Under the pieces are notes generated by a model that was not told the origin of the DNA, did no database searches, and saw nothing but the letters and a program-made list of their open reading frames with translations. Below, piece after piece: positions 1 to 35,190 of a DNA stretch of 35,190 nt. The stretch is from an uncultured Halieaceae bacterium. GTDB lineage: Bacteria; Pseudomonadota; Gammaproteobacteria; Pseudomonadales; Halieaceae. How positions within the stretch are numbered: the stretch's first letter is position 1; every line of letters starts with the position of its first letter. A program made the position numbers and the translations under genes. The DNA is taken from NCBI GenBank assembly GCA_913048495.1, contig CAJWWA010000004.1, forward strand, positions 1 through 35,190, given 5' to 3'.

Positions 1-641
1 GCCGCCAGTTCGGGCTGTTCGCGGTAGACGTCCTCGACGCTGCGCCACCGTCGCTCCCGCTCGTCGTAGCAGCGGATATCGCCGTGCCCGATGTCGTAGA
101 TCCAGCCGTGGAGTTCGAGAGCATCGCTGGCAATGGCGGCAGCCACCGCAGGATGGGTCATCAGGTGGCGCAGCTGCAGCACCACGTTCTCCTCCGTCAG
201 CTCCGAGAGGTGCTCGCCGCGGAGGCCGCCGTGCCGCGCCCGCACCGTGGCAACCGCTGCCAGCGTGTGCCCCAGCCAGTCACTCGTGTGCGGGAGTTCG
301 CCGAGGTCCTCCGGCGCCATGGCGCCCTTGATGGCGCCGCAGTCCGTGTGACCACAGACCACGACGTGCTTTACCTTCAGCGCAGAAACAGCGTACTCGA
401 TAGCGGCGGTCGTCCCGCCCGCATGGCGCTCGTGCGGCGGCACGATGTTACCCGCATTACGGATGATGAACAGGTCGCCGGGGGCTGCCTGGGTCACCAG
501 GTTGGGGTCGATGCGCGAATCGGAGCAGGTAATGAAGAGAATGCGCGGATTCTGCGCGCTCGAGAGCTCCGTGAACAGCTCCTGCCGCTCCGGGAAGATC
601 TCTGTCTTGAACTTGTATACCCCGGCCAGCAGCTTGCGCAT
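1..641 (-). CDS. Beta-class carbonic anhydrase, 3' end cut by the window edge
   Basis: Catalyses reversible hydration of CO2 to bicarbonate in the cytoplasm. About 213 residues are visible, which is close to the full length of this family, so only the last few residues are missing. The zinc-site motifs are intact: CSDSR with Cys39, Asp41 and Arg43, and HTDC with His98 and Cys101; the GDLFIIRNAGN stretch is also typical. The ATG at 641 follows a purine-rich AGGGGGCGGA. The gene is divergent from the large GGDEF gene and shares its ~200-base upstream region. This is a plant-type (Can/CynT-like) beta enzyme; I cannot assign a more exact symbol. Confidence 0.93.
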   Translation of the reverse strand, partial: MRKLLAGVYKFKTEIFPERQELFTELSSAQNPRILFITCSDSRIDPNLVTQAAPGDLFIIRNAGNIVPPHERHAGGTTAAIEYAVSALKVKHVVVCGHTDCGAIKGAMAPEDLGELPHTSDWLGHTLAAVATVRARHGGLRGEHLSELTEENVVLQLRHLMTHPAVAAAIASDALELHGWIYDIGHGDIRCYDERERRWRSVEDVYREQPELA

Positions 642-688
642 TCCGCCCCCTGAAACCCCGCGGCCACCTGTTGCTCCTTATGGTCGCG

Positions 689-694
689 AGTATA
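689..694 (-). promoter_or_regulatory. Possible extended -10 box for the carbonic anhydrase gene
   Basis: On the minus strand the bases read TGT followed by TATACT, an extended -10 pattern, about 50 bases before the carbonic anhydrase ATG. No convincing -35 is seen at 16-18 bases. On the plus strand the overlapping TATAAC (691-696) could serve the divergent GGDEF gene. Confidence 0.35.
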
Positions 695-843
695 ACAGGG
701 GCGCGGCAGCGGCTGTTCTCTTGCGCTGCCTGCCGGGTTATCCTGCGTGCCGCTTCAGGGGGCGGCCGACATTACGATCCATCATGCAAATCGCTAGAAG
801 CCGTGCCAATGGCGGTCGTGCTGCGCGAGCCGCGGAAAGTCGC

Positions 844-3762
844 ATGCGCTCATCGCGGCGCGCCAGCTGCGCGCTGCTGATCCTGCTCGTCCTGCCGTCC
901 GCCGGCAGCCTCGCGCTGCATCACGAGCGCAGCCCCAGCCAGTTCCTCGTGCGCCAGTACGAACGGGAGCACGGCCTGCCCTCCGAAACCGTCTGGATGG
1001 CGCGCCAGGGGCCCGCGGGCTACCTCTGGCTGGCGACCCGCCGGGGCCTGGTGCGCTTCGACGGCCTCAATTTCACCGTGTTCAACGCCGAGAACCACCC
1101 GGCTTTCGCCAGCAGCGATGTGCGGGTGATCGAGTGGACGACCGACGGGCAGCTGTGGATCGGCACCTACGGTGGCGGCGCCCTGCGCATGAACGGCGAC
1201 CGCTTCACGCCGTTCACCCGCGAGGACGGCCTCGCCAGCGACACCGTCTACGACATTCACGTCGCCGACGACGGCACCGTCTGGTTCGCAACCGGCAGCG
1301 GCGTGAGCCGCTACCGGGACGGCGAGTTCCGGACCCTGGGCGAAGCGGAAGGGCTGGCCACCAACCGGCTGTTCCAGATAGCGGAAGGCGGCGATGGCGT
1401 GCTCTGGTTCAGCAGCCTCACCAGCGGCCTCTCGGTCCTCGACGGGAAAGGCTTCCGGGCCGTCGGCGTTGACGAGGGGCTCGACTCGCCACAGGGGCTG
1501 CTGCTGCACCGCGACCCGGACCTGGGCATCGTTGCCGGCACCCAGCCCGGCGGCCTCTATCGCCTCGGCGACGACGGCGGCATCGACGCGCTCAGCCTCG
1601 GCGAGCCGCTCCCGGTGCAGTCCATGCTGCGGGACGACGAGGGAACGCTCTGGCTGGGCACCTATGGCAGGGGGCTCTGGCGCCAGTGGGCGGACGGTCG
1701 ACGGGAGCGCTTCCCGCTGCCGGGTGCCGGGCTGGTCTTCGACCTGACCGAGGACCGGGACGGCAATCTCTGGGCGTCCACGGTACGCGGCCTGTTCCGC
1801 ATCCGCGACAGCGCCTTCATGCCCTTCGGCGAGGCAGAGGGCGCTTCCGACGCCGTCTTCGTCGTCGCCGTCGACAGCGACGGCAGCGTCCTCGCCGGCG
1901 CTGAAAACGCCGGGCTGTTCCGCATCACTGCGGACGGCCGCAGCAGCGAGCCGTGGCCCATGCTCGCCGGGCAGAGCGTGTCATCGCTGCTGCTACGCGA
2001 CAACGGTGAACTCTGGGTGGGCACCTTCGGCGATGGCCTCAAGCGCTTCGCGGACAGCGCGGGCGGCCGGCTTATCGGTACCGTGGACGGCCTCGCCGGC
2101 GGGCACATCCTGGCGATGGTCGAGCGCGCGGACGGCAGCGTCTGGATCGCCTCCGACGGCGGCGTCGATCGCTGGCAGGATGGCGCAGTCGAACCGGCAC
2201 CGCTGCAGCAGGCTGTGTCCGGGACACTCGTGCGCCATTTCCGGGAAACGCGTGACGGCACGCTCTGGCTGGGAACCAACGACGGGATCCTCGCCTGGGA
2301 CGGGGAATCGGTTCGGCGCTGGAACCGCGACGACGGCCTGGCAGGCAACATCGTCGTCGCCATCCACGAGGACCCGCGGGGCATCCTGTGGATCGGCAGC
2401 CGCGACGGCGGCCTGACCCGTCGCGAGGGCGACAGGCTGTTCGCCTTCGGGGCGGAGCAGGGGCTGCCCCAGCCATCCGTGCTGGCGATTCTCGACGATG
2501 GTGATGGCGGGCTCTGGCTGCCGGGCGGTGAGGGGCTCACCTGGGCGGACCGCGACAGCCTGGATGTCGTGGCCCGGGGCGAGGCCGCACAGGCGACCGC
2601 CCGGTTGCTGCGCGAGAATGACGGGCTGCGCTCGGCGCAGTTCCAGGGCGGCTTCCAGCCCGCGGGCGCCGCGGGCCCGGATGGGCGGCTCTGGCTGCCG
2701 ACCAACGGCGGCGTCGTCGGCTTCGACCCGGACGCCGTGCTCGCGCCCGCGCCCCGGCTGCAGAGCTATGTCGAGGCCGTGCGGGTCAACGGCGAACCGG
2801 TGGCGCTCAGCCGGCCGCTCACCCTGCCGGCCACGCTGAACAGTCTCGAGATCGATTATACCGCGCCCCAGCTCTCCAACGCCGAGAACGTGCGCTTCCG
2901 TTACCGGGTCGGGGATGACGGGGAATGGCAGGACGCCGGCACCCGGCGGACGGCCTACTTCACGTCGATGCCGGCGGGCGAGCGGGTATTCACCGTGCAG
3001 GCGAAGACCGACGCCGGCCCCTTCCCCGACCCCAATGGCGACAGCGCGCGGCTGCTCCTAAACCGTACACCGCACTGGTACGAAACGCCCTGGGCCCCCG
3101 TCGGCGTCACGCTGCTGCTGGTGCTGATGGCCGGCCTCGGCTACCGGCTCCTCGACCGGCGGGCCCGGGGCCGGGAGCAGCGCCTCGAACAGCTGGTTAA
3201 CCGCCGCACCGAGGAACTGCAGGCGGCGCTCGCCAAGGTAGAGGAGATCTCGCGTATCGACAGCCTCACCGGCGTCGCCAACCGGCGCTACTTCGAGGAG
3301 CGGCTGGCGGCGACCTGGAAGATGGCGGCACGGGCGGTACGGCCGGTGAGCGTGATCATGCTCGACATCGACCGCTTCAAGCAATTCAACGACAGCCTCG
3401 GCCACCAGGCGGGGGATGAATGCCTGCGCCAGATCGCCGAGGGCCTCCAGGGCGGCCTGCTGCGCGACAACGACCTGGTGGCCCGCTACGGCGGCGAGGA
3501 GTTCGTGATCCTCCTTTATGATGCCGACGCTGACGGTGCCGCTCGCGTGGCGCGGCGGATCATCGAGCAGGTGGACGCCCTGAAACTGCGCCACCCCGAG
3601 AGCGACGTCTCTCCCTACGTGACCGTCAGCCTCGGTTGCGCCACGGCCCGCGCCGGCGAGCTGGAAGACCCTTACGTCCTGGTGGACCGGGCCGACCGGG
3701 CGCTCTACGACGCCAAACGCGCAGGCCGCAGCCAACTCAAGGTGTTCGCGACCTCGGCCTGA
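844..3762 (+). CDS. Membrane diguanylate cyclase with periplasmic propeller sensor
   Basis: 972 residues. Order of parts: signal peptide (1-23), about 14 two-component-regulator propeller repeats with recurring LWIGT/LWLGT and DGL motifs (about 50-660), a Y_Y_Y domain (about 675-735), one membrane helix (about 751-770), a short coil, and a C-terminal GGDEF domain. The active-site signature is GGEEF (883-887), and RDND at 874-877 is a correctly spaced RxxD inhibitory site, so it should make c-di-GMP with product feedback. The sensor layout resembles hybrid two-component sensors for periplasmic glycans, but the ligand is unknown. I prefer ATG 844 because a good signal peptide starts there and GGAAAG lies just upstream; ATG 784 is in frame but would put 20 residues before it. 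Confidence 0.9.
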   Translation: MRSSRRASCALLILLVLPSAGSLALHHERSPSQFLVRQYEREHGLPSETVWMARQGPAGYLWLATRRGLVRFDGLNFTVFNAENHPAFASSDVRVIEWTTDGQLWIGTYGGGALRMNGDRFTPFTREDGLASDTVYDIHVADDGTVWFATGSGVSRYRDGEFRTLGEAEGLATNRLFQIAEGGDGVLWFSSLTSGLSVLDGKGFRAVGVDEGLDSPQGLLLHRDPDLGIVAGTQPGGLYRLGDDGGIDALSLGEPLPVQSMLRDDEGTLWLGTYGRGLWRQWADGRRERFPLPGAGLVFDLTEDRDGNLWASTVRGLFRIRDSAFMPFGEAEGASDAVFVVAVDSDGSVLAGAENAGLFRITADGRSSEPWPMLAGQSVSSLLLRDNGELWVGTFGDGLKRFADSAGGRLIGTVDGLAGGHILAMVERADGSVWIASDGGVDRWQDGAVEPAPLQQAVSGTLVRHFRETRDGTLWLGTNDGILAWDGESVRRWNRDDGLAGNIVVAIHEDPRGILWIGSRDGGLTRREGDRLFAFGAEQGLPQPSVLAILDDGDGGLWLPGGEGLTWADRDSLDVVARGEAAQATARLLRENDGLRSAQFQGGFQPAGAAGPDGRLWLPTNGGVVGFDPDAVLAPAPRLQSYVEAVRVNGEPVALSRPLTLPATLNSLEIDYTAPQLSNAENVRFRYRVGDDGEWQDAGTRRTAYFTSMPAGERVFTVQAKTDAGPFPDPNGDSARLLLNRTPHWYETPWAPVGVTLLLVLMAGLGYRLLDRRARGREQRLEQLVNRRTEELQAALAKVEEISRIDSLTGVANRRYFEERLAATWKMAARAVRPVSVIMLDIDRFKQFNDSLGHQAGDECLRQIAEGLQGGLLRDNDLVARYGGEEFVILLYDADADGAARVARRIIEQVDALKLRHPESDVSPYVTVSLGCATARAGELEDPYVLVDRADRALYDAKRAGRSQLKVFATSA

Positions 3763-3781
3763 CCCGCCCCCCGGGGGCGGG
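3763..3781. terminator. GC hairpin between convergent gene ends
   Basis: CCCGCCCC, a 3-base loop, then GGGGCGGG forms a perfect 8-bp stem in the 27-base gap between the GGDEF gene (+) and the lipoprotein gene (-). No T-run follows on either strand, so it is at best a non-classical bidirectional terminator. Confidence 0.4.
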
Positions 3782-3789
3782 CGGTTGCC

Positions 3790-4803
3790 TCAGCGACGGG
3801 CGATGGCCGTGCTGTCGACGGTATAGCGGCGCAGCGTCTGCCGCGCCTCGACGACAGCTGCAGCGAGGGTCCGCTCGCCACTCGCCAGCGCATCGGCGTG
3901 GCCGAGAAAGTCCGCGTACATCGCCTCCGGTTCGCCCTCGAGCGTCAGGCCGATCTCGCCCTGCTCACGCTCCAGGCGCGTCCACAGCTCGCGCACCGCT
4001 GCCCAGTAGTCTGCGGTTTCACGCCAGTAGTCTTCTGCAATTGCCACCGCAAAGTCGCCGTTGTGTTGGTAGCGATTGACGCCGATTTCCCGCACCAGCG
4101 GCGCCGGACCCGCGGCGCCGACGCGCAGCTTGGTGTTGTCCTGCTCGTGCACCCAGCCCTCCGGCGTGAGCGCGTGACGGTTCACCGCGCGGATCGCATC
4201 GTAGTCGTCGCGCTTGGTCGCGTCGCGGCGCGGCAGCGGGCGGAGGGCCGGTTCGGAGGTCCAGGCGGCCGTGCCGCGGTCGTGGCGCCAGTCACCGAGA
4301 GCGGCATAGCGGGGGCTGTCATCGACCTGGTAAACGAACTGCGCCCAGCGGCCATCGGCTTCCCCGGGGTCGAGATCGCGGCGGCGCCAGCGGTTGGCGC
4401 CCAGGTAGTCGAAGACGTAAGCGGGCTCGTAGACCCACTTCTGCCGCCAGTGCTTGACCGGCAGCTGCTTGCCATCGGCACCGACGACCAGGATGTGCTG
4501 CAGCTCGATCAGCCCGGGTTCGTCGCGGATGACCCGCACGACTTCAAAGGCCCCGGAGTGATAGGGCTCCGCGGGCGTGTAGGCTGCGTCGAAGCTCACC
4601 GTCTCTTCGAAGTCGAAGGTCACGGCGTAGTCCCCGGCCATGGCGAGAATCGCCGCGCGGTCCGCAGCAGGCGGCGCCGCAGTGATAGCAGCGCTGCCGG
4701 GACCGCCGCTCGCGCAGCCGCCGAGGGTAGTGAACAGCAGCGTTGCCAGCAGCCCGGCCGCCAGCTTCAGGGGACACCGGGTCCCTGTGGTGGTTTGCAT
4801 CAT
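3790..4803 (-). CDS. DUF6607-type lipoprotein, apparently iron regulated
   Basis: 337 residues. A lipoprotein signal peptide ends at LGGC with Cys30 as the lipidated residue, so the protein sits in the periplasm on a membrane. The mature part shows landmarks I associate with DUF6607: YAVTFDFEETV near residue 60, LQHILVV, and KHWRQKWVYE near 120. The family has no proven function; members are often near iron-uptake genes as far as I recall. GGAGA lies 6 bases before the ATGATG start. Upstream is a sigma-70-like promoter with a Fur-box match across its -10 box, so iron repression is likely. The family call is from memory of these motifs and would need a profile search. Confidence 0.75.
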   Translation of the reverse strand: MMQTTTGTRCPLKLAAGLLATLLFTTLGGCASGGPGSAAITAAPPAADRAAILAMAGDYAVTFDFEETVSFDAAYTPAEPYHSGAFEVVRVIRDEPGLIELQHILVVGADGKQLPVKHWRQKWVYEPAYVFDYLGANRWRRRDLDPGEADGRWAQFVYQVDDSPRYAALGDWRHDRGTAAWTSEPALRPLPRRDATKRDDYDAIRAVNRHALTPEGWVHEQDNTKLRVGAAGPAPLVREIGVNRYQHNGDFAVAIAEDYWRETADYWAAVRELWTRLEREQGEIGLTLEGEPEAMYADFLGHADALASGERTLAAAVVEARQTLRRYTVDSTAIARR

Positions 4804-4873
4804 TATCGATCTCCCTGTTGCCTCTCTGTCGCAGCCACCGAGTATCCGGCGGCACCCATAAACGAACTGTAAA

Positions 4874-4892
4874 AGTAATGCGAATCATTATT
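4874..4892. promoter_or_regulatory. Fur box
   Basis: AGTAATGCGAATCATTATT matches 14 of 19 positions of the classic Fur box (GATAATGATAATCATTATC), including an unbroken AATCATTAT core. It covers the -10 box of the lipoprotein gene's promoter, the usual arrangement for repression by iron-loaded Fur. It lies 71 bases before that gene's start and 163 bases before the plus-strand gene at 5056, so the first is the likelier target. Confidence 0.7.
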
Positions 4893-4915
4893 GTTCGTGT
4901 TTCTTGTTTTTGCAA
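4887..4915 (-). promoter_or_regulatory. Sigma-70-like promoter of the DUF6607 lipoprotein gene
   Basis: On the minus strand TTGCAA (4915-4910) and AATAAT (4892-4887) are 17 bases apart, matching 4/6 and 5/6 of the -35 and -10 consensus. It sits in the only AT-rich patch of the neighbourhood and overlaps the Fur box. The predicted leader is about 75 bases. Confidence 0.6.
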
Positions 4916-5055
4916 CAGATCCTGTTCCTTCCCTGCAGGCTGTCTGCGGCTGACCGCCCGCGGGCGGGATGAACGCGACAAAACACTGACAGGGGTCATG
5001 CGCCGGCCGGGGGCGCCGTGGGAAAATAGCGCTCCGCCATGCACAGGGAGGACCT

Positions 5056-5475
5056 ATGGACAGCTTCGCGAAGAAGTATCTCGTCGGCCTCGTCGCCGTG
5101 GTCATCATCGCCACCGGGTATTGGTACCTGAACCGGGACACCCGGGTTGGGGACATCAACGCCATGCTCGCGGCGGACGCGGAGCTCGCCGGGTACCCCT
5201 ACCCCTTCCGCGTAAAGAGCCTTGCCAACGGCGTCGCGATCATGGGCAGCCCGCGCTCCGCGGAAGTGCCGGTCATGCAGTTCCTGCGCACCGCCTTCCC
5301 GGCCCTGCGCAACACCCCGGTCGATGACCCGGCCATGATGGCCGCCCAGGACACGCTGGTGGACAAGCAGTCGCGGGCCGCGAAGCTGGTCGAGGCCGAA
5401 GAGGATGTCCGCGCCGTGCGCTGGGAACTCGACGAGCGCTGGTACAACGAGCACGGGGTGTTCCTGAACCGCTGA
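5056..5475 (+). CDS. Small membrane-anchored protein of unknown function
   Basis: 139 residues; I do not recognise the family. An N-terminal helix (about residues 8-25) preceded by KKY looks like an uncleaved inner-membrane anchor, leaving a charged domain of about 110 residues probably in the periplasm. The C-terminal half is rich in Glu, Ala and Arg and likely helical. AGGGAGG five bases before the ATG is a strong ribosome site, so the gene is very likely real. It stands alone, between the Fur-controlled lipoprotein gene (divergent) and the ATP-grasp gene (convergent, 58 bases away). Confidence 0.75.
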   Translation: MDSFAKKYLVGLVAVVIIATGYWYLNRDTRVGDINAMLAADAELAGYPYPFRVKSLANGVAIMGSPRSAEVPVMQFLRTAFPALRNTPVDDPAMMAAQDTLVDKQSRAAKLVEAEEDVRAVRWELDERWYNEHGVFLNR

Positions 5476-5533
5476 CGCCGGTTAGCACTCAACGTGCAAT
5501 TACGGGGCGACCCCGGGGAATCGCGGCTTTCCG

Positions 5534-6487
5534 TCAGCTGCCCGCAAAGGCCTCCATGGCCCAGGCCACGCGCTCGGCAGGTTCCGGCAGGCGCCGGTCG
5601 CCGAGGGCCTCGACGCGGCGCAGCCGCGGCAGCAGGCCACAGCCGTTGGCGATCTGGATCGCGAGGCCCGGCCGGGCATTGAGCTCAAGGAGCAGCGGGC
5701 CCTGCTGCCGGTCCAGCACCAGGTCCACCCCCAGGTAGCCGAGGCCGGTCATGTCGTGGCAGCGTGCTGCCAGCACCAGCAGTTCGCGCCAGCCCGGGAC
5801 GCGGATGGCGTCCAGCGGACGCCCGGTGTCCGGGTGCAGGGTCAGCGGCTGGCCGAACTGCACGGCGCGCAGGCAGCGGCCGCTGTCCAGCGCGAGGCCC
5901 ACGCCCACCGCGCCCTGGTGCAGGTTGGCCTTGCCGTCCGAGTCGTGGGTGGACAGGCGCAGCATGGCCATGACCGGGTAGCCCCGGAAGACGACCACCC
6001 GGATGTCCGGCACCCCCTCGAAGGAGTAACCGCTGAAGCAGTCGTCGGCACTGATCAGGTCCTCCACCAGCACCGCGTCCGGGTTGCCGCCGAGGGAGTA
6101 GAGCCCCGCGAGCGTGTTGGACAGGTGTCGCTGCAGGTCGGCGAGGCCGACCCGGACCCCGGAGGCCTTGACCCAGGCGTCCTCGTCCCGGCGCTGGATC
6201 ACCCAGATACCCTTGCCCCCCGACCCCTTGGCGGGCTTCATGGCGAAGCCCTCGAGGGCCGCCAGCCGGCTGCCGACGCGCTGTACCTGGTGCTGCGCTC
6301 GGAGCACCAGGCGCAGGGAGGGCGTTGGCACGCCGTACTCCTCCGCCAGGAGCTTGGTGCGCAGCTTGTCGTCTACCAGCGGGAAGCGGGAGCGCTCATT
6401 GTAGCGCTGGATGAAGGCGAGGTTGCGCGCGTTCATGCCGAGCATGCCGTAGCGCTCGAGACGCTGCGGCGTGACCCAGCGCCTCAC
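5534..6487 (-). CDS. RimK-like ATP-grasp (alpha-L-glutamate ligase-like) protein
   Basis: 317 residues. An ATP-grasp ligase fold: the nucleotide loop KPAKGSGGKG (84-93), DIRVVVFRG (161-169) and the metal-binding ELNARPG (268-274) are all intact, so it should be catalytically active. Such enzymes join an amino acid or peptide to a carboxylate; the substrate is not known for this subfamily. The GTG start at 6487 overlaps the stop of the upstream membrane gene by GTGA; the open frame runs much further upstream, but that part only mirrors the membrane gene. It is the last gene of the retropepsin / membrane transglutaminase-like / ATP-grasp trio. Confidence 0.88.
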   Translation of the reverse strand: MRRWVTPQRLERYGMLGMNARNLAFIQRYNERSRFPLVDDKLRTKLLAEEYGVPTPSLRLVLRAQHQVQRVGSRLAALEGFAMKPAKGSGGKGIWVIQRRDEDAWVKASGVRVGLADLQRHLSNTLAGLYSLGGNPDAVLVEDLISADDCFSGYSFEGVPDIRVVVFRGYPVMAMLRLSTHDSDGKANLHQGAVGVGLALDSGRCLRAVQFGQPLTLHPDTGRPLDAIRVPGWRELLVLAARCHDMTGLGYLGVDLVLDRQQGPLLLELNARPGLAIQIANGCGLLPRLRRVEALGDRRLPEPAERVAWAMEAFAGS

Positions 6488-8001
6488 CGCCAATCCTCCT
6501 CGATGGCGTGGAAGCGGCGCAACTCCGACAGCTTGTAGCCCGTGTACTGACCCATGGCGAGGATCGCCGCGAGCAGCACGAGGTTCAGCTCCGGGAAGTT
6601 GAAGGTGAGGTGCTGTACGAGGGGCCAGCGCATGAGTGCGTAGGCCGCTATCGCCACGACGAGACTGCCGGTGCCCTGGATGAGAACCTCGCGCACGCCC
6701 TCCTCCTCCCAGAGAATGCTCATGCGCTCGATGGTCCAGGCGATGATGATCATCGGGAAGAAGGTGATGATCATGCCGGTGCTGTAGCCGAGCTGGTAGC
6801 CGAGGATACTCAGCGCCGAGATGATGAAGATCACCAGCACGATGAGCGTCGCGATACGGGCGACCAGCAGCAGGTTCAGCCGCGACAGGTAGCCGCGCAT
6901 CATGAGGCCGAGGGCGACGACGGAAATGAAGCTCGCCAGTCCCGGCAGCAGGGAGGTCTGCAGGAACGCCAGGGCAATGAGAATGGGCATGAAAGTGCCT
7001 GCGGTGCGCACCCCCACGAGGACCCGCATGAACACCACGACCATGGCGCCCAGCGGCAGCAGCAGGAGCATCTTGAACATGCCCTGCTCCTCGATGGGCA
7101 GGCTGTGCAGCCCCACCTTGTAGAAGGCGCTGTCGCCGGCCGCCGCCCGGGCCAGCGTTTCCGCCGGCACGGACTGGCGCAGCATGGAGAAGTTCACGCG
7201 GGACTGGCGGGCGCCGCTCACGTCGATGAGCGAGCGGCCCTTGCGGTGCCAGAGGAGCAGGTCTTCCGGCACGCCGGCGGCCCCGGTCTGGGGGTCGATC
7301 AGCGTCCACTCTCCGGCGTGGAAGACCTCCACCATGGGCTTCAGGTCCTGGCGCCGGCGCGCATCCTCCAGCTGCAGCGCGAGCACCTGCCGCGCCGGGA
7401 CGTCGGCATCATTGAGCAGCTTGTTGAGGAGCGCGGCGCGGGACTCGGCCTGGTTCAGCAGGAGCGCGGCATTCTGGTCGCCCTGGCGGGTCGCCATCAG
7501 CTTGACCAGCTCCCGCGCCAGGCTCAGCGGGTCGCTGCTCGTCTCACCGGCCCGGGCGAGGAGTTCCGCTGCGGCGGTGCCCTGCACCTCGCTCCAGAAC
7601 ACCGGCTCCGCCCTCGGCAAGCGCGGCGGCGGCGCCGCGGGCGCGCGCGGGCGCGGCAGGAACTGCGCCGAATAATAGAGAGACTGCGGCCCGCTGGCCT
7701 CGCGCCGGGTCCACTCGGCGCGCCGGTCTCCCCCGTCCTCCACGATGGAGAAACCGAAGCCCGGCGAGGCGGCCTGCTCCTGGGTCACGGAGAACTGCGG
7801 CAGGTCCTCGGGAACGGAGAGGCTGACCGAGACCGGGCCACCGAGGGCGACGAGGTCCACCCGCGCTTCCACCTGCCACACGGAGCGCTCCTGCCCGGGC
7901 AGGAAAGGCGTGCCCGTTTCGAGGAAGCGCAGGATGGCGACAAGAATGCCGGAGGCGGCAAGCAGCGCCACCGTGGCGAAGAAGGTGGCGCGGGGGTTCA
8001 C
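6484..8001 (-). CDS. Inactive transglutaminase fused to a multi-helix membrane domain
   Basis: 505 residues, matching the family 'inactive transglutaminase fused to 7 transmembrane helices' (also called UUP1 family). One N-terminal helix (7-27) is followed by a periplasmic part whose segment about 150-260 has the transglutaminase layout, including VPARQVLAL and IDPQTG. The catalytic Cys position (around 176-178, GDQNAAL) has no Cys, and the usual HAW is KPM (221-223), so it cannot be a normal transglutaminase and may bind a peptide instead. About six or seven membrane helices fill 310-490. The GTG start overlaps the retropepsin gene stop by 4 bases, and the ATP-grasp gene follows with the same overlap. 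Confidence 0.88.
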   Translation of the reverse strand: MNPRATFFATVALLAASGILVAILRFLETGTPFLPGQERSVWQVEARVDLVALGGPVSVSLSVPEDLPQFSVTQEQAASPGFGFSIVEDGGDRRAEWTRREASGPQSLYYSAQFLPRPRAPAAPPPRLPRAEPVFWSEVQGTAAAELLARAGETSSDPLSLARELVKLMATRQGDQNAALLLNQAESRAALLNKLLNDADVPARQVLALQLEDARRRQDLKPMVEVFHAGEWTLIDPQTGAAGVPEDLLLWHRKGRSLIDVSGARQSRVNFSMLRQSVPAETLARAAAGDSAFYKVGLHSLPIEEQGMFKMLLLLPLGAMVVVFMRVLVGVRTAGTFMPILIALAFLQTSLLPGLASFISVVALGLMMRGYLSRLNLLLVARIATLIVLVIFIISALSILGYQLGYSTGMIITFFPMIIIAWTIERMSILWEEEGVREVLIQGTGSLVVAIAAYALMRWPLVQHLTFNFPELNLVLLAAILAMGQYTGYKLSELRRFHAIEEDWR

Positions 8002-8795
8002 TGTGCGGGCGGCTCGGGCGCGCGGTAGGGTGCGATATTGGACTGGCCCACGTCGACGACCATCAGGTCCTTGAGAATGTTGCGGCCGACGAGCATCTGG
8101 AAGTCCAGGTGGCTGCGGTCGCTGAGCGTGAACTCGGCCATCTGCCGAACCTCGCCTAGGACAATGCCGAGCTCGATGACCGCTCGCCGCTCCGCCTCCT
8201 CGGACGTGGACTGGAGAATACGCACGACGCGGGCCACCGGTCGCTCCAGGGTCAGGGGCTCACCGGTCTCGGGATGGACGATATCGAAGCGGACCCATTC
8301 ATCACCATCGCGCTCGAACTCGCGGATGTTGCGCGCGTCGAGGGAGGCCGTCTCGGCACCGGTATCGATGCGGGCCGGGAGTGCCAGCTGAAGGTCTTCA
8401 ACCCAGACGTCCTCACGGCGGCCGACCAGCTGCTTGCCCTCCAGGCCGTCGGCGTTCTCCGCGGGTTCGCAAGCGGACGCCGGCACCAGCGCCGGCGTCG
8501 TCTGCTCGGCCGCGACGGACTTCTCCATCGCTTCGAGCATCGCGGGCACACCGGCGAGGCTCGCCTGCAGGGTCGCGACATTGCCGGCCAGCGCCTGCTG
8601 TTCCTCGCGTGCCGCCTCCAGGCCCGTTGAAAGTCCGGCCAGTTCCTCCGCCAGGCGATCGATGCGCTCGCTCACGCCCTGCCGTTCCGGTTCCACCGGC
8701 GGCAGTTGCGCACAGGCCGTCGTCAGTGTCAGCAGGACCACCACCCAGGGCAGCCGGGAACGCGCCGGCTGCTTCCCGGAGTGCGATGGCCTCAT
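7998..8795 (-). CDS. Retropepsin-like lipoprotein (PF05618, 'ATP-dependent zinc protease' family)
   Basis: 265 residues. A signal peptide ends at LTTAC with Cys28 as probable lipid site, then a predicted coiled coil (about 40-100), then a C-terminal domain with ARIDTGAETASLDA (141-154). DTGA (144-147) is the aspartic-peptidase active-site motif, and LVGRNIL (235-241) resembles the second conserved retropepsin segment. The older family name, zinc protease, is therefore doubtful. It is probably a membrane-tethered periplasmic endopeptidase, active as a dimer if retropepsin-like. ATG 8795 is chosen because the signal peptide follows it; the open frame extends to 8921, but that would overlap the diguanylate cyclase gene. 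The membrane gene follows with a 4-base overlap. Confidence 0.83.
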   Translation of the reverse strand: MRPSHSGKQPARSRLPWVVVLLTLTTACAQLPPVEPERQGVSERIDRLAEELAGLSTGLEAAREEQQALAGNVATLQASLAGVPAMLEAMEKSVAAEQTTPALVPASACEPAENADGLEGKQLVGRREDVWVEDLQLALPARIDTGAETASLDARNIREFERDGDEWVRFDIVHPETGEPLTLERPVARVVRILQSTSEEAERRAVIELGIVLGEVRQMAEFTLSDRSHLDFQMLVGRNILKDLMVVDVGQSNIAPYRAPEPPAQ

Positions 8796-8826
8796 GCTGT
8801 TCCAAAGGATCAGGCGCAAAACAGAC

Positions 8827-10347
8827 TCAGGCGACCGCCTTGACCCGAGTGCCCTCGAGCTTCTTGGCGTCGTACATGGCTTCATCTGCGCGCGCCAGGG
8901 CGGTCTCCATGGTGTCGTCACCGTCGAGTTGCGTCACCCCGCAGGAGATAGAAACGTCGAGCGGACGGCCGTTGTCATTGAAACCGGCATGCGCGACTTC
9001 CTGGCAGACGCTGCGGGCGAAGATCTCCGCCCCGGAGAGCGGCGTATCCGGCAGCAGCAGCAGGAACTCGTCGCCCCCGTATCGGCATACGATATCGCTC
9101 GCGCGGGAGCGCTCGTGAAGGATGTCGGCGACCTTCATGAGCACGAGATCTCCGGCCGCATGGCCGTAGGTATCGTTGATTTCCTTGAACTTGTTGCAAT
9201 CGACGAACACGATCGACAGCGGCGCCGCGGCCCGCTTCCAGCGCGCATAGAGCTCGGGCGAGCGCTCCTCGTACCCGGCCCGGTTGTAAACCCCCGTGAG
9301 CGGGTCCTTCAGCGCGAGGTCCGCCTTGTCGCGGATCTCGTTGCGCAGGCTGTCCGCCTCCTGCTCCAGCGTTTCCACCTGCTGGGAAAGTTCCTTCACC
9401 CTTGCCTGGGCCGCCTCGTACTGCTCCCGCTCCTCGGCGACGTGCCGGGCGAGGCGCTCGGTGATGCGCAGCAACGAGCCGTGTACCGCCTCCTGGTCGA
9501 CTCCGTGGGTCACGGCCTCGGACAGTCCGCTGACATCGGCGCCGACATCGACTTCCAGGGCCTCCGACCGCTCCAGGGAACGCCGTCCCTCGTCCGCCAC
9601 GGAAGTGACGGCGTCTTCAAAGGACTCGAGCCGCTCGCGCAGGCTGCCGAGGAAACTGGATGCGTGCGCGCGCTCCTGCCGAATGCGATCGTCGATGCGA
9701 TCGATCTCCCGGGTGACCTCCTTGAGGAGGGTCTCCGCCTGCTCCAGCGCCTGCAGCCCCTCGAGGCGCTGCCGGAGCTCGCCCCCGCGGGACGGCGAGC
9801 CGTTGAGTACGTCGATGTGATCGACAAGGCGCGTGAGCAGCTCGACGAAGAGCATCACCGAGCGGTCCCGCTGCCCTTCCTCGCGGTCGGTCCGCCGGCG
9901 CCCGAAGAGCCCGCGGGCCCCGCTCTCGCCGCGGCCGCGGGCCGCGACCTCGATCAGCGCCTCCGCCGAGGCCTTCAGCAGCGAGCTCAGGGCGGCCTGG
10001 CGCTCCAGCGCACTCTGGCCTGCGGCGATCCGGCGTACGAGGCCGTCGAAGTGCTGCTGGTCCTCGGAGCGTACCGGCATGCGCTTGACGAGCTGGCTGA
10101 GCCCGGAGACATCCAGGGCGCCCGGCATGGCATCGCTGCTATCGACACTGACGCCCGTCGCCGAAAGCACATAGTGGGCCAGTTCCTCGGAGGCTTCACC
10201 GAGCCGGTTGCCGTCAGCCCCCTCACGCACGAGACCCCGGATCTTGCCCAGCACCGCATCCACGTCGGCGTCTACGCCCTCGGCCATGCGCAGCAGCCTG
10301 AGGGTCAATCGCGCAAGCGCCTCGTCCCGATCCATGGTTGATGTCAT
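8827..10347 (-). CDS. Soluble diguanylate cyclase with long helical N-terminus
   Basis: 506 residues with no membrane helix. Residues 1-340 are mostly helical, with a likely coiled coil at 302-340, and match no sensor domain I recognise. The GGDEF domain starts near 345 with DPLTGVYNR, has FVDCNKFKEIND (metal-binding Asp383), the active-site GGDEF (424-428), and RASD (415-418) as a correctly spaced RxxD inhibitory site. It should make c-di-GMP. ATG 10347 is directly preceded by AAGGG with no spacing, so ATG 10335 (4 residues shorter) is also plausible. It lies 53 bases after the FlhB-like gene and 31 bases before the retropepsin gene on the same strand, so co-transcription with flagellar genes is possible. 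Confidence 0.88.
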   Translation of the reverse strand: MTSTMDRDEALARLTLRLLRMAEGVDADVDAVLGKIRGLVREGADGNRLGEASEELAHYVLSATGVSVDSSDAMPGALDVSGLSQLVKRMPVRSEDQQHFDGLVRRIAAGQSALERQAALSSLLKASAEALIEVAARGRGESGARGLFGRRRTDREEGQRDRSVMLFVELLTRLVDHIDVLNGSPSRGGELRQRLEGLQALEQAETLLKEVTREIDRIDDRIRQERAHASSFLGSLRERLESFEDAVTSVADEGRRSLERSEALEVDVGADVSGLSEAVTHGVDQEAVHGSLLRITERLARHVAEEREQYEAAQARVKELSQQVETLEQEADSLRNEIRDKADLALKDPLTGVYNRAGYEERSPELYARWKRAAAPLSIVFVDCNKFKEINDTYGHAAGDLVLMKVADILHERSRASDIVCRYGGDEFLLLLPDTPLSGAEIFARSVCQEVAHAGFNDNGRPLDVSISCGVTQLDGDDTMETALARADEAMYDAKKLEGTRVKAVA

Positions 10348-10360
10348 CCCTTGTTCATGT

Positions 10361-10391
10361 GCTGCGGTCGCAGCCGGCGCCCCGGCGCCGG
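10361..10391. repeat. Two adjacent perfect hairpins in an intergenic gap
   Basis: GCTGCG-GT-CGCAGC (10361-10374) abuts CCGGCGCC-CC-GGCGCCGG (10374-10391). Both lie between the FlhB-like gene stop and the diguanylate cyclase start and have no T-run. They could dampen read-through or stabilise the upstream message. Confidence 0.45.
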
Positions 10392-10400
10392 ACGCTGGCG

Positions 10401-10682
10401 TCAGGCGCGCTCGGACAGCGCCATTTCCAGTCGGTAGACGAACGCCAACACCTCCGCCACGGCAACATACAATGTTTCCGGTATTTCGTCACCCAGCGGG
10501 ATTTCGCAGAGCAGCGTCGCGAGCCGCTCATCCTCGTGCAGGGGCACGCCGTGCGCTTCGGCAATGGCGCGGATGCGCTGCGCGACATCACCCTCCCCAC
10601 TCGCGACCACCCGCGGGGCGCCGACACCCGCGTAGACCAGTGCCGCGGACCGGGGCGGTACGCTGTGGCGGTCGTCGTTCAC
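10401..10682 (-). CDS. FlhB C-terminal-domain-only protein (FlhX/YlqH-like)
   Basis: 93 residues. It aligns with the C-terminal cytoplasmic fragment of FlhB downstream of the NPTH cleavage site: compare its AALVYAGVGAPRVVA, IPLGDEIPETLY and EVLAFVY with the matching parts of the FlhB encoded at 20811-21974. It has no membrane helices and no NPTH motif, so it resembles a ready-cut FlhB_CC fragment. In other bacteria such proteins are thought to substitute for or compete with FlhB_CC at the export gate. The GTG start overlaps the upstream FliK-like gene by 4 bases, so both parts of the substrate-specificity switch are made together. Confidence 0.87.
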   Translation of the reverse strand: MNDDRHSVPPRSAALVYAGVGAPRVVASGEGDVAQRIRAIAEAHGVPLHEDERLATLLCEIPLGDEIPETLYVAVAEVLAFVYRLEMALSERA

Positions 10683-11767
10683 GCCTTCCAGCCCGTCACG
10701 GCGCCGCCGATGCTCTGCTCCCCGGCTGCGCCCTGCTCCACCCCCAGCCGCACCTCGAGACCCTCGAGGGCGAGACCCCGCGCCTTCATCGCATCGCCGA
10801 GCTGATGCAGGCTGCCGCCCAGCAGGGCACCGCTGTCCGGCTTATCCACCTCAATGCTCACCCGCGCCTGCGCCGGCCCGGCGTGCACGTGTACAACCAG
10901 CGGGCCCAGCCTAGGCAGATCCAAGGACAGTACCGCGTGCCAGCGACGGGTGTGCTCGTCGCCGTCGGGCCGTTCTCGCGCCTCCTCCTCGTTGATGGAC
11001 AGGCGGGCGCTGTGCATACCCTCGCCGAGGAAGAAAGGCAGATCGATGCGCCAGCTGCGCCCCGCCCCCGCATCCCCGGGCAGGGAGGCGAGCTGGTTGA
11101 GCTGCAGGGCACCGAGCATGGCCTCGAGTTCGCGTGCGAAGGCGCCCGTCCCCCGAGCAGAGGACGCTTCCTCGCCCGCTCCGCCAGCGCCGCGCAGTAC
11201 CAGGAGCAGGCGCTGCACGAGGACCTTGAGATCGCGCTCCGCCGACTGGCCGCCGCTCGCGAGCAGGCGAGCCTCGGAAAACGTACCGGATTGCTCGACG
11301 GCCCGCTTCAGGTTCTTCGCCTCGCCCAGCTGCGAGAGCCGGGGCAGCAGGTCCAGCAGCTGGCCGATGAGCGCCTGGGCATTGCCCGGGAGCCGCGCGA
11401 TGCCCTCGGCACCCAGGGCCTGCAGGGCGGAAACGAAGGAGGGTGCGCCCGGCGTGCTTGCGGCGCGAACCGCGCCGCCCGTTTCCACGGCCTGTCCCGC
11501 CGGCGGCGGCACGGCGCGCAGCACCCGCAGCACCGGCACGGGTTCGAGTTGCTTCACCTCGAGCAGCAGCCGCGTACCCGGCTGCACGGGCACATCGGTG
11601 GCGGCAGTCAACTGCTGCCCGCCCACGCGCAGCACCAGTTCACCGCTCGGCCGCTGCGAGGCAACCAGTGCATTGAGCACCTGGCCGACCTGCCAGTTGC
11701 GCAGCCAGATGCCGAAGTTCTTCTGGTCGACCCGGGTTGCAGTGAGCGCCAGCTGGACGTCTTCCAC
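10679..11767 (-). CDS. Second FliK-like hook-length control domain protein
   Basis: 362 residues. The N-terminal part has a beta-rich VLNALV...GELVLRVGG segment and VKQLEPVPVLRV, as in FliK-like proteins of the YlqG type. The C-terminal Flg_hook domain (about 240-345) contains WHAVLSLDLPRLGPLVVHVH and ARVSIEV. It differs clearly from the canonical FliK at 26421-27761 and lacks that protein's long Ala/Pro/Gly-rich middle. The GTG start at 11767 has GGAGGT close upstream. It pairs with the FlhB C-domain gene through a 4-base overlap. It may act on a substrate switch, but that is inference from family and context. Confidence 0.8.
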   Translation of the reverse strand: MEDVQLALTATRVDQKNFGIWLRNWQVGQVLNALVASQRPSGELVLRVGGQQLTAATDVPVQPGTRLLLEVKQLEPVPVLRVLRAVPPPAGQAVETGGAVRAASTPGAPSFVSALQALGAEGIARLPGNAQALIGQLLDLLPRLSQLGEAKNLKRAVEQSGTFSEARLLASGGQSAERDLKVLVQRLLLVLRGAGGAGEEASSARGTGAFARELEAMLGALQLNQLASLPGDAGAGRSWRIDLPFFLGEGMHSARLSINEEEARERPDGDEHTRRWHAVLSLDLPRLGPLVVHVHAGPAQARVSIEVDKPDSGALLGGSLHQLGDAMKARGLALEGLEVRLGVEQGAAGEQSIGGAVTGWKA

Positions 11768-11890
11768 GACACCTCCGACACGGTCTTTCGGCCCAGTCTA
11801 GCACCGGGAAAACCGGCGGGCTGCTAGGCAACCGCCACGCGCGTTGGATACACTCTGCGTTCCGCGTTTTGCGAAGGTAGACCACAGCGC

Positions 11891-12655
11891 ATGGATCTGG
11901 CCACGCTCCTCGGCCTGGTGGGCGCCATCGGCGTCGTCATGGCGGCGATTCTCACCGGCGGCTCTGCCATCGTCTTCTTCAATATCCCCTCGATTCTCAT
12001 CGTGCTCTGGGGCACGGTGCTCGTGGTCATGGTCAAGTTCTCACTGGCGCAGTTCTTCGGCGCCTTCCGCGTTGCCGCGAGAGCCTTCGTCTTCCGCCTC
12101 GATGATCCCGAGGCGCTCATCGCGCAGATCGTCGAGCTGTCCAACATCGCGCGGAAAGAGGGCATGCTGGCGCTCGAGAACCAGGAGATCGACAACGAGT
12201 TTCTCGACGACGGCATCAAGATGCTCATCGACGGCAACAGCCGGGAGGTCGTCAGTACGGTCATGCACAAGGACCTGCAGCAGACCATCGAACGGCACAA
12301 CTGGGGCATGAAAGTCTTCAGCGCGACCGGCGACGTCGCGCCGGCCATGGGCATGATCGGTACCCTGATCGGCCTGGTGCAGATGCTGTCCTCCATGGAC
12401 GACCCCAAGGCGATCGGGCCGGCGATGGCCGTCGCGCTCCTCACGACGCTCTACGGGGCAATGCTCGCCAACATGGTGGCGCTGCCCATCGCCGACAAGC
12501 TGAAGCTGCGCAAGAGCGAGGAGGGACGCATCAAGGCCATGTGCATCGACGGCGTGCTCGCCATCCAGGAGGGCCAGAACCCGCGCATCGTCGAGTCCAT
12601 GCTCAAGGCCTATCTCGAGCCGAAGAAGCGCAACAACGGTGACGGCGAGGAATGA
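11891..12655 (+). CDS. pomA: Flagellar stator protein PomA (sodium-type MotA)
   Basis: 254 residues, the size of Vibrio PomA. Four membrane helices (about 3-22, 29-50, 150-170, 178-198) form the ion channel with PomB. Thr158 in GMIGTLIGL and Thr186 in LTTLYG match the PomA threonines associated with sodium conduction. The cytoplasmic loop has Arg88, Lys89, Glu96 and Glu99, the charged residues that contact FliG. The start at 11891 gives the family N-terminus MDLATLLGLVG; the ribosome site is weak (AAGG 12 bases away). No clear promoter is seen in the 123-base gap shared with the divergent FliK-like gene. It overlaps pomB by ATGA. Confidence 0.94.
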   Translation: MDLATLLGLVGAIGVVMAAILTGGSAIVFFNIPSILIVLWGTVLVVMVKFSLAQFFGAFRVAARAFVFRLDDPEALIAQIVELSNIARKEGMLALENQEIDNEFLDDGIKMLIDGNSREVVSTVMHKDLQQTIERHNWGMKVFSATGDVAPAMGMIGTLIGLVQMLSSMDDPKAIGPAMAVALLTTLYGAMLANMVALPIADKLKLRKSEEGRIKAMCIDGVLAIQEGQNPRIVESMLKAYLEPKKRNNGDGEE

Positions 12656-13575
12656 TCGACTTCGAGGACCAGGAAGAGGAGCAGCAGGGCGCGCCGGCCT
12701 GGATGGCGACCTTTGCCGACCTCATGTCCCTGCTCATGTGTTTCTTCGTTCTCCTTCTCTCCTTCTCGGAGATGGATGTCGAGAAGTACAAGCAGATTGC
12801 CGGCTCCATGAAGCTGGCCTTCGGGGTCCAGAACCGGGTCAAGGTCGACGACATCCCCAAGGGAACCAGCGTGATCGCCCGGGAGTTCAGCCCCGGTAAG
12901 CCGGAGCCGACGATCATGGACACCATCAACCAGGTCACGCAGCAGAATACGGAGAACTCCCTGCAAGTCGGCAACCCCGATGCGCCGCAGCTCGACGAGG
13001 AGCGAACGCGGGAGCTGCTCGAGCAGAAGGTGGAAGCGCTCCTCGAAGAGACGAAGGAAGACGCGGAGGAGCTGCGTGAGATCCTCGCGCAGGAAGTACA
13101 GACCGGGAAGGTCGACATCGAGACCGAAGGGCGGTCCATCATCGTCAGGATCCGCGAGAACGGCTCCTTCCCCTCCGGCTCGGCGACCCTGAACGCCGAC
13201 TTCCTGCCGGTCATGGACCGCCTGCGGGACGCGCTCGTGGAGATTCCGGGCACGATCGCCGTCGAGGGCCACACGGACGATGTACCGATCAGCGGCGGCC
13301 GCTTCCGCTCGAACTGGGATCTCTCGGCGAGCCGGGCACTGTCCGTGACCCACGAGCTGCTAAAGAGCGGCGAGCTGTCCAATGACCGCCTCATGGTCGT
13401 CGGCTACGCCGAGACCGAGCCTTTCACGAACAACGAGAGCCCCGAGGGACGCGCGATGAACCGGCGGGTGGAACTGGTGATCAGGCAGTCGCTGGAGGAC
13501 AGCCGCCAGGATGACCTGGATGTCATCCGCGAGGCCAACTCGGACGTCGTCGACGTGCTGGAGCTGGATCGATGA
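12652..13575 (+). CDS. pomB: Flagellar stator protein PomB (sodium-type MotB)
   Basis: 307 residues. One membrane helix (about 18-38) in the context WMATFADLMSLLMCFF carries the ion-binding Asp23. The plug/linker region, close to Vibrio PomB in sequence, follows, including FGVQNRVKVDDIPKGTS. An acidic helical stretch (about 110-145) leads to an OmpA-like peptidoglycan-binding domain (about 160-290, with VEGHTDDVPI and NWDLSASRA). It anchors the stator to the cell wall. It overlaps pomA upstream and the PilZ gene downstream by 4 bases each, so all three are probably translated from one message. Confidence 0.95.
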   Translation: MIDFEDQEEEQQGAPAWMATFADLMSLLMCFFVLLLSFSEMDVEKYKQIAGSMKLAFGVQNRVKVDDIPKGTSVIAREFSPGKPEPTIMDTINQVTQQNTENSLQVGNPDAPQLDEERTRELLEQKVEALLEETKEDAEELREILAQEVQTGKVDIETEGRSIIVRIRENGSFPSGSATLNADFLPVMDRLRDALVEIPGTIAVEGHTDDVPISGGRFRSNWDLSASRALSVTHELLKSGELSNDRLMVVGYAETEPFTNNESPEGRAMNRRVELVIRQSLEDSRQDDLDVIREANSDVVDVLELDR

Positions 13576-14156
13576 GCGGGGGCGCTGACCGGAGCCAGGG
13601 CGAGCGCCGCCAGTTCTATCGCATCGCGGACCGGATCAAGCTGCGCTACGAGACCATCGAAGCGGGCTCGGAAGGTACCGGGCAGGCAGGCGGGGCCATC
13701 GGCCTGAGTACAGGGCAGCTGCTGGGCGAACTCGACGACGAGCTCGCGGAATGCATCAACCTGCTCGGGCGTGAAGACCCCCTGGCCGCGCGTGCGCTGG
13801 GCCTGCTGAACCGCAAGGTATCCCTGCTCGCCACCCTGAGCCTCTCCCGGGACGGGGAGGAAGCCGCCAGCTACAAGGAAATGCTGGTCAGCCTGAGCGG
13901 CTGCGGCCTTGCCTTCGAGGCCGGCGAGCAGCTGCCGCCGGGCACGGCCCTGAAGCTCTGGCTGATCCTGCAACCCTCGCAGCTGGAGGTGAGCATCACC
14001 GGCCGGGTGGTCGATGCGGCGCCTGCCGGCCCCCCCGGGGAGTCACGCTTCTGGACGCGGGTAGACTTCGATGACGAGGCCTGGGCTCGCGAGGAGCTCA
14101 TCCGCCACGTGGTGCAGAAGCAGGGCCTGCTGGTCGCGGAGCGCTCGGAGCACTAA
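13572..14156 (+). CDS. PilZ-domain c-di-GMP receptor coupled to pomAB
   Basis: 194 residues. The N-terminal RxxxR motif is present as Arg13-QFY-Arg17 (ERRQFYRI), and the second PilZ motif appears as SLSGCG (107-112), where Ser replaces the usual Asp/Asn of [D/N]xSxxG. A helical insertion of about 75 residues separates the two motifs, so this is a split PilZ domain. The C-terminal part (TRVDFDDEAWAREELIRHVV) is typical of PilZ proteins ending in a helix. It starts with ATGA overlapping pomB. Its place suggests it tunes the PomAB stator in response to c-di-GMP, like YcgR or FlgZ; that role is inferred from context. Confidence 0.82.
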   Translation: MSGGADRSQGERRQFYRIADRIKLRYETIEAGSEGTGQAGGAIGLSTGQLLGELDDELAECINLLGREDPLAARALGLLNRKVSLLATLSLSRDGEEAASYKEMLVSLSGCGLAFEAGEQLPPGTALKLWLILQPSQLEVSITGRVVDAAPAGPPGESRFWTRVDFDDEAWAREELIRHVVQKQGLLVAERSEH

Positions 14157-14160
14157 CAGC

Positions 14161-14188
14161 CCCGGCTTCCCGGCCTGGAAGTCCCGGG
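14161..14188. terminator. Hairpin between convergent stator operons
   Basis: CCCGG-CTTCC, a 6-base loop, then GGAAG-TC-CCGGG form a 10-bp stem with a 2-base bulge. It fills almost the whole 32-base gap between the PilZ gene (+) and the 57-residue ORF (-). There is no T-run, but the position fits a shared bidirectional terminator. Confidence 0.5.
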
Positions 14189-14362
14189 TCAGCAGTGCTC
14201 ATCGATGCGCCCGCGGCGCTTGCCGCCGTCGCGGGGCCGGCCGTCATCCTGCTCCGCGGTCTTGTCCCGCTCGGCGCGCCGTCGCTTTTCCCCGGCACCG
14301 CGCTGCACCGGCCGTGCCGGCCGCAGCGGCTTGATGCCTTTGGGATCGATGGGATCAACCAT
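14189..14362 (-). CDS. Small basic protein of unknown function at the end of the mot operon
   Basis: 57 residues; no family recognised. It begins MVDPIDPKGIKPLRPARPVQ and continues very rich in Arg, Lys, Glu and Asp, so it is probably disordered and cytoplasmic. The start has an unusually strong ribosome site (AGGGAGGAGGG) 4-8 bases before the ATG, and it begins 22 bases after the motD stop, so it is probably translated as the last gene of the operon. A longer frame in the same phase upstream only mirrors motD. Confidence 0.6.
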   Translation of the reverse strand: MVDPIDPKGIKPLRPARPVQRGAGEKRRRAERDKTAEQDDGRPRDGGKRRGRIDEHC

Positions 14363-14384
14363 GGGTCCCTCCTCCCTAATCCGC

Positions 14385-15245
14385 TCACCCTGCGGCGCGA
14401 TTCCGCCCCGCCGCGAGCATGATGCCCGGCAGGCGCTCCCCGGAGGCCGCGGATGACATGACCACCAGGACGACGCGACGGTTCCGCGCCCTGCCCTCCG
14501 GCGTGTCATTGCCTGCGATGGGCCGGTGCTCACCGTAGCCGGTGGCGGAGAGGCGCTCCGGGGCGATGCCGTTCTCCTCGAACAGCCGGACCACCGTCGC
14601 CGCCCGCGCCGCGGACAGCTCCCAGTTCGAGGGGAAGCGCCCGTTCCTGATCGGGACATTGTCTGTAAAACCCTCGACGTTGACCAGGTTGGGCACATCG
14701 CGCAGCACGCTCGCAAAATTCTCGAGCACCGGCACGGCATCGGAGAGCAGCACCCGGCTCCCCGAGGCGAAGAGCAGCTGCGCCTTGATCTCGATCTCGA
14801 GCCAGTAGTCGTTGCGCTCGACCTTGATGAGTTCCTCGTCGATGAAATCGGACACGCGGTTCTCGACCGCCCCGGCAAGGCGATCGATCTCGCCCCGTGA
14901 CTCGGCGGCGGCGTCACCGGGCTCTGCCCTAGACAGCCCCCGGTTCAGAAGCTCGGGCTTGAGCGGAATCATCGCCTGCGAGGAGCCGGTATCGGGCGCG
15001 CCGGCGGACCAGGCGTCGGGCATCTCCACCCCGCCGGAACTCTCCCGCTTGAGCGCCAGCAGCGGCGTGTTCAGGGCGCGGACGATGGAATCGGAGAGCA
15101 CACGGTAGCTGCCCTCCCGCGCCGTGGAAATCGAGTACATGACCACGAAGAAGGCGAACAGGAGCGTGATGAAGTCGGCATAGGAGACCAGCCAGCGCTC
15201 GTGGTTGTCGCTGTAGTCGAGCTGCCGGCGGCGGCGCCCCTTCAC
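14385..15245 (-). CDS. motD: Flagellar motor protein MotD (MotB family)
   Basis: 286 residues. A short basic N-terminus, then one membrane helix (about 20-40) in SYADFITLLFAFFVVMYS with ion-binding Asp24, then a periplasmic OmpA-like domain (about 150-270; VEGFTDNVPI, NWELSAARA). It pairs with MotC as the second stator. The GTG start overlaps the motC stop (GTGA). The C-terminus ends soon after the OmpA-like domain. Confidence 0.93.
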   Translation of the reverse strand: MKGRRRRQLDYSDNHERWLVSYADFITLLFAFFVVMYSISTAREGSYRVLSDSIVRALNTPLLALKRESSGGVEMPDAWSAGAPDTGSSQAMIPLKPELLNRGLSRAEPGDAAAESRGEIDRLAGAVENRVSDFIDEELIKVERNDYWLEIEIKAQLLFASGSRVLLSDAVPVLENFASVLRDVPNLVNVEGFTDNVPIRNGRFPSNWELSAARAATVVRLFEENGIAPERLSATGYGEHRPIAGNDTPEGRARNRRVVLVVMSSAASGERLPGIMLAAGRNRAAG

Positions 15246-16015
15246 CCCAGATAGCCCTCGAGCTTGCTCTGAATCGCGCGCGGGTTCTCGCCCTCGGCGA
15301 TCATGATGACGCCGTCCAGCATCATTTCCTGGTACTGCAGCTGTTCACCGTAGAGCGCCTTGAGCTTGTTGGCGACAGGCAGGAACAGGAGATTGGCGAA
15401 GCCGACACCGTAGATGGTTGCCACGAACGCCACCGCGATGCCCGCTCCGAGGGCAGAGGGATCGGACAGGTTTCTCATGACGTGGATCAGCCCGATGACC
15501 GCGCCGAGGATGCCCACCGTCGGCGAGTACCCCCCCATGGACTCGAACACGCGCGCGCCGCGCTCCTCGCGGGCGAGCTTGCTGTCGATCTCCACTTCCA
15601 TGATGGCGCGGATCTCGTCGGGCTCGACGCCGTCCACGAGGAGGGTCAGGCCCTTGCGGAGGAAGGGGTCGGCCACCCCCTGTGCCTGCTTCTCGAGGGA
15701 AAGGAGCCCGTCGCGGCGCACGCGCCGGCTCCACTCGAGCACGTCGTTGATCAGGGGCTGCCGGTCGAAGCGCGGCGCGCGCAGCACCCACTTGAGCCGG
15801 CGCATGGCGAAGAGGAAATCCCCGAGGGGCGTCTGCACCAGCACCGCGCCGAGTGTGCCGCCGACGACGATGACGAAGGCGGTAAGCTGCAGGAGGCTGG
15901 TGATGCGCCCGCCCTCCAGCATGTTGCCGCCGACGATGGCACCGACCGACAGCGTAACGCCGATGAGCGTGAGGTAGTCGAAGGCCGACCCGGCCGGTTT
16001 GCCCTTGCGCGCCAT
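15242..16015 (-). CDS. motC: Flagellar motor protein MotC (MotA family)
   Basis: 257 residues with four membrane helices. The channel segment reads PTVGILGAVIGL; Ala172 sits where PomA has Thr158, while Thr200 matches PomA Thr186. Ala at the first position is what proton-driven MotA has, so this stator is probably proton type. ATG 16015 lies 7 bases after the fliA stop. AAGG sits right against the ATG, and no better in-frame start is seen. In Pseudomonas motCD is separated from fliA by chemotaxis genes; here it follows directly. Confidence 0.93.
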   Translation of the reverse strand: MARKGKPAGSAFDYLTLIGVTLSVGAIVGGNMLEGGRITSLLQLTAFVIVVGGTLGAVLVQTPLGDFLFAMRRLKWVLRAPRFDRQPLINDVLEWSRRVRRDGLLSLEKQAQGVADPFLRKGLTLLVDGVEPDEIRAIMEVEIDSKLAREERGARVFESMGGYSPTVGILGAVIGLIHVMRNLSDPSALGAGIAVAFVATIYGVGFANLLFLPVANKLKALYGEQLQYQEMMLDGVIMIAEGENPRAIQSKLEGYLG

Positions 16016-16022
16016 CCTTACA

Positions 16023-16730
16023 TCAACCCATCCAGGCAGAGAGCTTGCCGCGCAGCCGGGCGATGGCCTGGCCGTGCAGCTGGGAAACGCGTGATTCGGT
16101 CACCTCGAGCACGCCGGCGATTTCACGAAGATTCAGGCCCTCACTGTAATACAGTGACATCATCAGCGCCTCCCGTTCGGGAAGGCGGGCGATGGCATCG
16201 GCGAGCGCCCCGCGGAAGGCCTCGCGCGTGGCCTCGCCGGCCGGGTCCGCTTCGGCCGACCCGACGGCGTCGTCGCCGCCGAGTTCTTCCAGCGTGGTCA
16301 TGCGCGCACAGGCGAGCTCCGCCGCGAGCTCCCGGTACTCGTCCACCGGCAGTTCCAGCTGCCGGGCGATGGCCTCATCCGTGGCGACCTGCCCCTGCGT
16401 CTGCTCGACGACGGTGATCGCCTCGGAGACCTGGCGCAACTTGCCCTGGACCGAGCGCGGCAGCCAGTCGTGGCGACGGAGTTCGTCCAGCATCGCACCG
16501 CGGATGCGGATGCCGGCGTAGGTCGCAAAGCTGGCGCCGCGCGCGGCATCGTGATCTTCGCTGGCCTTGAGGAGGCCGATGAGCCCCACCTGGATGAGGT
16601 CGTCCGTGTCCACCGAGGCGGGCAGGCGCGCCGCCAGGTGCAGGGCGATCTGCTTCACGCGGGGGAGGTGTTCGAGCACGAGGGCCTGCTTCGCATCCTC
16701 CGCCGCGCCGGATCTCGCCACTTCAGCCAT
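16023..16730 (-). CDS. fliA: Flagellar sigma factor FliA (sigma-28)
   Basis: 235 residues. Region 2 (LPRVKQIALHLAARLP, DTDDLIQVGLIGLLKA, SFATYAGIRIRGAMLDELR), region 3 and region 4 (LPEREALMMSLYYSEGLNLREI then a helix-turn-helix VTESRVSQLHGQAI) are all present. It directs RNA polymerase to late flagellar promoters. The start overlaps the fleN stop by 8 bases, so the two are coupled. No anti-sigma factor FlgM gene is in the window. Confidence 0.95.
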   Translation of the reverse strand: MAEVARSGAAEDAKQALVLEHLPRVKQIALHLAARLPASVDTDDLIQVGLIGLLKASEDHDAARGASFATYAGIRIRGAMLDELRRHDWLPRSVQGKLRQVSEAITVVEQTQGQVATDEAIARQLELPVDEYRELAAELACARMTTLEELGGDDAVGSAEADPAGEATREAFRGALADAIARLPEREALMMSLYYSEGLNLREIAGVLEVTESRVSQLHGQAIARLRGKLSAWMG

Positions 16731-17544
16731 GCTCGGCCTCGATCAGGCGCTCGAGAAAGAACCCGATTCCCCCGGAGACCGCGGTCGCGCGCAGGGTTTT
16801 CTGCACCCGCACCGCGGCGCGACGGAACGCCTGTGCGGAAGGCGCACGGGGGTAGGCCGTCATGACGGCCTGCTGCTGTCGCACGGCCCGCCGGAGGTAA
16901 TCGTCCCGCGGAATGTGGCCGAGGTAGCCCAGGTGAACGTCGAGGTAGCGGTCCGCGACCCCGCAGACCTTGTCGAACAGGCGGCGCCCCTGGAGCTCGT
17001 TGTCGACCATGTTGGCCAGCAGCTGGAAGCGCTTGACGCCGTGATCGCGGCTCAGGACCTTGATCAGCGCGTAGGCATCGGTGAGCGAGGTCGGCTCGTC
17101 ACAGACGACCACGATGATCTCCGGGCAGGCGCTGGCGAAGGTCAATACGGCGCTGTCGATCCCGGCGCCGGTATCGACGAGGAGGGTGTCGAGGGGCCCC
17201 GGCAGCTCGCTGAAGGCGCTGACCAGGCCCGCCTGCTCTGACGCGCTCAGGCTGGCCATGCGTGCCACGCCGGACGACGCCGGCACGATGCGGATACCGG
17301 CCGGCCCCGCCACGATGGTTTCGGCCAGGGTGCACTCGCCGGCCAGCACCGCGCTGATATCCCGCTCGGGTTTGAGCCCGAGCGCCACGTCGACATTGGC
17401 GAGACCGAGGTCGGCATCGAACAACAGCACGGCCTCGCCGGCTTCGGCGAGCGCCACGGCGAGATTGACCGCTACACTGGTCTTGCCAACGCCCCCTTTA
17501 CCGCTACTGACTGCAATGACGTTGATAGGGGCTCCCTCGCCCAT
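16723..17544 (-). CDS. fleN: Flagellar number regulator FleN/FlhG (MinD-like ATPase)
   Basis: 273 residues. A MinD/ParA-type ATPase with deviant Walker A GKGGVGKT (15-22), the DADLGLANVDV segment, and CDEPTSLTDAYALIK. The C-terminus FFLERLIEAEHG resembles the membrane-targeting tail of this family. The N-terminus begins straight at the ATPase fold, without the DQAxxLR helix that stimulates FlhF in Bacillus and Shewanella proteins. In Pseudomonas FleN restrains the regulator FleQ to keep flagellar number low. It lies 53 bases after flhF and overlaps fliA. Confidence 0.93.
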   Translation of the reverse strand: MGEGAPINVIAVSSGKGGVGKTSVAVNLAVALAEAGEAVLLFDADLGLANVDVALGLKPERDISAVLAGECTLAETIVAGPAGIRIVPASSGVARMASLSASEQAGLVSAFSELPGPLDTLLVDTGAGIDSAVLTFASACPEIIVVVCDEPTSLTDAYALIKVLSRDHGVKRFQLLANMVDNELQGRRLFDKVCGVADRYLDVHLGYLGHIPRDDYLRRAVRQQQAVMTAYPRAPSAQAFRRAAVRVQKTLRATAVSGGIGFFLERLIEAEHG

Positions 17545-17597
17545 AGTGCGCCTGCCTCCAGCGCCAGTGACCTTAACCCCCGTTCAGGACGGGAGGC

Positions 17598-18704
17598 TCA
17601 GCTCGCCACGGCCCCGGGCAGGGTGCTCCGACGCGACCGCGCATCTGTCAGGGCCATGGCCACCCGGACCAGTTCCCCCGCCTTTGCCGGCTCGATATCG
17701 TCCGGCACACGCTGGCCGTCGCAGGTCAGCAGCGCCGGCAGTTCCGTGCGGACGAGCGCCTCCAGGACGCCGCCCAGGCTGGTCGCTTCATCCATCTTCG
17801 TGATGATAGCACCCGCCAGCTGCTGTCTTCCAAAGGCGAGTACCACTTCCTTCGTCTGCGCGGCCTGGGCCGCCGCCGAGAGCACCAGGCAGAGGGTCAC
17901 CGGCGCTATCCGGCCAGCCAGCATCTCGCACTGGTCCAGCAGGCGCCGGTCCCGCTGGCCCATGCCGGCGGTGTCGATGAAGACCCGCCGGTCGCGGAAG
18001 CCCGCCAGGGCCTCGTCGAGCGCCTCGCGGGTGGTGGCGCTGACGTGGGGGATGCCGAGCAGGCGGGCGAAAGTGGCGAGCTGCTCATCCGCGCCGATGC
18101 GGTAGGCGTCCGCGGTGACCAGCGCCACGCTGTCGCGGCCGTGACGCAGCGCGGACAGGCCGGCCAGCTTGGCGACCGTCGTCGACTTGCCGACCCCGGT
18201 CACCCCGACGCAGGCCAGCGCCTCGCCGGGCTCGATCGCCGGTGGCCGCGCCGTGCGGATCCGGTCGGCGAGCACCTGCATGGCAATCCGCCACTGGGCA
18301 TCGAGCCCCCCGCGCTGCGGGACCGCGTCGAGCAGGCTCCCGCTGATGCCCCGGGACAGCCCGAGCCGGGCCAGGCGCTGGCCCACGGCGGCACGCACCG
18401 GCGGCACGCCCGCGCTGTCCTTCCAGCTGCGACCCTTGAGCTGCTGTTCGAGCACGCTGCGCAGCTCCACCAGCTCGTCCTGAAGGCGCTGCATGGTGAG
18501 TTCCCTCGCCGGGTCGGCCGCGACCCGCGGCCCGGCCCCGCCAAGCGCCTCGATCTGCTCCTCTCCGAACTCCAGCGCCGCGACCAGTTCCACGCCCTCT
18601 GCCGAGCGGCGGGAGGAGAGGATGACCGCCTCGGGCCCCAGCGCCTCCCGGACCTGGGCCATGGCTGCGCGGCTGTTCTTGCCTCTGAAACGCCTGATAT
18701 CCAC
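17598..18704 (-). CDS. flhF: Flagellar positioning GTPase FlhF
   Basis: 368 residues. An N-terminal MDIRRFRGK segment and basic linker are followed by the SRP-type N and G domains: G1 GVTGVGKST (167-175), DADAYRIGADEQL-like TADAYRIG (197-204), DTAG (244-247), TKMD (302-305). It recruits early flagellar parts to the pole. The GTG start sits in TAGTG, overlapping the flhA stop by one base, and a perfect AAGGAGGT lies just upstream inside flhA, which decides this start. Confidence 0.95.
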   Translation of the reverse strand: MDIRRFRGKNSRAAMAQVREALGPEAVILSSRRSAEGVELVAALEFGEEQIEALGGAGPRVAADPARELTMQRLQDELVELRSVLEQQLKGRSWKDSAGVPPVRAAVGQRLARLGLSRGISGSLLDAVPQRGGLDAQWRIAMQVLADRIRTARPPAIEPGEALACVGVTGVGKSTTVAKLAGLSALRHGRDSVALVTADAYRIGADEQLATFARLLGIPHVSATTREALDEALAGFRDRRVFIDTAGMGQRDRRLLDQCEMLAGRIAPVTLCLVLSAAAQAAQTKEVVLAFGRQQLAGAIITKMDEATSLGGVLEALVRTELPALLTCDGQRVPDDIEPAKAGELVRVAMALTDARSRRSTLPGAVAS

Positions 18705-20824
18705 TATTGACCTCCTTCAGCGGTCGCCGTCGCCGCGGGGGCGGCACTGCCGATCGTTGCCACGACCCTGATTGACTTGTTGGGGGGAATCTCCTCGTAG
18801 GCGAGGATGTAGAAGTTCTCCATGCGCCCGCGCAGCAGGCGCGACAGGAAGGCCCGCAGGCCGCTGGACACCAGCAGCACGGGCGTGCGGCCCTCGGCCT
18901 CGAGCTTCTTCGAGCCGTCCATGACCTGGCGGATCACGCTGTCGACGAGCGTCGGCTCGAGGCCCCCGGCCCCGCCCTGCAGCGAGTTGTTGAGGATCTG
19001 CTCCAGCTGCGAGTCCAGCACCATCACCGGCATCTCCCTCGCCGTGCCGTTCACGGCCTGGAAGATCGCCGGCCCGAGCGCCACCCGGACCCGCGCGGTC
19101 AGTTCCTCGACATCCTTCTCCTTGCCCGCCTGGGCGGCGAGCGCCTCGGCGATGGTGCGCATGTCGCGCACGGGAACACCCTCCTCGAGCAGGTTCTGCA
19201 GCACGCGGGTCACCTCCGCCAGGCTCATGGTCGCAGGCACCAGGTTCTCGACCAGCTTGGGCGAGGAGCGGGCCAGCTTGTCCAGCAGCTGCTGCGTGCC
19301 GTCCTGGCCGAGCAGCTCCCGGGCATGGTTCTTGAGCAGCTGGCTCAGGTGCGTGGCGATGACCGTGCTGCTGTCGACCACGGTGTAGCCCTTGGACTGG
19401 GCGTCATCGCGCTGCGACGGGTCGATCCATACCGCCTCGAGACCGAAGGTGGGGTCCCGGGTGGCCACGCCCTCGAGTTCGCCGAAGACCTGCCCGGGGT
19501 TGATCGCCAGCTCGCGACCGGGGAACACCTCGCCCTCGCCGACGACGACGTCGTGCAGGCTGATCCGGTAGCTGTTGGGTGACAGGTCGAGGTTGTCGCG
19601 GATGTGCACCGAGTGCACGAGGAAGCCGAGCTCCTGGGACAGCTTCTTCCGCACCCCCTTGATCCGCGCGAGGAGATCCCCGCCCTGGTTGCGGTCGACC
19701 AGGGAGATAAGCCGGTAGCCGACCTCCAGGCCGATCTCGTCCACATCACTGACATCGTCCCAGCTCAGCTCCGCCGGTTCCGACGGCCGCGCTTCGCGCT
19801 CCTCCACGGCCGCCGCGACCGGTGGCGCCTGGCTGCGCTGCCAGCGCAGCCAGGCGACGCTGCCGAGGATCCCTGCAATGCTGAGGAAGACCAGGTTGGG
19901 CATTCCCGGCACGAGCCCCATGAGGCCGATGCTGCCCGCCGCGACGATCAGCACCCGGGGGTTGTCGGTCAGCTGGCTGGCCACCGCCTCGCCCATGTCC
20001 TGGGCGCCGGACATGCGCGTCACGATGATCGCCGCCGCGGTCGACAGGAGCATGGACGGTATCTGGGCGACCAGGCCGTCACCGATGGTCAGCAGGGTGT
20101 AGTTCTGCGCCGCCTGGGCCGCGCTGAGATCGTGCTGCAGGGTGCCGATCGCGAAGCCGCCGATGATATTGATGAACAGGATCAGGATGCCGGCAACGGC
20201 GTCGCCGCGGACGAACTTGCTCGCACCGTCCATGGCCCCGTAGAAGTCCGCCTCGCGACCGACCTCCTCCCGCCGGGCGAGGGCGTCCTCCTGGGAAATG
20301 AGGCCGGCGTTCAGGTCGGCATCGATCGCCATCTGCTTGCCGGGCATCGCGTCCAGGGTGAAGCGGGCGGTCACCTCGGAGATACGGCCGGCGCCCTTGG
20401 TGACGACCACGAAATTGATCACCACCAGGATGGTGAACAGCACCAGGCCGACCGCGTAGCTGCCGCCGACCACGAATTCGCCGAAGGCGCGGATCACGTT
20501 ACCCGCGGCGTCCGTGCCCGTGTGGCCCTGCAGCAGGACCACGCGCGTGGACGCCACGTTGAGACCGAGGCGCAGCAGGGTCGCGATGAGCAGCACCGTG
20601 GGAAAGACTGCGAACTCCAGGGGGCGGGTCGCGTAGACGGCGGCGAGCAGCACGATGATGGCGAGGGCGATATTGAAGGTGAACAGCAGGTCCAGCGCGA
20701 GCGGCGGCAGCGGCAGGACAATCATCACCAGCATCAGCAGCAGCACGAGCGGCGTGCCCACGCCGCTCAGCACCATGCCGATACCCGGCGCTGTCGCGCC
20801 CTCGACCGCGTCACTGGTCGCCAT
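18704..20824 (-). CDS. flhA: Flagellar export gate protein FlhA
   Basis: 706 residues. About eight N-terminal membrane helices, the FHIPEP signature (ISEVTARFTLDAMPGKQM), then a long cytoplasmic domain that binds chaperone-substrate complexes and forms the export ring (about 340-706). I choose ATG 20824 over ATG 20839 because GAGGAG lies 7 bases before it; the longer frame would add five residues. It overlaps the end of flhB by 14 bases and flhF by one base. Confidence 0.96.
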   Translation of the reverse strand: MATSDAVEGATAPGIGMVLSGVGTPLVLLLMLVMIVLPLPPLALDLLFTFNIALAIIVLLAAVYATRPLEFAVFPTVLLIATLLRLGLNVASTRVVLLQGHTGTDAAGNVIRAFGEFVVGGSYAVGLVLFTILVVINFVVVTKGAGRISEVTARFTLDAMPGKQMAIDADLNAGLISQEDALARREEVGREADFYGAMDGASKFVRGDAVAGILILFINIIGGFAIGTLQHDLSAAQAAQNYTLLTIGDGLVAQIPSMLLSTAAAIIVTRMSGAQDMGEAVASQLTDNPRVLIVAAGSIGLMGLVPGMPNLVFLSIAGILGSVAWLRWQRSQAPPVAAAVEEREARPSEPAELSWDDVSDVDEIGLEVGYRLISLVDRNQGGDLLARIKGVRKKLSQELGFLVHSVHIRDNLDLSPNSYRISLHDVVVGEGEVFPGRELAINPGQVFGELEGVATRDPTFGLEAVWIDPSQRDDAQSKGYTVVDSSTVIATHLSQLLKNHARELLGQDGTQQLLDKLARSSPKLVENLVPATMSLAEVTRVLQNLLEEGVPVRDMRTIAEALAAQAGKEKDVEELTARVRVALGPAIFQAVNGTAREMPVMVLDSQLEQILNNSLQGGAGGLEPTLVDSVIRQVMDGSKKLEAEGRTPVLLVSSGLRAFLSRLLRGRMENFYILAYEEIPPNKSIRVVATIGSAAPAATATAEGGQ

Positions 20825-21974
20825 CGTCGGACTCCTCATCCGTCGTGTCAGTCGCCGCCCACTCCTCGGGGACCTCGAGGTCCACCGGTGGCGGCACGTA
20901 GTCTGTCGGCCCCGCGCGGCGCAGCTGCAGCAGGTAGGCGAGCACGCGCGCTACAGCCAGGTAGAGTTCGCGCGGGATCTCCTGCCCGATCTCCGTCGTC
21001 GCGTAGAGCGCCCGGGCCAGGGGCGGCGCCTCGAACACGGGCACTTCGGCGGCGCGGGCAACGCTGCGGATCTGCAGCGCGACGAGATCCCTGCCCCGGG
21101 CGACGACCGTCGGCGCCCCGGCCCCGGCCTCGTCGTAGCGCAGCGCAATGGCAACGTGCGTGGGGTTGGTGATCACCACGTCCGCCTTCGGTACGTCCTG
21201 CATCATGCGGCGCTGGGCCACGTCCCGCTGCAGCTCGCGGATGCGCTGGCGCACCTCCGGGCGGCCGTCGGTCTCTTTCAGCTCCTCGCGCACTTCCTGC
21301 CGGGTCATGCGCAACTGACGGTTGAAGTTCCAGAGTTCGAAGGGGACGTCGAGGGCGGCGATGAAGACCAGCGTTCCGGTCAGCAGCAGGAGCCCCCAGA
21401 GCAGCACCTGCACCGCCGCGCGGCTGGCATAGCCGGGCTCGTAGGCACCCAGGGTCAGGATGTCGCGCTCGAAGAGCACGAACACGACCAGCGTGGCACC
21501 GAGCAGCAGCAGGAACTTGCCCAGCGCCTTCAGCATCTCGACCAGCCCCTTTGCCGAGAAGACCCGGGCGATGCCCTTCACCGGGTTGAGTTTCTCCAGG
21601 CTGAAGGCGATCGCCTCGCCGCTGAAGGTCCAGCCACCCATGGCCAGGGGGCCGGCGAAGGCGGCGACGATGGCCACCGCGAACAGCGGCAGGAGGAGCA
21701 GGAGCGCCTGCGCCAGCATGTAGCCCAGGTGCACGGGCAGTCGCTCACTGGCGAAGACCAGTTCCCGGCTCACCGAGAAGCCGTCGGCGAGCAGCGCCTG
21801 GAAACCCTGCACGAGCGTGCCGCCGAGCACCAGCAACCCGAGGGACAGCGCGAGCAGCGACAGCAGCGTGTTGAGCTCTTTCGAACGCGGCACCTGGCCG
21901 CGGCGCCGGGCCTCCTGCTTGCGGCGCTCTGTCGGCTGTTCTGTGCGTTCCTGACCGGTCTGCTCCTCTGCCAT
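20811..21974 (-). CDS. flhB: Flagellar export switch protein FlhB
   Basis: 387 residues. Basic N-terminus (TEQPTERRKQEARRRGQV), four membrane helices (about 35-56, 88-110, 145-168, 187-208) and the cytoplasmic autocleavage site NPTH (270-273), so substrate switching should be normal. An acidic tail (EESDDGD) follows the conserved domain. FlhB interacts with FliK to change export from hook to filament substrates. It lies 9 bases after fliR and overlaps flhA. Confidence 0.96.
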   Translation of the reverse strand: MAEEQTGQERTEQPTERRKQEARRRGQVPRSKELNTLLSLLALSLGLLVLGGTLVQGFQALLADGFSVSRELVFASERLPVHLGYMLAQALLLLLPLFAVAIVAAFAGPLAMGGWTFSGEAIAFSLEKLNPVKGIARVFSAKGLVEMLKALGKFLLLLGATLVVFVLFERDILTLGAYEPGYASRAAVQVLLWGLLLLTGTLVFIAALDVPFELWNFNRQLRMTRQEVREELKETDGRPEVRQRIRELQRDVAQRRMMQDVPKADVVITNPTHVAIALRYDEAGAGAPTVVARGRDLVALQIRSVARAAEVPVFEAPPLARALYATTEIGQEIPRELYLAVARVLAYLLQLRRAGPTDYVPPPVDLEVPEEWAATDTTDEESDDGDQ

Positions 21975-21983
21975 GGCGCCCCC

Positions 21984-22754
21984 TCAGCCGAACACGAGCA
22001 GGGTGCGCTGCAGCCCCGCCTCGATGAAGCGCCGGAGCGTGTCCAGGAACCCGGGCAGCGCGAGCAGCATGAAGAAGAAACCCGCGAGGATGGTCACGGG
22101 GAAGCCGACGGCAAAGATGTTCAGCTGCGGCGCCGCCCGCGTGATGACGCCGAAGGCGATATTGATCATCAGCACGGCGGTGAGCGCCGGCAGCGCCAGC
22201 AGCAGCGCCGTGGCGAAGATCTGGCCGCCGAAGGCGGCGACGTTGCCGAAGCTGTCGAAGGCGAGGCCCGGCTGCGCCACCGGCAGCAGCCGGAAGCTCT
22301 CGCCCAGCGCCATCAGGAGCACCAGGTGCCCGTCGATGGCCAGGAACAGCAGCGTGGCGAGGATGACATTGAGCTGGCTGACCACGGGCACCTGCACACC
22401 GTTCTGCGGGTCCACGGTCATAGCGAAGCCGAGGCCCATGCTCATGGCGACCGTTTCCCCGGCGACGATCACCGCGGCGAACACCATCTGCATGATGAAG
22501 CCGATGCACAGGCCGATGGCCACCTCGCGCACCGCGAGCAGCAAGCCGATACCGCTGATCGCGTCCGGCGGCGAAGCAGGCACGGCCAGCGGCGCAAGCA
22601 GGGCCGCCACCACCACCGCCAGCGCGATGCGCACGCGCACGGAAACGGTGCCGGCGCTGAACACCGGCGCGACCAGGAGCAGCGCGGACAGGCGCAGGAA
22701 CGGCCAGTACCAGCCGCGCAGGGTCGAAAGGATCAGGTCGAGGTCCAGCGCCAC
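21984..22754 (-). CDS. fliR: Flagellar export gate protein FliR
   Basis: 256 residues with about six membrane helices. Typical segments include RLSALLLVAPVF, the FIMQMVFAAVIVAGE region and GFFFMLLALPGFL. With FliP and FliQ it builds the export channel. The start is GTG inside TAGTG, sharing one base with the fliQ stop; the same open frame runs on to 23942, but only as a mirror of fliQ and fliP. Confidence 0.94.
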   Translation of the reverse strand: MALDLDLILSTLRGWYWPFLRLSALLLVAPVFSAGTVSVRVRIALAVVVAALLAPLAVPASPPDAISGIGLLLAVREVAIGLCIGFIMQMVFAAVIVAGETVAMSMGLGFAMTVDPQNGVQVPVVSQLNVILATLLFLAIDGHLVLLMALGESFRLLPVAQPGLAFDSFGNVAAFGGQIFATALLLALPALTAVLMINIAFGVITRAAPQLNIFAVGFPVTILAGFFFMLLALPGFLDTLRRFIEAGLQRTLLVFG

Positions 22755-23023
22755 TAGCCGAGCAACCCGGGTATGTCGCCGTAGAGGCGGCGCGCAAAGC
22801 TGATCGCCACCTGCAGCATCCAGGGCCCGGCGATGAACAGGGCCGCCACCAGGGCGATGAGCTTGGGGATGAAGCTCAGCGTCATTTCCTGGATCTGGGT
22901 CGCCGCCTGGAAGATGCCGATGAGCAGGCCGATGGCCAGTGCAGACAGCAGCAGGGGCGCGGCGAGCAGCACCGCGAGCCAGAGGGCGTCGCGCCCGACA
23001 TCGAGTACCTGCTCGGGTCCCAC
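22754..23023 (-). CDS. fliQ: Flagellar export gate protein FliQ
   Basis: 89 residues, the usual length. Two membrane helices (about 15-38 and 52-75) with the family pattern GIFQAATQIQEMTLSFIPK. GTG start, 3 bases after the fliP stop; shares one base with fliR. Confidence 0.95.
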   Translation of the reverse strand: MGPEQVLDVGRDALWLAVLLAAPLLLSALAIGLLIGIFQAATQIQEMTLSFIPKLIALVAALFIAGPWMLQVAISFARRLYGDIPGLLG

Positions 23024-23026
23024 GGC

Positions 23027-23782
23027 CTACACCGCGAAGCTGGAGACGAGCGTCGCTGCAATCAGCGACCAGCCGTCGATCAGCACGAACAGCATGAGCT
23101 TGAAAGGCAGCGATATCAGCATGGGGGAGAGCATCATCATCCCCATGGACATCAGTACCGCCGCCACCACCAGGTCGATGACCAGGAAGGGCACGAACAT
23201 CAGGAAGCCAATCTGGAAGGCGGTTTTCAGCTCGCTGGTGAGGAAGGAAGGCAGCAGGACGACCATCGGCACGTCGTCGGGCGTCGCGAAGGGGTCGTAG
23301 CCCCCCAGCTCGCCGAACATGATCAGGTCGTTCTCCCGGGTCTGGCTGAACATGAAGTCGCGGAAGGGCCGCTGCGCCGTGGTCAGCGCCTCCTCGAACC
23401 CGACGGTCTCCTCGAGATAGGGCTTCAGGGCCTCGTCGTACGCCGTCTGCAGCACCGGTGCCATGATGAACAGGCTGAGGAACAGCGACAGGCCCAGGAT
23501 GATCTGGTTCGACGGTGTCTGTGCCGTACCCAGCGCCTGGCGCAGGATGGCGAGCACGATCAGGATCCGCGTGAACGAGGTCATGGTGATCAGCGCCGCC
23601 GGCAGCAGCGTGAGCACGGTCATCAGCAGCAGGATCTGGATATTGAGCGCGTAGCTGCTGCCGCCGCCCTGTGCGGGCTGCACGGACACCAGCGGAATCG
23701 TGGCCTGGGCCTGCGCGACTGCCGGCAGCAGCCCGGGCAGGAGCGGAAGCAGCGGCAGCAGGAGCCGCAGCCAGCGTCTCAC
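23027..23782 (-). CDS. fliP: Flagellar export gate protein FliP
   Basis: 251 residues. A cleavable signal peptide (1 to about 25, ending AVAQAQA), then the first helices (ILLLMTVLTLLPAALI), SFTRILIVLAILRQALGT, a periplasmic loop, and C-terminal helices ending near MLFVLIDGWSLI. FliP forms the core of the export channel. GTG start overlapping fliO by GTGA. Confidence 0.95.
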   Translation of the reverse strand: MRRWLRLLLPLLPLLPGLLPAVAQAQATIPLVSVQPAQGGGSSYALNIQILLLMTVLTLLPAALITMTSFTRILIVLAILRQALGTAQTPSNQIILGLSLFLSLFIMAPVLQTAYDEALKPYLEETVGFEEALTTAQRPFRDFMFSQTRENDLIMFGELGGYDPFATPDDVPMVVLLPSFLTSELKTAFQIGFLMFVPFLVIDLVVAAVLMSMGMMMLSPMLISLPFKLMLFVLIDGWSLIAATLVSSFAV

Positions 23783-24213
23783 CGTCCCCCTCCCCGCTGC
23801 CCGGCGAGGCCGCCGAGGAGGCCGGCGAAGTCCCGCCCCGAAGCGGCGGCGGCCGCGTCTGCGCCGTCGGCGACCGGTTCGTCGAACACGTGCAGCGTGC
23901 GCACGGTCCCCGGGGCGACGCCGAGCAGCAGCTGCCGGTCACCCGCAGCCAGCAGGACGACCTTCTCGCGAACGCCGACGCTGGCAGTCGCGAGCACCCG
24001 CAGCGACCCGCCCCGCCCGCTGCCCACGCGGTTCACCCGCCGCAGCAGCCAGATAACGACGGCCAGGCAGAGCAGCACCAGCAGCAGCGAGCCGAGCACC
24101 TGCGCCGCGTACCCCGGGCTCAGCACGTCCGGTGCCGATGGCGCCGCGGCGGCGCCGGGGGAAACGGCGGCCAGCGCAAGGAGACGGAAGCGGGCTGGGG
24201 ACACGTCGATCAC
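23779..24213 (-). CDS. fliO: Flagellar protein FliO
   Basis: 144 residues. One membrane helix (about 38-58) followed by RRVNR and the FliO domain (LRVLATASVGVREKVVLLAAGDRQLLLGV pattern, about 70-110), then a low-complexity tail. It helps assemble the FliP ring. GTG start overlapping fliN by 4 bases. Confidence 0.88.
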   Translation of the reverse strand: MIDVSPARFRLLALAAVSPGAAAAPSAPDVLSPGYAAQVLGSLLLVLLCLAVVIWLLRRVNRVGSGRGGSLRVLATASVGVREKVVLLAAGDRQLLLGVAPGTVRTLHVFDEPVADGADAAAAASGRDFAGLLGGLAGQRGGGR

Positions 24214-24566
24214 TTCAGTTTCTTCAGCCTCTCCGACGGGCTGACCACGTCGATCAGGCGCAGGCCGAAGCGACCGTTGGACTCGACCACCTCTCCCCGC
24301 GCGATCAGCGTGCCGTTGACCATGAGATCCAGCGGATCATTGATGTCGCGCTGCAGCTCGACGACCGTGCCCTGGGTCAGCGACAGCAGCTCCTTGATCG
24401 GCATGCGGGTGCGGCCGATCTCCACCGAGAGCGTCACGTTCACGTCGAGGAGCAGGTCGAGGCTGACCTCGCCACTGCCCCCTGCTGCCGACGACTCGCT
24501 TTCGAGGGGCTCGAGGGCAGCTGCGTCGCCGCCTGCAGCCGGGTCCTGCCGCTCTTCATCGCTCAT
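24210..24566 (-). CDS. fliN: Flagellar switch protein FliN
   Basis: 118 residues. An acidic/Ala-rich N-terminus (1-33) precedes the conserved SpoA/FliN domain (LDVNVTLSVEIGRTRMPIK, LTQGTVVELQ, VNGTLIARGEVV, GLRLIDVV). It forms the lower C-ring and binds FliH. GGAGGT five bases before the ATG, inside the fliM end. Confidence 0.95.
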   Translation of the reverse strand: MSDEERQDPAAGGDAAALEPLESESSAAGGSGEVSLDLLLDVNVTLSVEIGRTRMPIKELLSLTQGTVVELQRDINDPLDLMVNGTLIARGEVVESNGRFGLRLIDVVSPSERLKKLK

Positions 24567-25528
24567 GACTTACCTCCGTTGCTTGCGGCCTTTGCCAGGG
24601 CCAGCCGCGTGATCTTGATGGCCTTGCGACCCTCGTGGCTGCCGTAGCTGCCGCGGGCAAAGGGTTCTCCCTCGACCAGCAGTTCCACGTCCGCGGGCAT
24701 CTCGAGGGGCAGGACCGAGCCGACGCGCAGGGCGAGCAGGTCGGCAAGCGCGTAGTCGCGCGTGCAGAGAACACCGGTCAGCTCCAGGGGAACGGCGCGC
24801 AGTTCGCGCCGGAAATAGGGCTCCCAGCCGGGGCCGGTCTCGGCGGAACGCCGCGGCGGAGCAAAGCGCTCCCGGTGCGATTCCAGGGCGGCGAGGGGCA
24901 GGGCGAGCTGCAGCTGGCCCCGGAACTCCCCGGCGGTGATGTCGAAGCCGATAAGCAGCGCCACATCCCTGGCCGGCTGCGCCTCAAGCTTGTCCGGCGT
25001 CGGCGCCACGGACAGCTCGCCGGGCTGAAGCGCGAGCTTGTCGGCCCAGGCCGCCGCCATGGTGTCGAGGGTGAGGCCGGCGACCCGCTCGGCGAGGCGC
25101 AGCTCGCTGGGGGTCAGGACACTGCGCTCTCGGGCGGCGGGGGGGCCGCTGCGGCCACCGCCGAAATAGTCGTTCACCAGCAGCGACAGGAAAGCCCCGG
25201 CCATGAGCACGTGGCAGTGGCCCGCCAGGGGCGCGACCTCGGCGCTGGCGACGCCGACGACGGGGCCGACAGAGACGGCGAGATCGCCGTAGCTGGAGAG
25301 CCGCAGCGACTGGGGCTGCAGCTCGAACTCGATGGAGAAGGTGGCGGAGAGAGCGCTCGCGAGCAGGTCGGCGTGGCGCTGGTTCATACCGGCCAGTGCG
25401 GCGAACTGGCCGAGCACCGAGCGCTCGCGGGCGGTGAAGTCGAAGGGACGATAGCTCCCCTCTGCCGCGCTGTCTTCGCGGGTCAGGGCATTGATCTCAT
25501 CCTCATTCAGGATCTCGCTATCGGCCAT
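24563..25528 (-). CDS. fliM: Flagellar switch protein FliM (divergent)
   Basis: 321 residues, normal length. The N-terminal CheY-binding peptide is degenerate: ILNEDEINALTRE (6-18) in place of the usual LSQxEIDALL, with Asp to Asn and Leu to Thr changes. The middle domain has VNDYFGGGRSG where most FliM have a DxLFGG motif, and the C-terminal SpoA domain (VLPLEMPADVELLVEG, ARGSYG, AIKI) binds FliN. It sits in the fixed place between fliL (13 bases) and fliN (4-base overlap), so the identity is secure even though the sequence is unusual. Confidence 0.92.
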   Translation of the reverse strand: MADSEILNEDEINALTREDSAAEGSYRPFDFTARERSVLGQFAALAGMNQRHADLLASALSATFSIEFELQPQSLRLSSYGDLAVSVGPVVGVASAEVAPLAGHCHVLMAGAFLSLLVNDYFGGGRSGPPAARERSVLTPSELRLAERVAGLTLDTMAAAWADKLALQPGELSVAPTPDKLEAQPARDVALLIGFDITAGEFRGQLQLALPLAALESHRERFAPPRRSAETGPGWEPYFRRELRAVPLELTGVLCTRDYALADLLALRVGSVLPLEMPADVELLVEGEPFARGSYGSHEGRKAIKITRLALAKAASNGGKS

Positions 25529-25541
25529 AGTCCCTCATCGG

Positions 25542-26069
25542 CTACTGCAACACGAACGCAGTGAAGTAGACCTCCTGCACGGCATCCTTGCCGGACGCGC
25601 CCAGCGCCTTGTTGACCGCAGCCAGCGCATCGCTGCGCAGCTGCTCCTTGCCTTCGACCGTGCGCAGGGCATCGAAGTCCTGCCCGCTCAGCAGCATGAT
25701 CACCTCGTTGCGCACGGCGGGGCGGTTGCGCTCGGCGCGATCAATCGCGTCCTGGCTGTAGGCCATGAGCTCCATTTCCGTCTGCACGTAGCGAATGCCG
25801 CCCTTGTAATCGAAGTTGACCAGGAAGCGCCCGAGGTCCAGGTACAGCGCCTCGCGTTCTTCCTCCTCCTCCGGCTCCGCCTCTGCCGCGGTCTCGGCCG
25901 CTGCCGGATCCTCGCCGCCCGCCAGGAAGAACCAGGCGCCGCCGGCGCCCCCGCCAAGCAGAAGCACGGCAAGCACCACCCAGAGGAGAAGCTTGCCCTT
26001 GCCACCAGCGCTCTTCGCCTGCGCTTCCTCGCCGTTCCTGTTCAGGTTCAAATCGTCGTTGCGTGCCAT
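25542..26069 (-). CDS. fliL: Flagellar basal body-associated protein FliL
   Basis: 175 residues. Cytoplasmic N-terminus, one membrane helix (about 27-49), an acidic Ala/Glu linker (52-72), and the FliL domain ending in VYFTAFVLQ, the usual C-terminus. FliL rings surround and support stators. It is the first gene of the long operon and has GAGGAAGGAA before the ATG and a sigma-54 element about 60 bases upstream. Confidence 0.93.
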   Translation of the reverse strand: MARNDDLNLNRNGEEAQAKSAGGKGKLLLWVVLAVLLLGGGAGGAWFFLAGGEDPAAAETAAEAEPEEEEEREALYLDLGRFLVNFDYKGGIRYVQTEMELMAYSQDAIDRAERNRPAVRNEVIMLLSGQDFDALRTVEGKEQLRSDALAAVNKALGASGKDAVQEVYFTAFVLQ

Positions 26070-26126
26070 GTTCCTTCCTCACCATCGGCCATCCGGTCGG
26101 GTGCAGCGACACGCGCCACCCCTCCC

Positions 26127-26142
26127 AGCAAGAGCTGTACCA
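26127..26142 (-). promoter_or_regulatory. Sigma-54 promoter of fliL operon
   Basis: On the minus strand TGGTAC-AGCTC-TTGCT matches the -24/-12 consensus TGGCAC-N5-TTGCW at 10 of 11 positions with exact spacing. Transcription would start near 26115, about 45 bases before fliL. The place fits the known sigma-54 control of fliL operons in polar flagellates. Confidence 0.75.
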
Positions 26143-26369
26143 CCGTCGTTTTTTCTATTCAAAACAATGCATTAAGGGATCCCCGGGGACGCCGCGACAA
26201 CATTTTGACGCACCCTTCGGGCGCGCCTGACAGCGGACCGGCGTCAGCCGGGGAGTCTAGACGTATTCGGCAGTGAGGACTATCCGCGAAGCGTGAGCGG
26301 GCGCACGTCCCGGGCCAGACATTCGGAACCGGTTTTCCTGCCAGGGAAACGGGACCCGGGTAGCGGATT

Positions 26370-26408
26370 CAGGCCGTGCTACGAGGCGGTGCTGTGAGGC
26401 GGTGTTGT
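26370..26408. repeat. Three tandem 13-base repeats after fliK
   Basis: GAGGCGGTGCTGT (26383-26395) is followed at once by GAGGCGGTGTTGT (26396-26408, one difference) and preceded by a weaker copy CAGGCCGTGCTAC (26370-26382). It ends 12 bases from the fliK stop. No function is known to me. Confidence 0.6.
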
Positions 26409-26420
26409 CAGCCGCTGGCG

Positions 26421-27761
26421 TCAGGCAAAGGTATCGAGGAGCCCATCGACCCGCAGCGCCAGCGACCCGGCGTCCCGTCCCTGCGGCGCTTCTGCGGCGG
26501 CGAGGCCGGACGGATCGCTGCCGCCGGGGGTGCCGGGCAGGCCGTCGCGCTCACCCCCATCGCCCCGGGCATGCTGCTGTGGTTCCCGGTAGCTCACATC
26601 GCCCTCGGCGAGATCGAGCCCGCTCTGCTGCAGCAGTTCCCGCAGCCGGGGCAGGGACTGTTCGATGGCATCGCGGGCATGGGCCGTGTCCGTGACGAAC
26701 ATCACCCGGGCCTGATCACCATCGGTGTTGATGGTGACGTGCAGGCGGCCGAGTTCCGCAGGATGTAGCTGCACCGTGGCCTCGCGCGACGCCGTGCCGA
26801 CGAGGATCCTGACCTGGCCGGCCAGACCCTCGGCAAAATCGGCCTGCGGGCCCGACAGGTTGTAGGCCAGCGCCGTCGGCCGCGTCGCGGCGCCGCTGTC
26901 GGCAGACGAATGCGCGGCAGACAGGTGCGACAGCGCGGGGAGCGCCGCGCTGTCCGCCCGCTGGGACGCGGCGCCCTCGCCAGCCTGCGCGGCGGCGACC
27001 GGGCTACCCGGCAGCGGCGACCGCCGGGTGTCGGCGTCCGGTGATTCCGCTGCCGCCGCCATGAGGTCGCGGGCCGCCACGGCAGCCGAGGGTCCGGGTG
27101 CCGGCGGTGCGTCGGGGGCGCCCGGCGCGCCGGCACCCGGGCGGATGCCGGGACGGCTGCTCGCACTGTCCGCCTCGCCCGCGGCCATACCGGTCGCGGT
27201 GAATGGGAAGGGGATTCGCGCTTCACCTTCTGCTACCGGGTCCGCGCCCGCGGGCAGGGGGACCGCCCGCGAGGGATCGGCCGCAGGCAGCGCCGGTCCA
27301 CGCGTCAACGGGCCGGCCTGGGAAGCCGACTGCCCATCGGCAGCGTTGCCGACTACGGCTCTATCACCAATCACCGTACCGGGGGCGGCAAGGGCGATAG
27401 AGAGGTCCGGAGCCGCGCGCGACGATGCCGCCAGGCGTTCCTGTACCGAAGAGTTCGGCGGCGCCGCTTCTGCAGGCAGGGCGGCTACCGCTGCCGGCGT
27501 TACCGGGCCCGCCACCGGTACGGTGATGACCAGCGCCTCCAGCGGGCCCTCCGCCGGCGGCAAGGGGCTGCCGTCGGACGGCAGGCCCTTGCCGCCGGCG
27601 TTGGCCTGTGTGCCGGCGGCAACCCGGAGTCCCGCTAGCAGGCCGGCAAAGGGATCGGCGGGCGCCTCGCCCGCCGGGCGCCGCGGCGCCGCGCTGTCAG
27701 CGGCAGCGCTCTCGCCGACGGAAACGGCGGGCCCGACGGTCAGGGGCAGCTGTGGCAGCAT
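26421..27761 (-). CDS. fliK: Flagellar hook-length control protein FliK
   Basis: 446 residues. Long low-complexity Ala/Pro/Gly-rich ruler region (about 1-300), then the C-terminal Flg_hook domain (about 310-395) with EATVQLHPAELGRLHVTI and DQARVMFVT, then a Gln/Gly-rich tail. It is exported to measure the hook and triggers FlhB switching. I prefer ATG 27761, which has GGAAG five bases upstream; the in-frame TTG at 27776 is also possible. It has its own sigma-54 element in the 71-base gap after fliJ. Confidence 0.9.
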   Translation of the reverse strand: MLPQLPLTVGPAVSVGESAAADSAAPRRPAGEAPADPFAGLLAGLRVAAGTQANAGGKGLPSDGSPLPPAEGPLEALVITVPVAGPVTPAAVAALPAEAAPPNSSVQERLAASSRAAPDLSIALAAPGTVIGDRAVVGNAADGQSASQAGPLTRGPALPAADPSRAVPLPAGADPVAEGEARIPFPFTATGMAAGEADSASSRPGIRPGAGAPGAPDAPPAPGPSAAVAARDLMAAAAESPDADTRRSPLPGSPVAAAQAGEGAASQRADSAALPALSHLSAAHSSADSGAATRPTALAYNLSGPQADFAEGLAGQVRILVGTASREATVQLHPAELGRLHVTINTDGDQARVMFVTDTAHARDAIEQSLPRLRELLQQSGLDLAEGDVSYREPQQHARGDGGERDGLPGTPGGSDPSGLAAAEAPQGRDAGSLALRVDGLLDTFA

Positions 27762-27796
27762 TGGGACTTCCGTCAATGAAACGTCGGGAAGGAATC

Positions 27797-27812
27797 AGCA
27801 AAGGCCGTGCCA
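27797..27812 (-). promoter_or_regulatory. Sigma-54 promoter of fliK
   Basis: On the minus strand TGGCAC-GGCCT-TTGCT is a perfect match to TGGCAC-N5-TTGCW. It lies in the intergenic gap between fliJ and fliK, with a predicted start near 27786, about 25 bases before the fliK ATG. This leader length also favours the ATG over the upstream TTG. Confidence 0.78.
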
Positions 27813-27832
27813 GCTTGCCCGGCCCGGCGTAT

Positions 27833-28291
27833 TCACGGCTCGCCGTCGTGCTCCCCCGGGGCGGCCGCCTGGCTGGCGTGCTGGTCGTCGGCAACGCGCT
27901 GCGCCCGGCGCTCCTCGGCCTGGCTTGCCTCGAGGCGCCGCCGCGCGAGGTAATCCTCGAGCCCGTTGCTGCGCTGGCGCTGGCGGGCCATGACCTCGCG
28001 CTGCTGCTGCAGCTCGGCGCTGCTTCGCGCGACCTCGCCGTCCTGCGTGGTGATGGCCCGGTTGAGGTTGGCGAGAAAGCGCCGGTAATCCTCCAGCTGC
28101 CGCGGGCTGATGCCGCCCGCGGCGACCTGCGCCAGGCGCGCCTCGTACTCGGCCTTGAAGCGCTGCAGCTGGTCGAGCTGTGCGGAGCTCGCTTCGTGGC
28201 GCTCGCGGGAGGCATTCAGGCCGCGCGCCGCGCGCGCCTCATCGGCGCGCGCCTTCTCCGCCACCTTGTCGAGCTTGTCAATCGGGTTCAT
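27833..28291 (-). CDS. fliJ: Flagellar protein FliJ
   Basis: 152 residues, nearly all coiled coil, with the FliJ pattern LDKVAEKARADEA and LEDYRRFLANLNRAI. It is the stalk of the export ATPase and passes chaperones. ATGA overlap with the fliI stop. The C-terminus is Glu/Gln/Ala-rich and probably disordered. Confidence 0.88.
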   Translation of the reverse strand: MNPIDKLDKVAEKARADEARAARGLNASRERHEASSAQLDQLQRFKAEYEARLAQVAAGGISPRQLEDYRRFLANLNRAITTQDGEVARSSAELQQQREVMARQRQRSNGLEDYLARRRLEASQAEERRAQRVADDQHASQAAAPGEHDGEP

Positions 28292-29670
28292 GCGTCACTC
28301 CCGATGCCGCAGGCGCGGGCGGTGTCGACCAGGTCCGCCAGGCTTCGCGCCATGTCTACGCGCTGCTCCCGAGGCTGGCGCACCAGCTCCCGCAGCGGCC
28401 CGACGGCGGCCAGGGCCCGGTCGACCAGGGGATCCGCACCACGCTCATAGGCCCCAATATTAAACAGGTCGCGGTTCTGCCGATAGGTGCTGTACAAGTT
28501 CTTGATCTCGTGGACGATGGACAGCTGTGCCGGGTCCACCAGCCCGGGCATGGCCCGGCTGATGGACGCCTCGATATCGATGGCGGGAAACAGGCCGCTG
28601 TCCGCCACTTCACGTGACAGGACGATGTGGCCGTCTAGGATGGCCCGCGCCGCATCGGCAATCGGGTCGGCGGGATCATCGCCCTCGACGAGCACCGTGT
28701 ACACGGCGGTGATCGAGCCGCTCGCCACGTTGCCCGCGCGCTCGACCAGACTGGGCAGCAGCGAGAAGACCGAGGGCGGGTAGCCCTTGGTCACCGGCGG
28801 CTCCCCGGCCGCCAGGCCGATCTCGCGCTGGGCCTGGGCAAAGCGCGTGAGCGAGTCCATGAGCAGGAGCACGTTCCTGCCCTGGTCGCGGAAGTACTCG
28901 GCGATCGCGGTCGCCCGCCAGGCCCCGTGCACCCGGCGCAGCGGCGGATCATCCGCGGGCGTGGCAACGATGACGGCGCGCGCAAGACCCCCGGGGCCGA
29001 GGATCTGGTCCACGAACTCTCGAACCTCCCTGCCCCGCTCTCCGACCAGGGCAATCACCACGACGTCGGCGGCGGTATGGCGGGTGAACATGCCGAGCAG
29101 CGTGCTCTTGCCCACCCCGCTGCCGGCGAACAGGCCGATGCGCTGGCCGCGACCGAGGGTCAGCAGCGCGTTGACCGCGCGGACGCCGACATCGAGCGGG
29201 GTGTCGAGGGTGCGCCGCTCCAGCGGGTTGATCGACTCGCCGCGCAGGGGCACGTGCTCGCGGTACTGCGGCACCGGCCCGCCGTCGAGAAAACGACCCG
29301 CGCCATCGACGATGCGGCCGATGAGCTGCCGGTCGACGGCCACGCGCTGGCTGGGGCCCAGGGGCTGCACGCGGGCGCCGAGCATGACACCGGCGACATC
29401 GCCCTCGGGCATGAGGATCAGGCGGCCCACGGAGAAGCCCACGACCTCGGCCTCCACGGAACCGCCTTTCTCTGTGCCATCCTCGGTAATGATGCGACAA
29501 CGGGAGCCGACGGCGCCACGGCAACCCTCCGCCTCAAGGCGCAGGCCGACCATGCGCACGAGGCGCCCCTCACGCAGCGGCGGCGGCACCGAGACCGCGG
29601 CGCGCACGCGGGAGAGGCCGGCTGCGAGGCGCTCCCGGCGCCCGGCGAGCTCCTCCGCCGCGGTGCTCAC
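28288..29670 (-). CDS. fliI: Flagellar export ATPase FliI
   Basis: 460 residues. Walker A GSGVGKST (183-190), GERGREVREF (210-219), Walker B VLLLMDSLTR (267-276), and the TRFAQAQREIGLAAGEPP stretch typical of FliI/F1-beta ATPases. It energises loading of export substrates. The GTG start at 29670 overlaps the fliH stop by GTGA; the open frame extends to 29820 only as a mirror of fliH. Confidence 0.96.
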   Translation of the reverse strand: MSTAAEELAGRRERLAAGLSRVRAAVSVPPPLREGRLVRMVGLRLEAEGCRGAVGSRCRIITEDGTEKGGSVEAEVVGFSVGRLILMPEGDVAGVMLGARVQPLGPSQRVAVDRQLIGRIVDGAGRFLDGGPVPQYREHVPLRGESINPLERRTLDTPLDVGVRAVNALLTLGRGQRIGLFAGSGVGKSTLLGMFTRHTAADVVVIALVGERGREVREFVDQILGPGGLARAVIVATPADDPPLRRVHGAWRATAIAEYFRDQGRNVLLLMDSLTRFAQAQREIGLAAGEPPVTKGYPPSVFSLLPSLVERAGNVASGSITAVYTVLVEGDDPADPIADAARAILDGHIVLSREVADSGLFPAIDIEASISRAMPGLVDPAQLSIVHEIKNLYSTYRQNRDLFNIGAYERGADPLVDRALAAVGPLRELVRQPREQRVDMARSLADLVDTARACGIGSDA

Positions 29671-30257
29671 GAGGGATCCTGCAGCCCGTGCTCGGCCTCG
29701 CGGCGCAGGCGGGCGAAGAGTCCCTCCAGCGCCTGCTCGACCGACGCGTCGATGTAGGATACGGGGGTGTGCAGGCGCAGGCCGCCGCGGGCCAGCGATG
29801 CGTTCTCCCTTAGCCGCCACTGCGCTGGCTCACCCCGGCGGCCGAGCAGGTCGTTGACGAGCTCTGCATCGGCGGGGTGAAGCTCCACTTCGAGCAGCCC
29901 TTCGATGTCGCCGAGCTGGGCCAGCGCCTCCGACAGCACCGCCTCCACATCGGCGCCCCGGGAGAGCTCCCGGTGCAGGATCGCCTCGGCGGCGGCGAGG
30001 GCAATGCCGGTCAGGTCGCGAAGCAGGGTTTCCTCCTGTTCCGCCAGCGGCCTGGCCATGGCCTGCCAGAGCGCGCTCAGCTCGGCGACCATGGCCTCGC
30101 CACGGGCCCGGCCCGCGGCCAATCCCTCGGCATAGCCGGCCTCGAAGGCCTCGCGCCGCAGCGCATCCGGGTCCGGCCCCGCCGGTTCCTCCCGCTTCAG
30201 CGCGCGCCCGGAGAGGTTGGGCGGCTGCCAGGGACGCGTATCGGCGGGGTCAGACAA
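29667..30257 (-). CDS. fliH: Flagellar export ATPase regulator FliH
   Basis: 196 residues. The N-terminus has the Trp/Pro-rich start RPWQPPNLSG, then the GYAEGLAAGRARGEA GxxxG helix (about 41-56), then the C-terminal domain that binds FliI. The start is a rare TTG at 30257 overlapping the fliG stop; GGGAGG lies 8 bases before it and no ATG or GTG fits as well. Confidence 0.87.
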   Translation of the reverse strand: MSDPADTRPWQPPNLSGRALKREEPAGPDPDALRREAFEAGYAEGLAAGRARGEAMVAELSALWQAMARPLAEQEETLLRDLTGIALAAAEAILHRELSRGADVEAVLSEALAQLGDIEGLLEVELHPADAELVNDLLGRRGEPAQWRLRENASLARGGLRLHTPVSYIDASVEQALEGLFARLRREAEHGLQDPS

Positions 30258-31254
30258 AATCGTCGCCTCCCTTGCCCAGGGCCAGCTCGCCCTCGTCGGC
30301 CAGCCGGGTGGCGACGGAGAGCACCTCCTTCTGCGCCAGCTCTACTTCCGACAGCTTCACCGGCCCCTTCGCCTCGATGTCCTCCTTGAGCATGTCGGCC
30401 GCGCGGCTGGACATGTTGCTGAAGAACTTCTCGCGCACCGCGTCGTCGACGCCCTTCAGAGCGATCACGAGGTTGTCGACGGCGATCTCCCGGATCAGCC
30501 GCTGCATGCCGCGGTCGTCCAGGTCGAGCAGGTCCTCGAAGACGAACATCAGTTCGCTGACTTTCTCGCCGAGGTCGTTGTCCGCCTCCCGCAGCGCGGT
30601 GAGCAGCACCGACTCCATGTCCGTATCGACGTTGTTGAGGATGGCCGCGGCGCTGGTCATGCCGTTGACGGAGCGCGGCGGCGACTTGCGCACCTTGCCC
30701 AGCTGGCGCTCGAGGACCTGGTCGAGCTCTTCCATGGCCGCGGGGTCGATGATCTCCAGCCGCGCCACCCGCAGCATCGCCTCCGGGCGCAGCGCCTCGG
30801 GCAGCGCGGCCAGCACCTGGGCCGCGTGGTCGTCATCGAGGGAGGCCAGCACGATGGCGATGATCTGCGGGTGCTCGTCTTCGATGATCTCCGCCACCGC
30901 GCGTGCATCCATCCACTTCAGCGCCTCGATCCCGCGGGTCTGCTGCTTGCCCGGCAGGACCTTGGAGAGCATGGTCCGCGCCTTGCTCTCCCCCAGGGCC
31001 TGCACCATCACGCGCTGAGTGAAGTCGCTGGCGCCGATGGCCAGCGGGTTGACGTTACCGGCTTCCTGGTGAAACTCCCGCAGCACCTCCTCGACCTGGG
31101 CATTCGATACCCCGGCGAGCGAGGCCATGGCCTCGCCGACCCGCTGCACCTCCCGCGGCTCCATGTGCCGCATGATGGCGGCGGCCGCTTCCTCGCCCAC
31201 GCCGAGCAGGAAGATGGCCGCGCGCTGCGCGCCCGTGAGCGTGGCCTCAGCCAT
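30250..31254 (-). CDS. fliG: Flagellar switch protein FliG
   Basis: 334 residues. N-terminal FliF-binding domain (LTGAQRAAIFLLGVGE), middle domain with EHPQIIAIVLASL, and a C-terminal torque domain containing FVFEDLLDLDDRGMQRLIREI with the charged residues that meet the stator. I choose ATG 31254, which overlaps the fliF stop by 8 bases and gives the usual length; the in-frame GTG at 31272 would add six residues. Confidence 0.95.
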   Translation of the reverse strand: MAEATLTGAQRAAIFLLGVGEEAAAAIMRHMEPREVQRVGEAMASLAGVSNAQVEEVLREFHQEAGNVNPLAIGASDFTQRVMVQALGESKARTMLSKVLPGKQQTRGIEALKWMDARAVAEIIEDEHPQIIAIVLASLDDDHAAQVLAALPEALRPEAMLRVARLEIIDPAAMEELDQVLERQLGKVRKSPPRSVNGMTSAAAILNNVDTDMESVLLTALREADNDLGEKVSELMFVFEDLLDLDDRGMQRLIREIAVDNLVIALKGVDDAVREKFFSNMSSRAADMLKEDIEAKGPVKLSEVELAQKEVLSVATRLADEGELALGKGGDDFV

Positions 31255-32890
31255 CGGCAGAAACCCAGCCACGCACCACCTGCGCGGCCCGCTGCGGTTC
31301 TCCCTCGGCCAGGTTGCGCGCCATCTGCAGCTGCTGCTGGTAACCGCCGCCGGCGCCCTGGCCGCCGAGGGTCACCCGGTCGTCGCCCAGCTCACCCGCG
31401 CGCTCCTCGGCGAGCAGCGCCTGCTGCCCGCCGGCGGCGGGCAGTGCCGCGGGCAGCGGTGCCGCGGAGAATTTCATCAGCGGGCGCAGCACGACGAAGA
31501 TCAGCGCCGCCAGTGCCGAGGCCGCCAGCACGCCGCGGCCGACGCGCCAGGGCCACTCGGCATCGAGGAAGGACGGCTCCTCCAGCGGCGCCAGTTCCGG
31601 CGGCGGCGCGAAGGAAGCGTTGATCACGCTCACCGTGTCGCCGCGCTCGGCGTCGAAGCCCACGGCCTCGCGTACCAGCGCGCGGATTTCCTCCAGCCGT
31701 TCCTCGCCGAGGGGAACCCGGCCGTCGCCACCGTCCTCGCCCTCACCCTCGATGTAGTCCACCACCACGGCCACGGAGAGCCGGCGCAGGTTGCCGGGCT
31801 GCTCGCGCACGTGGCTGATGGTCTTGTCCATCTCGTAGTTGCGCGTGACCCGGCGGCTCACGGGCTGCAGTTCCTCCACCGCAAGGGCCGGATCCTCGGG
31901 GTTCGCGGGATTCCCGGGGGGTGCGGCCTGCACCTGCGCGTCCGGCGGCGGCTGGTTCGCCAGCGTGCCGGGGACGCCGCCGGTGTCGAGCAGGCTGCCG
32001 CGCTCCTCCGCCGTCTGCTCGCTGCGCACGACCGTCTCCGGCGCGTACTGCTCGCTGGTGCGCTCGACGCGCGTAAAATCGATGTCGGCCGCCACCTGCG
32101 CCCGGACCCGGCCGGGGCCGAGGATCGGCTCGATGATGTCGACGATGCGCTGGCTGTAGCGCTGCTCCAGTTCCTGGGCGAGGCGGTACTGTTCCTGGGT
32201 GTAGCCCAGCCCGTCATCCACGGCCTTGCGCGACAGCAGCCGGCCGCGCTGGTCGACCACCGAGACCTGCTCGGGCTCGAGGTTGGGCACGCTGGAGGAC
32301 ACGAGGTGCAGGATGCCCGCCACCTGGCGGTCGCTGAGCGTCTGCCCGGACAACAGCTGCAGCATGACCGAGGCGGCCGGCTTCTCGCGCTGGCGGAGGA
32401 AGGCCGACTGCTTGGCCATGGCCAGGTGGACCCGCGCCGCGCGCACCCCGTCCATGGCGGAGATGGTGCGCGTCAGCTCCTGCTCCAGGGCGCGGTGGTA
32501 GCGCGCCTGCTCCATGAAGCTGCTGACGCCCAGTTCCTGCTCCTCGTAGAGGGTCTCGAAGCCCAGCCCTTCACCGCGGGGATAGCCGTCGCTGGCAAGG
32601 GCGAGGCGGGCGCGATGCAGCTCCGAGGCCGGCACCGCCACCATGCCGGTGCGCGGGTCGAGGCGGTAGTCGAAGCCGTTGGCTTCCAGGGCGCTGATCA
32701 CGCCGTTCGTGTTCTCACCGTTCATGCTGCCGTACAGGGGCTTGTAGGCCGGCGCGAAGCCCCACTGTACGAGCCCGATACCGAGCGCGATGCTGGCCGC
32801 AAGACCGAGCAATAGCGCCAGCTGCCGGGCCACGGGCTGGCGGCTGTAGTTGAAAAAGCGGTTGACGATGGGGTTGGCGCTCTCGGCCAT
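31247..32890 (-). CDS. fliF: Flagellar MS-ring protein FliF
   Basis: 547 residues. Two membrane helices (about 23-44 and 455-475) flank the periplasmic ring-building domains (YKPLYGSM, LARLALASDGYPRG-like RLALASDGYP, and VHLAMAKQSAFLR). The cytoplasmic tail ends with the FliG-binding helix EPQRAAQVVRGWVS. ATG 32890 has GAGGAG rather far upstream (12 bases). A sigma-54 element lies just upstream. Confidence 0.95.
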   Translation of the reverse strand: MAESANPIVNRFFNYSRQPVARQLALLLGLAASIALGIGLVQWGFAPAYKPLYGSMNGENTNGVISALEANGFDYRLDPRTGMVAVPASELHRARLALASDGYPRGEGLGFETLYEEQELGVSSFMEQARYHRALEQELTRTISAMDGVRAARVHLAMAKQSAFLRQREKPAASVMLQLLSGQTLSDRQVAGILHLVSSSVPNLEPEQVSVVDQRGRLLSRKAVDDGLGYTQEQYRLAQELEQRYSQRIVDIIEPILGPGRVRAQVAADIDFTRVERTSEQYAPETVVRSEQTAEERGSLLDTGGVPGTLANQPPPDAQVQAAPPGNPANPEDPALAVEELQPVSRRVTRNYEMDKTISHVREQPGNLRRLSVAVVVDYIEGEGEDGGDGRVPLGEERLEEIRALVREAVGFDAERGDTVSVINASFAPPPELAPLEEPSFLDAEWPWRVGRGVLAASALAALIFVVLRPLMKFSAAPLPAALPAAGGQQALLAEERAGELGDDRVTLGGQGAGGGYQQQLQMARNLAEGEPQRAAQVVRGWVSADG

Positions 32891-32921
32891 GGCGCAATGC
32901 GACTCCTCAGTACCCTAGTTT

Positions 32922-32937
32922 AACAAACCGTGTGCCA
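32922..32937 (-). promoter_or_regulatory. Sigma-54 promoter of fliF
   Basis: On the minus strand TGGCAC-ACGGT-TTGTT matches the -24/-12 consensus with exact spacing except T for C in the -12 GC. Predicted start is near 32911, about 20 bases before fliF. It sits in the 86-base gap after fliE. Confidence 0.6.
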
Positions 32938-32976
32938 CGAACCCTGTACGGAACAGTGCGAACGGTGCGACGGGCA

Positions 32977-33300
32977 TCACACCTGCATGTTCATGATTTC
33001 CTGGTACGCCGTCAGCAGCTTGTTGCGGACTTCCGTGAGAGCCTGGAACTCGATGTTGGCGCGCTGCGCGGTCACCATGAGCTCGGTGAGCGAGACCTCC
33101 GGGTCGCCGCTCTCGAAGCGCTCGGCGAGGTGCTTGGAGTCCTGCATGGCCCGGTTGACCTCGTCGATGGACGCCTTCATCAGCTCGCCGAAGGCGGGCT
33201 CGCCCGCCGCGCCGCCCGCGTTCCCGGCTTCCTCGCCGCGCGCCGCCGCGGCCATGGCCCGCATCTGCGCCAGTACTTCCCCGATGGCGACATCACTCAC
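32977..33300 (-). CDS. fliE: Flagellar hook-basal body protein FliE
   Basis: 107 residues, family length. The C-terminal half has the usual pattern: SLTELMVTAQRANIEFQALT followed by VRNKLLTAYQEIMNMQV. FliE joins the MS ring to the rod. The GTG start at 33300 overlaps the fleR stop by GTGA and has GGAGG six bases upstream. The coupling to fleR is unusual. Confidence 0.94.
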   Translation of the reverse strand: MSDVAIGEVLAQMRAMAAAARGEEAGNAGGAAGEPAFGELMKASIDEVNRAMQDSKHLAERFESGDPEVSLTELMVTAQRANIEFQALTEVRNKLLTAYQEIMNMQV

Positions 33301-34676
33301 TCTGCACCTCCTCCACGTAACTCCGTCCCCGGTACGGGCACGCCCTGCTCCTTCATCCGCGCCAGCTTGTAGCGCAGCGTCCGCGGGCTGATGCCCAGGC
33401 GCTCCGCCGCGGCCTTGCGGCTGCCGCCGCTCGCCGACAGCGCGCCGAGGATCACTTCCTGCTCGCGCTGGCGGAGGTCCCCCTCCAGCTGGGGACGCTC
33501 GGGCGCCGGGGCGGCGGCCGCCACCGCATCCCGGGGGGTCTCCCCGAACTCGATGTCCGCAGCGCCGATCACCTCGCCCGGGGCGAGGATGGCCGTGCGC
33601 TGCATGCAGTTCTCGAGTTCGCGCACGTTGCCGCGCCAACCGTGCGCCAGCAGCCGCTCCCGCGCGCCGGGTGCCAGCGAAAGCTCGCGGCCACGGGGGC
33701 TGTAGCGGGCGAGGAACGACTCCGCCAGGGCGAGGATGTCGCCCGGCCGGTCGCGCAGCGGCGGCACGGTCAGCGGCAGCACGTTGAGCCGGTAGTAGAG
33801 ATCCTCCCGGAATGCCCCCTCGGCGACCGCGTCCGCGAGCCGCCGGTTCGTCGTCGCCAGCACCCGCACGTCGAGGGGAATCAGCCGCTGGCCGCCGAGC
33901 CGCTCCACCTCGCGCTCCTGCAGTACCCGCAGGAGCTTGGCCTGCAGGGCGAGGTCCATCTCCGAGACCTCGTCGAGGAGCAGCGTGCCGCCGTTGGCCT
34001 GCTCGAACTTGCCGGGCCGGGACTGGTGGGCGCCGGTGTAGGCGCCCTTCTCGTAGCCGAACAGCATGGACTCAAGCATGTTCTCGGGGATCGCCGCGCA
34101 GTTCACCGCGAGGAAAGGCGACGACGCCCGGGGAGAGCAGTGGTGCAGGTAGCGGGCCAGCACCTCCTTGCCCGTGCCCGATTCGCCGCTGATCAGCACC
34201 GTCGCATCGCTCGCCGCGATGCGACGGGCGAGGTCGAGGAGATCGCGCGTGGCCGGATCCGCCGAGACCGGCTGCCCCGTCGGCGGCGCCGGCTGCAGCC
34301 GCTCCACCATCTCCAGCAGGGCTTCCGCGGGAAAGGGCTTGAGCAGGTAATCGGTGGCGCCGCCGCGCATGGCGTGCACCGCGTCCTCGACGGAGCCGTG
34401 CGCGGTGATCATGACGAAGGGCAGCTCGGGGCGGCGACGGCGGACCTCGCGCAGGAGCACCTGCCCGTCCATGCGGTCCATCTGCACGTCGCTGATCACC
34501 AGGTCGACCCGCTCCTCGTCCATCGCCAGCAGTGCCGCCTGGCCGTCGGCGGCGGTGACCACCTCGTAGCCCCCGTCGAGCAGGGTGTCCTGCAGGGCCT
34601 CCCGCAGCGTGGCGTCGTCCTCGACCACGAGGATGCGCCCCGGTTCGCCGTGGGCCAGCGCCTGCGGTGCATTCAT
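33297..34676 (-). CDS. fleR: Sigma-54-dependent response regulator FleR
   Basis: 459 residues. Receiver domain (about 14-125) with phosphoacceptor Asp63 and Lys113 in LLKPF; AAA+ domain with Walker A GESGTGKE (164-171), the sigma-54 contact loop GAYTGA (211-216, Tyr for the usual Phe) and Walker B TLLLDEVSEM; C-terminal Fis-type helix-turn-helix (SRKAAAERLGISPRTLRYKL). It should activate the sigma-54 promoters found at fliF, fliL and fliK. ATG 34676 overlaps the fleS stop (ATGA) and follows GGAGGG by 6-7 bases; the frame upstream mirrors fleS. Confidence 0.93.
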   Translation of the reverse strand: MNAPQALAHGEPGRILVVEDDATLREALQDTLLDGGYEVVTAADGQAALLAMDEERVDLVISDVQMDRMDGQVLLREVRRRRPELPFVMITAHGSVEDAVHAMRGGATDYLLKPFPAEALLEMVERLQPAPPTGQPVSADPATRDLLDLARRIAASDATVLISGESGTGKEVLARYLHHCSPRASSPFLAVNCAAIPENMLESMLFGYEKGAYTGAHQSRPGKFEQANGGTLLLDEVSEMDLALQAKLLRVLQEREVERLGGQRLIPLDVRVLATTNRRLADAVAEGAFREDLYYRLNVLPLTVPPLRDRPGDILALAESFLARYSPRGRELSLAPGARERLLAHGWRGNVRELENCMQRTAILAPGEVIGAADIEFGETPRDAVAAAAPAPERPQLEGDLRQREQEVILGALSASGGSRKAAAERLGISPRTLRYKLARMKEQGVPVPGTELRGGGAE

Positions 34677-35190
34677 GCCCTGCCCTCCTGCGGGGCCGCC
34701 TGCCGCGTCATGTCCCGGGAAGAGGCACACAGCGGTAACTCCAGCGTGAATTCCGCGCCACCGCCGGGCCGGTTCGCCGCCACGACGGTCCCGCCGTGGT
34801 CGGCGACCGTGCGCGCGACCACCGCCAGGCCGAGACCGGTGCCCTGGGCGCGGGTCGTGAAGAACGGGTCGAAGACCTTGTCGAGGTGCGTCTCGGGAAT
34901 GCCCGGGCCGGTATCGTAGACCCGGAGCTGCAGGGTGTGCGCATCGGTGGCACCGGCCCAGAGGGCGATCTCGACACCGTCGCCGCCGTTCTCCACGGCA
35001 TTACTGACCAGGTTGGCCAAGGCGCCCGCCAGCTCTTCCCGGGCGCCCTCGACCACCAGGCTCCGGTCGACCGGCGTCACGGCCAGGGCGGCGCCGGCGG
35101 CCAGTGCGTGGTTCAGTAACGCCTTTTCTCCCGTGCGTTGATAGGCCTCCAGCAAAGCCATGCCCACGGCCGGGGTTCCGGGTGGTTGCA
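34673..35190 (-). CDS. fleS: Sensor kinase FleS, 5' end cut by the window edge
   Basis: About 172 C-terminal residues. The visible part is the histidine-kinase ATPase domain: N box LANLVSNAVENG, G1 DTGPGIP, F box FDPFFTT and G2 GTGLGLAV. The His-containing dimerisation helix lies off the right edge apart from its end. It should phosphorylate FleR, with which it overlaps by 4 bases. The fleS name rests on this pairing next to fliE. Confidence 0.88.
   Translation of the reverse strand, partial: QPPGTPAVGMALLEAYQRTGEKALLNHALAAGAALAVTPVDRSLVVEGAREELAGALANLVSNAVENGGDGVEIALWAGATDAHTLQLRVYDTGPGIPETHLDKVFDPFFTTRAQGTGLGLAVVARTVADHGGTVVAANRPGGGAEFTLELPLCASSRDMTRQAAPQEGRA

Follow-up and report, generated by a model that had tools for sequence, protein, structure and literature searches.

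The window analysed here, a stretch of 35,190 nucleotides from an uncultured Halieaceae bacterium (contig CAJWWA010000004.1), carries a gene for a second FliK-like protein, fliK2, directly followed by fhlB, which encodes a free FlhB C-terminal domain (Table 1). An earlier note, made from the sequence alone, had described a pair formed by a FliK-like protein and a free C-domain of FlhB, in a window that also holds a full fliK and flhB. Both statements are borne out. FliK2 matched PF02120 (Flg_hook) over residues 270-346 with 47.5 bits (cut-off 29.8), FhlB matched the C-terminal part of PF01312 with 68.2 bits (cut-off 24.4), the two reading frames overlap by GTGA, and the canonical FliK and FlhB scored as listed in Table 1. 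The intact flhB lies about 10 kb and the intact fliK about 15 kb from the pair. Chance reading frames or mis-annotation were ruled out by the family scores and by conservation.

Table 1. Features of the fliK2-fhlB locus and of the canonical genes in the window.
Feature	Position	Strand	Description and basis
fliK2	10679..11767	(-)	362 aa, GTG start; PF02120, FliK2 profile, AlphaFold2
FliK2 residues 24-88, OB-fold-like beta barrel in the place of the ruler	11504..11698	(-)	AlphaFold2, Foldseek
FliK2 residues 92-228, helical middle	11084..11494	(-)	AlphaFold2; conserved columns, 29 FliK2 proteins
FliK2 residues 238-341, switch (T3S4-type) domain	10745..11056	(-)	Foldseek
FliK2 residues 347-362, disordered C-terminal tail ending VTGWKA	10682..10729	(-)	AlphaFold2, family alignment
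GTGA overlap (fhlB start and fliK2 stop)	10679..10682	(-)	Sequence; kept in 26/29 loci
fhlB (free FlhB C-domain)	10401..10682	(-)	93 aa, GTG start; PF01312 C-part, fold, tree
FhlB A22-P23, equivalent to Salmonella FlhB A286-P287 (early-substrate pocket)	10614..10619	(-)	Alignment, conservation
FhlB A76 to L79, equivalent to Salmonella FlhB A341, L344 (pocket)	10446..10457	(-)	Alignment, conservation
GGDEF (diguanylate cyclase) gene	8827-10347	(-)	Starts 53 bp after fhlB
Canonical flhB with NPTH	20811..21974	(-)	PF01312 full length, 402 bits
Canonical fliK, C-terminus LLDTFA	26421..27776	(-)	PF02120, 74.8 bits

The window also encodes flhA, flhF, flhG, fliA, fliF, fliJ, fliL and two motA/motB-like pairs, and fliK2-fhlB sits with motA/motB on one side and the GGDEF gene on the other. 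The first motA/motB-like stator pair (11891-13575, plus strand) was read by eye and is followed by a PilZ-domain gene (13572-14156); the second (14385-16015, minus strand) was confirmed with Pfam. A three-gene set for a sugar-transfer-type ATP-grasp protein, a seven-transmembrane inactive transglutaminase and a putative zinc protease occupies positions 5534-8921 of the minus strand. A second secretion system was ruled out, the host genome encoding a single FlhA. A third PF01312 match in the host genome, on contig C213, is an odd fusion that lacks the C-domain: the 384-residue frame (4883-6037 of locus L080, minus strand) seems to combine a lactate-permease-like start, a middle that matches the FlhB membrane part (PF01312 positions 32-227) and an unrelated C-terminal part. 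This frame is likely an assembly chimera or a contaminant.

FhlB aligns with only positions 264-335 of the 335-position PF01312 profile. As the earlier note had stated, it lacks the membrane part and the NPTH autocleavage site, both of which are present in the FlhB of the window. The best NCBIfam match of FhlB was TIGR00789 (flhB_rel) with 77.9 bits, which is below the curated cut-off of 117.35, so formal membership is not claimed. A single FlhB-like family in PHROGs matched FhlB, and its predicted structure was closest in fold to the cleaved FlhB fragments 3b0z_B and 3b1s_B. In a tree of 103 columns, 60 FhlB proteins (a set spanning Bacillota, Desulfobacterota, Planctomycetota and Hydrogenedentota as well) were split by a 100/99 branch from 28 FlhB C-domains, all from Gammaproteobacteria; H. 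pylori FlhX was left out of this tree. FhlB thus groups with other free C-domains, apart from FlhB. Because FhlB is a separate lineage, an origin of the pair by recent truncation or duplication of the window's own flhB and fliK was ruled out.

The early-substrate pocket of Salmonella FlhB consists of A286, P287, A341 and L344 (PMC9307174). All four residues are present in the window FhlB, and across 109 FhlB proteins the corresponding places held A (93%), P (100%), A (100%) and I or L (100%), where the last two figures are biased for 80 of the 109 proteins by a search seeded on that stretch, and an independent set agrees. Besides the NPTH site, FhlB lacks the PPLARALY segment of FlhB, an arginine that every FlhB in the sample has, and two residues in the loop after YD. 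Deletion of this whole loop from Salmonella FlhB abolished secretion (PMC3640470). Given these losses and the Salmonella result, FhlB may not be fully equal to the C-terminal fragment of FlhB (FlhB-CC). FhlB is not just a clipped FlhB. It would be a stand-alone equivalent of an already cleaved FlhB-CC, with a putative capacity to replace that fragment in export.

FliK2 of the window matched the FliK2 family profile with an E-value of 7.2e-79. A PDB sequence search with FliK2 gave no match, and no PHROGs family matched it. In the AlphaFold2 model (mean pLDDT 83.9) an OB-like barrel is followed by a helical middle, the switch domain and, at the C-terminus, a disordered tail. The top Foldseek match was the switch domain of PscP (5cuk; probability 1.00, E-value 0.011), and the C-terminal domain of FliK (2rrl) was matched with a probability of 0.90 and an E-value of 0.48. 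The barrel gave partial matches to IF1 (probability 0.98-0.99) and to the PAN N-domain (probability 0.97), with E-values of about 0.1. All of these E-values exceed 0.01, so the fold assignments rest on probability and local TM-score.

The FliK2 and FliK families have a common C-terminal pattern, hydrophobic-hydrophobic-D-x-x-A, with the consensus L(L/V)Dx(K/R)A in FliK2. The D at position -4 is present in 69% of FliK2 proteins, and the window FliK2, with its VTGWKA, is off-motif. The second-last residue is Y or F in 21 of 21 FliK proteins and mostly K, R, T, H or Q in FliK2. It has been proposed that the last five residues of Salmonella FliK act on FlhB-CC (PMC13344023). At the other end of the protein, the N region of the FliK2 family is more hydrophobic than that of the FliK family, and a disorder index built on hydropathy failed to tell the window FliK from FliK2, rating both as ordered. 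In AlphaFold2, with FliK2 alone modelled, the protein is folded throughout and a long disordered N-terminal ruler is absent; the family-level contrast in the N region and this model are the basis for speaking of a missing ruler. Since an OB-like barrel and helices stand in the ruler's place, FliK2 probably does not measure hook length. Secretion through the flagellar gate, a trait that marks the FliK family, is putative for FliK2.

The distribution of the two genes was examined in 276 evenly drawn Gammaproteobacteria genomes, with PF01312 in 156 and PF02120 in 153. A separate FhlB was present in at least 99 of the 153 PF02120-carrying genomes. FliK2, searched with its own profile, was found in 96 of the 99 genomes with a listed FhlB, and it was encoded directly upstream on the same strand in 92. 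Two or more FliK-domain genes were present in 94 of these 99, and a single one in 52 of the 54 genomes without a listed FhlB (Fisher's test for FhlB against a second FliK domain, 2e-32, for related genomes with kinship uncorrected). One of the two exceptions among the 54 (G104) has a readable, divergent FhlB with an upstream FliK2-like frame; the other (G024) shows a weak second match of the FhlB type, and its match to the FliK2 profile contains one stop. Pieces of FliK2 with no listed FhlB occurred in three genomes (G229, G256 and G264), two of the pieces at contig starts, and FhlB with no listed FliK2-profile match in three more (G153, G154 and G241), each with two FliK-domain genes.

The exact four-base overlap of fliK2 and fhlB was seen in 26 of 29 readable loci, window included, when the fhlB start nearest the FliK2 stop was picked. 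The overlap and the adjacency place the pairing far above chance. Where flhB and FhlB shared a contig and were no more than 30 kb apart, FhlB stood on the other strand and downstream of flhB in 45 of 49 cases, with a median distance of 14.5 kb. Judged by PF02120 or by neighbourhood, five genomes and two Methylococcaceae had appeared to carry FhlB without FliK2; the FliK2 profile found a partner in all that were searched, sometimes unlinked to fhlB. In the Methylococcaceae loci L139 and L121 FhlB stands apart from FliK2, in L139 behind a QueF-like gene, with FliK2 elsewhere in the genome. The closed genome of Methylotuvimicrobium keeps both genes 349 kb apart, which argues for a partnership over mere linkage. 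Similar pairs were found outside Gammaproteobacteria, in Bacillota, Desulfobacterota, Planctomycetota and Hydrogenedentota. The fliK2-fhlB pair is a widespread conserved two-gene unit and not an oddity. The pair is less of an exception than the earlier note implied: an operon of P. putida that FleQ activates consists of the same pair (PMC5026340), and a P. aeruginosa record annotates it as well.

Among the matches listed for the 276 genomes, intact FhlB occurred only in genomes with flagellar export genes. Persistence of FhlB without flagella was considered and rejected, the sole two candidates being broken or fragmentary. In the closed genome G031, which has no FlhA and no complete FlhB, fliK2 and fhlB are both broken by repeat copies, near chemotaxis-type genes, and genome G248, which has no FlhA, contains only a C-terminal fragment. 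In G031 one short repeat breaks both genes (locus L076, about 7000-9000), and more copies seem to lie nearby. Genome G127 carries decayed remnants of the pair (locus L078, near C49:41157) despite having FlhA and FlhB, and about a third of the sampled flagellated genomes are without the pair. The pair is therefore dispensable and can be lost without loss of flagella.

Of 46 loci, 11 had a FliA-type promoter-like site scoring at least 10/13 upstream of fliK2, compared with 4.3% of random windows and 1.7% of shuffles; with the threshold at 11/13 the count was 6 of 46 against 0.7%. No FliA-type site was found upstream of the window fliK2. Sigma-54-type promoters were not enriched upstream of fliK2 (10.8 versus 10.5). 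The P. putida operon, pp4328-4329, in which pp4328 stands for FliK2 and pp4329 for FhlB, is activated 1.8-fold by FleQ (PMC5026340).

Several related systems have been described. Helicobacter pylori HP1575, or FlhX, is likewise, by its description, a stand-alone FlhB C-domain without a membrane part that accompanies a full FlhB; unlike it, the fhlB studied here belongs to a two-gene operon with fliK2. The title of Wand 2006, as cited in PMC3040844, presents HP1575 as a 'spare part' for cases where FlhB-CC has been deleted. FlhX is counted among the flagellar export parts of Campylobacterota, Actinobacteria and Leptospira (PMC9321776, PMC10746217, PMC4758666), and a flhX-fliK pair has been named in Nitratiruptor. 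The P. putida operon, like the window pair, consists of a FliK homologue and an FlhB-domain protein (PMC5026340). The P. aeruginosa pair, annotated as FliK and an EscU-YscU-HrcU-family protein, has the same gene order and four-base overlap, and its FhlB is 39.6% identical over 98%; unlike the window pair, it adjoins ccm genes. This P. aeruginosa record (locus L192, NZ_CP133752.1) is labelled a plasmid, the ccm genes look chromosomal, and Mu-like phage genes are near. No mutant phenotype of the P. putida or P. aeruginosa pair was found in the literature searched. The earlier note had also likened the pair to the YlqG/YlqH kind of B. subtilis, a comparison that fits insofar as the FhlB clade includes Bacillota FhlB with an upstream FliK2-type gene, YlqG and YlqH themselves not having been compared. 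No functional study of YlqG/YlqH or of second FliK proteins was found in the literature searched.

Relative to Salmonella, FhlB has the fold and early-substrate pocket residues of FlhB-CC, but it differs from FlhB in its missing membrane domain, cleavage site and PPLARALY and in its shorter loop. FliK2 resembles Salmonella FliK in its predicted switch-domain fold and in the FliK-type tail of its family, and differs in lacking the second-last aromatic residue and, in the model, the disordered ruler. The kind of system is thus already known from FlhX and from the P. putida and P. aeruginosa pairs, and the window pair is another member. In the literature searched, no account was found of a partnership this close to one-to-one, of the retained pocket and tail, or of the absent ruler.

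The flagellar co-occurrence, conserved pocket, switch-domain fold and FliK-type tail make it likely that the pair is a separate substrate-switch module, as the earlier note had proposed from the missing membrane part and NPTH site. In Salmonella the FlhB C-fragment keeps the export gate in early mode, bears the dock for early substrates and depends on FliK for its loss (PMC13344023). With the same dock and fold in free FhlB, and a FliK-type partner without an evident ruler, the best fit is a module that would supply or exchange this fragment. By analogy with HP1575/FlhX, the pair may be a conserved flagellar accessory operon in which FhlB is a spare FlhB-CC and FliK2 its dedicated partner, a reading to which we give about an even chance. 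FhlB would dock on the export gate and offer the early-substrate pocket in trans, as HP1575/FlhX does where FlhB-CC is missing. The switch domain and tail of FliK2 would engage FhlB, or the gate carrying it, and FliK2 would control when FhlB is seated on the gate and when it leaves. Such a module might top up or reset the early-export state where the gate's own FlhB-CC has been lost or has not yet formed. This explanation is favoured by the co-occurrence of FhlB and FliK2, the second FliK-domain gene in most FhlB genomes, the confinement of intact FhlB to genomes with flagellar export genes among the matches listed, the broken pair in the non-flagellated G031, the position of FhlB relative to flhB, the pocket, the likeness of the FhlB model to cleaved FlhB fragments, the switch fold, the tail of the FliK2 family, the FliA-type sites and the HP1575 and P. 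putida precedents. Against it stand the third or so of flagellated genomes that do without the pair, the losses of FhlB, the off-motif tail in the window and the lack of a FliA-type site there. A stronger version takes FhlB as an FlhB-CC that can be exchanged and FliK2 as its dedicated loader or remover. It would make the early-to-late switch resettable in many flagellated Gammaproteobacteria, unlike that of Salmonella; this is offered tentatively, as a possibility of perhaps one in four.

The main rival is a brake acting at the same site, in which a cytoplasmic FhlB-FliK2 complex would absorb early substrates or FliK, or block the gate, so that export is damped or delayed. FhlB has the pocket without the FlhB N-terminal anchor, PPLARALY and part of the loop needed in Salmonella FlhB, and its obligate partner resembles a control protein, two points in favour of a brake. 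In Helicobacter, however, HP1575 acts in support of export, and not as a block, once FlhB-CC has been deleted, going by the title of Wand 2006 (via PMC3040844). A brake is judged unlikely, at a little over one chance in five. FliK2 might instead be an alternative FliK that offers a second setting for hook length or timing and has a switch target of its own in FhlB. Its switch domain and the tail of its family would suit this role, and the second-last-residue difference could set the choice of partner, but the model folded throughout and the more hydrophobic N region speak against it, and we regard it as improbable. A role lying mostly outside flagellar export, such as control of c-di-GMP together with the adjacent GGDEF gene, was suggested by the short distance between that gene and fhlB and by GGDEF homologues near downstream of, or overlapping, fhlB frames in four other loci (L085, L087, L142 and L161). 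Most loci have no GGDEF neighbour, however, and the confinement of intact FhlB to genomes with flagellar export genes, among the matches listed, also argues against this role, which is very improbable. That the pair consists of functionless, degenerate duplicates of flhB and fliK, a reading that the atypical FliK2 tail of the window might invite, has next to no credence given the separate FhlB lineage and the pocket and gene order conserved across many families.

The supply or exchange of FlhB-CC by the fliK2-fhlB pair, if it occurs, would bear on how the export switch is understood. The one-way hook-to-filament export switch of Salmonella has been explained by a FliK-driven loss of the FlhB C-fragment (PMC13344023), and a free copy of this fragment, with a near-obligate FliK-like partner, is found in at least 99 of the 153 sampled Gammaproteobacteria with FliK-domain genes. 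Should free FhlB be able to refill the gate, those bacteria may have a switch that is not one-way; otherwise FhlB is probably a regulator acting at that site. With either outcome, the pair provides a ready genetic handle on a long-studied question, for example in a laboratory strain of P. putida.
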